DNA from: Candidatus Saccharimonadota bacterium
GTDB taxonomy: Bacteria > Patescibacteriota > Saccharimonadia > Saccharimonadales > UBA4665
Length of the DNA: 64,000 nt
Assembly: GCA_014377695.1 (NCBI GenBank)
Contig: JACMPA010000009.1
Coordinates: 62,001 to 126,000 of the forward strand
Direction of reading: 5' to 3'
Positions 1 through 64,000 of this stretch are shown piece by piece. How positions within the stretch are numbered: position 1 is the first letter of the stretch; each line of letters starts with the position of its first letter. Position numbers and translations under genes: made by a program. Below the pieces are notes generated by a model. The model saw only the letters and a list, made by a program, of their open reading frames with translations, had not been told where the DNA came from and ran no database searches.

Positions 1-605
1 TCCTATTCGACGAAATCGAAAAAGCTCATCCAGACGTATTTAATATGATGTTGCAAATGCTGGAAGACGGCTACCTTACCGATGCCAAGGGGCGCCGCAT
101 CGATTTTACGAACACGATTGTTATCATGACTAGTAACATCGGAGCTGAAAAGTTACAAAAAGAAGCCAATTTTGGGTTCCACGCCGACAAACGCAGTGAC
201 CTTGAAGACCTAGAAGCCATGCATGAGAAAAACAGTGAGCTTGTCAGTGACGAATTAAAGAAAATGCTGCGACCAGAATTCTTGAATCGCATCGACAAAA
301 CCATCATATTCCATGCCCTTACCAAAAAAGATATCTTTAATATTATTGATTTGCAAATCGATGAACTTAAATCGCGACTCCAGAAAAAGGGCCTCAGTGT
401 CCAATTGACCCCAGCAGCTAAACAATACTTGCTCGAAAAGGGATACGACGCCAAGAATGGAGTGCGGCCTCTTCGACGGCTAATACAAGATACTGTAGAG
501 GATCAAGTGGCAATGGGTCTACTAGAAGATAAGTACCTCAAAGGTGAAATCATTCAAGTCGCGGCCAAAAACGGCAAGCTGTCATACGCAATCACCAGTG
601 AGTAA
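1..605 (+). CDS. clpC: ClpC/ClpB-type AAA+ ATPase, C-terminal part (5' truncated by window edge)
   Basis: Frame opens upstream of the ORF-track start (LFDEIEKAHPDVFNMMLQMLEDGYLTDAKGRRIDFTNTIVIMTSN) followed by RPEFLNRID and GVRPLRRLIQ, typical of the Clp D2 and C-terminal domain. Confidence 0.9.
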   Translation, partial: LFDEIEKAHPDVFNMMLQMLEDGYLTDAKGRRIDFTNTIVIMTSNIGAEKLQKEANFGFHADKRSDLEDLEAMHEKNSELVSDELKKMLRPEFLNRIDKTIIFHALTKKDIFNIIDLQIDELKSRLQKKGLSVQLTPAAKQYLLEKGYDAKNGVRPLRRLIQDTVEDQVAMGLLEDKYLKGEIIQVAAKNGKLSYAITSE

Positions 606-666
606 TAACCGAGCTGCATTCATATTAATTTCCTGCTACAGTAACTGGAGCAAATAGATTGTCCTA

Positions 667-1671
667 ATGATGCCAACTACTACTAATAAAAATACTAAAT
701 CAAAGTCATTATTACTCCAGCTTGGGGTAGTGCTCGTGGTGTTAGGTGTATTTGCGGTGGCATTTACCCAACGACAGGCGCTGATCGACTGGTTGAAGCT
801 CCGCGGCTACACAGCGCCAGCTGCAGTCACCCAGCTTACAGTTGAAGACACTATGACCCCATACGCCCGGAAAGTCTTTTATGTAAACAAGCCAGCCCTG
901 GAAGACAAGACTGCGTTCACACAGTGCAAAATCGGTGGCGAGCAATCAATCGTGCTTGGTTGTTACCACGGCCCCCAAAACGGTATATTTGTCTTAACGG
1001 TGACTGATCCACGGTTAGAAGGAGTCGAGCAGGTGACAGCAGCCCACGAAATGCTCCATGCGGCTTACGATAGATTATCTAGCTCTGAGCGGGCGGATAT
1101 TGACCGACAACTCCGTGCCTACTTTAATAACGGATTAAAAGACGAGCGGGTTCGGCAGACGATTGATGCTTACCGCAGTAGTGAACCTAATGACATAACG
1201 AATGAGATGCATTCGATACTGGGAACGGAAGTTAATGATTTACCGGCCTCGTTAGAAAAATATTACACCCGGTACTTCGATGACCGCAGCAAAGTCGTAG
1301 CCTTTGCTGTGCAGTACCAAGCAGAGTTTACCTCACGTCAGGACGCCATTAAGGCTAATGACGCCCAGCTGAAGGAGTTGAAAGTGCAAATCGATGCTTT
1401 GCAGGCCGACCTAAAAACTCGGCAAAAAGATCTAGACGATGAATCGGCGCGGATGCAACAGCTACAAAATAGTGGTGATTCCCGAGCCTACAATGCTGGT
1501 GTGCCCGCCTTTAATGCCAGCGTAAACAGCTTTAATGCTGAGGTAAGTCGGGTCCAGTCGCTCATAGACCGTTACAATGCATTGGTGGCTACCCGGAACT
1601 CTATTGTCCTCGAAGCGCAGCAACTAACCAACGAGATAGATAGCAAAGTCGCGCCCGCTGGTTCTAGGTGA
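667..1671 (+). CDS. Membrane-anchored protein with HExxH (HEMLH) metalloprotease-like motif and C-terminal coiled coil
   Basis: N-terminal TM (SLLLQLGVVLVVLGVFAVAF), TAAHEMLHAAYDRL, downstream NEMHSILGTE, heptad-rich C-terminus. Confidence 0.7.
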   Translation: MMPTTTNKNTKSKSLLLQLGVVLVVLGVFAVAFTQRQALIDWLKLRGYTAPAAVTQLTVEDTMTPYARKVFYVNKPALEDKTAFTQCKIGGEQSIVLGCYHGPQNGIFVLTVTDPRLEGVEQVTAAHEMLHAAYDRLSSSERADIDRQLRAYFNNGLKDERVRQTIDAYRSSEPNDITNEMHSILGTEVNDLPASLEKYYTRYFDDRSKVVAFAVQYQAEFTSRQDAIKANDAQLKELKVQIDALQADLKTRQKDLDDESARMQQLQNSGDSRAYNAGVPAFNASVNSFNAEVSRVQSLIDRYNALVATRNSIVLEAQQLTNEIDSKVAPAGSR

Positions 1672-1706
1672 TACACTGGCTATAACAGAGAAGCAAGGTA
1701 GGAATA

Positions 1707-3053
1707 ATGGCTAAAAAACCTGTTAGTCGGTTTGTATGTAATAATTGCGGCGCTGTGACTAGTTCCTGGGCAGGACGTTGTTCGCAGTGTGGCGAATGGA
1801 ACACGATTACCGAAGAAGCTACCATCGTTGTCGGTGGCAACAATGTTTCGAATGGCACTAAGCTGCAATCGGCCGCCGTGGACAGCGTCGTCGCGCACGA
1901 CGTCGCGCGCCTAACGTCCGGTATTGGCGAGATTGATGATGTGTTCGGTGGCGGTATTGTGGCCGGCAGTGTTAGCCTGATTGCCGGACAGCCTGGCATT
2001 GGTAAAAGCACACTTTTGCTACAGTTAGCCTATGCCGTGGCTGGGAAAGTGCCAGTTCTCTACGTAAGCGGCGAGGAGTCAACGCACCAAGTAGGTTTGC
2101 GAGCGGAACGACTAGGAACTCTTCGCCCTGAACTGCAATTAGCTACAAGCACTTCAGCTGACGACGTCGCGGCCACTATTGCTGGTAGTGACTTTAAATT
2201 AGTTATCGTAGACTCGATTCAGACTATGAGCGCGGCGGCAGTGGCTTCGGCGGCTGGGACAGTATCGCAAATCACTAATAGCACCCAGCTACTAACCATG
2301 GCAGCCAAACAATCGGATACAGCTATTATCTTAGTGGGTCATGTAACAAAAGAAGGCTCGATAGCTGGGCCAAAAGTATTGGAGCATGTCGTAGACGTGG
2401 TTTTGCAGCTAGAGGGCGACCGCTATGGGGGTTTTAAGATACTTAGAGCCATCAAGAACCGATTCGGCTCTACAAACGAAACAGGTATCTTTGAAATGGT
2501 TAATGCTGGCTTACAGCCAGTCCTAAACCCCTCGGCGGCTTTGCTCGCCGAGCGCCAGATAACGGACGGTTCAGTTGTGTTGGCTACAATCGAGGGTACC
2601 CGACCGCTCTTGGTAGAGGTGCAAGCATTGGTTAACAAAACTAGTTATGGATACCCTAAGCGCGCTGCTAGTGGCTATGACCTAAACCGCCTTAATTTAC
2701 TGGTCGCGATGCTTGAACGTCGGACGAAGCTTAACTTATCAGAGCAGGATATATATATCAACATCGTTGGCGGTATGCGCATTACTGAACCCGCAGCCGA
2801 TCTAGCTATATGTATGGCAATCGCTTCGGCTGCCAAAGGTATGCAACTGAAAAAGAATGCGGCTGTGTTTGGCGAAATCGGGCTCTCTGGAGAAATTCGC
2901 CACGTACCGCAGATCGAGAAACGCGTTGCCGAGGCCAAGAAACTTGGCTTCGAAACCGCAATCGGACCCAAGCAAATTGGCAACACCAAGCTGCCATTCT
3001 TGCACGGCGTCGCGACAATTCGCGACGCTCTGAATACCTTTTTAGAAAGTTAA
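1707..3053 (+). CDS. radA: DNA repair protein RadA
   Basis: N-terminal C4 zinc finger (CNNCGAVTSSWAGRCSQCGEW), Walker A GQPGIGKST, KNRFGSTNETGIFEM motif, Lon-like C-terminus. Confidence 0.97.
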   Translation: MAKKPVSRFVCNNCGAVTSSWAGRCSQCGEWNTITEEATIVVGGNNVSNGTKLQSAAVDSVVAHDVARLTSGIGEIDDVFGGGIVAGSVSLIAGQPGIGKSTLLLQLAYAVAGKVPVLYVSGEESTHQVGLRAERLGTLRPELQLATSTSADDVAATIAGSDFKLVIVDSIQTMSAAAVASAAGTVSQITNSTQLLTMAAKQSDTAIILVGHVTKEGSIAGPKVLEHVVDVVLQLEGDRYGGFKILRAIKNRFGSTNETGIFEMVNAGLQPVLNPSAALLAERQITDGSVVLATIEGTRPLLVEVQALVNKTSYGYPKRAASGYDLNRLNLLVAMLERRTKLNLSEQDIYINIVGGMRITEPAADLAICMAIASAAKGMQLKKNAAVFGEIGLSGEIRHVPQIEKRVAEAKKLGFETAIGPKQIGNTKLPFLHGVATIRDALNTFLES

Positions 3054-3119
3054 TTTTGACTTTGTTGACTTAACAACCTCGAGAAACAGAATAGCTGACC
3101 ACGTAGTAGTAAAAGATTG

Positions 3120-6100
3120 TTAGTTAAAGCTTATTGCTTGCGTATGCCCTTGAGTATCACTCAATAAGCCGTTGTCTTTGTAATTGGCCGGGGACGTACA
3201 TGCTCCGTCAGATGCCGGTGCACTACATACGATATTTGTCCCCTGGCTCGCTGTTACGGTCCCGCCGCCGCCGCTCCATCGAACCGTTGTTTTGCCACCA
3301 GCATGACTTGCACCGGTAAAGCTCAGGTTAGCGCTCGCGACAGCGGCCTGGAAATTAAATGCTTCACTCGTTCCAGTGCCTGAAAATAGCACACTGTCGA
3401 CAACTAAAGCGGTGACGGCTGCTTGTTGATCGGCCGGTGGTTTGTAGGTACAGGATGAGTCGGTGTACACATCACTCGAACTAGCCGGAATGGTCAAATT
3501 ACAGATCGTTTGACCGGCGATCTGAATGGCAATCGTTCCAGCCGGTGCTGTGGTGTATTCGCCACCTGATAGTGGTTTACCACCAGCCTGCTGGCTGGCA
3601 GTTACCGTGATTGCGTAGTTTCCATTGCTTCCGGCTACACTAACACTGACTAAGGGAGCAGGATCATTACAAGAGTGAACATCGTCAGTAGCTACGGTGG
3701 TAGTCGTACCGGTAGTCTTCGCAGCCGTTTTAGTACTGGCCTTGCCGCCACTCCAGAGGTCAATGTTCCAACTGGCCGCATTGCCGTTTAATTGGACACT
3801 TTTAGCTAGTTCAGGCGTGCAACTTGTGGCTATTTTACCAGAAACTTTATCGAGGGTTGCCGAACTAGCTGGTTTGGAAGAGCCACCTTCGTACCATGCA
3901 GGGTATAGGTCATTGGTAGGACTTGGAGGAACCTCACCGTTACTCGATATCTTACGGTTCAGGACGTATGCTGCACTAGTTTTGACTCCAGCAGGCTGAG
4001 TCCAGTTAGCAGCCGGTTGTTCGGCGTGTGCAGCTTCCATGAGGCCACGGGTGACCGGCTCGGTAAGAGTTTCCATCTGTGCCCCATATTGTTGAATGTT
4101 TACGTTACCTTTGTTGTTACCAACCCAGGTTGCGACCGCGTATTTAGCTGACCAGCTAGTCATGAGTCCGTCAAATCCGTAGTTGGTCGTTCCAGTCTTG
4201 ACTGCGAACTTCCAACCGTTGAAGCGGTGGAACTTATATCCGAATGATCCAAGTTTAGTGCAGTTAGTCTCGGTGCAGCTCCCTGGCAGGTAACTGGCTT
4301 TCGGGTCACTCGCCATGTCATTAACTATGTAGGCGGCGTCTTCTTTGATGACTTGTTTTGGTTTTGGTTGGGTCCACTTGTATATCTCTTTTGTACTGGA
4401 ATCTTTAATAGACAATATGTAGGTTCTGGGGATGGCCTTGCCAAGCCGGGCTATAGTTGAGAGGCCATTTACGTGGTCGTCGAGGTGGAGGTATGATCCG
4501 TCGCCAATTGCGGATGCACCATAACACTGGGTTTTGACAGTCCTGAGCTCATCGCTGTAACAGTTGTAGGCGCTACCCTTGTTGTACTGATTTGCCATCA
4601 TGGCACTTGCAGTGCTAATAACTTTGTTGATTGACTTCACTTTTGTAGCGGTTGTGTCGTTAGGGTCAGCTGAGTACATTGCTTTGATCGCCGGAATGTT
4701 GCGGGAGCCGCCGAGGGCATAGCGTAATGTTACAGGACCAGGGAACTTATTGTCGTAATCATATGCAGCTGGTGATGTGCCATCAGCGCACGGTGCAGCT
4801 CCCTTGGCAAACGGGTTATGGTCACAGGTATTTGGGTATCCAGGAAGAGCTTGTTTTGTGTCGTAGAATACTGAACCGGCACCGACATTATTGTTGTTAT
4901 CTATAAGCGTCGCATAGTCGTACGGCTTAAAGCTTGAGCCGGGCGAAATTTCTTCACTGGCTGCGTAATTGTTCTGACCATGATCTTCATTGTTGAAATC
5001 TGTACCACCGACCAAGGCTTTGATTTGTCCGGTTTGGACTTCTTCAAGTACCGTTGCTTGTTCGTCGGCCAAGCCACGGGTTAATTTATTGACGTTAGCA
5101 ATATTGTTTTGGACTAACTGGTCCGCGCTATCCTGCAGTGCCATGTCGAGCGTCGTTGTGATGTGCCAACCACCTAGCTTAACAGTGTCAGATCCATATT
5201 TCTGGGCTAGCTCATGCTTGGCGGCTTGTACAAAATACGGTGCTTTGATGCCAGTGTATTTGGACCGTTGCAGAGGTTTGACTTGGGCTAGGATATCAGT
5301 CTTTTTGGCAGCGTCGGCCTGGGTACGGCTTACGAGCTTTTGATTGACCATTTGATCCAAGATGTAATCGCTACGGGCTTTAAGTAACTGTTTGTCGAAT
5401 GTATTACCAGCGTCTGGATTGAACTGCGTGCTGCCGTAGGGTGAATACGTGGATGGTGCCTTTGGTATGGCAGCAAGCATGGCTGCCTGAGCCAGTGTTA
5501 TATTCTTAGCACTGACGCCAAAATAATCTTGGGAAGCGGCTTCAACACCATATTCAACACCGCCATATGGCGCAATGTTTAGATAGGCATTCAGAATGTC
5601 GTCCTTTTTGTACTCGCGCTCTAGTTCAACGGCTAAAATCAACTCTTTAACTTTGCGGGTGATGGTGCGGTTATCGGTCCATTGCTGGTTTAATTTTACA
5701 AGCTGCTGAGTGATGGTAGAGCCACCTTGCTTGGCGCCGCCACCAAACACATCGTGCACACCGGCGCGGGTAATTCCTCGAACGTCAAATGCACCATGAT
5801 TGTAGAAATCTTTATCTTCGATGGCAACAGTTGCTTGTTTGACGAAAGGCGAAATGTTGTTGCCTTCTACTGGTGTACGTTTAACCGTGTCATAATCTTG
5901 CCACAGTAGTATCTTGTCTGTCCTATCCATGTAGACATTGCTTCCACCAAGCTTATCGCCAGAAATATCTTTAATCTTCGGCAGGTCTTTGCGAAAATAA
6001 GCAAATAGGCCAATAACGATCAAGAAGCCGGCAACAATACCAACACCAGTAATCTTAAGAGCCATAATGGCACCTTCACGGCTGAACCAATATTTTATGA

Positions 6101-6311
6101 CTCGCTTTGGATGCATGCGGTGCAAGATGCGCTTCCATGGTTCCTTAGGCAGAGTACTAAGATAAGCTGCTTTACGTGTCGAACGAAGTAATTTGCGGTT
6201 CTTGATGCGGTCACCGAAACTACGGTGTAGTGTGACTGATTTATTAGAAACTCCCTTGTGGGCTGTAGCGGAACGGCGCGGGCGACCCGCTGATTTTTTT
6301 GATTCACTCAT
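3120..6311 (-). CDS. Class A penicillin-binding protein (transglycosylase/transpeptidase) with long C-terminal extension
   Basis: GT51 motifs (EDKDFYNHGAFDVRGITRA, GGSTITQQLVK) and transpeptidase motifs SSFK, SRN, KTGTT; N-terminal TM; Ser/Thr/Ala-rich beta-like C-terminus. Confidence 0.95.
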   Translation of the reverse strand: MSESKKSAGRPRRSATAHKGVSNKSVTLHRSFGDRIKNRKLLRSTRKAAYLSTLPKEPWKRILHRMHPKRVIKYWFSREGAIMALKITGVGIVAGFLIVIGLFAYFRKDLPKIKDISGDKLGGSNVYMDRTDKILLWQDYDTVKRTPVEGNNISPFVKQATVAIEDKDFYNHGAFDVRGITRAGVHDVFGGGAKQGGSTITQQLVKLNQQWTDNRTITRKVKELILAVELEREYKKDDILNAYLNIAPYGGVEYGVEAASQDYFGVSAKNITLAQAAMLAAIPKAPSTYSPYGSTQFNPDAGNTFDKQLLKARSDYILDQMVNQKLVSRTQADAAKKTDILAQVKPLQRSKYTGIKAPYFVQAAKHELAQKYGSDTVKLGGWHITTTLDMALQDSADQLVQNNIANVNKLTRGLADEQATVLEEVQTGQIKALVGGTDFNNEDHGQNNYAASEEISPGSSFKPYDYATLIDNNNNVGAGSVFYDTKQALPGYPNTCDHNPFAKGAAPCADGTSPAAYDYDNKFPGPVTLRYALGGSRNIPAIKAMYSADPNDTTATKVKSINKVISTASAMMANQYNKGSAYNCYSDELRTVKTQCYGASAIGDGSYLHLDDHVNGLSTIARLGKAIPRTYILSIKDSSTKEIYKWTQPKPKQVIKEDAAYIVNDMASDPKASYLPGSCTETNCTKLGSFGYKFHRFNGWKFAVKTGTTNYGFDGLMTSWSAKYAVATWVGNNKGNVNIQQYGAQMETLTEPVTRGLMEAAHAEQPAANWTQPAGVKTSAAYVLNRKISSNGEVPPSPTNDLYPAWYEGGSSKPASSATLDKVSGKIATSCTPELAKSVQLNGNAASWNIDLWSGGKASTKTAAKTTGTTTTVATDDVHSCNDPAPLVSVSVAGSNGNYAITVTASQQAGGKPLSGGEYTTAPAGTIAIQIAGQTICNLTIPASSSDVYTDSSCTYKPPADQQAAVTALVVDSVLFSGTGTSEAFNFQAAVASANLSFTGASHAGGKTTVRWSGGGGTVTASQGTNIVCSAPASDGACTSPANYKDNGLLSDTQGHTQAISFN

Positions 6312-6567
6312 AGTTCTAGGTGTTAGCCCCTCTCATGTCTCTATCTAACATGTCATTATACAGGCACGTGACCCGTCTGGCCTAGGAAGGATTAACGGAA
6401 TAGAATTTTTTGATAAGTCACAATCACTCATATGTATACGCTGAAGTATACCAAATATACTGCAAGTAACTACGTATTTTATGGGAGGCCTCAGCTTCCT
6501 TCCAGGCACGCTGGCCGCACCGTAGGAGATACGGTATACTTATTCGTACTACTCGCCCAATAAATAA

Positions 6568-7848
6568 GTGATAAATCAAACTACTATGCAATCAGCCGAT
6601 TCTAAACTTTCTCAAGAACTCGCCTGGCGCGGATTTGTAAATCAGACGACTTACAACTCTCCAGCGGCTTTAGATGGCGAAGCAATTAGCTTTTACCTCG
6701 GTGTTGACCCTAGTGCCAACAGCATGACAGTCGGTAACTTAGCGATGATGATGTTGGTCCGGCATTTTATCAGCCATGGACACAAAGCCTTCCTGTTAGT
6801 AGGTGGTGCTACCGGTATGATTGGCGACCCTGACGGTAAGAAACAGGAGCGCGAGCTGCTAACTCTAGAGCAAATCGAGCACAATAAACAAGCGATAGCC
6901 CGGCAATACAGCCAAGTCCTTGAAGGCCAAGATTTCGAACTAGTAGACAACTATGACTGGTTCAAAGGCCTCGGCTATCTGGACTTTCTGCGTACAGTCG
7001 GCAAGCATGTCCCGATGCGTCAAATGTTGAGTCGTGATTTTGTCCAGAGCCGATTAGGCGAAGATAGCACCGGCATTAGCTATGCCGAATTCAGCTACTC
7101 ACTGATTCAAGGCTATGATTTTTTGCATTTACACCGCGAACATGGCGTAACACTACAGATTTCAGGTGCCGACCAGTGGGGAAATTGTATTACGGGTGTT
7201 GACTTAACCCGCCGCATTACGGGTGATGAGGTGCACGTTTGGAGCGCACCTTTGATTATTAATAATACTACTGGCGTAAAATTTGGAAAAAGCGAGGCTG
7301 GTGCCGTTTGGCTTGATCCACTCAAAACAACCCCGACGCAGTTCTATCAATTTTGGATTAATGCTGATGATGCTGGCGTCGAAAACTATTTGAAGATCTA
7401 TACTCTACTAATGCAAGCTGAAATAGAGCAAATCATGCAGGCTCATCATGATAATCCATCGGCACGTGTCGCCCAGACGCGCTTAGCACAAGAAGCGACA
7501 ACTATAGTTCACGGTAACGAGACTATGTTAACTGCCGCAGCAGTCACTGAATATTTAACCGGAAAAAAACCCGTGGGTGACGCTGATGCCGAGGAGCTTA
7601 GCGCCTTGCGGACAGAAATCGCGTTACTAAGCACCACTGACACTGGCTCAATTGTCGATGCGCTGGTGCACGGTGGGCTAGCATCGTCAAACACCGAGGC
7701 TCGACGCCTGTTGCAGGCCAATGCCATCGCTATAAACGGACAGAAAATTGACCGCGAAGCATTTGAGCCGGTTGACTTTCAAAATGGTCGGTTGCTATTG
7801 CGAAAAGGCCGAGCATTCAAAGATTCCGCTTTGGTTGAACTAAGCTAG
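6568..7848 (+). CDS. tyrS: Tyrosyl-tRNA synthetase (GTG start, or ATG at 6586)
   Basis: Class I aaRS fold, TyrS-specific GADQWGNCITG and KFGKS, C-terminal S4 domain. Confidence 0.96.
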   Translation: MINQTTMQSADSKLSQELAWRGFVNQTTYNSPAALDGEAISFYLGVDPSANSMTVGNLAMMMLVRHFISHGHKAFLLVGGATGMIGDPDGKKQERELLTLEQIEHNKQAIARQYSQVLEGQDFELVDNYDWFKGLGYLDFLRTVGKHVPMRQMLSRDFVQSRLGEDSTGISYAEFSYSLIQGYDFLHLHREHGVTLQISGADQWGNCITGVDLTRRITGDEVHVWSAPLIINNTTGVKFGKSEAGAVWLDPLKTTPTQFYQFWINADDAGVENYLKIYTLLMQAEIEQIMQAHHDNPSARVAQTRLAQEATTIVHGNETMLTAAAVTEYLTGKKPVGDADAEELSALRTEIALLSTTDTGSIVDALVHGGLASSNTEARRLLQANAIAINGQKIDREAFEPVDFQNGRLLLRKGRAFKDSALVELS

Positions 7849-7879
7849 CACTATATACTGGGTAGGAGAAATAATTATT

Positions 7880-8683
7880 ATGGCCAAAGATACTATCACT
7901 AGCACCACGCAAACCTCAAAGCAGCGTCGTAAAGCTGATCAATATAACGATCCGCACCATAACTATCGTCAATACTGGGATGGTCGTGAATACGAGCATG
8001 CCGCCGAAGAAATAGCTATCCAACGTTTGCTCAAAGGTAAAAGGTTTGATCACGCAGTAGATGTTGGCGGTGGCTTTGGTCGCTTGTGTCTCCTCCTCGA
8101 GAAATACGCTACTAAAGTAACCTTAGCTGAGCCAAGCCAGCAACAGCTTGACCTAGCGCAAGACTTTCTGAAAAATCACCCAGAAGTAGAGCGTAAGTTA
8201 CTTCAGGCCGGTGATTTGAAATTTAAAGACGCTAGTATCGATTTGTTGACCATGGTTCGGGTGATGCATCATTTACCTGATCCGAGTCCAGAATTTGATG
8301 AAATCGCTCGTGTTTTAACTGACGATGGCTACGCCATCGTCGAGGTCGCGAGCTATGCGCACGCGCGCAACCGCATCAAGCACTGGACTCACGGGAAGCG
8401 CATCCCAGCTAAGCCCGTTGACATTCGCTCTGAAGCAAACAAGCGGAACAAAGATGAAATTCCCTTCGTAAACCACAATCCGCGCACTGTGATTCGCCAG
8501 TTCGAACATGCTGGTTTACGGGTAGAGCGAGTTCTATCGGTATCGAACCTGCGTAGCACGACGCTTAAGAAGCACGTGCCAATGGGAGTGATGCTTACTG
8601 TTGAAAAGCTTTTGCAGCAACCGCTCTCCAGTGTCTACTTCGGGCCAAGCATCTTTTTCCTTGTAAAAAAAATCTCGAAATAA
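7880..8683 (+). CDS. Class I SAM-dependent methyltransferase
   Basis: Motif I VDVGGGFGRL, post-motif LLTMVRVMHHLPDP; SD GGTAGGAG upstream. Confidence 0.85.
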   Translation: MAKDTITSTTQTSKQRRKADQYNDPHHNYRQYWDGREYEHAAEEIAIQRLLKGKRFDHAVDVGGGFGRLCLLLEKYATKVTLAEPSQQQLDLAQDFLKNHPEVERKLLQAGDLKFKDASIDLLTMVRVMHHLPDPSPEFDEIARVLTDDGYAIVEVASYAHARNRIKHWTHGKRIPAKPVDIRSEANKRNKDEIPFVNHNPRTVIRQFEHAGLRVERVLSVSNLRSTTLKKHVPMGVMLTVEKLLQQPLSSVYFGPSIFFLVKKISK

Positions 8684-8684
8684 T

Positions 8685-8984
8685 GTGCGCATCAAATCGA
8701 TAGCCTTAACCGCCACCAGTGCGGTCGTACTTGTAGCAAGCTTCATCATTATGGAGCAAACGCTCCTGTCGACATACAGCTTAGCCGGGACTGACTGCAT
8801 AGCAACATCTAGCTATAACCAGCGCTGCCCAGACGCTGAGCGTACGATTCAACACAATCAAATAGTCACTCGAGCCTGTATCGGATTGTTGGTTATAAGT
8901 CTCGGGGGGATCGGTCTTGGAATTTTCCTGATGACTAAGCCCATGAACAGAAAACCACCTGCCGTTCGTAAACCGGTATACTAG
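8685..8984 (+). CDS. Small two-TM membrane protein, unknown function (GTG start next to upstream stop)
   Basis: Open frame adjacent to the methyltransferase stop; two hydrophobic segments flanking a short Cys-containing loop. Confidence 0.55.
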   Translation: MRIKSIALTATSAVVLVASFIIMEQTLLSTYSLAGTDCIATSSYNQRCPDAERTIQHNQIVTRACIGLLVISLGGIGLGIFLMTKPMNRKPPAVRKPVY

Positions 8985-8988
8985 TCAA

Positions 8989-11028
8989 ATGAATCTACAT
9001 GATCCATTGACTGTCGTCAAAGGTGTTGGACCCGCCGTTGCGGCTAAATTCAAACTGCTAAATTTAAAAACAATTGGTGAGCTCATTGATTATTACCCCC
9101 GGCGCTACGATGATTATTCTGCACTCACGCCAGTTATTGAGTTAACACAACCTGGGCCAGTTACGATTCAGGCGCAGATAACGAGTATTAAAGGGCGCTA
9201 TGTCCGACGGGGTATGCACATAACTGAAGCGATCGCTTCGGATGAAACTGGTAGCACTCGGTTAACCTGGTTCAATCAACCCTACCGGGAAATGGCAATG
9301 AAGCGAGGCCAGGATTACTACATATCTGGTTCGTTTGAATTAAACTACCAACGGTTTGCCATTCAGAATCCGACAACGGAACTGGTGAGCGATTTTCCAG
9401 TTAATACGGCCAGGATTGTGCCCATATACCGTGAGACCAAAGGCATGAACTCCCGCCAGATACGCCTGGTTTTGAAGGAATTAGTGCCCGAAATTGAAGC
9501 CTTAGTCGAAACATTACCAGAAACAATGGTACGTACGCACAATTTAATGAGTCGTGCCGAAGCAATTATGGGAATGCACTTTCCAGATGACAGCGAACAG
9601 CTCGATGTTGCCAAGCGGCGCTTGGGTTTTGAAGAAGTATTCCAGCTCAGCCTAGCGAGCCTCATGAACAAACTAGAATTACAGCAAGAAAAAGCACCAC
9701 CAGTAGAGTTCCATGAAGCGTTAGCCAAGGACTTCGTGAGTCATCTTCCATTCGAATTGACCGGAGCACAGCGACGGGTTGTGTGGCAAATATATTTAGA
9801 TATGCAAAAATCTCAACCAATGAATCGGCTCGTTGAGGGTGACGTCGGGGCGGGCAAAACAGTGGTGGCAGCCATGGCAGCGGTAATGGTGCTCCATAGT
9901 GGCCATCAGGTAGCATTAATGGCGCCAACTGAGCTGCTGGCCCAGCAACATGCCGAAACGCTACACAAGCTCTTGGAGCCGCTTGGCTATCAAGACCTGG
10001 TCGGGTTATTAGTCGGTAGTATGACTCCTAAGCAAAAAGAAGTGGCGCGTGCCCAGATTAAATCAGGACAAACAAAATTTATGGTTGGAACGAACGCTTT
10101 AATTCAAGATTCGGTAGACATGCATGGGTTAGAGTTGATTATTATTGATGAACAACATCGCTTTGGCGTTGATCAGCGTAAAGAGCTTCTCAGTAAAGCT
10201 GGCCACATGCCGCATGTGCTCAGCCTAACCGCTACACCCATACCACGTTCACTGGCTTTGACGCTGTACGGCGAACTGGACGTATCCATACTCGACATGA
10301 AGCCTGGTGGCCGCAAGCCAATCAAGACGAGTATAGAATCACCGAATTCTCGAAAACTACTGTACGAAGATATCGATAAAGAATTGAGTGACGGTCGTCA
10401 AATGTTTGTTGTCTGTCCTCTGATCAGTGAATCAGAAGCGCTACCTGCCAGTTCAGCCGAAAAAATGTATGAGCAACTCAGAAAAAGAGACTTCAAACAC
10501 CGCCGTGTAGGTTTGATGCACGGAAAACTTAAGGGTGCTGAAAAGAACGCGGTCATGCAGCAGTTCGTACGGGGTGAGCTCGATATTTTAGTTTCAACTA
10601 CTGTCATCGAAGTTGGGGTTGATGTACCGAACGCCACGGTTATGGTAATCGAGAACGCTGAACGTTTTGGATTAGCCCAGATTCATCAGTTGCGTGGTCG
10701 GGTCGGACGGAGTAGTTACCAGGGCTATTGTTATTTGATGCTGGGTGACTCGGGTGCACCAAGCAAACGACTGCGAGCTTTAGAAAGCAGCAATGACGGA
10801 TTCCGACTTGCTGAACTAGACCTCGAGTTACGTGGGCCAGGTGCTATCTATGGGCAAGCCCAACATGGTCAATTGGACTTGAGGGTTGCCAAGCTCACTG
10901 ACATAAAGCTGATCAGCGAAGCGCGCCAGGCGGCTCACGAATTTATCGACAGCGGCGAAAAGCTGGTAAACTATAGTCAATTACGTGAACAAGTGACCAG
11001 GTTACGTGCAGTTACTAATTTAAATTAA
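8989..11028 (+). CDS. recG: ATP-dependent DNA helicase RecG
   Basis: Wedge domain, GDVGAGKTVVA, IIDEQHRFGVDQR, TATPIPRSLALT, QLRGRVGRS. Confidence 0.97.
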   Translation: MNLHDPLTVVKGVGPAVAAKFKLLNLKTIGELIDYYPRRYDDYSALTPVIELTQPGPVTIQAQITSIKGRYVRRGMHITEAIASDETGSTRLTWFNQPYREMAMKRGQDYYISGSFELNYQRFAIQNPTTELVSDFPVNTARIVPIYRETKGMNSRQIRLVLKELVPEIEALVETLPETMVRTHNLMSRAEAIMGMHFPDDSEQLDVAKRRLGFEEVFQLSLASLMNKLELQQEKAPPVEFHEALAKDFVSHLPFELTGAQRRVVWQIYLDMQKSQPMNRLVEGDVGAGKTVVAAMAAVMVLHSGHQVALMAPTELLAQQHAETLHKLLEPLGYQDLVGLLVGSMTPKQKEVARAQIKSGQTKFMVGTNALIQDSVDMHGLELIIIDEQHRFGVDQRKELLSKAGHMPHVLSLTATPIPRSLALTLYGELDVSILDMKPGGRKPIKTSIESPNSRKLLYEDIDKELSDGRQMFVVCPLISESEALPASSAEKMYEQLRKRDFKHRRVGLMHGKLKGAEKNAVMQQFVRGELDILVSTTVIEVGVDVPNATVMVIENAERFGLAQIHQLRGRVGRSSYQGYCYLMLGDSGAPSKRLRALESSNDGFRLAELDLELRGPGAIYGQAQHGQLDLRVAKLTDIKLISEARQAAHEFIDSGEKLVNYSQLREQVTRLRAVTNLN

Positions 11029-11040
11029 ACAAAAGGTCCA

Positions 11041-11892
11041 ATGTACTCAGGCACAACTCTTACACCAATGAAATGGTTTGACGCATGGTTCGGGGCGCAT
11101 CAAAAAATTGACCGGGTAGCGCGTAATCACTTAGCCAGTACCTTCGAAGGGCGTGGGTATTATTTTCCGACGGCCTGGCAGATAATCAGTTTTGAGGGTC
11201 AGAATGGGCCGGACGGCATTAAGCGTAAATCACCAGCTCAGGATGAGCCCTGGCATTTTTATGATCCGAGCGACCATGATGATCGTCGTTTGATCGGCTC
11301 AATCGTCCATCATTATGACGAATTAGTCGTTGCTTTGCGGGAACGCAATCAGGCCCGCGCCGCCTTCGAAGCAGCTTGGCTTTCGCACGCGCTAGTGGAT
11401 GGGCTGACACCGGCACACCACTTTCCTTACGAGCAAACGTTAAAAGACTTACGTGGTGGGCAGGGAATTGATACACGAACCACAGCTAAAGAAAAACTGA
11501 TCATGCATGGTGATACATTAAGCGAAAAGCTAGGCAATAACTGGAAAATGTGGGGCGACAAAGGTTTGCTGGCAACGCACTTAGCATTTGAGTGGGGGGT
11601 ATCTATCATTATTACTCCAATGCGATTGAAGCACGCCATGCCTACCGACGCCGAACTAGTAGAATTTCGTCAAAAAGGCGTTGAGCTCATGTTCCAAAAA
11701 CGTATTTACCAAGTTGCCGCACTTGGGATGTACGAGAATTTTCATAAGTCAGGTTGGACGCCTAAGCTTGCCAAGCAGGTCCGCAGGGAACTTGCACCAC
11801 TGATCATAAGCACTATTACGCTTGCTTGGTACGGCGCCATCATGGACAGCCAGCAGTCCATTAAACGCCGTAAATCGCGTACTGCCGCATGA
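11041..11892 (+). CDS. Zinc-dependent phospholipase C / S1-P1 nuclease-like protein
   Basis: SHALVDGLTPAHH (HxxxDxxxxxH) and THLAFEW (HxxxE) match the metal-ligand spacing of the zinc-PLC/S1-P1 superfamily; HFYDP and HHY also present. Confidence 0.55.
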   Translation: MYSGTTLTPMKWFDAWFGAHQKIDRVARNHLASTFEGRGYYFPTAWQIISFEGQNGPDGIKRKSPAQDEPWHFYDPSDHDDRRLIGSIVHHYDELVVALRERNQARAAFEAAWLSHALVDGLTPAHHFPYEQTLKDLRGGQGIDTRTTAKEKLIMHGDTLSEKLGNNWKMWGDKGLLATHLAFEWGVSIIITPMRLKHAMPTDAELVEFRQKGVELMFQKRIYQVAALGMYENFHKSGWTPKLAKQVRRELAPLIISTITLAWYGAIMDSQQSIKRRKSRTAA

Positions 11893-12422
11893 GAGTGATT
11901 GCCGGTACCCTAGGTGGTCGGACCTTCGATAATCCTACCGGTCACCGTACCCACCCCATGAGTGAAAAAGCCCGGGGAGCTATTTTTAACGCCCTCGGCG
12001 AGTTAAGTGGCTTAAGCGTATTAGATGCCTTTGCTGGCACCGGTGCACTATCAATCGAGGCTGTCAGTCGTGGTGCAGACAGCGCGCTTGCCATCGACAC
12101 CGACAAAGATGCCTATTTGAACATCCAGAACAACATCGCCGCTCTGAAGCTTAATGATCGCATCACGGCTATGCGTAAAAACATTTCGGGCTGGTCGCGC
12201 AACAACCGCGAGCGCAAATTCGACGTTGTACTTGTCGATCCACCGTACGATGACATTCGTCCGGATGTCATCGAGCGTTTGGCGGTACATGTTAAACCGG
12301 GCGGTATATTCGTCCTTTCGTGGCCTGGCAAAGAAAAAACCCGGCAATTTCTAGATTTAGAGCAAATTTCACACAAAGGCTACGGCGACATTCAACTAGT
12401 CTTTTACCGCCGGATACGTTAG
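11889..12422 (+). CDS. rsmD: 16S rRNA (guanine966-N2)-methyltransferase RsmD family
   Basis: MRVIAGTLGGRTFDNP..HRTHPMSEKARGAIFNALG, DAFAGTGALSIEA, VDPPYDD; overlaps upstream stop by ATGA. Confidence 0.93.
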   Translation: MRVIAGTLGGRTFDNPTGHRTHPMSEKARGAIFNALGELSGLSVLDAFAGTGALSIEAVSRGADSALAIDTDKDAYLNIQNNIAALKLNDRITAMRKNISGWSRNNRERKFDVVLVDPPYDDIRPDVIERLAVHVKPGGIFVLSWPGKEKTRQFLDLEQISHKGYGDIQLVFYRRIR

Positions 12423-12539
12423 AATACCACCGTTACCAATTCTTTTAATTGCATAAACTCAAAAGACGATACAGCCGGGCGAAATAAGATCTATTTTGTC
12501 CGCGCGATGGGTAAACCGCAGGTTTACCCAGACTATCAT

Positions 12540-12623
12540 GCGGATGTGGTGAAATGGTAGACACGCTGGCTTTAGGAGCCAGTGCCGCAAGGCGTGAAGG
12601 TTCAAGTCCTTTCATCCGCACCA
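12540..12623 (+). tRNA. tRNA-Leu (anticodon UAG), CCA encoded
   Basis: Acceptor GCGGATG/CATCCGC, anticodon stem CTGGC/GCCAG with loop TTTAGGA, long variable arm, GGTTCAAGTCC T-loop, ACCA end. Confidence 0.95.
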
Positions 12624-12644
12624 AGCACTAATTGAGGAGTTGTT

Positions 12645-13565
12645 ATGATCGGCCTTATTGTTGTACTAATAGTCATTTTTATCTTTATCCTCCTGACTGG
12701 GTTGTTCACGGTACGACAACAAACTTCAGCCGTTATTGAGCGCTTCGGCAAATTCCACAAGATATCTAGTGCTGGCTTAAACTTCAAGATACCGCTGATT
12801 GACCGTATTGCTGGTCGTCTTAGTCTCCGGGTGCAGCAGCTCGACGTCCGGGTTGAAACCAAGACTAAAGACAACGTGTTTGTGTTCGTCGTAGTCAGCG
12901 TCCAGTATCACGTATTAAATGAGAAAGTCCTCGACGCCTTTTACCGCTTACAAAACCCCCAAGAACAGATCACAGCCTACGTTTTCGATACGATTCGTGC
13001 TCGTGTTCCGAATGTGGAGCTCGACAAAGTATTCGAAACCAAGGACGATATAGCTAACGCCGTCAAAACCGAACTCGACACCGTGATGGATGACTTCGGC
13101 TACGGCATCATCAAGGCTCTCGTCACCGACATTGACCCAGATCAGCGCGTCAAGCAGAGTATGAACGAAATTAACGCTGCTCAGCGTCTCCGTGAAGCCG
13201 CTATCCAACAGGCTGAGGCCGACAAGATCCGCGTGGTAAAAGCCGCTGAAGGTGAAGCCGAAAGCAAGGCACTGCAAGGTCAGGGAATTGCTAACCAGCG
13301 TAAAGCTATCATCGAAGGACTCAAAGAATCGGTGGAAAGTTTCAATAAATCAATCAGCGGCACAAATGCCGAAGATGTGATGAATTTAGTGTTAATGACG
13401 CAGTACTTCGATACACTCAAAGAAATCGGCATCAACAGCCGCAGTAATACCATTATGATTCCACACAGTCCAGGTGGTATGGGCGATATCACCGAGCAGA
13501 TGCGTAATGCTATCATCACCGCTAATCAAGTGACCGATAGCGTTAAAAACTCTCCTTCAGCGTAG
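12645..13565 (+). CDS. SPFH/Band-7 (stomatin-like) membrane protein
   Basis: N-terminal TM, TVRQQTSAVIERFGKFHKISSAGLNFKIPLIDR, AAQRLREAAIQQAEADKI. Confidence 0.93.
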   Translation: MIGLIVVLIVIFIFILLTGLFTVRQQTSAVIERFGKFHKISSAGLNFKIPLIDRIAGRLSLRVQQLDVRVETKTKDNVFVFVVVSVQYHVLNEKVLDAFYRLQNPQEQITAYVFDTIRARVPNVELDKVFETKDDIANAVKTELDTVMDDFGYGIIKALVTDIDPDQRVKQSMNEINAAQRLREAAIQQAEADKIRVVKAAEGEAESKALQGQGIANQRKAIIEGLKESVESFNKSISGTNAEDVMNLVLMTQYFDTLKEIGINSRSNTIMIPHSPGGMGDITEQMRNAIITANQVTDSVKNSPSA

Positions 13566-13603
13566 CTATCATTGAATTAAGCAACAGTACGAGGTAACCC
13601 GCT

Positions 13604-14206
13604 ATGGCCAAACCAATCCATTCAGTTATATACATTCCTGGAATAGGTGATACCAAAACGACGTTCCAGGAAATCGCGGCTAAGTCCTGGCGTTTCTGGG
13701 GCGTTCGACCGCACACCTTCCCAATGCGCTGGGCCGATCAACAGCCGTTTGAACCTAAGTTTCAGCGTTTGTTAGCATACATTGATGATTTGTTGGCTCA
13801 GGGCCACCTGGTATCGTTAGTTGGCGCCAGCGCCGGAGCAACGGTTGCACTAAACGCTTTTGCGGCCCGACCGCAGATACACGGTGTAGTATGCATCGCC
13901 GGCAAAGTCAACCGAGCGCACGCTATAGGTGCGTGGTACCACCAAAATGCTTCGTCATTTGTAGAATCGGCGTACCAAGCTCAGGATTCGGTGCTTAGTC
14001 TCACTACTGGACAGCGCGCTCGAATCAGTTCGCGCTACGCTATTGTCGATGTTATCGTACCGCGAAGGGATAGTATCGTTCCTGGTGCTCAAAACAAGAC
14101 AGTCATTGGCATTGGGCACGTCCCAACAATTGCGCTACAGTTGACGGTCGGCGCTCCAAATCACCTCCGGTTCCTCAAGCGCTTACCTCAAAACTTGACA
14201 GAATAG
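13604..14206 (+). CDS. Alpha/beta-hydrolase-like protein
   Basis: IYIPGIGDTKTTF and nucleophile-elbow-like GASAGATVAL; terminal IGIGHVPTI supplies a candidate His. Confidence 0.6.
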   Translation: MAKPIHSVIYIPGIGDTKTTFQEIAAKSWRFWGVRPHTFPMRWADQQPFEPKFQRLLAYIDDLLAQGHLVSLVGASAGATVALNAFAARPQIHGVVCIAGKVNRAHAIGAWYHQNASSFVESAYQAQDSVLSLTTGQRARISSRYAIVDVIVPRRDSIVPGAQNKTVIGIGHVPTIALQLTVGAPNHLRFLKRLPQNLTE

Positions 14207-14275
14207 CGTATAATAGTACCTAAGATGTACAACAGATCTAATTTAAGCTAATGTACCAGTTGTAATTACGCTATA

Positions 14276-15607
14276 ATGAAGGACAGTATGAACGACAGCA
14301 AGGCACTATCGACCCAACCTTACAAAGGCGCCCGCGACTTCTATCCGGAGGATATGCGTTTTCAGAAGTACATGTTTAGCAAAGTTCGCATGGTTTGTGA
14401 GCGCTTCGGCTACGAAGAATACGACGCACCGATACTCGAACCAACTGAACTGTATTTGCGTAAAGGCAACCAAGAAATCATCGACGAACAAACGTACACC
14501 TTCACCGACCGTGGCGACAGAAGTGTCACAATCAGAACCGAAATGACCCCAACCGTCAGCCGGATGGTAGCCGGTCGCCGACAAGAGCTGCCCTATCCAG
14601 CCCGTTGGTACAGCATTCCAAATCTGCTGCGCTATGAACGGCCCCAAAAAGGCCGTCTACGAGAATTCTGGCAGCTAAATGCCGATATATTTGGGGTGGC
14701 CGGGATCGAAGCTGATGTTGAAATCATCACTTTGGCAGACCAAATATTCCGCGAACTAGGTGCTCAATCAGATATGTACGAGATCAAGCTCAATAGCCGA
14801 AAGTTTGTTAACTTTTTGCTTGGTGAGTTTTTTGGGCTTGATGAAGTCCAGCAAACCAGCATTATTAGACTAATTGATCGTAAAAACAAAATGGATCCCA
14901 TGTCGTTTGTGACGCAGCTTGACGCCCTGTGTAGTCCATCGGAACGCGAGGCTGGACTCGTTGAGCAAATTACGGGAGTGTTGAGCGTCCGTACGATAGC
15001 CGAGCTACCTGACGCAGTCCAAGCGGCGGAGTCATTGGTGCCAGTTCGTCAAACGTTAGAACAGCTTCACGCAGCTGGCATACACAATGCTGCCTTCGAC
15101 ATCACCCTGATGCGCGGCTTCGATTATTATACCGATGTTGTGTTCGAGGTTTTTGATACTGATCCCAACAATAACCGGTCAATGTGTGGTGGTGGACGGT
15201 ATGACGGATTGGTTGGAGCCTTTGGTGTTGAGCCAATCCCGACCGTTGGTTACGCCATGGGTGACGCAGTGCTCGCAGAGTTTTTGAAGGGCCATGAACT
15301 GGTACCTGAATTGGCCCCAGAAAGTGACGTTTATATTGTGCTAGCCGGTGACGTGCTTGCGGCAGCCCAAAAGCCAATTGCCGATCTCCGCGGCATGGGT
15401 CTAAACATCGTGGTCGATTTTAGTGGTCGTAAAGTCGGTGACCAATTCAAGAGTGCCGACAAACGTGGAATGACATATGTTTTAGTTGTCGGAGAGAAAG
15501 AACTGAATGACGGTCAATTTACCCTTAAGAATCTAAAAAGCGGTGCCGAAGAAAAGCATGGCCTGGAACGTATTGTCAGCATCGTCAAAGACCGTCGACA
15601 CGATTAG
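14276..15607 (+). CDS. hisS: Histidyl-tRNA synthetase (start may be ATG at 14288)
   Basis: Class II motifs: KGARDFYPEDM, RTEMTPTVSRM, LLRYERPQKGRLREFWQLN, GGGRYDGL. Confidence 0.96.
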   Translation: MKDSMNDSKALSTQPYKGARDFYPEDMRFQKYMFSKVRMVCERFGYEEYDAPILEPTELYLRKGNQEIIDEQTYTFTDRGDRSVTIRTEMTPTVSRMVAGRRQELPYPARWYSIPNLLRYERPQKGRLREFWQLNADIFGVAGIEADVEIITLADQIFRELGAQSDMYEIKLNSRKFVNFLLGEFFGLDEVQQTSIIRLIDRKNKMDPMSFVTQLDALCSPSEREAGLVEQITGVLSVRTIAELPDAVQAAESLVPVRQTLEQLHAAGIHNAAFDITLMRGFDYYTDVVFEVFDTDPNNNRSMCGGGRYDGLVGAFGVEPIPTVGYAMGDAVLAEFLKGHELVPELAPESDVYIVLAGDVLAAAQKPIADLRGMGLNIVVDFSGRKVGDQFKSADKRGMTYVLVVGEKELNDGQFTLKNLKSGAEEKHGLERIVSIVKDRRHD

Positions 15608-15687
15608 TAGACGGAGGACCGTCCTCTGGCTATGGTAAGAGGACGGACCTCCCACAATAACGAAAACTATCAGAGGAATTACCAACT

Positions 15688-16152
15688 ATGATGGCCATCA
15701 ATCACGCAGCAACCGGCGCTCTCATTGGCCTGACCGTAGATGAACCATTCCTAGCACTGCCACTGTCATTCGTGTCGCACTTTGTACTCGATGCCATTCC
15801 TCATTACGACCCGGTAGAGGGTACGAACGAAGAAAAGATTAGTTCAAAGAAGTTCTTTTATATCCAGATCGTGCTTGGTGCGCTATTATGCTTCTTGCTC
15901 ATATTGCTGCTGTCGATAACGCAGCCTAAGCGGTGGCTCGTAGCTGCTGGGTGTGCCTTCCTTGGTGCTAGCCCGGACCTGCTTTCTTTTCCTCGATATT
16001 TAAGTGTTAAGCAGACGGGCATGGACATCGACAAGACAAACTGGTTTTGGAGTTTCCATAGCTGGATTCAGTGGCGTACGGGCCCAGATTTGTTATGGAC
16101 TGAATTGGTTTGGTTAGGCGCGATTGGCTTCTGCGTCGCTGGTTTACTCTAG
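15688..16152 (+). CDS. Small membrane protein, possibly YdjM-type metal-dependent hydrolase-like
   Basis: NHAATGALIGL and SHFVLDAIPHYDP with multiple hydrophobic segments. Confidence 0.5.
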   Translation: MMAINHAATGALIGLTVDEPFLALPLSFVSHFVLDAIPHYDPVEGTNEEKISSKKFFYIQIVLGALLCFLLILLLSITQPKRWLVAAGCAFLGASPDLLSFPRYLSVKQTGMDIDKTNWFWSFHSWIQWRTGPDLLWTELVWLGAIGFCVAGLL

Positions 16153-16256
16153 AAAAGCTTATTGTAATCTGTTACAGTTGGTGACTATATAAGCAGCACG
16201 GAGAATAGTCGATCTAATTTCGGTTGGCCAAAACTGCGCCCTAAACAGGAACTATT

Positions 16257-17543
16257 ATGCAAATTACTAAAGATCAAATGTCACCGACGAATGTCAAACT
16301 AACTATCAAGGCCGATGAGGCTGCTCTGGCTGCCGCCAAGCAGGTTGTACTCATGCAGCTCGCCAAGAACATTAAGGTACAGGGGTTTCGTACTGGCAAA
16401 GCACCGATGTCGGTCGTTGAAAAAAACGTTGATCAACAGACGCTCCAATCTGAATTTCTCGATACGATGGTAAACCAGTTGTATGTTGAAGCAGTCACCA
16501 AGGAAGGCCTGCGTCCTGTGAATCGTCCGGATGTCTCGATCACCAAATTTGTGCCATTTAATACCTTAGAAATTACAGCTGAAGTTGAAGTCATCGGCGC
16601 GATTACGCTGCCAGATTATAAAAAGATTCGCCTGGCCAAGCCAGTCGTTAAGGTCGACGCAAAAGACGTCGATGAAGTAATGACTAATCTGTCGACTCGT
16701 GCTGCTGTCAAAAAGGACGTTACCCGCGCCGCTCAGCTCGACGACGAAGTCACCATCGACTTCAAGGGCGTCGACACAAAGACTAAAGCATCAATTGCCG
16801 GTGCTGACGGTAGTGAGTATCCATTAGTACTCGGTAGCAAATCGTTTATTCCGGGTTTCGAAGAAGAACTCATCGGACTAAAATCCGACGGCGAGAAGAC
16901 CTTTGACATCACATTTCCGAAAGATTACGGCACAGTCGACTTGCAGAACAAAAAAGTTACCTTCACGGTAACCATCAAGAAGATCCAAGAACTGGCTAAG
17001 CCAAAACTCGATGATGCATTCGCGGCTACTGTTGGTCCGTTTAAGACATTGGCAGAACTTAAGGGTGATGTTAAGAAACAACTACAAGCTGATCGTGAAC
17101 AGCAAGCTAATCGTGATTACGAGAGCGAATTGTTAGGGCAAATCGCTGAGAAGACCAAGGCCAACATCCCGCCGGTTCTGGTCGAAGAAGAAATCGACCG
17201 CGCTGAGGCGGATGAGCGTCAAAACTTAGTGTACCGCGGTCAAACATGGGAAGAGCACCTCGAGGCAGATGGTGTCACGGCAGAAGAGCACCGCGAGAAG
17301 CAACGACCTGCTGCTGAAGCCCGCGTGACTGCTGGGCTCGTACTTGGTGAAGTAGCCGAGCTCGAAAAGATCACTGTCTCCAATGAGGAAATTGATGTCC
17401 GTATGCAGTTACTCAGTGGTCAATATCAGGATCAAGCAATGCAGGCTGAACTCAGCAAACCAGAAGCCCGCCGCGACATCACTAGCCGGATGCTAACCGA
17501 AAAGACGATCGAAAAGCTCGTCGGTTACGCTTCCGCCAAGTAA
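16257..17543 (+). CDS. tig: Trigger factor
   Basis: Ribosome-binding signature VQGFRTGKAPMSVVEK, FKBP-like middle domain, helical C-terminus. Confidence 0.96.
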   Translation: MQITKDQMSPTNVKLTIKADEAALAAAKQVVLMQLAKNIKVQGFRTGKAPMSVVEKNVDQQTLQSEFLDTMVNQLYVEAVTKEGLRPVNRPDVSITKFVPFNTLEITAEVEVIGAITLPDYKKIRLAKPVVKVDAKDVDEVMTNLSTRAAVKKDVTRAAQLDDEVTIDFKGVDTKTKASIAGADGSEYPLVLGSKSFIPGFEEELIGLKSDGEKTFDITFPKDYGTVDLQNKKVTFTVTIKKIQELAKPKLDDAFAATVGPFKTLAELKGDVKKQLQADREQQANRDYESELLGQIAEKTKANIPPVLVEEEIDRAEADERQNLVYRGQTWEEHLEADGVTAEEHREKQRPAAEARVTAGLVLGEVAELEKITVSNEEIDVRMQLLSGQYQDQAMQAELSKPEARRDITSRMLTEKTIEKLVGYASAK

Positions 17544-17596
17544 TAAATCGGAACCACCATAAAAGCATGATATGCTCCATAAAATAGCAGACTTAT

Positions 17597-18013
17597 ATGG
17601 CTGACTGTGAGATATTAAACGCGGACAATGCTCTGACAACTGAGCAAAGGTTAGAAACAGCACAATTTGTTGCACAACATGTCAATACGCCGACTGAATT
17701 GCAGGCAACATATCAAAATCGAACAATTACAGACTGGGCTGATCGATATGAAACAAAACGTCGGCCAATGTGGTTGCGCCGTACATTTGATATGGGTTCC
17801 GAATTTGGAGCAGTAGTAGGCTATTGTTCTGTTGTGCATAGTCAAGGACAAAGGGTTTACGGAAGTATTATGTTTGACCGCGAGGTAGAAGTCGTTTTAC
17901 CTTCGTCGGATCAGCCCAAATCAGGAGAAGTAACTTCACGTCGACCATATTTGTTTGAGGCCATATCTCTAGCAATTGCCGAAGTTGAAGCAGCTTTTGC
18001 GATGAAAGAGTAG
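17597..18013 (+). CDS. Hypothetical protein
   Basis: 138-codon ORF between tig and clpP; no recognised motif. Confidence 0.5.
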   Translation: MADCEILNADNALTTEQRLETAQFVAQHVNTPTELQATYQNRTITDWADRYETKRRPMWLRRTFDMGSEFGAVVGYCSVVHSQGQRVYGSIMFDREVEVVLPSSDQPKSGEVTSRRPYLFEAISLAIAEVEAAFAMKE

Positions 18014-18021
18014 TTATGAAA

Positions 18022-18048
18022 TTAGCACTCTTGACTTGAGAGTGCTAA
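18022..18048. promoter_or_regulatory. CIRCE element (HrcA operator) upstream of clpP
   Basis: TTAGCACTC-N9(TTGACTTGA)-GAGTGCTAA, exact match to the CIRCE consensus. Confidence 0.96.
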
Positions 18049-18059
18049 TTTTTTATCAT
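18031..18059 (+). promoter_or_regulatory. clpP promoter overlapping CIRCE
   Basis: -35 TTGACT (18031-18036), 17-nt spacer, -10 TATCAT (18054-18059). Confidence 0.8.
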
Positions 18060-18084
18060 AGTATGCATAGAAAGAGGTACAACT

Positions 18085-18687
18085 ATGAGCGTATTGATTC
18101 CAACTGTTATCGAAAATGAAGGCCGCTACGAGCGGGCATATGACATTTATTCTCGTTTATTAAAAGACCGCATTATATTTCTAGGCAGCGATGTGAATGA
18201 AGCTTCGGCGAACACGATTGTCGCCCAGCTGCTCTTCTTGCAATCGGCTGATGCCAAAAAAGACATCTATCTGTATATCAACAGTCCCGGCGGAAGCGTT
18301 TACGATGCCTTAGCCATCTACGACACGATGCAGTTTATCAGCAATGACGTTCAAACGGTCGGCATTGGTGTGCAGGCGTCCGCTGCAGCGTTTTTGCTTA
18401 GCTCAGGCACCAAAGGTAAGCGTTTGATCCTGCCCAACTCCACTGTAATGATCCACCAGCCATCCAGCGGTACTCGCGGCAAGGTAACTGACCAAGAGAT
18501 TGACCTCAAAGAATCCTTGCGTATCAAGGCTTTGCTCGAAGGCATCATGGCCAAAAACACTGGTCAAAAGCCGGCTAAAATCCATGAAGACATGGAACGT
18601 GACAAGTGGCTTACTGCTGAAGAGGCTAAGGTCTACGGCATTGTCGACAAGGTTATAGACAATATTGGTGCTGCCCAAAAGGCCTAA
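18085..18687 (+). CDS. clpP: ATP-dependent Clp protease proteolytic subunit
   Basis: [41 protein letters not shown]; Ser-His-Asp triad context. Confidence 0.97.
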
Positions 18688-18877
18688 GGGTTGACACTGG
18701 CGGCTTCTTGCTCCAGAATATAGATTAAGAAGTAGTGTAAGTTGGGCGTGCCGTGCTTATAAGCGTGTAAGTATGAGTATCAAATCCCAACATTAGTAAT
18801 CTTCGGGCAAAGATCAACTAAAACAACTCAAAAACAGTTTAATTAACCACTTTATTAGGGGGCATTGCTTTTAACAT

Positions 18878-21800
18878 ATGGCAAAGACAACTAGCACGAA
18901 CAAAGCTGGCAACCGTGTATTTTTCACGTCTGACGACAGCGCACTCGACTTACCAAGCTTGGTCGATCACCAGAATAAATCTTTTCAATGGTTTGTTGAA
19001 GAAGGTTTGGGCGAACTATTAGCCGAAATCAGTCCTATCGATGACTACACTGGGGCAAAATTATCATTAAGCTTTAAAGGTTATCACTTCGAAGATCCTA
19101 AGCTGTCTGAAGCTGATGCCCGTGAGAACAATGTTAGCTACGAAGCGCCTCTAAAGGCTATCGTCGAACTAACGAACAAGGTTACTGGCGAAGTCAAAGA
19201 GCAGGAAATCTACCTTGGTGACTACCCTTGGATGACTACTCGTGGCACGTTTGTGATCAACGGTGCAGAACGTGTCGTTGTGTCACAGCTCATCCGTTCC
19301 GCCGGTGTGTTCTTTACCGCCGACCAACACGGTACCAATGCTTTGTATGGTGCCAAGGTTATTCCAGGGCGTGGTGCATGGCTCGAGTTTGAGACCGCTG
19401 CATCCGGTGCAATGTACGTCAAGATCGATCGCAAGCGCAAAATTGCGGTTACTACGCTGCTTCGCGCTCTAGGTGTCACCGAAAGCGTCATGCGTGAAAC
19501 ATTCAAGCACGTTGATCAAGGTAAGCTCAGCTACCTTGACGCTACGCTCGAAAAAGACCCAACACGCGGCCAAAACGACGCGCTTATCGAAGTATATCGT
19601 CGCCTACGCCCAGGTGATCTGGCCACAGTTGATAATGCTAAGTCACTCCTTGAGAACATGTTCTATAACTTCAAGCGTTTTGACCTGTCACGTGTTGGTC
19701 GGTACAAGTTGAATAAGCGACTTGATCTTGATATTCCTAATACTTCCGAGAACCGCATTATGCGTCTCGAAGATTTGCAAGCTATCATCGCAGAGATTAT
19801 GCGACTAAATAATACTCAGGAACCAGCTGATGACATCGATAGTCTAGCTAACCGCCGCGTTAAATTAGTTGGTGAACTGGTTCAACGTCAGTTCCGCATT
19901 GGACTGCTGCGCATGGAGCGCAATACCAAGGATCGTATGTCCATGTCCGAGATCGAAACGGTTGCACCTGGACAGTTGATCAACGCCCGCCCAGTCGTTG
20001 CGGCCGTACGTGAGTTCTTTGCTAGCTCACAGCTGTCACAGTTCATGGACCAGATTAACCCGCTGTCTGAACTCGCTCACAAACGTCGCCTCAGTTCAAT
20101 GGGTCCTGGTGGCTTGTCACGTGAGCGCGCTGGCTTTGAAGTCCGCGATGCCCACGCCACTCACTACGGTCGTATTTGTGCCGTTGAGACACCGGAAGGT
20201 GCTAACATCGGCTTGGTTTTGAACTTAGCTAACTACGCCCGAGTTAACGACTATGGATTTATTGAGACGCCGTACCGTAAAGTAATTAACGCCGCAACTA
20301 CCAAAGACATTGTCGGACACATTGCTTCTCAAGATTACACCGATGAAAAGGGAGCGGTACTCGTTAAACTTGGTGCCAAAGTAACCGCTACAGATGCTGT
20401 TAAGCTCGCTAAAGTAACTGGAAAAGTCACTTGGCCTATTAAGGCTAAGATCACGGCCGATGTAAAATACCTCGACGCATACGAAGAGCAATCTTCAGTT
20501 ATAGCTGGTGGCGGTAACGAAGTCGATGACGAAGGCTACTTTGTCCATGACCGCGTTAGTGCTCGTCAGAACTTGAAATCTAGCGAAGTTGATGCAGATG
20601 ACGTAACGTACATGGACGCCAGTCGTAATCAAATTATTGGTTCATCAGCTGGTTTGATTCCATTCATCGAAAAGAACTACGTCTACCGTTCACTCATGGG
20701 TAGTAACCAACAACGTCAAGCGGTACCACTAGTACAGCCATCAAGTCCAATTGTCGGAACAGGGCTGGAGACTTCGGCTGCCCGTAATACTGGCCAGGTG
20801 ACACTCGCCGAAGGCGATGGTGAAGTTACGAAGGCTAGTGCTGATGAAGTCGTCGTTAAATATTCTGACGGTACCGTCAAATACGAGCCACTGCACTTTA
20901 TTCGATCAAACGAAGGTACCAGCATCAACCAACGCGTTGTAGTCAATACTGGTGACAAAGTTAAGGCCGGTGACGTGCTTGTAGAAGGCATGTCAATCCA
21001 AGGTGGTGAGTTGGCTCTCGGTAAGGACCTTCGCGTGGCATTTATGCCATGGGGTGGTTACAACTTTGAGGATGCCATCATCATTAGCCGCAAATTGGTT
21101 GAGGATGATACCCTTACGTCAATTCATATCGTTGACTTCATGATTGAAGTACGCGAAACGAAGTTAGGTCCTGAGGAAACTACCCGAGACATTCCTAATG
21201 TTTCAGAAGACGTACTGCGTCACCTAGATGAAGAAGGTATTGTCCGTGTTGGTGCTGAAGTCCACCCTGGTGACATCCTCGTCGGTAAGATCACACCGAA
21301 GGGTGAGCAAGAATTAAGCTCAGAAGAGCGATTACTCCGCGCCATCTTCGGCGAAAAAGCCAAAGAAGTCCGTGATACATCGCAGCGCATGAGTAATGGC
21401 AAGCACGGTAAAGTCGTAGGCGTAAAGATTTTCAGCCGCGAAAATGGTCATGAACTAAAGGCCGGCGTCATTAAGCAAATCCAGGTCTTCGTGGCCCAAA
21501 TGCGTAAAATTTCGGTCGGAGATAAGCTCGGTGGTCGTCACGGTAACAAGGGTGTTATTGCCCGTATCTTGCCTATCGAAGACATGCCTTTCATGGCCGA
21601 TGGTCAACCAGTTGATATCGTATTGAATCCGCTCGGTGTCCCATCCCGTATGAACATTGGTCAGCTCTTCGAAACCCACCTTGGTATGGCAGCTCATGCG
21701 CTCGGCATGAAGGTAGCTAGTCCGTCATTCAATGGTGTTACTCCAGAAAAGATTCGTGAACTACTATCCGAAGCTGGCTTCCCAGAAGATGGCAAACAGC

Positions 21801-22444
21801 AGTTGTTTGATGGCCGCACCGGTGATGCCTTCCGTGAACTGACAACAGTCGGAGTCATGTACATGATCAAGTTGAACCACATGGTTACAGATAAGATCCA
21901 TGCCCGTTCGACTGGTCCATACACCATGGTTACTCAGCAGCCGCTTGGTGGTAAAGCCCAAAACGGTGGTCAACGATTTGGAGAGATGGAAGTCTGGGCT
22001 CTAGAAGCCTATGGCGCCGCATATACTCTGCAAGAAATGCTCACTATTAAGTCAGACGACGTCTACGGACGTTCCAAGGCGTACGAATCGATCATCAAAA
22101 AGGCTGAAATCCTGGCGCCAAAGATTCCAGAAAGCTTCAACGTGCTCGTGAAGGAACTCCAAGGTCTTGGACTGAAGGTCGACCTAATTGCATCTGATGA
22201 GATTGTTGATGCCGAAGCCGTACTTGCGACCAACATTCGCGATGAAGCCCGTCACCCAATTGAGATTGAAGTACCACAACCAAGCATTTCTGATATTGAT
22301 GTAAATGCTGAAGACCATGTCGAAGATTTCATGGTCGTAAGCGAAGACAGCGATTTGTCCGACGCAGCACTCGTTGCAGTTGCTGCTGAGACAAATGATG
22401 ATGGTGCTAACACTACCGATGACACTGAAGGTGAGGAGGCCTAA
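18878..22444 (+). CDS. rpoB: RNA polymerase beta subunit
   Basis: SQFMDQINPLSELAHKRRLSSMGPGGLSRERAGFEVRD, GRHGNKGV, GGKAQNGGQRFGEMEVWALEAYGAA. Confidence 0.99.
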   Translation: MAKTTSTNKAGNRVFFTSDDSALDLPSLVDHQNKSFQWFVEEGLGELLAEISPIDDYTGAKLSLSFKGYHFEDPKLSEADARENNVSYEAPLKAIVELTNKVTGEVKEQEIYLGDYPWMTTRGTFVINGAERVVVSQLIRSAGVFFTADQHGTNALYGAKVIPGRGAWLEFETAASGAMYVKIDRKRKIAVTTLLRALGVTESVMRETFKHVDQGKLSYLDATLEKDPTRGQNDALIEVYRRLRPGDLATVDNAKSLLENMFYNFKRFDLSRVGRYKLNKRLDLDIPNTSENRIMRLEDLQAIIAEIMRLNNTQEPADDIDSLANRRVKLVGELVQRQFRIGLLRMERNTKDRMSMSEIETVAPGQLINARPVVAAVREFFASSQLSQFMDQINPLSELAHKRRLSSMGPGGLSRERAGFEVRDAHATHYGRICAVETPEGANIGLVLNLANYARVNDYGFIETPYRKVINAATTKDIVGHIASQDYTDEKGAVLVKLGAKVTATDAVKLAKVTGKVTWPIKAKITADVKYLDAYEEQSSVIAGGGNEVDDEGYFVHDRVSARQNLKSSEVDADDVTYMDASRNQIIGSSAGLIPFIEKNYVYRSLMGSNQQRQAVPLVQPSSPIVGTGLETSAARNTGQVTLAEGDGEVTKASADEVVVKYSDGTVKYEPLHFIRSNEGTSINQRVVVNTGDKVKAGDVLVEGMSIQGGELALGKDLRVAFMPWGGYNFEDAIIISRKLVEDDTLTSIHIVDFMIEVRETKLGPEETTRDIPNVSEDVLRHLDEEGIVRVGAEVHPGDILVGKITPKGEQELSSEERLLRAIFGEKAKEVRDTSQRMSNGKHGKVVGVKIFSRENGHELKAGVIKQIQVFVAQMRKISVGDKLGGRHGNKGVIARILPIEDMPFMADGQPVDIVLNPLGVPSRMNIGQLFETHLGMAAHALGMKVASPSFNGVTPEKIRELLSEAGFPEDGKQQLFDGRTGDAFRELTTVGVMYMIKLNHMVTDKIHARSTGPYTMVTQQPLGGKAQNGGQRFGEMEVWALEAYGAAYTLQEMLTIKSDDVYGRSKAYESIIKKAEILAPKIPESFNVLVKELQGLGLKVDLIASDEIVDAEAVLATNIRDEARHPIEIEVPQPSISDIDVNAEDHVEDFMVVSEDSDLSDAALVAVAAETNDDGANTTDDTEGEEA

Positions 22445-22445
22445 T

Positions 22446-26285
<3,840 letters not shown>

Positions 26286-26298
26286 TCCACTGGATTGC

Positions 26299-26320
26299 CA
26301 CCTCTGTTTTTACAGAGGTG
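26299..26320 (+). terminator. Hairpin after rpoC (first of two in tandem)
   Basis: CACCTCTG-TTTTTA-CAGAGGTG. Confidence 0.6.
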
Positions 26321-26322
26321 AG

Positions 26323-26375
26323 CAGCCCCTTGACAGCAGGTATAGTACACCTAGTTGTCAAGGGGCTGTTTTGTT
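26323..26375 (+). terminator. Intrinsic terminator after rpoC, TTGACA/TGTCAA stem family copy 1
   Basis: CAGCCCCTTGACA ... AGGTATAGTACACCT ... TGTCAAGGGGCTG followed by TTTTGTT. Confidence 0.85.
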
Positions 26376-26389
26376 ATATAATATGAAAT

Positions 26390-26419
26390 GTCATCCTGAG
26401 CGGAGCCGAAAGATCCCGC
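26390..26419. repeat. Single degenerate copy of the GTCATCCTGAGCG..CGAAGGATC-type intergenic repeat
   Basis: GTCATCCTGAGCGGAGCCGAAAGATCCCGC resembles a dispersed repeat known from many bacterial genomes. Confidence 0.5.
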
Positions 26420-26715
26420 ACATGAATCAGCTATGACTATTAATACTTACGATGTATACATGTTGGCTAACTCAAATCGCATTGCCTTCTACGACGCCAT
26501 TACGAATAGAGGCTCTTGACAGCGGGTGTGGCAGCCGGCCTGTCAAATGCCTCCTCTGTTATCTGGACTTTCGGCACTTTATGATTAAGTTTCTTGCTAC
26601 AAGCTTCATTGGAAACGTAAGGTTGTTTTACGGTGCGCACACGTTGGGCATCGATGCTTATGGCTTTAAATATAAATAGTTGGAAGATATCTTCACAAGC
26701 TCATCAGATATACGC

Positions 26716-27120
26716 TCAAGGCAGGACTGGTATGTCTACCTTCGTAAGTTTGCCATCCTCACAAGCAGGATGATCAGTATTCAAACTGAAGTCTCCCGTA
26801 TTAGTATCAAAGTTGTCTTTCTCGCCGTTGATGACAATCAATCCTTCAGTAGTTCCCAGAACCACACAAGCATAAGTGACTGTAATTATATCGTTGGGCC
26901 TGATAGCTACTCTCTCCGGGTTGCCGTCAATCACAACATTTCTAAATCTGATCGTCGAATCAGCTGCAGAATTTAAGGGCATAGAATCGTTCTCGGACTC
27001 TTCCTGCGAATTGAACTGCCAGCCATGGGCGCACATGAGTAGTGTCAGTCCCAACAAAGCCACATCTCTTTTCATTCTGTTACTTCTCTCATAGCTGTCA
27101 GGTCGAATTTTGTTTGTCAT
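26716..27120 (-). CDS. Hypothetical small exported or membrane-anchored protein
   Basis: Start MTNKIRPDSYERSNRMKRDVALLGLTLLMCAHGW with SD AAGGAGAGG upstream on the minus strand; N-terminal hydrophobic segment. Confidence 0.55.
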   Translation of the reverse strand: MTNKIRPDSYERSNRMKRDVALLGLTLLMCAHGWQFNSQEESENDSMPLNSAADSTIRFRNVVIDGNPERVAIRPNDIITVTYACVVLGTTEGLIVINGEKDNFDTNTGDFSLNTDHPACEDGKLTKVDIPVLP

Positions 27121-27307
27121 GAACCTCTCCTTATAATCGACAGACAATACTCCCAATTTATACATACTGCAAATGTATGTCATAATTTACTGCCCGTAGT
27201 TGCGTAAAGTTACGCCATCTGATAAGGTGGGATAGTAAATTAAGTGATCCGAGCCGTACGTAGGCATTCGTATGCAGCAGTAAGGTCACAACTTTAAAGG
27301 AGTATCA

Positions 27308-27721
27308 ATGCCAACAATCAATCAGTTAGTGCGCAAACCGCGTAGCAAAGCTAGTGACAAAAGTAAGTCACCAGCACTGCAACGCGTTACTAACAATCTC
27401 AAGACCAAGAATTATGAGAAGCCAAGCCCACTAAAGCGCGGTGTTTGTGTCAAGGTGACTACCAAGACTCCTAAAAAGCCTAACTCCGCCCTGCGTAAGG
27501 TTGCTCGTGTGCGCCTTAGCAACGGCTACGAAGTCTGGGCTTACATTGGTGGTGAAGGTCATAACCTGCAAGAGCACGCTGTTGTACTTATTCGTGGTGG
27601 TCGCGTAAAGGACCTTCCTGGTGTGCGTTATCACATTGTACGTGGTACGCTCGACCTTCAAGGTGTCGCTAACCGCAAACAAGGCCGTAGTAAATACGGT
27701 GCCAAGAAAGAGAGCAAATAA
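27308..27721 (+). CDS. rpsL: 30S ribosomal protein S12
   Basis: [43 protein letters not shown]. Confidence 0.99.
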
Positions 27722-28200
27722 TGCCCAGGAAAAAGACTAAAGCGTTAGTTCGCGACATCCCAGCAGACCGCGTGTACAACAGTGTAATGGTCCAAAAGGT
27801 CATTAACCGTGTCATGTTGAATGGTAAAAAACAACTTGCCGAGCGATTGGTATACACTGCTATGGAAAAATCAGCAGCCAAACTCAAAGTCGAAAGTCCT
27901 CTCGAAGTCTTTGAAGTAGCTCTAAAGAACATCCAACCAGGTGTCGAGACTCGTTCTCGCCGTGTTGGTGGTGCTAACTACCAGATTCCCTTTGAAGTAA
28001 AAGGCCAACGCCAAAATCACTTGACTATCATGTGGTTCATCGCGGCTGCTCGTTCTCGTAAGGGTATGAGTATGGCTGATCGCCTCGCCGCTGAGCTCAT
28101 GGACGCCTACAACGGCACTGGTGCCGCTGTTAAGAAGCGTGAGGATACACATAAAATGGCAGACGCTAACCGCGCCTTTGCTCACTTCGCACGTACCTAA
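27721..28200 (+). CDS. rpsG: 30S ribosomal protein S7
   Basis: VMLNGKKQLAERLVYTAME, VGGANYQIPFEV, KREDTHKMADANRAFAH. Confidence 0.98.
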   Translation: MPRKKTKALVRDIPADRVYNSVMVQKVINRVMLNGKKQLAERLVYTAMEKSAAKLKVESPLEVFEVALKNIQPGVETRSRRVGGANYQIPFEVKGQRQNHLTIMWFIAAARSRKGMSMADRLAAELMDAYNGTGAAVKKREDTHKMADANRAFAHFART

Positions 28201-28223
28201 CCTGAACCTAACCGAGGAATACA

Positions 28224-28709
28224 ATGTCCTTCTTACGGCCTAAAATAACCACCATTCATGACGTACAGAGTCATGTTTGGGTGCACCCGTTGGATAGGGA
28301 AGCTAGTACGCGGTCGAGCAACCCATACATCAGTCGGTTGGCTCCGCGCGGCCGTAGCATGTTCTTTGAACTAGACAGGACTTTATCGCTTGATCAAAAG
28401 CGCGTTAGAGGCGAGCTGGTGGGAGCTGTAGTCTTTTCAGGGCGAGATCATAGTCTAGCGGACCATCGGAGTATCGTCGTGGCACTGCCACTAAGGGGTA
28501 CTCACGACAACCGAGGTTACGTTGCAGCTCAGATTACAGCTGAGCAAATGACAGCTGAGACGGATAAGCACACTACGGCTATAAAGCTTGCGGAAGTGGC
28601 AGCAGCCATTGCGGTCCATGGATATTTACAGGCCAGTATTGTTACTCAAAGTCTACAGGTTTCGGAAGCGACAACTCACATGCTGAATCGTCTATGGCAG
28701 GTGCGTTAA
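28224..28709 (+). CDS. Hypothetical protein inserted between rpsG and fusA
   Basis: 161-codon ORF with SD GAGGAA upstream; no recognised family. Confidence 0.55.
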   Translation: MSFLRPKITTIHDVQSHVWVHPLDREASTRSSNPYISRLAPRGRSMFFELDRTLSLDQKRVRGELVGAVVFSGRDHSLADHRSIVVALPLRGTHDNRGYVAAQITAEQMTAETDKHTTAIKLAEVAAAIAVHGYLQASIVTQSLQVSEATTHMLNRLWQVR

Positions 28710-28719
28710 CTCTTAGTTG

Positions 28720-28748
28720 TTGTGTAGTAGGTAACAGGGGGATATAAT
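28720..28748 (+). promoter_or_regulatory. Predicted fusA promoter
   Basis: TTGTGT -17 nt- TATAAT. Confidence 0.55.
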
Positions 28749-28859
28749 GGTACACTGTATGCAAAGCTGGTGTTTTTCGTTGTCTTGATTTTATGCAAAT
28801 TAAGCGCTAAGTCACCCGGTCGAATCAACTTTTAACGCGTAAGGACATGTAGCGAAATT

Positions 28860-30947
28860 ATGGCAGACAAGAAAACACCAATGAAAGATATTCGTAACCT
28901 AGGTATTATCGCGCACATTGATGCCGGTAAGACCACTACTACGGAGGGTATTTTGTACCGCACCGGTTTGAGTCATAAGATTGGTGCTGTTCACGAAGGT
29001 GAAACAACAACCGACTGGATGGCCCAAGAGCGTGAACGTGGTATTACCATTGTTGCTGCGTCCGTTACTTGCTTTTGGAAGGGTCACCAAATTAACATTA
29101 TTGACACTCCAGGGCACATTGACTTCACTGCTGAAGTTGAACGGTCTCTCCGTGTACTAGATGGTGCCGTTGTGGTATTTGATGGCAAAATGGGTGTGGA
29201 ATCGCAGTCCGAGACCGTGTGGCGCCAAGCCGATAAATATGGTACGCCTCGCCTCTGTTTTATCAATAAAATTAATCAAACCGGTGGTGACTTCTATAAA
29301 TCACTCGATACAATTCACGCCCGCTTGAGCAAGCATGCCTTCCCAATCCACCTGCCTATTGGCTTCGAACAGGCCATTAACGGTGTTATCGACCTCGTTG
29401 ATATGAAAGCCTATACCTACGCCGAGTTCCATGACAAGGAACTAGTAGAAGGCGAAGTTCCAGCAGATATGCTCGACCAAGCTAAAAAGTACCGCAGTCT
29501 CCTTATCGAGAACGCCGTTGCTGAAGATGAAGTCATGCTCGAGAAGTACTTTGAAGTTGGCGAGGAAGGTTTGACGACCGACGAAATCAAACAAGCTATT
29601 CGCACCGCAACTTTAACTGGCAAATTCTTTGTAGTAACTGGTGGTGATGGCCGCGGTGTGATGGTTGAAAAGGTCCTCGACCTCGTAAACGATTACCTGC
29701 CAGCACCAAACGACCGAAGTAACACTTGGGGTACTCACCCCAAAACGGGTGATGAAATTGAACGTAAGCACGACGAAACAGAACCATTCTCAGCGCTAGC
29801 CTTCAAAATTACGACTGATCCATTTGTCGGCAAGCTAGCCTACTTCCGCGTGTATTCCGGCAAAATCACGGCCGGCTCTTATGTGCTAAACAGTTCAACT
29901 GGGGAAAAAGAACGTGTTGGCCGGATTGTCCGATTGCAAGCCGACAAGCGTACCGATGTAACCGAAGTTGGTTCAGGTGACATTGCCGCCATTGTGGGCC
30001 TCAAGGGCACAACAACTGGCAACACACTCTGTGATCCAAACAACCCAATCGTCCTCGAAAACATTACCTTCCCAGATCCACCAGTATCAATCGCTATTGA
30101 GCCAAAGACCAAGGCCGATCAAGAAAAGATGTCCATTGCGTTGCAGCGCTTGGCTGAGGAAGACCCAACATTCCGCGTCCACACTGACGAAGAAACTGGT
30201 CAGACTATCATTTCCGGTATGGGTGAGTTGCACCTCGAGATCATCGTTGATCGTATGAAGCGTGAGTTTACCGTGGAGGCCAACATCGGTCAGCCACAAG
30301 TTGCCTATCGTGAATCAATCCGCAAAAGCGGTGTCGAAGTACAAGGTAAGTTCATTCGCCAATCTGGCGGTCGTGGCCAGTATGGTGACGTCTGGCTTCG
30401 AGTGTCCCAGAACGAACAAGGTGCTGGTTTTGAGTTTATTAACTCAATCAAGGGTGGTGTTGTTCCAAGTGAATACATCAAACCAGTCCAGCAAGGTGTC
30501 GAAGAAGCACTTAAAAACGGCATTATCGCTGGGTACCCAGTGGTTGATGTTAAGGCCGAGCTGTACGACGGAAGCTACCACGAAGTAGACTCCAACGAAA
30601 TGGCCTTCAAAATCGCCGGATCAATGGCTATCCAGAACGGTGTGAAAAACGCTGGACCAGTGCTGCTTGAGCCTGTTATGAAGGTTGTCATTGTAACCCC
30701 TGAAGAATTCATGGGCGACGTGATTGGTGACCTTAACTCTAAGCGTGGTCGCATCGAGTCGATGGAAGATTTAACCACCGGCATCAAGGAAATCACCTCC
30801 TTTGTACCACTGGGCGAAATGTTTGGCTACACAACTAACTTGCGTAGCACTACACAAGGCCGCGCTAGTTCAAGTATGGAGCTAGATCACTACGCCGACG
30901 TGCCGAGCCATGTCGCTGAGGCTATCATAGCCAAAAACGCCAAATAA
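28860..30947 (+). CDS. fusA: Elongation factor G
   Basis: AHIDAGKTTTTEGILYRTG, DTPGHIDFTAEVERSLRVLDGAV, full EF-G domain set. Confidence 0.99.
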   Translation: MADKKTPMKDIRNLGIIAHIDAGKTTTTEGILYRTGLSHKIGAVHEGETTTDWMAQERERGITIVAASVTCFWKGHQINIIDTPGHIDFTAEVERSLRVLDGAVVVFDGKMGVESQSETVWRQADKYGTPRLCFINKINQTGGDFYKSLDTIHARLSKHAFPIHLPIGFEQAINGVIDLVDMKAYTYAEFHDKELVEGEVPADMLDQAKKYRSLLIENAVAEDEVMLEKYFEVGEEGLTTDEIKQAIRTATLTGKFFVVTGGDGRGVMVEKVLDLVNDYLPAPNDRSNTWGTHPKTGDEIERKHDETEPFSALAFKITTDPFVGKLAYFRVYSGKITAGSYVLNSSTGEKERVGRIVRLQADKRTDVTEVGSGDIAAIVGLKGTTTGNTLCDPNNPIVLENITFPDPPVSIAIEPKTKADQEKMSIALQRLAEEDPTFRVHTDEETGQTIISGMGELHLEIIVDRMKREFTVEANIGQPQVAYRESIRKSGVEVQGKFIRQSGGRGQYGDVWLRVSQNEQGAGFEFINSIKGGVVPSEYIKPVQQGVEEALKNGIIAGYPVVDVKAELYDGSYHEVDSNEMAFKIAGSMAIQNGVKNAGPVLLEPVMKVVIVTPEEFMGDVIGDLNSKRGRIESMEDLTTGIKEITSFVPLGEMFGYTTNLRSTTQGRASSSMELDHYADVPSHVAEAIIAKNAK

Positions 30948-30983
30948 CACTCCAGACATAAGCCACCACTACAAGTGGTCTAA

Positions 30984-31013
30984 AACTGACACGGCCATGG
31001 CGGCCGTGTCAGT
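30984..31013. terminator. Strong hairpin between convergent fusA and lipid kinase genes
   Basis: AACTGACACGGCC-ATGGC-GGCCGTGTCAGTT. Confidence 0.65.
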
Positions 31014-31038
31014 TATTCTATACAAAGATTTGCGCTGC

Positions 31039-31977
31039 TTAGGCGGTGGTTGCTAACAAATACAATGGCTGATCAGCTGGCACTACCGACACGGTAGTGC
31101 CAGCTTTTAATTGACGGACTTCGCCGTCAAACTGCATCCAAGTGTCGGATTCAAGCCTAAATGAGCGGTCTTTGACGGTACTGCCCTTAACCCAACTACG
31201 AGTCAGGTGAGCCAGGTGCGTAAATAGTACGGGGTACTTACGTAGTACTCTTACTTCGACAAAACCCGGTTTGGTTAAATCTGCCGGTGTGCGGTAGACT
31301 TTCGCCATCCGTGGTCCATTCACCAGCAATAGGTCGTACATCGTAGTTTCTTGGTTTGTTTGTGTGGTAGTAAATCGTTGAGCACGCTGCAGGGCTATTA
31401 AGCTTACTATCATTTCGGAGATGAACCGCGCCGGGGCAATGCGGGTAGTAGCGGTAACTAACTTGGATTCATCGAGCGCATTAGCGGCAAAGGCCACCGC
31501 ACCGAAGCTGACGTAGCACATGGCATACGCTGACTCTTCTACTTTGCCAAGTTTCAAGTGGTACTGCATCGGATGCATCTCGGTTCGCTCACCTTGGTGC
31601 AATAGTGGCCGAATGTCCGTGCGCCGCTTGCCATTAGCCATAGACGCCAAGTCGCACGCGTTCCCCCCCCAGAGTGGCAGAATAGTAGCCTGTACAGCCG
31701 AGGACGATGCACATTTTTGTAGCTGATTTAAAACGTAGTTGGCCGTACCATCGCCACCCAATACGGCCAACAAACATTGCTTATCCAGCTGTGCCAATCT
31801 AGCGCGAAGCTTCTTTGGTGAATCAAAATCTTTAGATGTTAATCGATATAACTCAAAATTATGATCACCATAGGTCTCTTTTAATTGTGATTCGTAATGA
31901 CGGCTCCAGCGGTAGCTAGTGCCTTTGGGGTTGGTTATAAGTAGACAACTGGTAAGTCGATTAGTTTTTTGGGTCAT
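31039..31977 (-). CDS. Diacylglycerol/lipid kinase family protein
   Basis: LLITNPKGTSYRW, VLGGDGTANYVLNQL, PLWGGNACDLA (variant of the GTAND motif); ends with a beta-rich domain. Confidence 0.85.
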   Translation of the reverse strand: MTQKTNRLTSCLLITNPKGTSYRWSRHYESQLKETYGDHNFELYRLTSKDFDSPKKLRARLAQLDKQCLLAVLGGDGTANYVLNQLQKCASSSAVQATILPLWGGNACDLASMANGKRRTDIRPLLHQGERTEMHPMQYHLKLGKVEESAYAMCYVSFGAVAFAANALDESKLVTATTRIAPARFISEMIVSLIALQRAQRFTTTQTNQETTMYDLLLVNGPRMAKVYRTPADLTKPGFVEVRVLRKYPVLFTHLAHLTRSWVKGSTVKDRSFRLESDTWMQFDGEVRQLKAGTTVSVVPADQPLYLLATTA

Positions 31978-32606
31978 GATGTTTTCCTTAGGTCTGTCGT
32001 ATAGGCTTGGCTACTGTGTACCGCAAATATGACGAAAGCGACAAAGCCAATCCAAGCTAGACCCAGTATTGCATGCCGAGTTAATCCTGCGCCGATACCA
32101 AGCGCACTAGCAAACAATAGTACTACGACCCACTCGAGAGCCGCAGCTAGCTTGCCATTGCGCGACGGATGTAACCGCTGAGCAGTAAAGAGTGCCCAAC
32201 CAAAGAGCAGAACATTATACACCGCATGTAGGGCCAAAAAGCCAAAGACAGCCGTCGGTAACAGCTGGATTATCCATAAAGTCATGACGCTGGCGGCTAA
32301 TACGACTTTATCGGCGGTGGCGTCCACCGCCTCGCCTATCGGGCTCTTGGTGCCAGTATAGTCGGCAACAACGCCGTCAAATAAGTCAGCCAACCTGCCA
32401 ACCAATAACAAACTGACTCCGAGCATTGTGTTGACGTCTAATGCTAATACGTAGAGTCCGGTGAGAGCGATAAAGCTCCCAAATATCGTAACGGCGTTAG
32501 CTGGCGTAATGTAGCCTTGGGTGCGAGCAGCATACCGTTGCCAAACGGTACGATCGGCGATTGCGACCTCATCCCAATCGTTCCCATTAGCGCGATGTAA
32601 TTTCAT
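31974..32606 (-). CDS. CDP-alcohol phosphatidyltransferase family protein
   Basis: DLFDGVVADYTGTKSPIGEAVDATAD matches DxxDGxxAR(x8)GxxxDxxxD except R is D; several TM segments; ATGA overlap with the lipid kinase. Confidence 0.85.
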   Translation of the reverse strand: MKLHRANGNDWDEVAIADRTVWQRYAARTQGYITPANAVTIFGSFIALTGLYVLALDVNTMLGVSLLLVGRLADLFDGVVADYTGTKSPIGEAVDATADKVVLAASVMTLWIIQLLPTAVFGFLALHAVYNVLLFGWALFTAQRLHPSRNGKLAAALEWVVVLLFASALGIGAGLTRHAILGLAWIGFVAFVIFAVHSSQAYTTDLRKTS

Positions 32607-32648
32607 GTAAATACAGTAGCACGAGCCGCTGCAGACTCATGCTAGAAT

Positions 32649-33212
32649 GTGGCTATGCTAGTCCATGAAATATTGTTTGCACTATGGTTGTTTTGGTCGG
32701 CTGGCGTGGCCACGCTTATACCAGTGTTAGCGGCGCACGCGCCTGGCATGCGGGCGTGGAGTGCGCCAATGGACGGCGGTAAAACGTGGAGAGGCCGTCG
32801 TATCCTGGGCGATCATAAAACTTGGCGGGGCTTTTTGGCTGGCTGGATTGGTGGTAGTCTCTGGGGTCTAGTGCAAGTTGCTATCTACAACCACAGTACT
32901 TTTGTTCAAAACTTTTATCCGGAGAGCTTTCCGGTTGACAAGTTTTTGGTGACAACGGTGCTTATAAGCCTCGGCGCCGTTGTCGGTGATGCTGTTGGCA
33001 GCTTTTGTAAGCGTCAGTTGGATATCCCCTCGGGCAAAAGCTGGTTTCCATATGACCAACTAGACTTCATTTTGGGAGGCATAATCTTGAGCCTCATCCT
33101 TGTTCGGCTCCATCTTTCACAATATTTAGTAATTATCGGGGTATGGTTGGGTGTTCATTTGCTGTTTGGCGTGCTTGGTTACCTAACACATCTTAAGGAA
33201 GAAATTATTTAA
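32649..33212 (+). CDS. CDP-archaeol synthase (CarS/DUF46)-like integral membrane cytidylyltransferase (start GTG 32649 or ATG 32655)
   Basis: PMDGGKTWRGRRILGDHKTWRGFLAGWIGG and GDAVGSFCKRQLDIPSGKSWFPYDQLDFILGG resemble conserved CarS/CdsA-superfamily motifs. Confidence 0.85.
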   Translation: MAMLVHEILFALWLFWSAGVATLIPVLAAHAPGMRAWSAPMDGGKTWRGRRILGDHKTWRGFLAGWIGGSLWGLVQVAIYNHSTFVQNFYPESFPVDKFLVTTVLISLGAVVGDAVGSFCKRQLDIPSGKSWFPYDQLDFILGGIILSLILVRLHLSQYLVIIGVWLGVHLLFGVLGYLTHLKEEII

Positions 33213-33275
33213 TCGCTTGTAATTGTAAGTAATTGCGAGCTTAATCGTAATCAACGTAAACAGAAAGCATAAAGT

Positions 33276-33599
33276 ATGAGTAGCGCAGAATCATATACAT
33301 TTACAACTGAATCAGATGCAATGAACCCAGTCTTAGTCGATACCAGCGCCTTCTTGCCTGAAGGCCACCCACATAAGCTCAATGATAGGCTCAATCATTC
33401 AAATGATTCACTGGCTATTTCCCCAGAGATACGTACAGAAATTATCGGCTATCGTCGGCTATCGAAATCATTATTATATGAAATGATGGAGCTTGAGCAA
33501 CAAGGCATAACGACGCCTACAGAGCTAACGACCCGTTATAATCGATATGTTGAACTTGCCGAAATTGCCCGTAATAAATCTTTCCACTCACAAGCTTAA
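33276..33599 (+). CDS. Hypothetical protein
   Basis: 107-codon ORF upstream of tuf; no recognised motif. Confidence 0.45.
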   Translation: MSSAESYTFTTESDAMNPVLVDTSAFLPEGHPHKLNDRLNHSNDSLAISPEIRTEIIGYRRLSKSLLYEMMELEQQGITTPTELTTRYNRYVELAEIARNKSFHSQA

Positions 33600-33779
33600 G
33601 GCAGGCACCAATATTCTGAAGTAAAAAAGTAGCAAATACGTCGAGCATTACTCTTTACAAAGACTTTAGCTTTATTTATACTTACTCAGTAACTTTGCAC
33701 AAAGTTCTAATATACTCGTGCAAAAGAACTGGATGTACAAGTAGGTAAGTTTAAGTAATAATCAAGGAGTTAACAGCTT

Positions 33780-34964
33780 ATGGCAGATCAATTCGACCGC
33801 ACCAAGCCTCACGTTAACGTTGGTACTATGGGCCACGTTGACCACGGCAAAACTACTTTGACAGCTGCAATCACACACGTGCTTGCCAAGCGTCTTCCTA
33901 GCAAAGTCAACGTTCCAAAGAACTACGACGAAATCGACAACGCACCTGAAGAGAAGGCCCGTGGTATAACCATCGCTACTTCTCACCAGGAATATGAGTC
34001 AGAAAAACGACACTACGCACACGTCGACATGCCAGGTCACGCCGACTACGTCAAGAACATGATTACCGGTGCGGCCCAGATCGACGGTGCCATCCTTGTT
34101 GTTGGTGCTAACGATGGTCCTTTGCCACAAACTCGTGAGCACGTTCTGCTTGCTAAGCAAGTTGGTGTCCCAAGCATCCTCGTTTTCTTGAACAAGATGG
34201 ACCTCGCCGACGCAGACCTCGTAGAACTCGTCGAAGAAGAAATTCGTGAATTGCTCGAGAAGAATGGTTTCGACAAAGATGCGCCTATCATCCGCGGTTC
34301 TGCTACCAAGGCTCTCGCTGGAGATCCTGAATCAGAAGACGCTATCATGGAACTCGTTGCCGCTCTCGACTCATTCGTTGAAGAGCCAAAGCGCGAACTC
34401 GACAAGCCATTCCTCATGCCAATCGAGGATGTTTTCTCAATCAAGGGTCGTGGCACCGTTGCCACCGGTCGTATCGAACAAGGTATCGTCAAGGTCAACG
34501 AAGAAGTTGAAGTTGTTGGTATCCGAGACACCCGTAAAACTGTTGTAACCGGCGTAGAAATGTTCAAAAAGAACCTCGACCAAGGTCAGGCTGGCGACAA
34601 TGTCGGTATTCTGCTCCGCGGTGTTGAGCGTGATGATATTGAGCGTGGTCAGGTTATCTGTAAGCCAGGTAGCGTGTCACCGCACACTGAATTCGATGCT
34701 GAAGTATACATCCTAAACAAAGAAGAGGGTGGTCGTCACACACCATTCTTCAAGGGCTACAAGCCACAGTTTTACTTCCGTACTACGGACGTAACTGGTG
34801 AAGTTGAGCTTCCAGCTGACAAAGAAATGGTCATGCCTGGTGATACCATCACCTTTAAGGTAAAACTACTTGCTCCTATTGCTATGGAGCAGGGTCTACG
34901 CTTCGCTATCCGCGAAGGTGGTCGCACCGTTGGTGCTGGCGTTGTTACTAAAATCAACAAGTAA
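33780..34964 (+). CDS. tuf: Elongation factor Tu
   Basis: [42 protein letters not shown], full three-domain EF-Tu. Confidence 0.99.
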
Positions 34965-35006
34965 TTAGTAACTACTACCAACTGATCTAATTCTGTTAGA
35001 TTCTAA

Positions 35007-35036
35007 TAGAGCGCCAGTAATGGCGCTCTATTTTGT
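35007..35036 (+). terminator. Intrinsic terminator after tuf
   Basis: TAGAGCGCCA-GTAA-TGGCGCTCTA-TTTTGTT. Confidence 0.85.
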
Positions 35037-35078
35037 TATCGCGATAGAGTTTGAACTAAGCTTGATATACTGGTACGC

Positions 35079-35486
35079 ATGGGTGCAAAAAATGACAATG
35101 TGTTTGTCGACTATTACAAATTATTGGGAATTAGCCCTACTTCTAATTCTAGCGAAATTAGGAATGCTTATTTACAGCAAGCCCAAGAGCATCATCCAGA
35201 CGCAGGCGGTTCGACCGCTATGATGGAACATTTAAACGCCGCGTATACCTGTCTCAAAAGCACAACCGGCAAGGCGGCATACGATACGGTGCATAGTTTG
35301 CGGGCTGAAACTTCCACTCACAATTACAAATATGACGGTGGTCGGCATGCAAAAGATGTTGACGACATGTCCGATTCCGAGATAGATGAGTTCCTCGATA
35401 CGATGCTAGCCGAATTTAGGCATGGAGTTCCAGAAGCAAAAAAAGCCCCTGTTAAAGAGCGCATCAAAAAGATGTTTGAAATGTAA
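35079..35486 (+). CDS. Short J-domain protein (DnaJ-like)
   Basis: DYYKLLGISPTSNSSEIRNAYLQQAQEHHPDAGGS with HPD motif; no Gly/Phe or Zn-finger region. Confidence 0.85.
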   Translation: MGAKNDNVFVDYYKLLGISPTSNSSEIRNAYLQQAQEHHPDAGGSTAMMEHLNAAYTCLKSTTGKAAYDTVHSLRAETSTHNYKYDGGRHAKDVDDMSDSEIDEFLDTMLAEFRHGVPEAKKAPVKERIKKMFEM

Positions 35487-35938
35487 TGTCGCCAAGGGCA
35501 TGCACCGACAGATTTGACGCATTATGGCATAATAGTACCTAAATGATGCATGTTTCTAATGGTCGTACAGCACGTCTGCGTGAGACTACGCCAATCCCGC
35601 CAGTGAGTGTATTGTACCGATAATGCGTACCTAGACCTTACCCTTAACCCACAAGTTTGACACGGGGCGTCCTTATAAATGAGTATTGCGCCGAATCAAC
35701 TCACCTGTCGGACTATGAATAAGCAATCAATAGGCAATCCACGCTACTGGTTGCTTAGCGCAGTGCATCAAAACGGCTCACAGACGACTTATGAAACGTG
35801 GCTTCATAAGAAATACTTCTCATATACTAAAAGTTGTTGTATAATCAACGTACTAATAACATTTTGTTGAGAACTCGTCCGGTCACTATTCACTCCGCGA
35901 AGAGGTTACGACAAAGCAGTACTTAAGGAGTATTCATC

Positions 35939-36274
35939 ATGGCTGATGCCAAAACACCAGATGCTAATGTAAAACAAAAAATTCGTATCCGCCTAAAGGC
36001 GTATGATCACAAGGTTATTGACCAAGCTGCCAAGCAGATCGTCGACACTGCTCTTCGTACAGGTGCAACTCTTGCTGGCCCAATTCCGCTGCCGACTCGT
36101 AAAAGCACCTATACCGTCGTCAAGAGTCCGCACGTCTACAAAAAGGGTCGTGAGCAATTTGAGATGCGCGTTCACAAGCGTCTCATCGACGTCTTCGAGC
36201 CAACCCCAAAGACCATTGATAGCCTGATGAACCTTTCCCTCCCAGCCGGCTGCGACGTCGAAATTAAAATGTAA
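35939..36274 (+). CDS. rpsJ: 30S ribosomal protein S10
   Basis: [69 protein letters not shown]. Confidence 0.99.
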
Positions 36275-36299
36275 TATAACGCGAAAGTAAATTAAAATA

Positions 36300-36336
36300 A
36301 AAACCGCAAATTACCTTCGGTAGGTTGCGGTTTTTA
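36300..36336 (+). terminator. Intrinsic terminator after rpsJ
   Basis: AAACCGCAA...TTCG...TTGCGGTTTTT. Confidence 0.85.
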
Positions 36337-36350
36337 TGTGAGCAGAAAAT

Positions 36351-37409
36351 ATGTGTGAGCAATATGAATACGGCATTGAGCACCCTAATCAAGACACTTG
36401 GATTAAGGGTTATTCAGAGCGGGTAGATGAACTTCAGCAAAAAGCATTAGCAGAACGCTATTTCGAATTTGGTAAAGATGAAATTAACCTACCTGACTTA
36501 GCTGCGGCTATTGACACAGCCACACTCATTAATCACAGCTATCGTGACATGCATGAAGCTTCAAATCGTGGAATACTAAATATTGGCACAAGGGACTCAG
36601 CAGGCGATGCAGGCATACTACGCTCGGAGTACGACAATTTTGCCGGCAGATCAAAAAAAGTCAGCGATTTCATCATGTGGTTTAGTAAAACATCACATGA
36701 TACTTTTGTTAATCATGAAGATTTGCCTGCCAGCAAGCAATTTAAACATGTCTCATTAGAATTGGGTGGGATTCGCCAATCAGGAGACTGGAATGTAACC
36801 GGACCTCTTGATAGGATGGCACGAAGTATTCCGCGCGGCGTCTTATCCCTCAACCCGGATGTTCGTATGACAATTTATGATCCGCAATCGGAAATGTTTG
36901 ATGATGCCCGGGTAAGTTACGTCGATAGTTACGACAAGGGCTATTTACTACTTCCTCAATACAAATTGCCAGAACCTTCAACGAGGTTGATGACGCACGA
37001 TGTGTTTATTGGCGAAGAGCTCGGTGTCTCGGCACTGATAGATTTTCATTATTCAGTCATACGAAGACGTCGACCCGTTGCAGATATCTATGTACCAGGT
37101 CAATCTGACTTAGTTATATTTAAGGAATCGATCGGTTTATTGGTTATGGACGCGCTTGATGCCACACTTAGAAAACGCATATTGCAAGATTGTTCGCAGG
37201 CATTTGAGCACGCTCGACATGGCCGTGATATTGAAGGCACGGGTAACATGAAGTTGAATGATACAGTTGGTGCACGCTTAGCGGGTAACTTGTTTGAGAG
37301 CGCGATCGAGAGTCGTGATGGCGTAACAAAAGATATTATCCCTATATCAGCGCACTACGTGCAAGCAGTTGGCAAAAAATATGTCAGTTTCCGTGAAGAC
37401 GCAGTCTAG
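36351..37409 (+). CDS. Hypothetical protein between rpsJ and rplC
   Basis: 352-codon ORF, no long internal competing frame; no recognised family. Confidence 0.65.
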   Translation: MCEQYEYGIEHPNQDTWIKGYSERVDELQQKALAERYFEFGKDEINLPDLAAAIDTATLINHSYRDMHEASNRGILNIGTRDSAGDAGILRSEYDNFAGRSKKVSDFIMWFSKTSHDTFVNHEDLPASKQFKHVSLELGGIRQSGDWNVTGPLDRMARSIPRGVLSLNPDVRMTIYDPQSEMFDDARVSYVDSYDKGYLLLPQYKLPEPSTRLMTHDVFIGEELGVSALIDFHYSVIRRRRPVADIYVPGQSDLVIFKESIGLLVMDALDATLRKRILQDCSQAFEHARHGRDIEGTGNMKLNDTVGARLAGNLFESAIESRDGVTKDIIPISAHYVQAVGKKYVSFREDAV

Positions 37410-37433
37410 CCCTATAGTAGAATTTGCAACAGC

Positions 37434-37463
37434 TTGACAGGGGTAAGTAATTCGTGCTAATCT
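37434..37463 (+). promoter_or_regulatory. Predicted promoter of the rplC-rplO operon
   Basis: TTGACA -18 nt- TAATCT with TGC extension before the -10. Confidence 0.65.
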
Positions 37464-37637
37464 GTAACGGTATCAAAAGAGTTTAGTTGTACTTGGTTCA
37501 CTGAGAAGGTCATCTCGTTACAGGTTGTAACAGGGGTAGAAACCACTAGTTGCCAAGGCTTTTTATGCTCAGGCCTGATCATATTTATTCAAACAGAGGT
37601 GCTCCTCGGAGCAGCTCATTAACACAGTAAGGACACT

Positions 37638-38270
37638 ATGAAAGCGTTGATTACTCGAAAGGTTGGCATGACCAGCACCATCGCAGAAGATGGCGTTGTG
37701 CAAGCCGTTACCTTGCTTTCCACTAGTCCCTGCGTCATTACGCAGGTCAAAACCACTGATACCGACGGGTACACCGCCGTTCAGCTTGGTTTTGAAGAAC
37801 AAAAGGCGCACCGTGTCGCCAAGCCGCAACAGGGCCACTTTGCAAAAGCTGGTATAGCTGTAGAAGCAATGCCAAAGGTGCTGCGCGAATTTCGCGTTGC
37901 CGAAATAACTGAAGACCTCAAGGTTGGTGAAACTATCAGCCCCGAGGTCTTTTCTGTTGGTGACGTCGTGCACGTTACTGGCACCTCCAAAGGTAAAGGT
38001 TGGGCTGGTACTATCAAGCGCCACAACTTCCACCGCCAGCGTAAGACACATGGTGGTAAGGGCAATACCCGTCAACCAGGTTCAATTGGTTCAATGTACC
38101 CCCAGCACATTCTCAAAGGTAAGAAAATGGCCGGCCAAATGGGTCACGAACAGGTTACTGTTCAAAACCTCAAGGTCGCTCTAGTTGACATGGAACTTGG
38201 CGTTATCGGTGTTACCGGTGCCGTACCCGGTCCACGTAAGAGCATCGTAATTTTGAAGGGAGCTAACTAA
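37638..38270 (+). CDS. rplC: 50S ribosomal protein L3
   Basis: KALITRKVGMT, KGKGWAGTIKRHNFHRQRKTHGGKGN. Confidence 0.98.
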   Translation: MKALITRKVGMTSTIAEDGVVQAVTLLSTSPCVITQVKTTDTDGYTAVQLGFEEQKAHRVAKPQQGHFAKAGIAVEAMPKVLREFRVAEITEDLKVGETISPEVFSVGDVVHVTGTSKGKGWAGTIKRHNFHRQRKTHGGKGNTRQPGSIGSMYPQHILKGKKMAGQMGHEQVTVQNLKVALVDMELGVIGVTGAVPGPRKSIVILKGAN

Positions 38271-38272
38271 TC

Positions 38273-38956
38273 ATGACAAACGTGACGACTCCTACTTATA
38301 CTAAAGCCGGTACTAAAGCTACAACTGCAGCTAAGCTCGACACCAGCATCTTCGGCATCGAAGTTGCTAACCACGAGCTATTGAAGCAAGCGTACACAAC
38401 CTATCTAGCTAACGGACGTGAGAATCACGCTGTCACCAAAACTCGCGGTCTGGTCAGTGGTGGTGGTAAAAAACCTTGGAAGCAAAAGGGTACTGGTCGT
38501 GCTCGTTTCGGTTCATCCCGTAACCCAATCTGGCGCGGTGGTGGTATCGTGTTCGGTCCTACCGGTAACGAAAACTACAGCAAAGATCTAAACGTTAAAG
38601 CTAAGCGCACCGCGATTCGCCAGGCTTTGAGCCTAGCCAACGAAAGTGGCAAGCTAATCATCATCGAAGACTTCGATGCCAAAGATGGCAAAGCCGCTAC
38701 AGCCGCTAAGTTCCTTAGCAAAATTGAAGCCACTGGCCGAGTTTTACTCGTCGTAAGCGACAAAGACGCACTCGTCCAACGCGCCACAAACAACTTGGTT
38801 GGTGTTAAAGCGACGCACGCGCACTATGTGAACGTATTTGATGTCATGAACGCCGACAAGATTGTCATGAGTCAAAAGGCTTTGGAAGTTGTCACTGAAT
38901 GGCTCAAGACTGACGCGAAAGCTGTCAAACCAGCTGCTGCAAAGGAGAGCAAGTAA
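38273..38956 (+). CDS. rplD: 50S ribosomal protein L4
   Basis: TKTRGLVSGGGKKPWKQKGTGRARFGSSRNPIWRGGG. Confidence 0.98.
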   Translation: MTNVTTPTYTKAGTKATTAAKLDTSIFGIEVANHELLKQAYTTYLANGRENHAVTKTRGLVSGGGKKPWKQKGTGRARFGSSRNPIWRGGGIVFGPTGNENYSKDLNVKAKRTAIRQALSLANESGKLIIIEDFDAKDGKAATAAKFLSKIEATGRVLLVVSDKDALVQRATNNLVGVKATHAHYVNVFDVMNADKIVMSQKALEVVTEWLKTDAKAVKPAAAKESK

Positions 38957-39357
38957 TGTATAAGCAAATCATCCTGAAGCCTCGTATGAGCGAAAAGGCC
39001 TACGGCCAAAGCCAGATGAGCAACACGTACGTATTTGATGTGCCAAACGATGTTAATAAACACAGCGTCGCTCACGCTGTCGAGATGCAGTACGAAGTTG
39101 TAGTCAAAAGCGTCAACGTTGCTAACATCCCTGGCAAAGCTAAGCGCACTGTATACAAAGGTGGCAAGGCTGTCGCTGGTCACCAATCCGACTTCAAAAA
39201 AGCCTATGTAACACTCGCTGAGGGCAACACGCTCCCAATCTTCGCCGCAATCGAAGAAGAAGATGCCAAGGTTGAAGCAACTCAAGTCAAGGTCGACAAG
39301 GCTGCCGCCAAAGTTGCCGACAAAGCAGCGAAGAAGACCGCAAAGGAGAAGAAGTAA
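38956..39357 (+). CDS. rplW: 50S ribosomal protein L23
   Basis: Position and IILKPRMSEKAYGQS..NTYVFDVPNDVNKHSVAHAVE; acidic/Lys-Ala-rich tail. Confidence 0.95.
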   Translation: MYKQIILKPRMSEKAYGQSQMSNTYVFDVPNDVNKHSVAHAVEMQYEVVVKSVNVANIPGKAKRTVYKGGKAVAGHQSDFKKAYVTLAEGNTLPIFAAIEEEDAKVEATQVKVDKAAAKVADKAAKKTAKEKK

Positions 39358-40193
39358 TGGCGATTAAACAATATAACCCGACTACTCCTGGTCGCCGTGG
39401 CATGTCCAGCCAGGACTTTAGTGACATTACGACTAAGAAACCACTACGTTCATTGCTTGTTGCTCAAAAGCGCGGTAGCGGTCGAAACAACACCGGACGC
39501 ATTACGGTTCGTCACAAGGGTGGCGGTGCTAAGAAATTCTATCGTATCGTGAATTTTAACCTAGCTATCGGCACAGTTGCCACGGTCGAGCACATCGAGT
39601 ATGATCCTAACCGTTCAGCTCGTATTGCCCGTATCAAAGAACCAAATGGCATCTACCATTACATCTTGGCCGCTAAGGACATGAAGGTTGGTCAGAAGAT
39701 CCATGCTGCCGAAGACGCAGCTATCGAATCTGGTAACCGCCTTCGCCTGAAGAATATCCCAATTGGTAGCACGATCCACGCCATCGAAATGCAACCGGGC
39801 CGTGGCGCCCAAATGGTGCGTAGCGCCGGCAACAGTGCTCAGCTGATGGCCAAAGAAAACGGCTATGCCCAAGTCCGATTGCCTAGTGGTGAAGTGCGCC
39901 TAATTAACCTTGAGTGTACTGCGTCAATGGGTGTTATCGGTAATGAGCAACACCAAAACGTTAAAATCGGTAAAGCCGGTCGTTCGCGTCATATGGGTAT
40001 TCGCCCAGGTGTCCGCGGTGTCGTCATGAACGCAGCTGATCACCCACATGGTGGTGGTGACGGTGGTCGTCATGGTATGGGTAAAGATCCACGCACACCT
40101 TGGGGTCAAAAAACGCTCGGTTTCAAGACTCGTAGTCGTAAGAATACCAGCCAGTTTATTGTAAGGAGCCGTCATGCGGCTAAGAGGAAATAA
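39357..40193 (+). CDS. rplB: 50S ribosomal protein L2
   Basis: GGGAKKFYRIVNF, GVVMNAADHPHGGGDGG. Confidence 0.99.
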   Translation: MAIKQYNPTTPGRRGMSSQDFSDITTKKPLRSLLVAQKRGSGRNNTGRITVRHKGGGAKKFYRIVNFNLAIGTVATVEHIEYDPNRSARIARIKEPNGIYHYILAAKDMKVGQKIHAAEDAAIESGNRLRLKNIPIGSTIHAIEMQPGRGAQMVRSAGNSAQLMAKENGYAQVRLPSGEVRLINLECTASMGVIGNEQHQNVKIGKAGRSRHMGIRPGVRGVVMNAADHPHGGGDGGRHGMGKDPRTPWGQKTLGFKTRSRKNTSQFIVRSRHAAKRK

Positions 40194-40195
40194 TC

Positions 40196-40300
40196 ATGGC
40201 TGAGACTTTCAAAGAAACTGCAGTGCAGATGCCACTTCAACACCCTGAATTCATAAAGAATCTGATGACAGTAACCGTAACACTCTCGGAGGAGAACTAG
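40196..40300 (+). CDS. Candidate 34-aa small protein between rplB and rpsS (not in the ORF track)
   Basis: ATG...TAG encoding [34 protein letters not shown]; starts 2 nt after the rplB stop and its last codons contain the rpsS SD (GGAGGAG). Confidence 0.5.
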
Positions 40301-40301
40301 T

Positions 40302-40571
40302 ATGAGTCGTTCACTCAAGAAAGGTCCGTTTATCGACTTCAAGCTAGCCAAGAAGGTAGCTGCGCTCGGTAATGACGACCGTACCATCATCAAGACTTGG
40401 GCCCGCGCCTCGACTATCTCTCCGGATTTCGTCGGTAAGACAATTGCCGTGCACAACGGCAAGGTCCACGTCCCCGTATTTGTAACAGAAAACATGGTAG
40501 GTCACAAGCTTGGTGAGTTTAGTCCAACCCGTAAGTTCCGCTCCCATGGCGGTAAGTTAGCGAAGAAGTAG
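40302..40571 (+). CDS. rpsS: 30S ribosomal protein S19
   Basis: [40 protein letters not shown]. Confidence 0.98.
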
Positions 40572-40580
40572 GAGATAGCT

Positions 40581-40970
40581 ATGCCAGTACAAGCAATCGC
40601 TAAAGGTGTCCGCATGAGCCCCCGTAAAGTCGCAGTCGTTGCTGCGCTCGTTCGTGGTCGCTCAGTCGCTGATGCTATCGTCATCCTCGAGCACACGCCT
40701 CGTCGCTCAGCTCTACCAGTTATTAAAGCTATCAAGAGTGCTCAGGCTAACGCTGATCACAACCATGGCTACAAACCGGCAACACTGCAAATCACCGAAA
40801 TCAGTGTTACCCATGGTCCACGTCTGAAGCGTTATCGCCCAGCCGCTCACGGTCGTGCACTGCCATTCGAGCGTCGCAGCTCCCACATCAAGGTTGTTGT
40901 TGACGGTGAGATGCGTGAAGTTAAAAAACCGGCTGCTGTTAAGCCAGCCATTAAGAAAGAAGAGGCATAG
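40581..40970 (+). CDS. rplV: 50S ribosomal protein L22
   Basis: GVRMSPRKVAVVAALVRGRSV, GPRLKRYRPAAHGRALPFERRSSHIKV. Confidence 0.98.
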   Translation: MPVQAIAKGVRMSPRKVAVVAALVRGRSVADAIVILEHTPRRSALPVIKAIKSAQANADHNHGYKPATLQITEISVTHGPRLKRYRPAAHGRALPFERRSSHIKVVVDGEMREVKKPAAVKPAIKKEEA

Positions 40971-40972
40971 TC

Positions 40973-41599
40973 ATGGGTCAGAAAGTAAACCCTATCAGCA
41001 TGCGTCTTCAGGTCAACAAGGACTGGCGCAGCAAATGGTTTGTCGCAAAGCGTGATTACGCTGCATACCTCAAAGCCGATCTAATGGTTCGTAAGATGAT
41101 CCACGACAAGTTGGGAAGCCGCGCTGCCATTAACAAGGTCGACATCAATCGCACACCTAACCTCGTTACCGTTACTATCATGACGGCTAAAGCTGGTGTG
41201 GTTATCGGTCGCGGTGGTTCTGGTGCACAGGAACTCAAAGACGCTATTGTGCGCATCTACAAGTCTGACGTCCGCGTCAACATCGAAGAAATCAAGAAAA
41301 GCGAACTATACGCCAAATTAGTTGCCGAGAACATCGCGCATCAGCTGGAGCGTCGCATGAGTTTCCGTCGCGCTATCAAGTCTGGTGCAGCTGCAACTAT
41401 GCGCGCCGGTGCTAAAGGTATCCGCATCCAGGTTGCTGGTCGACTTAATGGTGCTGAAATGTCCCGTACCGAAAAAGAAGTTCAAGGTTCAGTGCCTTTG
41501 CACACCATCCGTGCTGATATCGATTATGCTGGCGTCAAAGCTAAGACCGCTGCTGGCATAATAGGTGTTAAGGTGTGGATTTATAAGGGGGATGCATAG
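40973..41599 (+). CDS. rpsC: 30S ribosomal protein S3
   Basis: [49 protein letters not shown]. Confidence 0.98.
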
Positions 41600-41600
41600 T

Positions 41601-42014
41601 ATGTTAATTCCTAGCAGAACTAAACACCGGAAAGTTCGCAAGGGCAAAATCCGTGGTGTCGCTACTAGCGGCAACTACATCGCCTTTGGTGACTACGCTT
41701 TACAGGCCCAAGGCAACGAGCGCATTACGAGTCGGCAGATTGAGGCTTCTCGTCAGGCGATGACCCGCTACATCAAACGTGGTGGTAAAATTTGGATTCG
41801 CATTTTCCCACACACGCCGGTTACCCGTAAGCCTCTTGACGTCAAGATGGGTAGCGGAAAAGGTAACCCTGAGTTCTTTGTCGCCAAAGTTCGCGCCGGC
41901 ACCATCCTATTCGAAATGCAGGGTGTCACTGAAGAAATTGCCCGTGAAGCTATGCGCCTAGCAGCACATAAATTACCTGTCAAGACTAAGTTCCTAATGC
42001 GGGAGGAGTCATAA
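41601..42014 (+). CDS. rplP: 50S ribosomal protein L16
   Basis: [55 protein letters not shown]. Confidence 0.98.
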
Positions 42015-42016
42015 TC

Positions 42017-42217
42017 ATGAAAATCATCGACATCCGCAAGTTATCAACCACCGAGTTGACAACCGAAAGCACCAAAATCCGTGAAGAAATCGCCGACTTA
42101 CGTCGTCGGATGAGTAGCGGTGAAATCCAAAACGTTCGCCTTATACGTGGCAAGCGCAAAGATTTGGCACGCATGTTAACAGTACTGAGCGAACAGCTCG
42201 TGAAGGAGGCCCAGTAA
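42017..42217 (+). CDS. rpmC: 50S ribosomal protein L29
   Basis: Position plus [30 protein letters not shown]. Confidence 0.95.
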
Positions 42218-42555
42218 TGGCTAAAACTATGATTGGCACCGTCTCGAGTGATAAGGCTGATAAGACTATCATCGTCACGGTGCATACCCGAAAGACTCAC
42301 CCGTTGTACCGCAAGCAGTATTCCGTGAGCAAAAAGTTCATGGCGCATGACGAGAACAACGATGCGCATATTGGCGACAAGGTAGAAATCGCCGAGACCC
42401 GCCCGCTCAGCGCCCGTAAGCGCTTTACCCTGACTCGCATTGTCGACAAACCAGCGCTTCGTGAAGATTCACTGTCTGTTGTCAAATCTGATGACAGTGG
42501 CCTCAAGCCTTCCAAGGCTAAAGCTCCAGTCGTAGAGAGCGAGGATAAGAACTAA
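42217..42555 (+). CDS. rpsQ: 30S ribosomal protein S17
   Basis: [42 protein letters not shown]. Confidence 0.97.
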
Positions 42556-42923
42556 TGATTCAGCAAGAAACTCGTTTGACTGTGTGCGACAATAGTGGCG
42601 CCAAAGAAGTACTGTGTATTCGTGTGCTTGGTGGCACCCGACGCCGCTATGCACATGTCGGTGACACCATTGTGTGCACCGTCAAGCAGGCCAACCCGAG
42701 CGGTAACGTCAAGAAAAAGACCGTTGTCCGCGCTGTAGTTGTCCGCACTGCCGAAAAGATTCGTCGCAAAGACGGTTCAACAATCAAGTTTGATGACAAC
42801 GCCTGCGTTATCATTGGCGATGATAAGAACCCAAAGGCTACGCGTATTTTTGGTCCAGTGCCCCGCGAACTACGTGACCTGGGTTATAGCAAGATCATCA
42901 GCTTAGCACCGGAGGTACTCTAA
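42555..42923 (+). CDS. rplN: 50S ribosomal protein L14
   Basis: [55 protein letters not shown]. Confidence 0.99.
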
Positions 42924-42924
42924 T

Positions 42925-43272
42925 ATGAGCAACTCAAATACAGGCATCAAAGCCTTTAAGATTCGTTTGAAGAAAGGTGACACCGTCATCGTTCGGGCCG
43001 GCAAGTACAAAGGCCAAACTGGCAAAATATCTGCTACCCACCCAACACTGAACAAAGTTACCGTTGAAGGTATCAACATCGTCAAGAAGCACGTTAAGCC
43101 TAACCGTGAACACCCACAAGGTGCCATCGTTGAGCTTACCAAGCCAATCTGGGTTGGTAAGGTTTCGATCCTCGAGCCTACGACCAAGAAAGCTAGCCGC
43201 ATTGGTATGAAAGTAAATGAAGATGGTACAAAGACTCGTATCTTTAAGACCACCGGAAAGGAGATCAAGTAA
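42925..43272 (+). CDS. rplX: 50S ribosomal protein L24
   Basis: KKGDTVIVRAGKYKGQTGKI KOW motif, GINIVKKHVKPN. Confidence 0.97.
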   Translation: MSNSNTGIKAFKIRLKKGDTVIVRAGKYKGQTGKISATHPTLNKVTVEGINIVKKHVKPNREHPQGAIVELTKPIWVGKVSILEPTTKKASRIGMKVNEDGTKTRIFKTTGKEIK

Positions 43273-43880
43273 TGGCAGACGTCACAACAGCTAAAAAGGC
43301 TGCAAAACCAGTTAAGAAGACCGAAGCTACTACGGTTCGTCTCCGATCCGACTACCAGACTAAGTTCGTACCACAACTTGAGAAGGAACTTGGTCTCAAG
43401 AATGTCCACCAGCTTCCAAAGCTAGAGAAGATCGTCCTGAATATTGGCCTTGGCCGTTCAATGGGCGACAAAAAGATGATTGAAACCGCCAAGAACACGT
43501 TGACGAAGATCACTGGTCAAGCACCAGTCGAAACCTTCGCCAAGAAGTCTATCGCTGGTTTTAAACTCCGTGAAGGCAACATGATCGGCCTCAAAATAAC
43601 CCTTCGCGGTGACAAGATGTACGAGTTTGCCGACCGACTTATCAACATCGTCCTACCACGCCTCCGTGACTTCCACGGTGTAAGCGGCAAGGCATTTGAT
43701 AAAGCTGGTAACTACAGCCTAGGGTTTAACGACCAATCGGTATTCCCAGAGCTATCATTCGACGAGACTACTACCGTTCACGGTATGCAAGTTATATTCG
43801 TTATCAAAGCCCACGAACAAGCCCACGCTAAGGCATTACTGACCAAATTCGGTATGCCATTCGAGAAGGAGAACAAGTAA
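43272..43880 (+). CDS. rplE: 50S ribosomal protein L5
   Basis: [45 protein letters not shown]. Confidence 0.98.
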
Positions 43881-44149
43881 TGGCTAAAAAATCAGCAATC
43901 GCCCGCGATCTGAAACGTCAAAGGATGATCATACAGTATGCCGCCAAGCGCGCTCAGCTAAAAGAACTCGGTGACCTCGAAGGTTTGGCCAAGTTGCCTC
44001 GCAACTCTAGCCCAACACGTTGGAAGAACCGCTGTTTCGAAACTGGCCGCCCTCACGCCTACATGCGTCAATTTGGCCTCAGTCGCCTAAGTTTCCGTGA
44101 GCACGCCGTCAAAGGTGAAATCCCAGGTGTAACGAAAGCGAGTTGGTAA
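43880..44149 (+). CDS. rpsN: 30S ribosomal protein S14 (Cys-free long form)
   Basis: [51 protein letters not shown]. Confidence 0.98.
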
Positions 44150-44154
44150 CCAAT

Positions 44155-44553
44155 ATGTCAACATCCACAGACCCAGTCGCAGATATGTTAACTCGTATTC
44201 GTAACGCTATTGCTGTTCGCAAGAACACAATCAGTTTGCCGCACAGCAAACTTAAGGAATCAGTTGCTCGTCTGCTTAAAGACAGCAACTTCCTAACCGA
44301 GATCAAAGTAAACGACGCTACTGTAGGTAAAACTTTGGTCATCACGATTAATGATGAGCACGAAAACGCTCGAATCACTGAAATATCTCGTATGAGTACC
44401 CCAGGACGCCGTTTTTACGTTGCCGCCAAAGACATCCCAACTGTTAAACACGGTCGTGGTATCGTCATTGTCAGTACCTCAAAAGGCCTGATGACTGGCG
44501 ACCAAGCCAAGAAGCAGCAAGTCGGTGGTGAATTAATTTGTAAAGTTTATTAG
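44155..44553 (+). CDS. rpsH: 30S ribosomal protein S8
   Basis: DPVADMLTRIRNA, ARITEISRMSTPGRRFYV, GIVIVSTSKGLMTGDQAKKQQVGGELICKVY. Confidence 0.98.
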   Translation: MSTSTDPVADMLTRIRNAIAVRKNTISLPHSKLKESVARLLKDSNFLTEIKVNDATVGKTLVITINDEHENARITEISRMSTPGRRFYVAAKDIPTVKHGRGIVIVSTSKGLMTGDQAKKQQVGGELICKVY

Positions 44554-44568
44554 GAACAAAGGAATAAT

Positions 44569-45108
44569 ATGAGTCGAGTAGGAAAACAGCCAATCGCAGT
44601 ACCGAGTGGCGTGACAATCACTGTCGACCCAGACACCATCACGGTTGCTGGTTCGAAAGGAACGCTGACGCAGTTTACTATGCCTGACATTACTGTCGCG
44701 CAAGAAGGTGCTGAGGTATTAGTAACCCGAGCTAACGATGATCCAAAAGTCCGTGCTAAGCACGGCCTAATGCGTTCCCTCATCAATAACATGGTTGTTG
44801 GTGTCACCACTGGTTTTAGTAAAAAGTTAGAAATCAATGGTGTTGGTTACCGCGTGGCAGCACAAGGTGCGGACCTTAAGCTAAACCTTGGGTTCTCCCA
44901 TGATGTTATCTTCAAAATGCCTGTTGGTGTTACCGCAGCTATCGAAGGCACCAACATCACCGTCAGTGGTATTAGTAAACAGCAAGTCGGCCAAGTCGCT
45001 GCTGAAATTCGGGCACTTAAAAAGCCTGAACCTTACAAGGGTAAGGGCATCAAATACGAAGGCGAGCGCATTATCCGTAAGTCTGGTAAGTCAGGAAAGG
45101 AAAAGTAG
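44569..45108 (+). CDS. rplF: 50S ribosomal protein L6
   Basis: MSRVGKQPIAVPSGV, ALKKPEPYKGKGIKYEGERIIRKSGKSGK. Confidence 0.98.
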   Translation: MSRVGKQPIAVPSGVTITVDPDTITVAGSKGTLTQFTMPDITVAQEGAEVLVTRANDDPKVRAKHGLMRSLINNMVVGVTTGFSKKLEINGVGYRVAAQGADLKLNLGFSHDVIFKMPVGVTAAIEGTNITVSGISKQQVGQVAAEIRALKKPEPYKGKGIKYEGERIIRKSGKSGKEK

Positions 45109-45109
45109 T

Positions 45110-45466
45110 ATGAGCAAACTCACCACTAAGCAAGCCAACCGTCTGCAGCGTGCGAACCGTGTTCGTACTGCTGTCCAGGGAACCGCTGATCGTCCACGCT
45201 TAAGCGTGCACGTGAGCAATCTGCACGTTAGCGCCCAGATCATTAATGATGATACCCACACCACTCTTGCCGCAGTTTCAACCGTCGGCCAAAAAGCCGC
45301 TACCGGTACTATGAGCGAACGAGCTACTTGGATTGGTTCAGAGATTGCTAAAAAAGCTAAGGCCGCTAAAATAAACAAGGTAGTATTTGACCGCGGTAGC
45401 AAACTCTACCACGGACGCGTCAAGGCTCTAGCCGATGCCGCTCGTAACGCAGGACTGGAGTTCTAA
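45110..45466 (+). CDS. rplR: 50S ribosomal protein L18
   Basis: TADRPRLSVHVSNLHVSAQIINDD, VVFDRGSKLYHGRVKALADAARNAGLEF; true start inside the longer ORF 44888-45466. Confidence 0.97.
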   Translation: MSKLTTKQANRLQRANRVRTAVQGTADRPRLSVHVSNLHVSAQIINDDTHTTLAAVSTVGQKAATGTMSERATWIGSEIAKKAKAAKINKVVFDRGSKLYHGRVKALADAARNAGLEF

Positions 45467-45468
45467 TC

Positions 45469-46212
45469 ATGGCTGAATCAACAACTACAGCAACAACCGC
45501 AACTGCACCAGCTGCTGCGGTTGCAGCGCCAGCCCCACAGGGTCGTGGTGGTGCTCCCGGTCAAGGCCGAGGTGGACCACAAGGTGGCCGAGGTGGCAAT
45601 GATCGCCGTGGCGGTCGTCGCCCAGAAGTACCTCAAGAAGAAAAGCAATTTGACGAGCGCACCCTACACATCGACCGTGTCGCCCGTGTCGTTAAGGGTG
45701 GCCGTCGCTTCCGCTTCCGTGCGCTAGTAGTCGTCGGAGATCGCAAGGGCCGCGTCGGTATTGGGATGGCCAAGGGAGCAGATGTAACCGCAGCTGTTAC
45801 CAAAGCTACTGAAGTCGCTAAAAAGCACTTCATCACTGTTAAGTTACACAAGGGAACATTCCCGCACGAAACTGAAGCAAAAGTTTCAGGTGCTCGTATA
45901 TTGCTTCGTCCAGCTAGCGCTGGTACCGGACTTATTGCGGGCGGTGTTGTCCGCACTATCCTCGAAGTTGGTGGTGTCACCAATGCACTCAGTAAATCAC
46001 TTGGTTCATCGAACAAAGCCAACACAGCCTACGCTACTATTGCTGCATTAGAATCATTAGTGCCAGCTAGCCAATGGGTGACGACTGTAAACAAGCCAAA
46101 AAGTGAAAAGGTTGTCAAAGCTGAGAAAACTGCACCTGCAAAAGTTGCAGCAACCGATGCCAAGGCAGCAAAGGCTTCGCCTGAAGCAAAAGCTAGCAAG
46201 GAGTCTAAATAA
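45469..46212 (+). CDS. rpsE: 30S ribosomal protein S5 with RGG-rich N-terminal extension
   Basis: VAKGADVTAAVTKA..KKHF, GTGLIAGGVVRTILEVGGV; N-terminal APQGRGGAPGQGRGGPQGGRGGNDRRGGRR. Confidence 0.98.
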   Translation: MAESTTTATTATAPAAAVAAPAPQGRGGAPGQGRGGPQGGRGGNDRRGGRRPEVPQEEKQFDERTLHIDRVARVVKGGRRFRFRALVVVGDRKGRVGIGMAKGADVTAAVTKATEVAKKHFITVKLHKGTFPHETEAKVSGARILLRPASAGTGLIAGGVVRTILEVGGVTNALSKSLGSSNKANTAYATIAALESLVPASQWVTTVNKPKSEKVVKAEKTAPAKVAATDAKAAKASPEAKASKESK

Positions 46213-46712
46213 TGAAGTTCAACGATCTAAAGACTACTAAACAGCGCCAAGCCAAGCGCGTTGGCCGTGGTATTTCTGCTGGCCAGGGTAAAACCGCTGG
46301 TCGTGGTACCAAGGGTTATGGCTCACGTACTGGTTCAAAGGCGAAACCTGGTTTCGCTGGTGGTCAAAACCCCCTCATGCAAGCCTTACCTAAGCTGCCT
46401 GGCTTCAAAAGCTTGCACACCAAGGCAGAGAACGTCCACACGGGACAGCTTGAGCAATTCGGCGGCAAGACCGTCGACAGCCAAGTTCTGGCTGACGCCG
46501 GTCTAGTTAGCAGCCCATATGCCAAGATAAAACTCATCAGTGGCAAAGGCGAATTGACTAAAAGCGGTACCGTTAAACTGGCTTCTGTTAGCGCTAGCGC
46601 GCTCGAACTGATTCAGCAAGTCGGTGGCTCGTTTGAAGAAACAGTACGCACCCAGCGTCCAATCACTTCTACGAAGTCCCGCAAAGCTCCTGAGAACAAA
46701 AAAGAAGCCTGA
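46212..46712 (+). CDS. rplO: 50S ribosomal protein L15
   Basis: KRVGRGISAGQGKTAGRGTKGYGSRTG, GGQNPLMQALPKLPGF. Confidence 0.97.
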   Translation: MKFNDLKTTKQRQAKRVGRGISAGQGKTAGRGTKGYGSRTGSKAKPGFAGGQNPLMQALPKLPGFKSLHTKAENVHTGQLEQFGGKTVDSQVLADAGLVSSPYAKIKLISGKGELTKSGTVKLASVSASALELIQQVGGSFEETVRTQRPITSTKSRKAPENKKEA

Positions 46713-46736
46713 TAGCTCAATAGAAGATTTACGCAA

Positions 46737-46788
46737 CAGCCCTTGACAACCAGGTGTTCTACACCCATCTGTCAAGGGCTGTTTTTGT
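46737..46788 (+). terminator. Intrinsic terminator after rplO, TTGACA/TGTCAA stem family copy 2
   Basis: CAGCCCTTGACA ... GGTGTTCTACACC ... TGTCAAGGGCTG followed by TTTTTGTT. Confidence 0.9.
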
Positions 46789-47100
46789 TACACACTGCGC
46801 AGAACTTGTAGCCAGATTCTACTCTAATAATTTGTGAGCATTCGTCTCAGCTCCAGTTGATTAAAGTATGAATGCGCCCATAAAACAGGCGTTAGCTTAT
46901 AAGAGCGTGCATTCTCTCACATTTAATAAATGAGTAGTAAACGATTAAGTCCCCACCACTGCAGATTAGCAATCAAAGCAGCATGTAACTGACGCATGAG
47001 ACAAGGGGCGTTGTTTTTATTATCACCTCATATACTTACTCTGGTGACATAAACCGTGTATACTACGTCGGAAGAAGACAAATGAGAAACTCTATTTAGA

Positions 47101-48591
47101 ATGAACTGGAAAATTATCACCCGCAGCCTAGGGCACAAAGACATGCGCAAGCGCATCTTTGCTGTACTTGGTATACTGCTCGTGTTCCGTATACTGGCCC
47201 AGCTGCCGGTTCCAATTGCTAATGGCGATACATTACGGCAGGTTTTAGAAAATGCTTTCAGCGCAAATTCGTCATCCTTCCTGGGCTATCTGAACGTCCT
47301 ATCTGGCGGAGCGCTCTCTAACTTCTCGATTCTAATCGCCGGTCTTGGGCCATACATCAACGCTTCCATTATTATGCAACTCCTTACCAAGGCCGTACCG
47401 CGCTTAGAGGCGCTACATAAAGAAGGTGAGTTTGGTCAGAAAAAAATCAATCAGTACACCCGTATTTTGACGCTGCCATTAGCCATTGTGCAGTCAATTG
47501 GTTCAATATTCCTGATTCGTCAATTCGCATCGCAGCAGAGCGGTGTCGGTGATATTACCGCAAATACCTCACCATTACAGTGGGTGCTTATGGTCGGTGC
47601 CCTCACCGGTGGTTCTATGCTGCTGATGTGGCTCGGTGAGCTGGTAACAGAACAGAGCATTGGTAATGGTATATCACTGGTGATCACCGTTGGTATCGTC
47701 AGCCGCTTACCATCAAGCCTAGCTAGTATCTTTAGCGGCGTGTTTGGCAAAGACCAACACTGGAATATATTTGGTCAGAGTCTACCAGTCAACGAGAAGT
47801 CATTAGTATATGCTCTGGGACTGGGCGCAGCGTTTCTGTTCATTACTTGGGCGGTGGTCATGCTTAACGAAGCCTCGCGCAACCTAACGGTCAACTACGC
47901 TAAGCGGGTGCAAGGCAACAGAGCGTACGGCGGTATCACAACTGTACTTCCGGTCAAGCTCATTACAGCTGGCGTAGTACCAATCATCTTTGCCGTCGCG
48001 TTCCTGAGCGTACCAACCTACGTCGGGCAGCTGCTAGCAAGTAATCAAAGTGCTAACTTAGCCCGATTGGGTGCAGATTTGTACCAGTGGTTCCAGCCGC
48101 CAACCGCCACAACTTTTGCTCAAGGCGGCTTTGAGCCATTCATTTATCCTATTGTCTACTTCCTGTTGGTATTCGTATTTACGTTCTTCTATACCAGCAT
48201 TGCCTTTAACTCTAAAGAAATCGCCGAGAACCTTCAGAAGCAGGGTGGCTTCCTAGAGGGTGTTCGCTCCGGCGTTCAGACAGAAACTTACCTAGCTAAG
48301 GTCGTCAACCGCCTTACACTATTCGGTGCTTTCAGCTTGGGTGTGCTAGCGCTATTGCCAATCATCGCTCAGATATGGATTAACACCAGCATCAGTATCG
48401 GAGGTACTAGTATCCTTATCCTGGTGTCAGTTGCGTTACAGACGCTGCGAGCTATCGAATCCCGGGCCCTTATGGTCACGTACGATCAATACAGCCAGCC
48501 TGACTTCTTCTCAGACGATGATAATGATACGAACGGTAAGCCGACTCGTCGGGACCGCTTAGCTAGCCGTTTCAGCAAGAAGACTACTTGA
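47101..48591 (+). CDS. secY: Preprotein translocase subunit SecY
   Basis: About 10 TM segments; KRVQGNRAYGG cytoplasmic loop, PLRRLEALHKEGEFGQKKINQYTR-like region. Confidence 0.97.
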   Translation: MNWKIITRSLGHKDMRKRIFAVLGILLVFRILAQLPVPIANGDTLRQVLENAFSANSSSFLGYLNVLSGGALSNFSILIAGLGPYINASIIMQLLTKAVPRLEALHKEGEFGQKKINQYTRILTLPLAIVQSIGSIFLIRQFASQQSGVGDITANTSPLQWVLMVGALTGGSMLLMWLGELVTEQSIGNGISLVITVGIVSRLPSSLASIFSGVFGKDQHWNIFGQSLPVNEKSLVYALGLGAAFLFITWAVVMLNEASRNLTVNYAKRVQGNRAYGGITTVLPVKLITAGVVPIIFAVAFLSVPTYVGQLLASNQSANLARLGADLYQWFQPPTATTFAQGGFEPFIYPIVYFLLVFVFTFFYTSIAFNSKEIAENLQKQGGFLEGVRSGVQTETYLAKVVNRLTLFGAFSLGVLALLPIIAQIWINTSISIGGTSILILVSVALQTLRAIESRALMVTYDQYSQPDFFSDDDNDTNGKPTRRDRLASRFSKKTT

Positions 48592-48704
48592 GAAGTGCTA
48601 ATCTACGACCGAATGTAAGTTTCAGTTGCAACATGGCTGCTGCTAGGTGCGCCGGTGATCAACTCAGTATCGTGCTTGGTCAATCCTTTAGTAAAGTAAA
48701 CCCT

Positions 48705-48733
48705 TTGCAAACTGTTGTTAAGTCTGCTATAGT
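48705..48733 (+). promoter_or_regulatory. Predicted infA promoter
   Basis: TTGCAA -17 nt- TATAGT, 18 nt upstream of the infA ATG. Confidence 0.7.
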
Positions 48734-48751
48734 TAGTAATTAGTTATATTT

Positions 48752-48973
48752 ATGGCATCCAACAAGGAAGTAATCGAGCTCACAGGGACAATTGTAGAAA
48801 CCTTACCGGGGACTCAGTTCCGTGTGGAACTCGAAAACGGCCATAAGATCATAGCTCATGTCGCTGGCAAGATGCGGAAACACTTTATCCGTATCGTACC
48901 AGGTGACAGCGTAACGGTTGAGTTGACTCCTTACGATCTCAGTAAGGGTAGAATCACCTATCGCAAGTCTTAG
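48752..48973 (+). CDS. infA: Translation initiation factor IF-1
   Basis: [64 protein letters not shown]. Confidence 0.98.
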
Positions 48974-49119
48974 TTCATTTACAAAGTAGCTCAACTTATC
49001 TAGACGGTAGTACATACGTAGTACCAGTGATATAGGTAGAGCCACTCTGTACATATTCAGGGACGTTAATAATTCATCAACTAAGCAGTGAGTCTGACTC
49101 TGAAAGGAGCATGATCCGT

Positions 49120-49236
49120 ATGAAAGTACGTGCAAGTGTCAAAAAGATCAGTCCTGACGACATTATTGTCCGTCGTAAAGGTCGGGTCTACGTCATCAAC
49201 AAGCTTAAACCTAAGCATAAGCAGAGGCAGGGTTAA
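49120..49236 (+). CDS. rpmJ: 50S ribosomal protein L36, Cys-free (not in the ORF track because of size)
   Basis: [47 protein letters not shown] upstream. Confidence 0.96.
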
Positions 49237-49238
49237 TT

Positions 49239-49625
49239 ATGGCTCGAATCTCCGGAGTAACAATCCCTACCGAGAAACAAGTCTGGGTTAGCCTTACTTA
49301 CGTTCACGGTATTGGACCAAAGAGCAGCTATGACATTCTAGCTGGTGCAAAAGTCGAACCAACAGTTCGTGTCAAAGATTTGACCGACGCTGAAATCGGT
49401 CGCATCCAGGAAATAATTAATGAAACGTACACCGTAGAAGGTGAGTTGCAGCGTATTGTTACTGGTAACATTAAGCGCTTAAAGGAAATCAAGTCATACC
49501 GTGGCATTAGGCACAGTCAGAACTTGCCTAGTCGTGGTCAGCGTACCAAGACGAACGCTCGTACGCGTCGTGGCCGCAAGGTTACCGTCGGTGGTACGGC
49601 CAAAAAGGTGGCATCTAAGACCTAG
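49239..49625 (+). CDS. rpsM: 30S ribosomal protein S13
   Basis: MARISGVTIPTEKQVWVSLTYVHGIG, SYRGIRHSQNLPSRGQRTKTNARTRRG. Confidence 0.98.
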   Translation: MARISGVTIPTEKQVWVSLTYVHGIGPKSSYDILAGAKVEPTVRVKDLTDAEIGRIQEIINETYTVEGELQRIVTGNIKRLKEIKSYRGIRHSQNLPSRGQRTKTNARTRRGRKVTVGGTAKKVASKT

Positions 49626-49643
49626 GGTCTTTAGGAATATATT

Positions 49644-50063
49644 ATGGCAGATACATCTACAACTACTACCGCGGCTGTACCAGCAGCGGGCAAGAAAAAA
49701 AAGAACAAGCGATCAGTCCCATTTGGTCAAGTTCACGTTCAAGCTACCTTCAACAATACTATCATCACTTTTAGTGATAATACAGGCGCTGTCCTCACTC
49801 AGTGCAGTGCTGGTGCCTGCGGCTTCCGCGGCTCCAAAAAGGGTACGGCTTATGCCGCCCAAGTTGCAGCTGAAAAAGCCGCTGCTGCTGCAAAGCAACA
49901 GTATGGTTTCAGTAAAGCTGACGTGTTCATTAAGGGTGTCGGGCTTGGCCGCGACTCAGCTGTCCGCGTGATGGCTGGTATGGATATTGCTGTTGAATCT
50001 ATCAAGGACGTTACCGGTGTAAAGCACGGTGGCGTACGTCCGAAGAAAGCACGGAGGATTTAA
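49644..50063 (+). CDS. rpsK: 30S ribosomal protein S11
   Basis: VHVQATFNNTIITFSDNTG, KHGGVRPKKARRI. Confidence 0.98.
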   Translation: MADTSTTTTAAVPAAGKKKKNKRSVPFGQVHVQATFNNTIITFSDNTGAVLTQCSAGACGFRGSKKGTAYAAQVAAEKAAAAAKQQYGFSKADVFIKGVGLGRDSAVRVMAGMDIAVESIKDVTGVKHGGVRPKKARRI

Positions 50064-50066
50064 GCT

Positions 50067-50684
50067 ATGGCACGAGATACTCAATCTATTGTTAAGATGA
50101 GCCGCCGAGAAGGCTATGCTCTGCACCCGAAGGCCCACAAAGCTCTCGTCAAGCGTCCTGGTAAGCCAGGCCAGCACGGTAACAACATGCGACTCAACAA
50201 ACAGAGTCAGTATGCTTTACAACTTCGTGAGAAGCAGAAGGTCAAGCGTTTGTATGGTTTGCTCGAGAAGCAATTTTCTAACCTTATGAAGGAAGCAACT
50301 CGCAAACAAGGTCAATCTGGCGAAACATTGCTGCTCTTACTGGAGCGCCGTTTAGATAACGCTGTTTACCGCGCTGGATACGCACCTTCACGCCGTGCTG
50401 CGCGTCAATTAGTAACTCATGGTCACTTTATGATGAACGGCACCCGTGTTGATGTCCCATCGATCCGTGTTAAAGAAGGTGACGAGCTTATTGCCCGTGA
50501 CCATTCCAAAGGTACCGAATATTTCAAGAAACTCGATGATGTTAGTCCAGCTCCATCAAGCATCCCTGCCTGGCTCAAGGTTGATCGTAAGAAGCTCAGC
50601 TTCACGGTTACCGGCCTGCCAGTACGCGATGACGCTGAACCAGAAATCAAAGAGCAATTAATCGTAGAATACTACTCACGCTAA
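50067..50684 (+). CDS. rpsD: 30S ribosomal protein S4, Cys-free N-terminus
   Basis: RREGYALHPKAHKALVKRPGKPGQHG, LERRLDNAVYRAGYAPSRRAARQLVTHGHFMMNG. Confidence 0.98.
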   Translation: MARDTQSIVKMSRREGYALHPKAHKALVKRPGKPGQHGNNMRLNKQSQYALQLREKQKVKRLYGLLEKQFSNLMKEATRKQGQSGETLLLLLERRLDNAVYRAGYAPSRRAARQLVTHGHFMMNGTRVDVPSIRVKEGDELIARDHSKGTEYFKKLDDVSPAPSSIPAWLKVDRKKLSFTVTGLPVRDDAEPEIKEQLIVEYYSR

Positions 50685-50701
50685 GGGAGGAATTACAGAG
50701 T

Positions 50702-51640
50702 ATGTCAAACCACATTCACACACCAGGACTCGTCAACGTTGACGATCACAGCGCTAACAGCGCTACCTTCGCGGTCGAGCCACTTCACAGCGGCTACGGT
50801 ATGACACTTGGTAACTCTCTTCGTCGTGTATTGCTTTCCAGCATTTCCGGCGCAGCCGTTACCTCGTTCAAAATCGAAGGTGCTACCCATGAGTTCACTA
50901 CCATCAAAGGCGTAAAAGAAGATGTCGTCGACATCATGCTTGCACTAAAGGGTGTTCGCTTCCGAGTATACGGTGAAGAAGTCCAAAATATTCGCATCGT
51001 CAAAAAGGGCAAGGGTGTCATAACTGCCAAAGATATTCAGACCAACGCTGATGTCGAAATCGTTAACCCAGAGCACGTTATTTGTACCATCGATGACGAC
51101 AAGTCTAGCCTTACGATGGATCTAACCGTCGAAATTGGCCGCGGCTACCGCACTATCGAAGAAGGTACAGCTAAGAAAGCCAGCGACTACATCGCACTTG
51201 ACGCTATCTTTAGCCCAGTACTGCGTGTCCGCTATAAGGTCGAAAACACTCGTGTTGGCCAGATTACTGATTTAGATAAATTGCTTTTGACGGTTGATAC
51301 TGACGGCTCAATTACCCCACGCGATGCATTCGAAGAAGCGTCGGCCATACTTGTTAACCAATACACTTCACTCGCTGGCAAAACTCGCGTCGCCGCTCCT
51401 GTAGCCGATGTAAGTGGCATTAGTGCTGATGGTGGCTTAGGTGACGAGCCAACCGCGTTAAACACTTCTATCGAAGACTTAAACTTGAGTGCTCGCACGA
51501 CTAACGCGCTAATAAATAACGACATCCATACTATCAAAGACCTGTTTGCATTAAACGATGCAGAACTCCGTGATCTCAAAGGATTCGGCAGCAAAGCTCT
51601 TGATGAAGTCAAAGAAAAGCTAGCGGAACTGGAGCTCTAA
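50702..51640 (+). CDS. rpoA: RNA polymerase alpha subunit
   Basis: FAVEPLHSGYGMTLGNSLRRVLLSSISGAAVTSFKIEGATHEFTTIKGVKEDV; C-terminal HhH domain. Confidence 0.99.
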   Translation: MSNHIHTPGLVNVDDHSANSATFAVEPLHSGYGMTLGNSLRRVLLSSISGAAVTSFKIEGATHEFTTIKGVKEDVVDIMLALKGVRFRVYGEEVQNIRIVKKGKGVITAKDIQTNADVEIVNPEHVICTIDDDKSSLTMDLTVEIGRGYRTIEEGTAKKASDYIALDAIFSPVLRVRYKVENTRVGQITDLDKLLLTVDTDGSITPRDAFEEASAILVNQYTSLAGKTRVAAPVADVSGISADGGLGDEPTALNTSIEDLNLSARTTNALINNDIHTIKDLFALNDAELRDLKGFGSKALDEVKEKLAELEL

Positions 51641-51641
51641 G

Positions 51642-52127
51642 ATGCATCGTCACGGATATAAAGGTAGAAAGTTCGGTCGTGAGCGCGACCAACGTGAAGC
51701 GCTCATGAAAGGCCTTGCCGACTCTCTCGTAAAATACGAGACTATAGAAACCACGCTGCCGAAGGCTAAGGAAATAGTTCCTTACGTCGAAAAGCTCATT
51801 ACTAAAGCTAAGAAGGGTGATTTGCACAACCGCCGCCAAGTCCTGAGCGGTTTGCAAACGGTTGCTAGCGCTCACAAGCTTGTTGATGAAATCGCACCTA
51901 AACTTGCCGGTCGCACTAGCGGTCACTTACGTGTAACTCGCACCGTCACCCGCCGTGGTGATAACGCTCAACTCGCACGTGTTAGTTTTGTCGATGACCT
52001 TAATGAGGCGCCAGTTGCCAAATCGGCGGCTAAAGTAGCAACGCCGACCATAGCTGAGCCAAAGGCTGCAGCCAAGCCAGCCGCAAAGACTGTCAAAGCA
52101 TCAGCTCCAGCAAAGGAGACTAAATAA
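51642..52127 (+). CDS. rplQ: 50S ribosomal protein L17 with Lys/Ala-rich C-terminal tail
   Basis: MHRHGYKGRKFGRERDQREALMKGLADSLVKYETIETTLPKAKEI. Confidence 0.97.
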   Translation: MHRHGYKGRKFGRERDQREALMKGLADSLVKYETIETTLPKAKEIVPYVEKLITKAKKGDLHNRRQVLSGLQTVASAHKLVDEIAPKLAGRTSGHLRVTRTVTRRGDNAQLARVSFVDDLNEAPVAKSAAKVATPTIAEPKAAAKPAAKTVKASAPAKETK

Positions 52128-52597
52128 TGTCACAAAAAACTTATAGTGCAAAGCCAACTGATGTAACACGCAAGTGGTACATAGTTGACGCCTCTGAAGT
52201 TACTCTAGGCCGGGTTGCAACGCAAGTTGCCATCCTACTAACCGGTAAAAGCAAACCACAGTTTACGAAGCACATCGATTGTGGTGACTTCGTAGTTGTC
52301 ATCAATGCCGCTAATCTCAAAGTTACTGGCGACAAATTAGAAACAAAGATGTACTATCACCACAGTGGTTTCCCAGGCGGTCTGCGTGAGCGCAGCCTCA
52401 AGGAACAAATGGAACTCGATCCTACGGAAGCCGTTAAGCACGCTATCCGCGGCATGTTGCCTGTCAACAAGCTTCGTGATGACCGCCTACTGCGACTCAA
52501 GATTTATCCAGGTGCCGAGCACAAGCACGAGGCTCAAAAGCCTGAAGCTTTTTCGCTCATGTCAGCTGTTCGTACAGACAACAAGGAAGGTAAATAA
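52127..52597 (+). CDS. rplM: 50S ribosomal protein L13
   Basis: WYIVDASEVTLGRVATQVA, KMYYHHSGFPGGLRERSLKEQME. Confidence 0.98.
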   Translation: MSQKTYSAKPTDVTRKWYIVDASEVTLGRVATQVAILLTGKSKPQFTKHIDCGDFVVVINAANLKVTGDKLETKMYYHHSGFPGGLRERSLKEQMELDPTEAVKHAIRGMLPVNKLRDDRLLRLKIYPGAEHKHEAQKPEAFSLMSAVRTDNKEGK

Positions 52598-52599
52598 TC

Positions 52600-53004
52600 A
52601 TGGCAGACAAGAAAGATAGTTACTTCTACGCCCTTGGTCGTCGCAAGAGCGCTACCGCTCGTGTCCGACTGACAAGTGGCAAGGGAAACATCCTTGTTAA
52701 CGAAAAGCCAGCCGCTGAGTACTTCGCTAACAGCACATCACTTCTCGCTAAGCTCGAACAACCTTTCAAGGTTCTAGAGAACTCCGGCAAGTTTGATGTT
52801 AGCGCTCATGTTAGTGGCGGTGGCCACGAAGGTCAGATCGAAGCGATCCGCCTCGGTATCTCGAAAGCTTTCGTTGTTCTCAACGAAGACTTTAAGAACA
52901 CGCTGAAGCGCGCTGATCTGCTTACCCGCGACTCTCGAGAAAAAGAACGCAAGAAGTTCGGTCTCAAGGGCGCCCGCAAGCAACGCCAGTTCACCAAGCG
53001 TTAA
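52600..53004 (+). CDS. rpsI: 30S ribosomal protein S9
   Basis: YALGRRKSATARVRLTSGKGNILVN, KKFGLKGARKQRQFTKR. Confidence 0.98.
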   Translation: MADKKDSYFYALGRRKSATARVRLTSGKGNILVNEKPAAEYFANSTSLLAKLEQPFKVLENSGKFDVSAHVSGGGHEGQIEAIRLGISKAFVVLNEDFKNTLKRADLLTRDSREKERKKFGLKGARKQRQFTKR

Positions 53005-53028
53005 TACGCCCACTTTGAACACAATTGA

Positions 53029-53063
53029 AGACCGTTGGTTTCCCGAACCAACGGTCTCTTTTG
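53029..53063 (+). terminator. Intrinsic terminator after rpsI
   Basis: AGACCGTTGGTT-TCCCG-AACCAACGGTCT followed by CTTTT. Confidence 0.85.
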
Positions 53064-53127
53064 ATTAGCGCGAATGGTATTTACTTATAAATATATAAAA
53101 CCGCCAGCGTATATTTCCATGAAACAG

Positions 53128-53837
53128 CTAAGCGCGAGAAATCAGTACGATGTAAGTGATGAATAATGCCAGGCCGACGATCATGATGATAGCGATTGCT
53201 GATAACACCCGTCTTACAATCGGGTTATCATTTCGAAGAGTATTACTTGGTATCGCAACTAACGGGTCTGTGGCCATGACTGCCGGTATGGAAGCCGGGG
53301 CATTATACGCTTGCTGCAAAAAGACGATGCCACGCGTCTCAACCAGCAAGAGTAGTGCCGTCAAGCTTGAGGCATTAACTCGGTTGCCGGTCACTGTTTG
53401 AGCTGCTTTTGTATAAGGAATGAGCCATTTGGGAAACAGTGTTAAATTGACAGTTGCGGCGATAACAACAAATAGAGCAGCTAGCACGATCATGCCACTA
53501 TTTGCGCCAGAATGATTAATATTCTGTTCAATCTGATTTCGACATTCGGTGGTGAACGATATCTGTTGGTCAACTGGGAAGGTCTGAATAATCACATATT
53601 GTTGGCTGCATTCGAATGAGACGGCCAGGGCTGCTTGATAGCTATTATCAGCCAGATTAAGGCGGCAAGGCTGACAGCTCTCAAGATGCCAATGACTATC
53701 AACCAACGAGAATTATGAAGATGAGCACTAGTATTCTTTTCCAATCCAGAGCTCGTTTGGGCGAACCAATATAAGTTATAGAATCCTAAAGTTAGAACAC
53801 TAAGCCAAAAAACGTTAAGAGGTGAACGCTGTTTCAT
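53128..53837 (-). pseudogene. DUF4234-like membrane protein split over two overlapping frames (53592-53837 and 53128-53706)
   Basis: ORF1 MKQRSPLNVFWLSVLTLGFYNLYWF...AALIWLI; ORF2 continues ADNSYQAALAVSFECSQQYVIIQTFP...PKWLIPYTKAAQTVTG; frames overlap by about 115 nt. Confidence 0.45.
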
Positions 53838-53932
53838 GATGTTGGGCTTAATTCTACAACAGCACTTCTCTGTTAACTATCTCTACGTATGATTATTTGT
53901 GAGATGGTGCGGACTCGTGTATATTGATACTC

Positions 53933-54046
53933 ATGTCAGATATCATTAATCAAATCGCCACAATTACGCGACAACTTTGCTGGGGCTTCATGTTCAAGCA
54001 CTATTCCCCTGTGGCGATTTACTCTGTGAGCTCGATTAAACGATAA
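53933..54046 (+). other. Candidate short leader ORF (37 codons) upstream of trpS region
   Basis: MSDIINQIATITRQLCWGFMFKHYSPVAIYSVSSIKR; contains the inverted repeat AATCGCCACA/TGTGGCGATT; followed by a terminator hairpin. Confidence 0.3.
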
Positions 54047-54065
54047 CGAAATCTCGAACTTATTG

Positions 54066-54103
54066 AAAAAACCGCCACCGGACATAGGAGGCGGTTTTTT
54101 TAA
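54066..54103 (+). terminator. Intrinsic terminator upstream of the trpS gene cluster
   Basis: AAAAACCGCC...GGCGGTTTTTTT. Confidence 0.85.
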
Positions 54104-54166
54104 TACATCAGCCTCAACACATACATCAGCGCGCTACATCAATACAGAATTAATGAGGAACAAACC

Positions 54167-54358
54167 ATGTCAGAACAATTAAGAATAGTTGACGATATAC
54201 CACCGGATACATTGCCCGCCATATTAGATGCCATCAAAGGCTGGGAAAACGGCGGGCTGAACCAATACGCACCAGAAGGCGTAGCCATCCTACTAAGGCT
54301 GCAGCAAGCGCTGATCGGCACTGGCAGCGTACGTAGCTTAGTAGAGGTACAGATATGA
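54167..54358 (+). CDS. Hypothetical small protein
   Basis: SD GAGGAA upstream, ATGA overlap with the next ORF. Confidence 0.5.
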   Translation: MSEQLRIVDDIPPDTLPAILDAIKGWENGGLNQYAPEGVAILLRLQQALIGTGSVRSLVEVQI

Positions 54359-54612
54359 TCGAGCTCACTAATGAGTCCATCAATAACCTAAGACGTACCA
54401 ACAGTATAGCTGACCAGGCTATGCTAGTAGCTGGACATGACTACACTGGCGTGATCCGCAATCCAAATGATTCGGAAACCTCTGTAACTCGCATCAAAAG
54501 GCTCATGCGAATGGGTGCCCATGTGATAGCCTGCCCTCACATTGGTAATGTAGGCCAGGCACTCCTCCGTGGGGCGGGTTTGCTGGATTTGAGGTATACT
54601 ACTAACAGATGA
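54355..54612 (+). CDS. Hypothetical small protein
   Basis: ATGA overlaps with neighbours on both sides. Confidence 0.5.
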   Translation: MIELTNESINNLRRTNSIADQAMLVAGHDYTGVIRNPNDSETSVTRIKRLMRMGAHVIACPHIGNVGQALLRGAGLLDLRYTTNR

Positions 54613-55736
54613 CTAAACCAGTAATCCTAACCGGCCTGCGGGCTAACAACGACCTGCATATTGGTAATTACTTCGGCGCTTTACTGCCGTTGATTGATAT
54701 GGCTAAAACACGGGCCGATGAATTCCAGGTAAATTTATTTGTACCTGATTTGCATAGCTTTACGACGCCCATCGATCATACCCAGTTACAAGCTCAGATA
54801 TGGAAAAACCTTCGTATTTTTGCAGCCACTGGGTTGCCCCTCGATAATCCGGACATTCATGTTTATCGTCAGAGCTATATCCCAGCCCATAGTGAACTTA
54901 CCTGGATACTCGATAACTTCACTGGTTTCGGTCAAATGCGAAGAATGACGCAGTTCAAAGACAAGTCCGGTCTAAACAAGCGTGAGTCTGAGCTCTCTGA
55001 TGTAATGCAGGTAGGACTAAGTGCAGACACGCAATCGCAGCACATGGATGATTTTGTAGATGATGATGAACAAATAGTTACTAAAGCTAGTGTAGGACTG
55101 TTCAATTATCCTGTTCTGATGGCAGCAGATATCCTCTTATATGGGGCTGAGTACGTCCCAGTTGGCGACGATCAGTCACAACATTTGGAATTCACCCGCG
55201 ATATTGCAGAGCGATTAAATGCTCGATTTGGAGATATTTTTACCCTTCCGAAGCCCGTCAAGGAACAGCATGAGTTCTTCGGTAAAGACCAAGGGCTGCG
55301 CATCAAAGACCTCGCTGATCCTACTAAGAAGATGAGTAAAAGCGATGAAACTGGCCGCGGTATTATATTCCTAGGTGACGATCCAGACGAGGCGGCCAAA
55401 AAAGTAATGAGCGCTACGACTGACAGCGAAGGCAATATCCGCTTCGATTTAGAAAAACAACCGGGCGTCAGTAACTTGATGCAGATTCAGTCATTGCTCT
55501 TAGGTCAACCACTCGAAGAGACGATTCGACACTGGGAAGGCAAGAGTAGTTATGGTGACCTCAAGCGCGAAGTCGCTGAACTCGTAAAGACGTTCTTGAT
55601 TGATTTCCAAAGTAAACTCGCTGAAGTGAATGATGATCAGCTCGTTGCTAAGCTCGCTTTAGATGAGCAAGCAATGAATGAAGTTGCAAATGCAACGCTG
55701 TATAGAGCTCAACAAGCAGTTGGTTTGCGGCCATAA
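54609..55736 (+). CDS. trpS: Tryptophanyl-tRNA synthetase
   Basis: ILTGLRANNDLHIGNYFGAL, MAADILLYGAEYVPVGDDQSQHLEFTRDIAERLN, KMSKS. Confidence 0.97.
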   Translation: MTKPVILTGLRANNDLHIGNYFGALLPLIDMAKTRADEFQVNLFVPDLHSFTTPIDHTQLQAQIWKNLRIFAATGLPLDNPDIHVYRQSYIPAHSELTWILDNFTGFGQMRRMTQFKDKSGLNKRESELSDVMQVGLSADTQSQHMDDFVDDDEQIVTKASVGLFNYPVLMAADILLYGAEYVPVGDDQSQHLEFTRDIAERLNARFGDIFTLPKPVKEQHEFFGKDQGLRIKDLADPTKKMSKSDETGRGIIFLGDDPDEAAKKVMSATTDSEGNIRFDLEKQPGVSNLMQIQSLLLGQPLEETIRHWEGKSSYGDLKREVAELVKTFLIDFQSKLAEVNDDQLVAKLALDEQAMNEVANATLYRAQQAVGLRP

Positions 55737-55738
55737 AC

Positions 55739-56629
55739 ATGAGCAATTTAGAACTATCCAGAGCGAAGCGCCTCGATGTAACAGTGATTGAGATGTATCC
55801 GGAGTTTAGCCGGGGCTTCGCATCAGTTCTAATTGAGCAGGGACGAGTTAGTGTGAACGGCGCTGTCCAAGATAAAGCTGGTTACAAAATGAAGTTTGGC
55901 GACAAGGTTCAGGTTGAGTATGATGCCAGCGAAGTAGAGCCAATTCCAGAGATCGAACTACCAATTTTATACGAAGACGACGACTGCGTAGTAGTCATCA
56001 AGCCAGTTGGCTTACTGACACACAGTAAAGGCGCTTTTAATCCTGAACCGTCTGTGGCCAGTTGGCTGCGCCAACGGCTGGCAAGCGGTGCCTGGCAGTC
56101 AACCGTCGACGATGCGGGCAACGCTAGGGCTGGTATAGTACACCGACTAGATCGCGCTACCAGTGGGGTCATCATCTGTGCTAAAACACCGGGAGCCCTC
56201 TCCAAATTGCAGAAGCAATTCTCACTCCGAAAAGCTAAAAAGACCTATATCGCCATTGTACAGGGTCAATTAGCCCAAGAGCACGCTGTTATCGATATGC
56301 CAATCGAGCGCAATCCAAAGAAGCCGCAAATGTTCCGAGTAGGTATTAACGGTAAACCGTCTATCACCGAATACAAAGTAACCAAGACCTCTGAGCATTA
56401 TTCAATGTTGGAACTCACACCGCAAACTGGTCGTACGCACCAATTGCGTGTGCATTTAAACCAATTAGGACACCCAATTTTAGGGGACGAATTCTATAAC
56501 GGTAAAAAAGCCGCTCGTATGTTCTTGCATGCCTATAGCCTAGAGATCACTGTACCCAACAGTGAGCGCCTTACATTTACCGCGCCGCTGCCGCCTGAAT
56601 TTGCAAAGGTACTCGCAAGTGATGCCTAG
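55739..56629 (+). CDS. RluD-family 23S rRNA pseudouridine synthase
   Basis: S4 domain then GIVHRLDRATSGVIICAKT and GRTHQLRVHLNQLGHPILGD. Confidence 0.95.
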   Translation: MSNLELSRAKRLDVTVIEMYPEFSRGFASVLIEQGRVSVNGAVQDKAGYKMKFGDKVQVEYDASEVEPIPEIELPILYEDDDCVVVIKPVGLLTHSKGAFNPEPSVASWLRQRLASGAWQSTVDDAGNARAGIVHRLDRATSGVIICAKTPGALSKLQKQFSLRKAKKTYIAIVQGQLAQEHAVIDMPIERNPKKPQMFRVGINGKPSITEYKVTKTSEHYSMLELTPQTGRTHQLRVHLNQLGHPILGDEFYNGKKAARMFLHAYSLEITVPNSERLTFTAPLPPEFAKVLASDA

Positions 56630-57470
56630 CTTGGTCATCCATCCTCTAACGCAGCAACGGCTTACTAATTTTGTGCGAACCCCGAGTCACGCCTTGCTGA
56701 TCGTAGGTCCAGCTGGTATTGGCAAACAAAGTATTGCTTATCAGCTAACAGCTGAACTCATGAACATCAGCCTGGATCAGGTTACGGCGCATCAATATGT
56801 TCGCATAGTCAGTGCTGGCAAAGAGAAAAGTATTGCCATCGAGAAGATTCGGGAGCTTGAACAGTTTTTGTCTCGTAAAGTACCAGGTAATGGCACTAGA
56901 GTCGTGCTGATTAACGATGCTCATTTATTGGGGACAGAAGCACAGAACGCGCTGCTGAAAACGCTTGAGGAGCCACCCGAAAGCACAACGCTGATACTCA
57001 GCGTTGCCCATGAGCAAGCGTTATTACCAACTATTCTGTCGCGGGCACCGGTATTGAGCGTACTACGTCCCGACGCCGGTTTGGTGAAAACCTATTTTAT
57101 TGCTGCCGGCTATGATGAAAAACTTATAGCTCGGGCTAATGCGATGAGCGGCGGTTTGCCCGGCCTGATGAGCGCAATATTGAGCGATGAAAATGATCAT
57201 CCCTTAGTCCAGGCCGCTGGTATTGCCCGGCAAATTGCTCAAGGAGCGATGTTCGACCGACTGGTAATAGTTGACGGATTGAGTAAGGACCGCGAGCAAT
57301 GCCTAGTAGTCCTGAACGTCCTACAGCAAATGGCTCGAGTTTCCATGCGAGCCGGCAACATGGCAGACAGCTGGCAGCGAATACTCAAAGGCAGCCATCA
57401 GGCAATCGGTGAGCTGCAGGGCAGTGGCCAGCCCAAACTAGTACTCACTAACCTCATGTTGAATCTCTAG
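56623..57470 (+). CDS. DNA polymerase III delta'-like AAA+ ATPase (start inferred as ATG near 56623)
   Basis: VGPAGIGKQSIAYQLTAELM, NDAHLLGTEAQNALLKTLEEPPESTTLIL. Confidence 0.85.
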
Positions 57471-57508
57471 CCGAGTTCCAATACCCCGCTTATGATACAA
57501 TTGTATAT

Positions 57509-58162
57509 ATGTTTGAACTCGCGCTAGTCGCAGGTTTTGGAGCCTTTGCATTTTATTACTCCACTGTCCGTGAAGATCAATTCGGGGCCGCTTCTCGTAA
57601 GGTCGGTGACCGCTTAGGCAAACTATGGGACATAGCTCACCAGGGCATGCGTGAAAACCGGTTCCTCCGTGCTGAAAAGGCATTACTTACCATTCTGAAG
57701 ATCGACGAGCGCAATGCGGCCGCCTACAACCGCCTGGGCATCCTTTACGCCAAGCAGAAAGAGTACCGCGATGCCATCGACTGCTTCGAAATTGCATCAA
57801 GCATGGAAGCTACACCGTCGTCACTCCACAACCTCGGACTGATTTACTACGAAACTGAAAACTATGAAAAAGCGGCTATTGCGTTCGAACAAGCTTTGAA
57901 ACTAGAAGATAATTTGGCAGCTCGCCACGTGGCATATGCCAAAGTCCAGGAAAAACTCGGGAACGACAAGCTCATGTTTAATGAGCTCGAGAAGGCTGCC
58001 CAGCTTGAACCTAACAAAGAAACGTACAGTTTACTCCACAAAGCTTTCGTCAGTCGTGGTATGGAAGTCGAGGCTGATATCATTGCTGACAAGATGAAGA
58101 AGATGATCGTACCTTCTGGCCGACCGAAGCGCATTGTGCGCCCAAAAAGAGTTGTCGTTTAA
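57509..58162 (+). CDS. TPR-repeat protein with N-terminal TM
   Basis: AAAYNRLGILYAKQKEYRDAIDCFEIA, SLHNLGLIYYETENYEKAAIAFEQAL. Confidence 0.85.
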   Translation: MFELALVAGFGAFAFYYSTVREDQFGAASRKVGDRLGKLWDIAHQGMRENRFLRAEKALLTILKIDERNAAAYNRLGILYAKQKEYRDAIDCFEIASSMEATPSSLHNLGLIYYETENYEKAAIAFEQALKLEDNLAARHVAYAKVQEKLGNDKLMFNELEKAAQLEPNKETYSLLHKAFVSRGMEVEADIIADKMKKMIVPSGRPKRIVRPKRVVV

Positions 58163-58200
58163 CCCCTGTTTTGATACACTAACATCTGTTAATTAAGCTT

Positions 58201-58277
58201 GCCACCTTAGCTCAGCTGGTTAGAGCAGCTGTTTTGTAAACAGCAGGTCGTCGGTTCGAATCCGACAGGTGGCTCCA
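58201..58277 (+). tRNA. tRNA-Thr (anticodon UGU), CCA encoded
   Basis: GCCACCT/AGGTGGC acceptor, anticodon loop TTGTAAA, GGTTCGAATCC T-loop. Confidence 0.96.
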
Positions 58278-58306
58278 GGTCCCATTCTTAACATTTCATT
58301 GACCTT

Positions 58307-58391
58307 GCAGGGTTACTCAAGCGGTCAACGAGGGCAGACTGTAAATCTGCTGGCTTCGCCTTCGAAGGTTCGAATCCTTCACCCTGCACCA
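58307..58391 (+). tRNA. tRNA-Tyr (anticodon GUA), CCA encoded
   Basis: GCAGGGT/ACCCTGC acceptor, loop CTGTAAA, long variable arm. Confidence 0.95.
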
Positions 58392-58408
58392 ATGTATTCC
58401 CAACGTAC

Positions 58409-58483
<75 letters not shown>

Positions 58484-58503
58484 TCAGTTGATCATATGTA
58501 AAG

Positions 58504-58785
58504 ATGTACCATCACGTGTTTATGATTAAAACTATCCTGCAAACTATAGCCTATATATTGTTACTTATCTGCGTCGCAGCTGGCTTATTTCTAGTTGTCG
58601 CAGGGCTAGTAAGCGGCATGGGTACTCCGACTCTTTCCTCGAAAATTATGTGGGCGGGCGCTGGACTTATCGCAAGTGTTATCGCTGTAGCGCTCATGTA
58701 CATAGTTTCCGGTCGCAATTGGGCTAAACTTGGCGAGGACTTGCTGCGCTTGATCTGGCTTCCTTTGGGTCTAGAAAAGCGCTGA
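58504..58785 (+). CDS. Small two-TM membrane protein
   Basis: Two hydrophobic helices; located between the tRNA cluster and rpmG. Confidence 0.55.
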   Translation: MYHHVFMIKTILQTIAYILLLICVAAGLFLVVAGLVSGMGTPTLSSKIMWAGAGLIASVIAVALMYIVSGRNWAKLGEDLLRLIWLPLGLEKR

Positions 58786-58908
58786 ATTTATAGTGGTCAG
58801 GTTAAAGTAACAATTCGTACAGATGTAAGTTAGCTTATGGAGTGTAATGTAGTTGTGCTCGGGGAACATTAGTTCTGATAAAAAGCGTTAATAGCGCCGA
58901 GCATCATA

Positions 58909-58934
58909 AACCCCGCCGCTGCGGGGTTTCTTTT
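58909..58934 (+). terminator. Intrinsic terminator
   Basis: AACCCCGCCGCTGCGGGGTTTCTTTT. Confidence 0.85.
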
Positions 58935-59044
58935 ATCCCATCGGGCACCAAAGGCCTGTTGTGTTACAGGGGTTGAAATAGTGCCGGACATCTGTTAAGA
59001 TTTATTGAGATTGAATTTATAAAGCTAAAAGAGTTACCCATTTT

Positions 59045-59245
59045 ATGGCCAAAAAAGGCGAGAAGCGCAAATTGATCGGTTTAGTCAGCGAAGAGTCTGG
59101 CGAGCGTATTTATTACACGAGCAAAAATACGATGAATACCACAGAGAAGCTGTCACTTAAGAAGTACAGTCCTAAACTTCGTAAGCACGTTATCTTTACC
59201 GAGACCAAGAAAAACCTCGGTCGCAACGAAGCACCTAAGCGCTAA
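59045..59245 (+). CDS. rpmG: 50S ribosomal protein L33 (Cys-free)
   Basis: [49 protein letters not shown]. Confidence 0.95.
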
Positions 59246-59263
59246 GCTATTAGTTTTCTATTT

Positions 59264-59295
59264 AAAAAACGACCAGATCATCTGGTCGTTTTTTT
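59264..59295. terminator. Bidirectional terminator between convergent rpmG and GH15 gene
   Basis: AAAAAACGACCAGAT-C-ATCTGGTCGTTTTTTT. Confidence 0.9.
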
Positions 59296-59312
59296 ATGTA
59301 CGATGTAGTGGC

Positions 59313-61259
59313 CTATTCGCTATCGGGGCGGTGGCGCAGGTCGAGTATCGTATTAATAAGCTCAGCGTGGCTCCATACGAGCGGTGTAACTGACATTGCC
59401 CGACCAGTCGTTGGACTAATCTGTTCAGATAATACACCGCTTGGAAGGGCATGCTGGACAGTCCAGTCCAGTAAGCGGCGCGCTTCCGCAACATTGCCAA
59501 CTCGAACGTAGTATTGGGCCATCCATAACGTAGTTACAAACCATGGGTTTCCCTGGTACGGAGGTTCTGAAGCGAAGTAGTTGTCATGTTCGTAGCGCGG
59601 TGCACCTCCGGAAGGTGATTTATCGAGCAATATATTCTCGATAAGCTTAACCGTCTGCTCGGTTTGTTCGCCAGCGAAGCTCTCTGCGCCGTACATCAAC
59701 ATGCCGTACATGCTCGACACATCTAATGTGTCATCATTTTGAATCGAACCGTCTTGTTGAAGTAGATAACCCTTGCGGTAGGCACCTCGTTCGACATCAA
59801 ACAGTGGCGCACAATTTTCACTGATTTCTTTGGCAACAGCCCGCCACCGCACAGCGTCATCTGGATATTCAAACGTTTCAGCAAAATCGGCGGCCGTTAA
59901 AAGCGCTTGGTAGGTCAGACCAACTGTATAGGTATTGGTTAAAAACTTCTCTTCCCACAAATCATAGCTGGCGTGCGGCAATTTCGTTTGCGCATCGCGG
60001 AAGTTTGCCATGAAGTTGCCGGCTGGCTGGATCATAGTCATATATAGATTAGAAACGAATTCACGATCATTACTAGCGGCCAAGTATTCCCCGAGCATGT
60101 ATATGACGCCAGCGGTCTCGTCTTCTTGTATCGGTAATTCACTGTGTTTCCCATGGAGTATCGGGTGCCAGGTGCTGCCAACAGCCCGGTCCGGTTGGTA
60201 CTTATGCATCAAATAGCCTTCGTCCGTTAATGTGTCACGGCAGAATTCGAAGAATTTACGCGGTTCTTCGGTGTACCCAAGTCGTATCAGGGGCCACATT
60301 GCATATGCACCGTCTCGCGGCCACACATAACTGTAATAATCACGACCATAGTTATAGATACTCGAGTCGCAACTTGCGATAATGCCGCCACGCTTGTCGG
60401 TGTGGGCTTTGATGACCATCAGCGATTTATTAATGAGCACTCGCTCGTCTTGGCTCATTGTATGTGTAGTTTTATCGGCTATGCTAAGCCAGTGGTGCCA
60501 CCAGTTGCGCGTGGCCTTAAGGCGAGTTGCTAGAGTTTGTTCGACCAAGGTCTTATGGATTTTTTCGGCACTTAATTGTGAGTCTGCGGCGACGATCCAA
60601 TAATCTACTGTCTCCGCTGCTTTGCCGCCAAGCTCCAAATTGAAACGAATAACCGAGTCCACTCCGCCGTGCTCGACCGCATTACCGCTGAGCTCACCGT
60701 CTTCGGCATCAATGTAGGTGCCCATTTTGTCTTCGATGCCGTAATTACCAACCGAAAATTGGTCAAAACTTGCACCACGGCTATCGCGTCCATAAATTAA
60801 TAAACTACAGCGGCCTTTGTAATCTAGTATGTAGTTTTCGTCAGGCTCGAAGAGTGCAGTATCAGCCCGGCCAGCTCGGGATATTTCGAATACCTGGTGC
60901 ATGAATAATCGTATGCTACGTGCATCATCGTGTAGGTTATGTACGGTGATCTGGCGGCAAAATGCATTATGCTCACTATCCACGAAGTCGGTAAGCGACA
61001 AGCACACACCAAGCTGCTCATTTTTGAGCTCTATAATGGTAATGAGGGCATCTGACTCAAAATCAACACTGGTTGACCAATTACCGTCATCTACCCAGCT
61101 AAAGTTACCATCAACCCAGACGCCAATTCGATGATTCATACTACGCGCTGTCGTGAGGTTTTCAAGCCCGACATAGGGGTAATAAAAATCATGCACCAGC
61201 CCGATTTCGTTAAGGCCGATTGTGAGACTTCCGTTTCCTAAAATTACTGGTCGGCCCAC
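59313..61259 (-). CDS. Glycoside hydrolase family 15 (glucoamylase-like)
   Basis: Large N-terminal beta domain, YSYVWPRDGAYAMWPLIRLGY, YDLWEEKFLTNTYTVGLTYQAL, (alpha/alpha)6 C-terminus. Confidence 0.9.
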   Translation of the reverse strand: MGRPVILGNGSLTIGLNEIGLVHDFYYPYVGLENLTTARSMNHRIGVWVDGNFSWVDDGNWSTSVDFESDALITIIELKNEQLGVCLSLTDFVDSEHNAFCRQITVHNLHDDARSIRLFMHQVFEISRAGRADTALFEPDENYILDYKGRCSLLIYGRDSRGASFDQFSVGNYGIEDKMGTYIDAEDGELSGNAVEHGGVDSVIRFNLELGGKAAETVDYWIVAADSQLSAEKIHKTLVEQTLATRLKATRNWWHHWLSIADKTTHTMSQDERVLINKSLMVIKAHTDKRGGIIASCDSSIYNYGRDYYSYVWPRDGAYAMWPLIRLGYTEEPRKFFEFCRDTLTDEGYLMHKYQPDRAVGSTWHPILHGKHSELPIQEDETAGVIYMLGEYLAASNDREFVSNLYMTMIQPAGNFMANFRDAQTKLPHASYDLWEEKFLTNTYTVGLTYQALLTAADFAETFEYPDDAVRWRAVAKEISENCAPLFDVERGAYRKGYLLQQDGSIQNDDTLDVSSMYGMLMYGAESFAGEQTEQTVKLIENILLDKSPSGGAPRYEHDNYFASEPPYQGNPWFVTTLWMAQYYVRVGNVAEARRLLDWTVQHALPSGVLSEQISPTTGRAMSVTPLVWSHAELINTILDLRHRPDSE

Positions 61260-61262
61260 CGC

Positions 61263-62471
61263 CTAAACCTCCATGCCTTTTTCCGTTAATCTAAATTGTA
61301 CATCATGGAAAGCATTCATAAACGCAATAAAAGCGTCATATGGATTCGCGTATGGACTGAAGTAGGCATGAATGTCCCCGTCGTTGAAGTACTTGGTGCA
61401 CATATAATAGAAATGATCACTGGTTTGCAGTTTGCGCCAATCTTCAATGAGCTTCATGTCTTTAGTCGCCAAAATCTTATCCTGTAGTCCATAGAGCGCG
61501 TTGATAGCCGATGCCTGCATATCATTGCCAAGCCAGGCGGACAGATCTCGCTCAGTGTCAGCCCAAGTAGTAGTTTGTGGTACATCTACGCGGTCACGTG
61601 GTGGGTTAGCATCAATTACTTCAGACACGGTCATGAAGCTATTGCCCTCGTTTTTGAGCCACTCTTGTGGTAAATGGTACAGGAAATCAAAGATACCCGT
61701 TTCATCCCATTGGTGCTCCCCAAACGTTTCATAATCCATAAACAAATTGAAATTAGTAGCATCACCGGATTCATTGAGCCAATTGGTAAATTTGTCGGCG
61801 GTTAACGGCCACGATTCCCACGCTTGATTTCCAAAGCGGAAGGCGATGTCATCACTGAGTTTATAGTTCTTCATAAGTAAGGCTATATTCTCTGTATAAG
61901 TTGGCTGATACACAAAGTTGGGGCTGCGCCAATCGAGCACCGGATCCCAACCCTCAGCAAGTATGCCTTTATAGCCAGCTCTGTCTGCCCAATAGGCTAG
62001 GTCGTTATTATACGATAATTCGGTGTTACGGAAGACCTGCGGGGTTTGGCCGAACAGTTCTTGGACCTTTTCTTTGTGCATTTGCACTTGATGTTCGAAC
62101 TCGTCTCGAGAATAAAAGAAAGCTAAGCTGTGGTGATACGTCTCGGCAACTATTTCGACGCGGCCAGTCGCGGTTAATTCCTGAAAAGATTTCAGCGATT
62201 CGGGCGACCAGCGCTCCAGCTGCTCCAGCACGGTACCAGTAATAGACAGGCTTAGCTTGAACTGCGGATAGTCACGCAGCATATCGAGCAATCGTTTGTT
62301 TGTCGGAATGTATGATTTCTGAGCGACTTTGTGCAAAATCTGCTCGTTGCTCGTTCGATCATCGTACGGCGCTTCGAAATAAGCATGATCGACGCCGACG
62401 TCAAAGATACTGTAGTGTTTTACTCGGAATGGTTGGTGGACATGCATGTATAAAACGATTGCTTTGGTCAT
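61263..62471 (-). CDS. Glycoside hydrolase family 57 (alpha-amylase-like)
   Basis: MHVHQPFR, GRVEIVAETYHHSL, FRNTELSYNN (nucleophile Glu), MDYETFGEHQW. Confidence 0.93.
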   Translation of the reverse strand: MTKAIVLYMHVHQPFRVKHYSIFDVGVDHAYFEAPYDDRTSNEQILHKVAQKSYIPTNKRLLDMLRDYPQFKLSLSITGTVLEQLERWSPESLKSFQELTATGRVEIVAETYHHSLAFFYSRDEFEHQVQMHKEKVQELFGQTPQVFRNTELSYNNDLAYWADRAGYKGILAEGWDPVLDWRSPNFVYQPTYTENIALLMKNYKLSDDIAFRFGNQAWESWPLTADKFTNWLNESGDATNFNLFMDYETFGEHQWDETGIFDFLYHLPQEWLKNEGNSFMTVSEVIDANPPRDRVDVPQTTTWADTERDLSAWLGNDMQASAINALYGLQDKILATKDMKLIEDWRKLQTSDHFYYMCTKYFNDGDIHAYFSPYANPYDAFIAFMNAFHDVQFRLTEKGMEV

Positions 62472-63685
62472 GCGGTAACTTTCTGCATATGATGCTGGTA
62501 AATACTGAATAGTTTGTCGGCGGTATGATCCCAGCTCATCCGATTAAGCTCGGCTGAGGCGTTGGCTTGCAGAGTGTCGCGGAGGGCATCGTTTTGGACA
62601 ACAGCGGTGATCTGGTTTGCCATTTCGTGCACATCCCAGAAGTCTACCTTCAGCGTGTTATGTAGCACCTCTTTGACTCCTGACTGATTGCTGATAAGTG
62701 TTGGTGTACCAAATCCAACTGACTCGAGCGGGGCAATACCAAAAGGCTCAGATATTGAGGGCATCACGAACAGATCGGCTATCGCAAACGAATCTCGCCA
62801 GTTTTTGCCACGTTGGAAGCCCGTAAAAATGACATTTTCCGCTATACCTAGCTTGGCAGCCAGTTCGATGAGCTCAAAATACTGCTCGCCGCTACCGACA
62901 ATCAAAAAGAATGTCCTTGGTGCTCGGTTAATAACTTCTTTGGCAGCTAATAAGAAGTTAGTTAGGCCCTTTTGTACTGTCAACCGACCAACATTTGTAA
63001 CAACCCGGTACCCATTTGATTTCATGGTGACTAGATAGTTATACGCGTTATCCGCATCCAATGCTTCAAACGTCGTGTGGTCGACGCTGTTATGTACAAC
63101 ATCAATTTTATCAGCGGGTATACCATATTCTTCTATAATGGCGTCTTTAGTAAGCTGGCTAACTGCAATAATTTTGTCAGCTACTAACATGCTAGTGGCT
63201 TCAATCTCGCGAACCAACGGATTACCAGTTTGACCACCAGCTCGGTCACGTTCGATAGAATGGACGTGCAATATCAGCGGGCAGTGCATCTTGGCTTGCT
63301 TCGCCCGTAACGCAGCTCGAAAGGTGAGCCAATCGTGGGCGTGGATCACATCGTATTCCTTGCTACTGGCAATTCGAGCCACGGCATCTTCAAAAGCCAT
63401 TTGTTGTCCGACAATGTCAACGTGTTCTTCATGTCCGTCATCAAAGACGTACTTATAACTGTCATACGCCCCAGAATTGGTCATTACGACTTTAGCTCCC
63501 TGAGGATGAGCCGCAGTGACCTTCATGAAGTTTTCTACGAAAGGTGCGTGATAGGGAAGAATGAATTCGATATCAACGGGCTTCTTTGCTAGTGCTTTGC
63601 AAAGATGATAACAAGCAACACCTAAACCACCACTATTGTGGGGAGGCAGCTCCCATCCAAGCATCAGTACCCTCATTGACTTCAC
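62468..63685 (-). CDS. GT4-family glycosyltransferase (glycogen/starch synthase-like)
   Basis: LMLGWELPPHNSGGLGVACYHL, NVGRLTVQKGLTNFLLAAK, SISEPFGIAPLESVGFGTPTLIS. Confidence 0.92.
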   Translation of the reverse strand: MKSMRVLMLGWELPPHNSGGLGVACYHLCKALAKKPVDIEFILPYHAPFVENFMKVTAAHPQGAKVVMTNSGAYDSYKYVFDDGHEEHVDIVGQQMAFEDAVARIASSKEYDVIHAHDWLTFRAALRAKQAKMHCPLILHVHSIERDRAGGQTGNPLVREIEATSMLVADKIIAVSQLTKDAIIEEYGIPADKIDVVHNSVDHTTFEALDADNAYNYLVTMKSNGYRVVTNVGRLTVQKGLTNFLLAAKEVINRAPRTFFLIVGSGEQYFELIELAAKLGIAENVIFTGFQRGKNWRDSFAIADLFVMPSISEPFGIAPLESVGFGTPTLISNQSGVKEVLHNTLKVDFWDVHEMANQITAVVQNDALRDTLQANASAELNRMSWDHTADKLFSIYQHHMQKVTA

Positions 63686-63869
63686 TTTTTCTCTCTTTTA
63701 GTTTGTCTTGGAACCATTTAACCAGATAGATTAGCCAAGCACAACCAGTAAGCCACGATTATGTGTAATAAATCTCACAGTCTAGTACTATACAGCTAGT
63801 ATGGCTAGCCGTATAGTACTAATAACAGATGACACATCATTTCGGTTTTATATTGTCGTACCACGTCAA

Positions 63870-64000
63870 TTACGACATTTCGTACTGTTTCATTCGCTTC
63901 TTGTCAGCTGCGCTATGGCTATTTTGGAGCTTAAGTAGCTGGGAATATATGCCGGTGGTAGCCTCTAATTGTGCGGGCGTGCCGATTTCATCGACTTTGC
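63870..64000 (-). CDS. C-terminal end of a probable ABC transporter ATPase (5' part beyond window)
   Basis: Minus-strand frame reads ..KVDEIGTPAQLEATTGIYSQLLKLQNSHSAADKKRMKQYEMS*, resembling the GTHEELLAxxGxYxxLxxLQ tail of ABC exporters. Confidence 0.5.
   Translation of the reverse strand, partial: KVDEIGTPAQLEATTGIYSQLLKLQNSHSAADKKRMKQYEMS

Follow-up and report, generated by a model that had tools for sequence, protein, structure and literature searches.

A compact three-gene locus in a member of the Saccharimonadales probably encodes a minimal phospholipid headgroup module, in which a lipid kinase, a CarS-like cytidylyltransferase and a PGP-synthase-like CDP-alcohol phosphotransferase would act in this order, with Lys87 of the transferase as a relocated cation. 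We assign this reading a probability of roughly 0.6. The locus is located within the analyzed stretch of 64,000 nucleotides, referred to as the window. We infer the catalytic activities, the substrates, the headgroup and the contact of Lys87 with the phosphates as follows. The kinase would phosphorylate a scavenged diacylglycerol-like lipid to phosphatidate, which the CarS homologue would convert with CTP to a CDP-lipid. The transferase, in which the four predicted metal-binding Asp are intact, would then release CMP and attach an alcohol headgroup, glycerol-3-phosphate being the likeliest, to give an anionic phospholipid. Lys87, a conserved residue (Arg in some relatives) placed in the TM2-TM3 loop, would replace a lost Arg as a clamp on the CDP phosphates.

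All three reading frames of the original prediction are present in the window, and its layout, with kinase and transferase on the minus strand and CarS divergent from them, was confirmed. The lipid kinase of the DAGK_cat / YegS-DgkB superfamily (31039 to 31977, minus strand, 312 aa) carries the motifs GGDGT, PLWGGNACDLA and DGE. The CDP-alcohol phosphotransferase (31974 to 32606, minus strand, 210 aa) belongs to an Arg-less Saccharimonadales subfamily. Its signature, D1xxD2G1xxA[D82]xxxx[K87]xxxG2[E92]xxD3xxxD4, spans 32307 to 32387 on the same strand, with Asp82 at 32361-32363 and Lys87 at 32346-32348. The start codon of the kinase gene overlaps the stop codon of the transferase gene by 4 bp (ATGA), which suggests translational coupling of the two. 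A divergent intergenic region of 48 bp (32607 to 32654) separates the transferase and CarS genes. It is the presumed site of both promoters; a promoter scan of this region returned no sigma-70-like match and nothing above chance. The CarS-like (PF01864) cytidylyltransferase gene (32655 to 33212, plus strand) belongs to a frame that opens with GTG at 32649, but the ATG at 32655 is the likelier start because relatives begin with MLxDI.

In the window, the locus is flanked by fusA and tuf. Conservation in related genomes had been proposed as a check, and the order fusA / kinase-transferase / CarS / tuf indeed recurs in three of them (G025, G026, and G073). Between the convergent fusA and kinase genes, at about 30988-31016, lies a 12-bp inverted repeat, ACTGACACGGCC-ATGGC-GGCCGTGTCAGT, perhaps a shared terminator. 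Three further frames among the ribosomal and elongation-factor genes, 28224-28709 (161 aa), 33276-33599 (107 aa) and 36351-37409 (352 aa), match no Pfam family and are missing from the related loci searched.

In an HMM search, all three enzyme families named beforehand scored above the curated Pfam cut-offs. The kinase reaches 33.8 bits with PF00781 (DAGK_cat, cut-off 23.6) and 23.5 bits with TIGR00147 (YegS/Rv2252/BmrU lipid kinase), below the cut-off of 118.65 bits. Its own sequence matches no PDB entry, and its single-sequence AlphaFold2 model has a pLDDT of 38; for a CarS-linked relative, matches to DgkB and sphingosine kinase were obtained. Membership in a non-lipid kinase family, which would speak against the original prediction, was thus not borne out. 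The CarS homologue scores 105.9 bits with PF01864 (cut-off 22), contains the core motifs GDHKT and DQLDF, and can be aligned with the solved CarS of Aeropyrum (5guf; E-value 2e-14). With NCBIfam PRK04032, the CDP-archaeol synthase equivalog, it reaches 127 bits, under the 148-bit cut-off. To call an archaeal-type CarS a distinctive feature was an overstatement, since CarS is scattered across the Patescibacteria (50 of 382 genomes sampled); this scatter is not a new observation.

The window genome (820 kb, 89% complete) contains one transferase, one CarS and one DAGK_cat gene, all at the locus. No full-length CdsA was found in it; PF01148 matches nothing there except the CarS gene. Together with the PF01864 match, this agrees with the predicted CarS rather than CdsA type. 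In a search of 91 family genomes, full-length CdsA-like matches turned up in only four (G067, G090, G015, and G074). Single-family searches for ketoacyl synthase, PlsC, PlsY and PcrB likewise drew a blank in the window genome; these absences are provisional, since the genome is 89% complete. Within this scope, there is no sign of a full fatty-acid or phospholipid pathway elsewhere in the genome, which had been named as evidence against the predicted module. Archaeal-type isoprenoid lipids were considered and provisionally set aside, given that no PcrB/GGGPS match was obtained from the 89%-complete genome.

With full-length CdsA, ketoacyl synthase, PlsC, PlsY and PcrB all missing from these searches, we favor a headgroup pathway of the salvage type. 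Most CPR bacteria lack lipid synthesis, yet their cells carry acyl lipids (PMC7242380). The salvage idea of the original prediction is consistent with the absences but is not new for Saccharibacteria, as lipid uptake and headgroup interconversion are proposed by Starr et al. 2018 for a Saccharibacterium without fatty-acid synthesis (PMC6031116). The A. fulgidus CarS has a marked preference for archaeal DGGGP rather than bacterial phosphatidate and failed to rescue an E. coli cdsA mutant (PMC9385802); acceptance of diacyl phosphatidate by the window homologue is therefore an assumption of our scheme.

The transferase scores 41.6 bits with PF01066 (CDP-OH_P_transf, cut-off 22) and has a predicted six-TM fold. 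The canonical CDP-alcohol signature reads D1xxD2G1xxAR...G2xxxD3xxxD4. In the window, the motif DLFDGVVAD-YTGTKSPI-GEAVDATAD (residues 74-99) keeps the four signature Asp and both Gly (D74, D77, G78, G91, D95, and D99). The Arg of DGxxAR is absent; Asp82 takes its place in the aligned motif, as had been predicted, and Lys87 stands at +5. A structure model with a pLDDT of 90 retrieved CDP-alcohol phosphotransferases at all Foldseek ranks from 1 to 28, topped by the PGP synthase structures 7drj/7drk (TM-score 0.63-0.67 on the query and 0.71-0.73 on the target, probability 1.00, E-values of 0.003-0.009 and thus above 0.001). In a profile search 7drj was again best (2.6e-10), and for two Arg-less relatives the full-length match with the highest score is NCBIfam pgsA. 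By fold model and profile, the closest fold and family is PGP synthase. With TIGR00560, the PGP synthase equivalog (cut-off 109.1), the window transferase scores 28.5 bits and two Arg-less relatives 46.6-61.2 bits; at scores below the equivalog cut-off, PgsA is a model of how the transferase may work rather than an assignment.

The pathway could be the same with a transferase of the PIP/inositol type, or one for another headgroup, as proposed for soil Saccharibacteria. The top NCBIfam score of the window transferase, 42.3 bits for archaetidylinositol phosphate synthase, points in this direction, and so do 12 other related genomes, in which CarS adjoins a second, Arg-bearing transferase type (DTLDGELAR...) with members matching PIP/archaetidylinositol-phosphate synthase models. 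We regard this alternative as unlikely: the NCBIfam match is limited to residues 33-132, the common signature half, and the acceptor half carries HPSRxGK, similar to GK..T of PgsA, and lacks the two Arg with which PIP synthases bind inositol phosphate. Fold and profile, too, are nearest to PgsA.

Gene linkage extends beyond the window. In 11 family genomes, the window included, CarS has the Arg-less transferase as its neighbor, and the kinase adjoins this transferase or the CarS next to it in eight, again counting the window; the latter adjacency is also present in G299, a member of another family. In G065 (L040:7207-8838), Arg-less transferase and kinase are fused into one reading frame of 544 aa with the kinase motif AAGDGT. 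G029 (L036:7648-9315) contains a 556-aa frame with two CDP-OH domains, an Arg-less one (TGTKGPVGE) and a canonical, PgsA-like one with the Arg, from which the kinase gene is divergent. The predicted lipid module is linked in the window and in relatives, but it is not universal. By a hand tally, 20 of the 39 family genomes with an Arg-less transferase have neither CarS nor full-length CdsA, and 10 of these are at least 95% complete (G003, G005, G008, G016, G019, G020, G066, G084, G085, and G088). Either the CDP-lipid is scavenged in such genomes, or an unrecognized cytidylyltransferase exists, or the substrate differs. Shared lipid genes beside the CarS-less transferases were discarded as candidates, the neighbors being dnaX, dnaB, LytR, DUF3817, SIMPL and amylase genes.

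These synthase-less genomes and their unrelated neighborhoods favor another explanation, according to which the Arg-less transferase uses no endogenous CDP-lipid but scavenged CDP-DAG, or performs another exchange on host lipids, with a secondary link to CarS. Against it stand the direct linkage to CarS, seen in 10 family relatives as well as in the window, the retention of all four metal Asp, and the possible existence of an unrecognized cytidylyltransferase, so that we consider it quite improbable. As a tentative and rather doubtful extension, many Arg-less Saccharimonadales transferases, their clamp cation shifted from the TM2 Arg to a Lys/Arg of the TM2-TM3 loop, might work in cells without a CDP-lipid synthase of their own, using host CDP-lipids directly or exchanging headgroups on stolen phospholipid.

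Returning to the preferred module with its relocated cation, solved enzymes reveal the role of the residue concerned. In PgsA1 of M. tuberculosis, CDP-DAG is in contact with R76 through its alpha-phosphate and with the backbone of loop residue T82 through its nucleotide (PMC6506517); in Xenopus CHPT1 (xlCHPT1), the corresponding contacts are those of Arg119 with the diphosphate and of the Ser124 backbone with cytidine (PMC10182977). In the solved relatives 7drj, 7b1k, and 6h53, the Arg is retained throughout and position +5 is V or G. We aligned 94 transferases with a clear motif from the window's family and the wider phylum. Lys or Arg occurs at +5 of the following loop in 47 of 47 Arg-less sequences (39 Lys, 8 Arg) and in 0 of 47 Arg-bearing ones. 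The former Arg position is occupied by D (19), E (12), A (6), K (3), H (2), N (2), or by Q, L or T. The remaining loop positions reveal no such reciprocity in this alignment. A raw Fisher p on the 94 rows ignores relatedness and is not counted as evidence. A paired switch predicts what is seen in the Arg-bearing L109: this transferase, encoded next to a kinase gene and with both the LH...W and the HPSRxGK hallmark retained, carries Ser at +5.

In trees built without the motif columns, the Arg/Lys label requires 4-5 changes, i.e., joint switches, and not one of 200 bootstrap trees manages with a single change. However, no more than 1-2 changes are forced by branches with strong support, and a single origin is not rejected by the AU test (p 0.066); the correlation may thus rest on few independent events. 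The original prediction deduced altered chemistry or substrate from Asp-for-Arg. The residue change stands, but altered chemistry need not follow, as Lys/Arg is always gained five residues on; an explanation by the lost Arg alone is weakened accordingly. The reciprocal pattern suggests that the phosphate-binding cation was relocated to the +5 Lys/Arg, and the chemistry of the Arg-less transferases is probably kept. That they are dead or decaying, with an incidental Lys at +5, is highly improbable: the lost residue does contact the alpha-phosphate in solved enzymes, but the signature Asp and Gly, Lys87, Glu92, HPSxxGK and the N-terminal motifs show little or no variation among sequences of about 30% identity, frames are open across many genomes, and the reciprocal pattern has no exceptions.

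Asp-for-Arg is no oddity of a single gene but marks a subfamily found only in the Saccharimonadales, the window's order. Among 382 genomes spread across the phylum, matches to the subfamily profile above 150 bits occur only in this order; the others remain below 92 bits, and all of those with an inspected locus carry Arg. A first scan of genome contigs (P0002) found no relatives. Scanning with alignment A2 found ten, nine titled Saccharibacteria or Saccharimonadia and one only "bacterium", and a two-pattern scan yielded no loci beyond these. A viral scan found no relatives. The literature searched, mainly outside subscription journals, yielded nothing on the Arg-less subfamily.

A second, more degenerate CDP-OH family was observed in related Saccharibacteria (L132:7759-8346, L143:9537-10115, L150:5156-5734, L155:3849-4448, and L156:648-1223). 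Its D..DG..AR part resembles SDAEGSL or TDMEGSL, lacking AR, and Lys or Arg occurs shortly before G2 (PSKxG, PTKxG, PTRxG). The three members tested all score over the Pfam cut-off.

The locus bears on the way in which Patescibacteria build membranes without fatty-acid synthesis, as it points to three genes through which host-lipid remodelling could be tested. The CDP-alcohol phosphotransferase superfamily occurs in all domains of life, and the Arg-to-Lys relocation constitutes a clean natural experiment on its signature residue, in a subfamily that appears confined to one order of epibionts. If the relocation is true, K87A should abolish activity and D82R plus K87V should restore it.

Among the known systems close to the locus is the glycerophospholipid interconversion set of the soil Saccharibacterium 'T. 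rhizospherense', for which the accessible text of Starr et al. 2018 describes no fatty-acid synthesis, proposed lipid salvage, a putative phosphatidate cytidylyltransferase and CDP-alcohol transferases; this text mentions neither a compact kinase-transferase-CarS locus nor an Arg-less motif (PMC6031116). With YegS/DgkB/BmrU-type lipid kinases, the window kinase shares the DAGK_cat domain, GGDGT and a DGE near the C terminus, but it lies far below the TIGR00147 cut-off and has a divergent GNACDLA segment. The CarS homologue shares the core motifs GDHKT, GDAVGSFCKR and DQLDF with CarS (PF01864, PDB 5guf). In contrast to CDP-archaeol synthase CarS, it is bacterial, scores below the PRK04032 cut-off and resides in a genome without a PcrB/GGGP synthase match. 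Eukaryotic CHPT1/CEPT1 share with the transferase the Glu directly after G2 (G2ExxD3), but keep the motif Arg, have 10 TM helices and a catalytic His after D3, where the window transferase has Ala. With PgsA (PDB 7drj/7drk; TIGR00560), the transferase shares the fold, the four-Asp signature and the GK acceptor-side motif at about 19% identity. It differs from PgsA by Asp for the Arg of DGxxAR, Lys at +5, a conserved Glu after G2, an extra residue in the P-x-N-x-x-T motif and a conserved N-terminal LHR...W segment.
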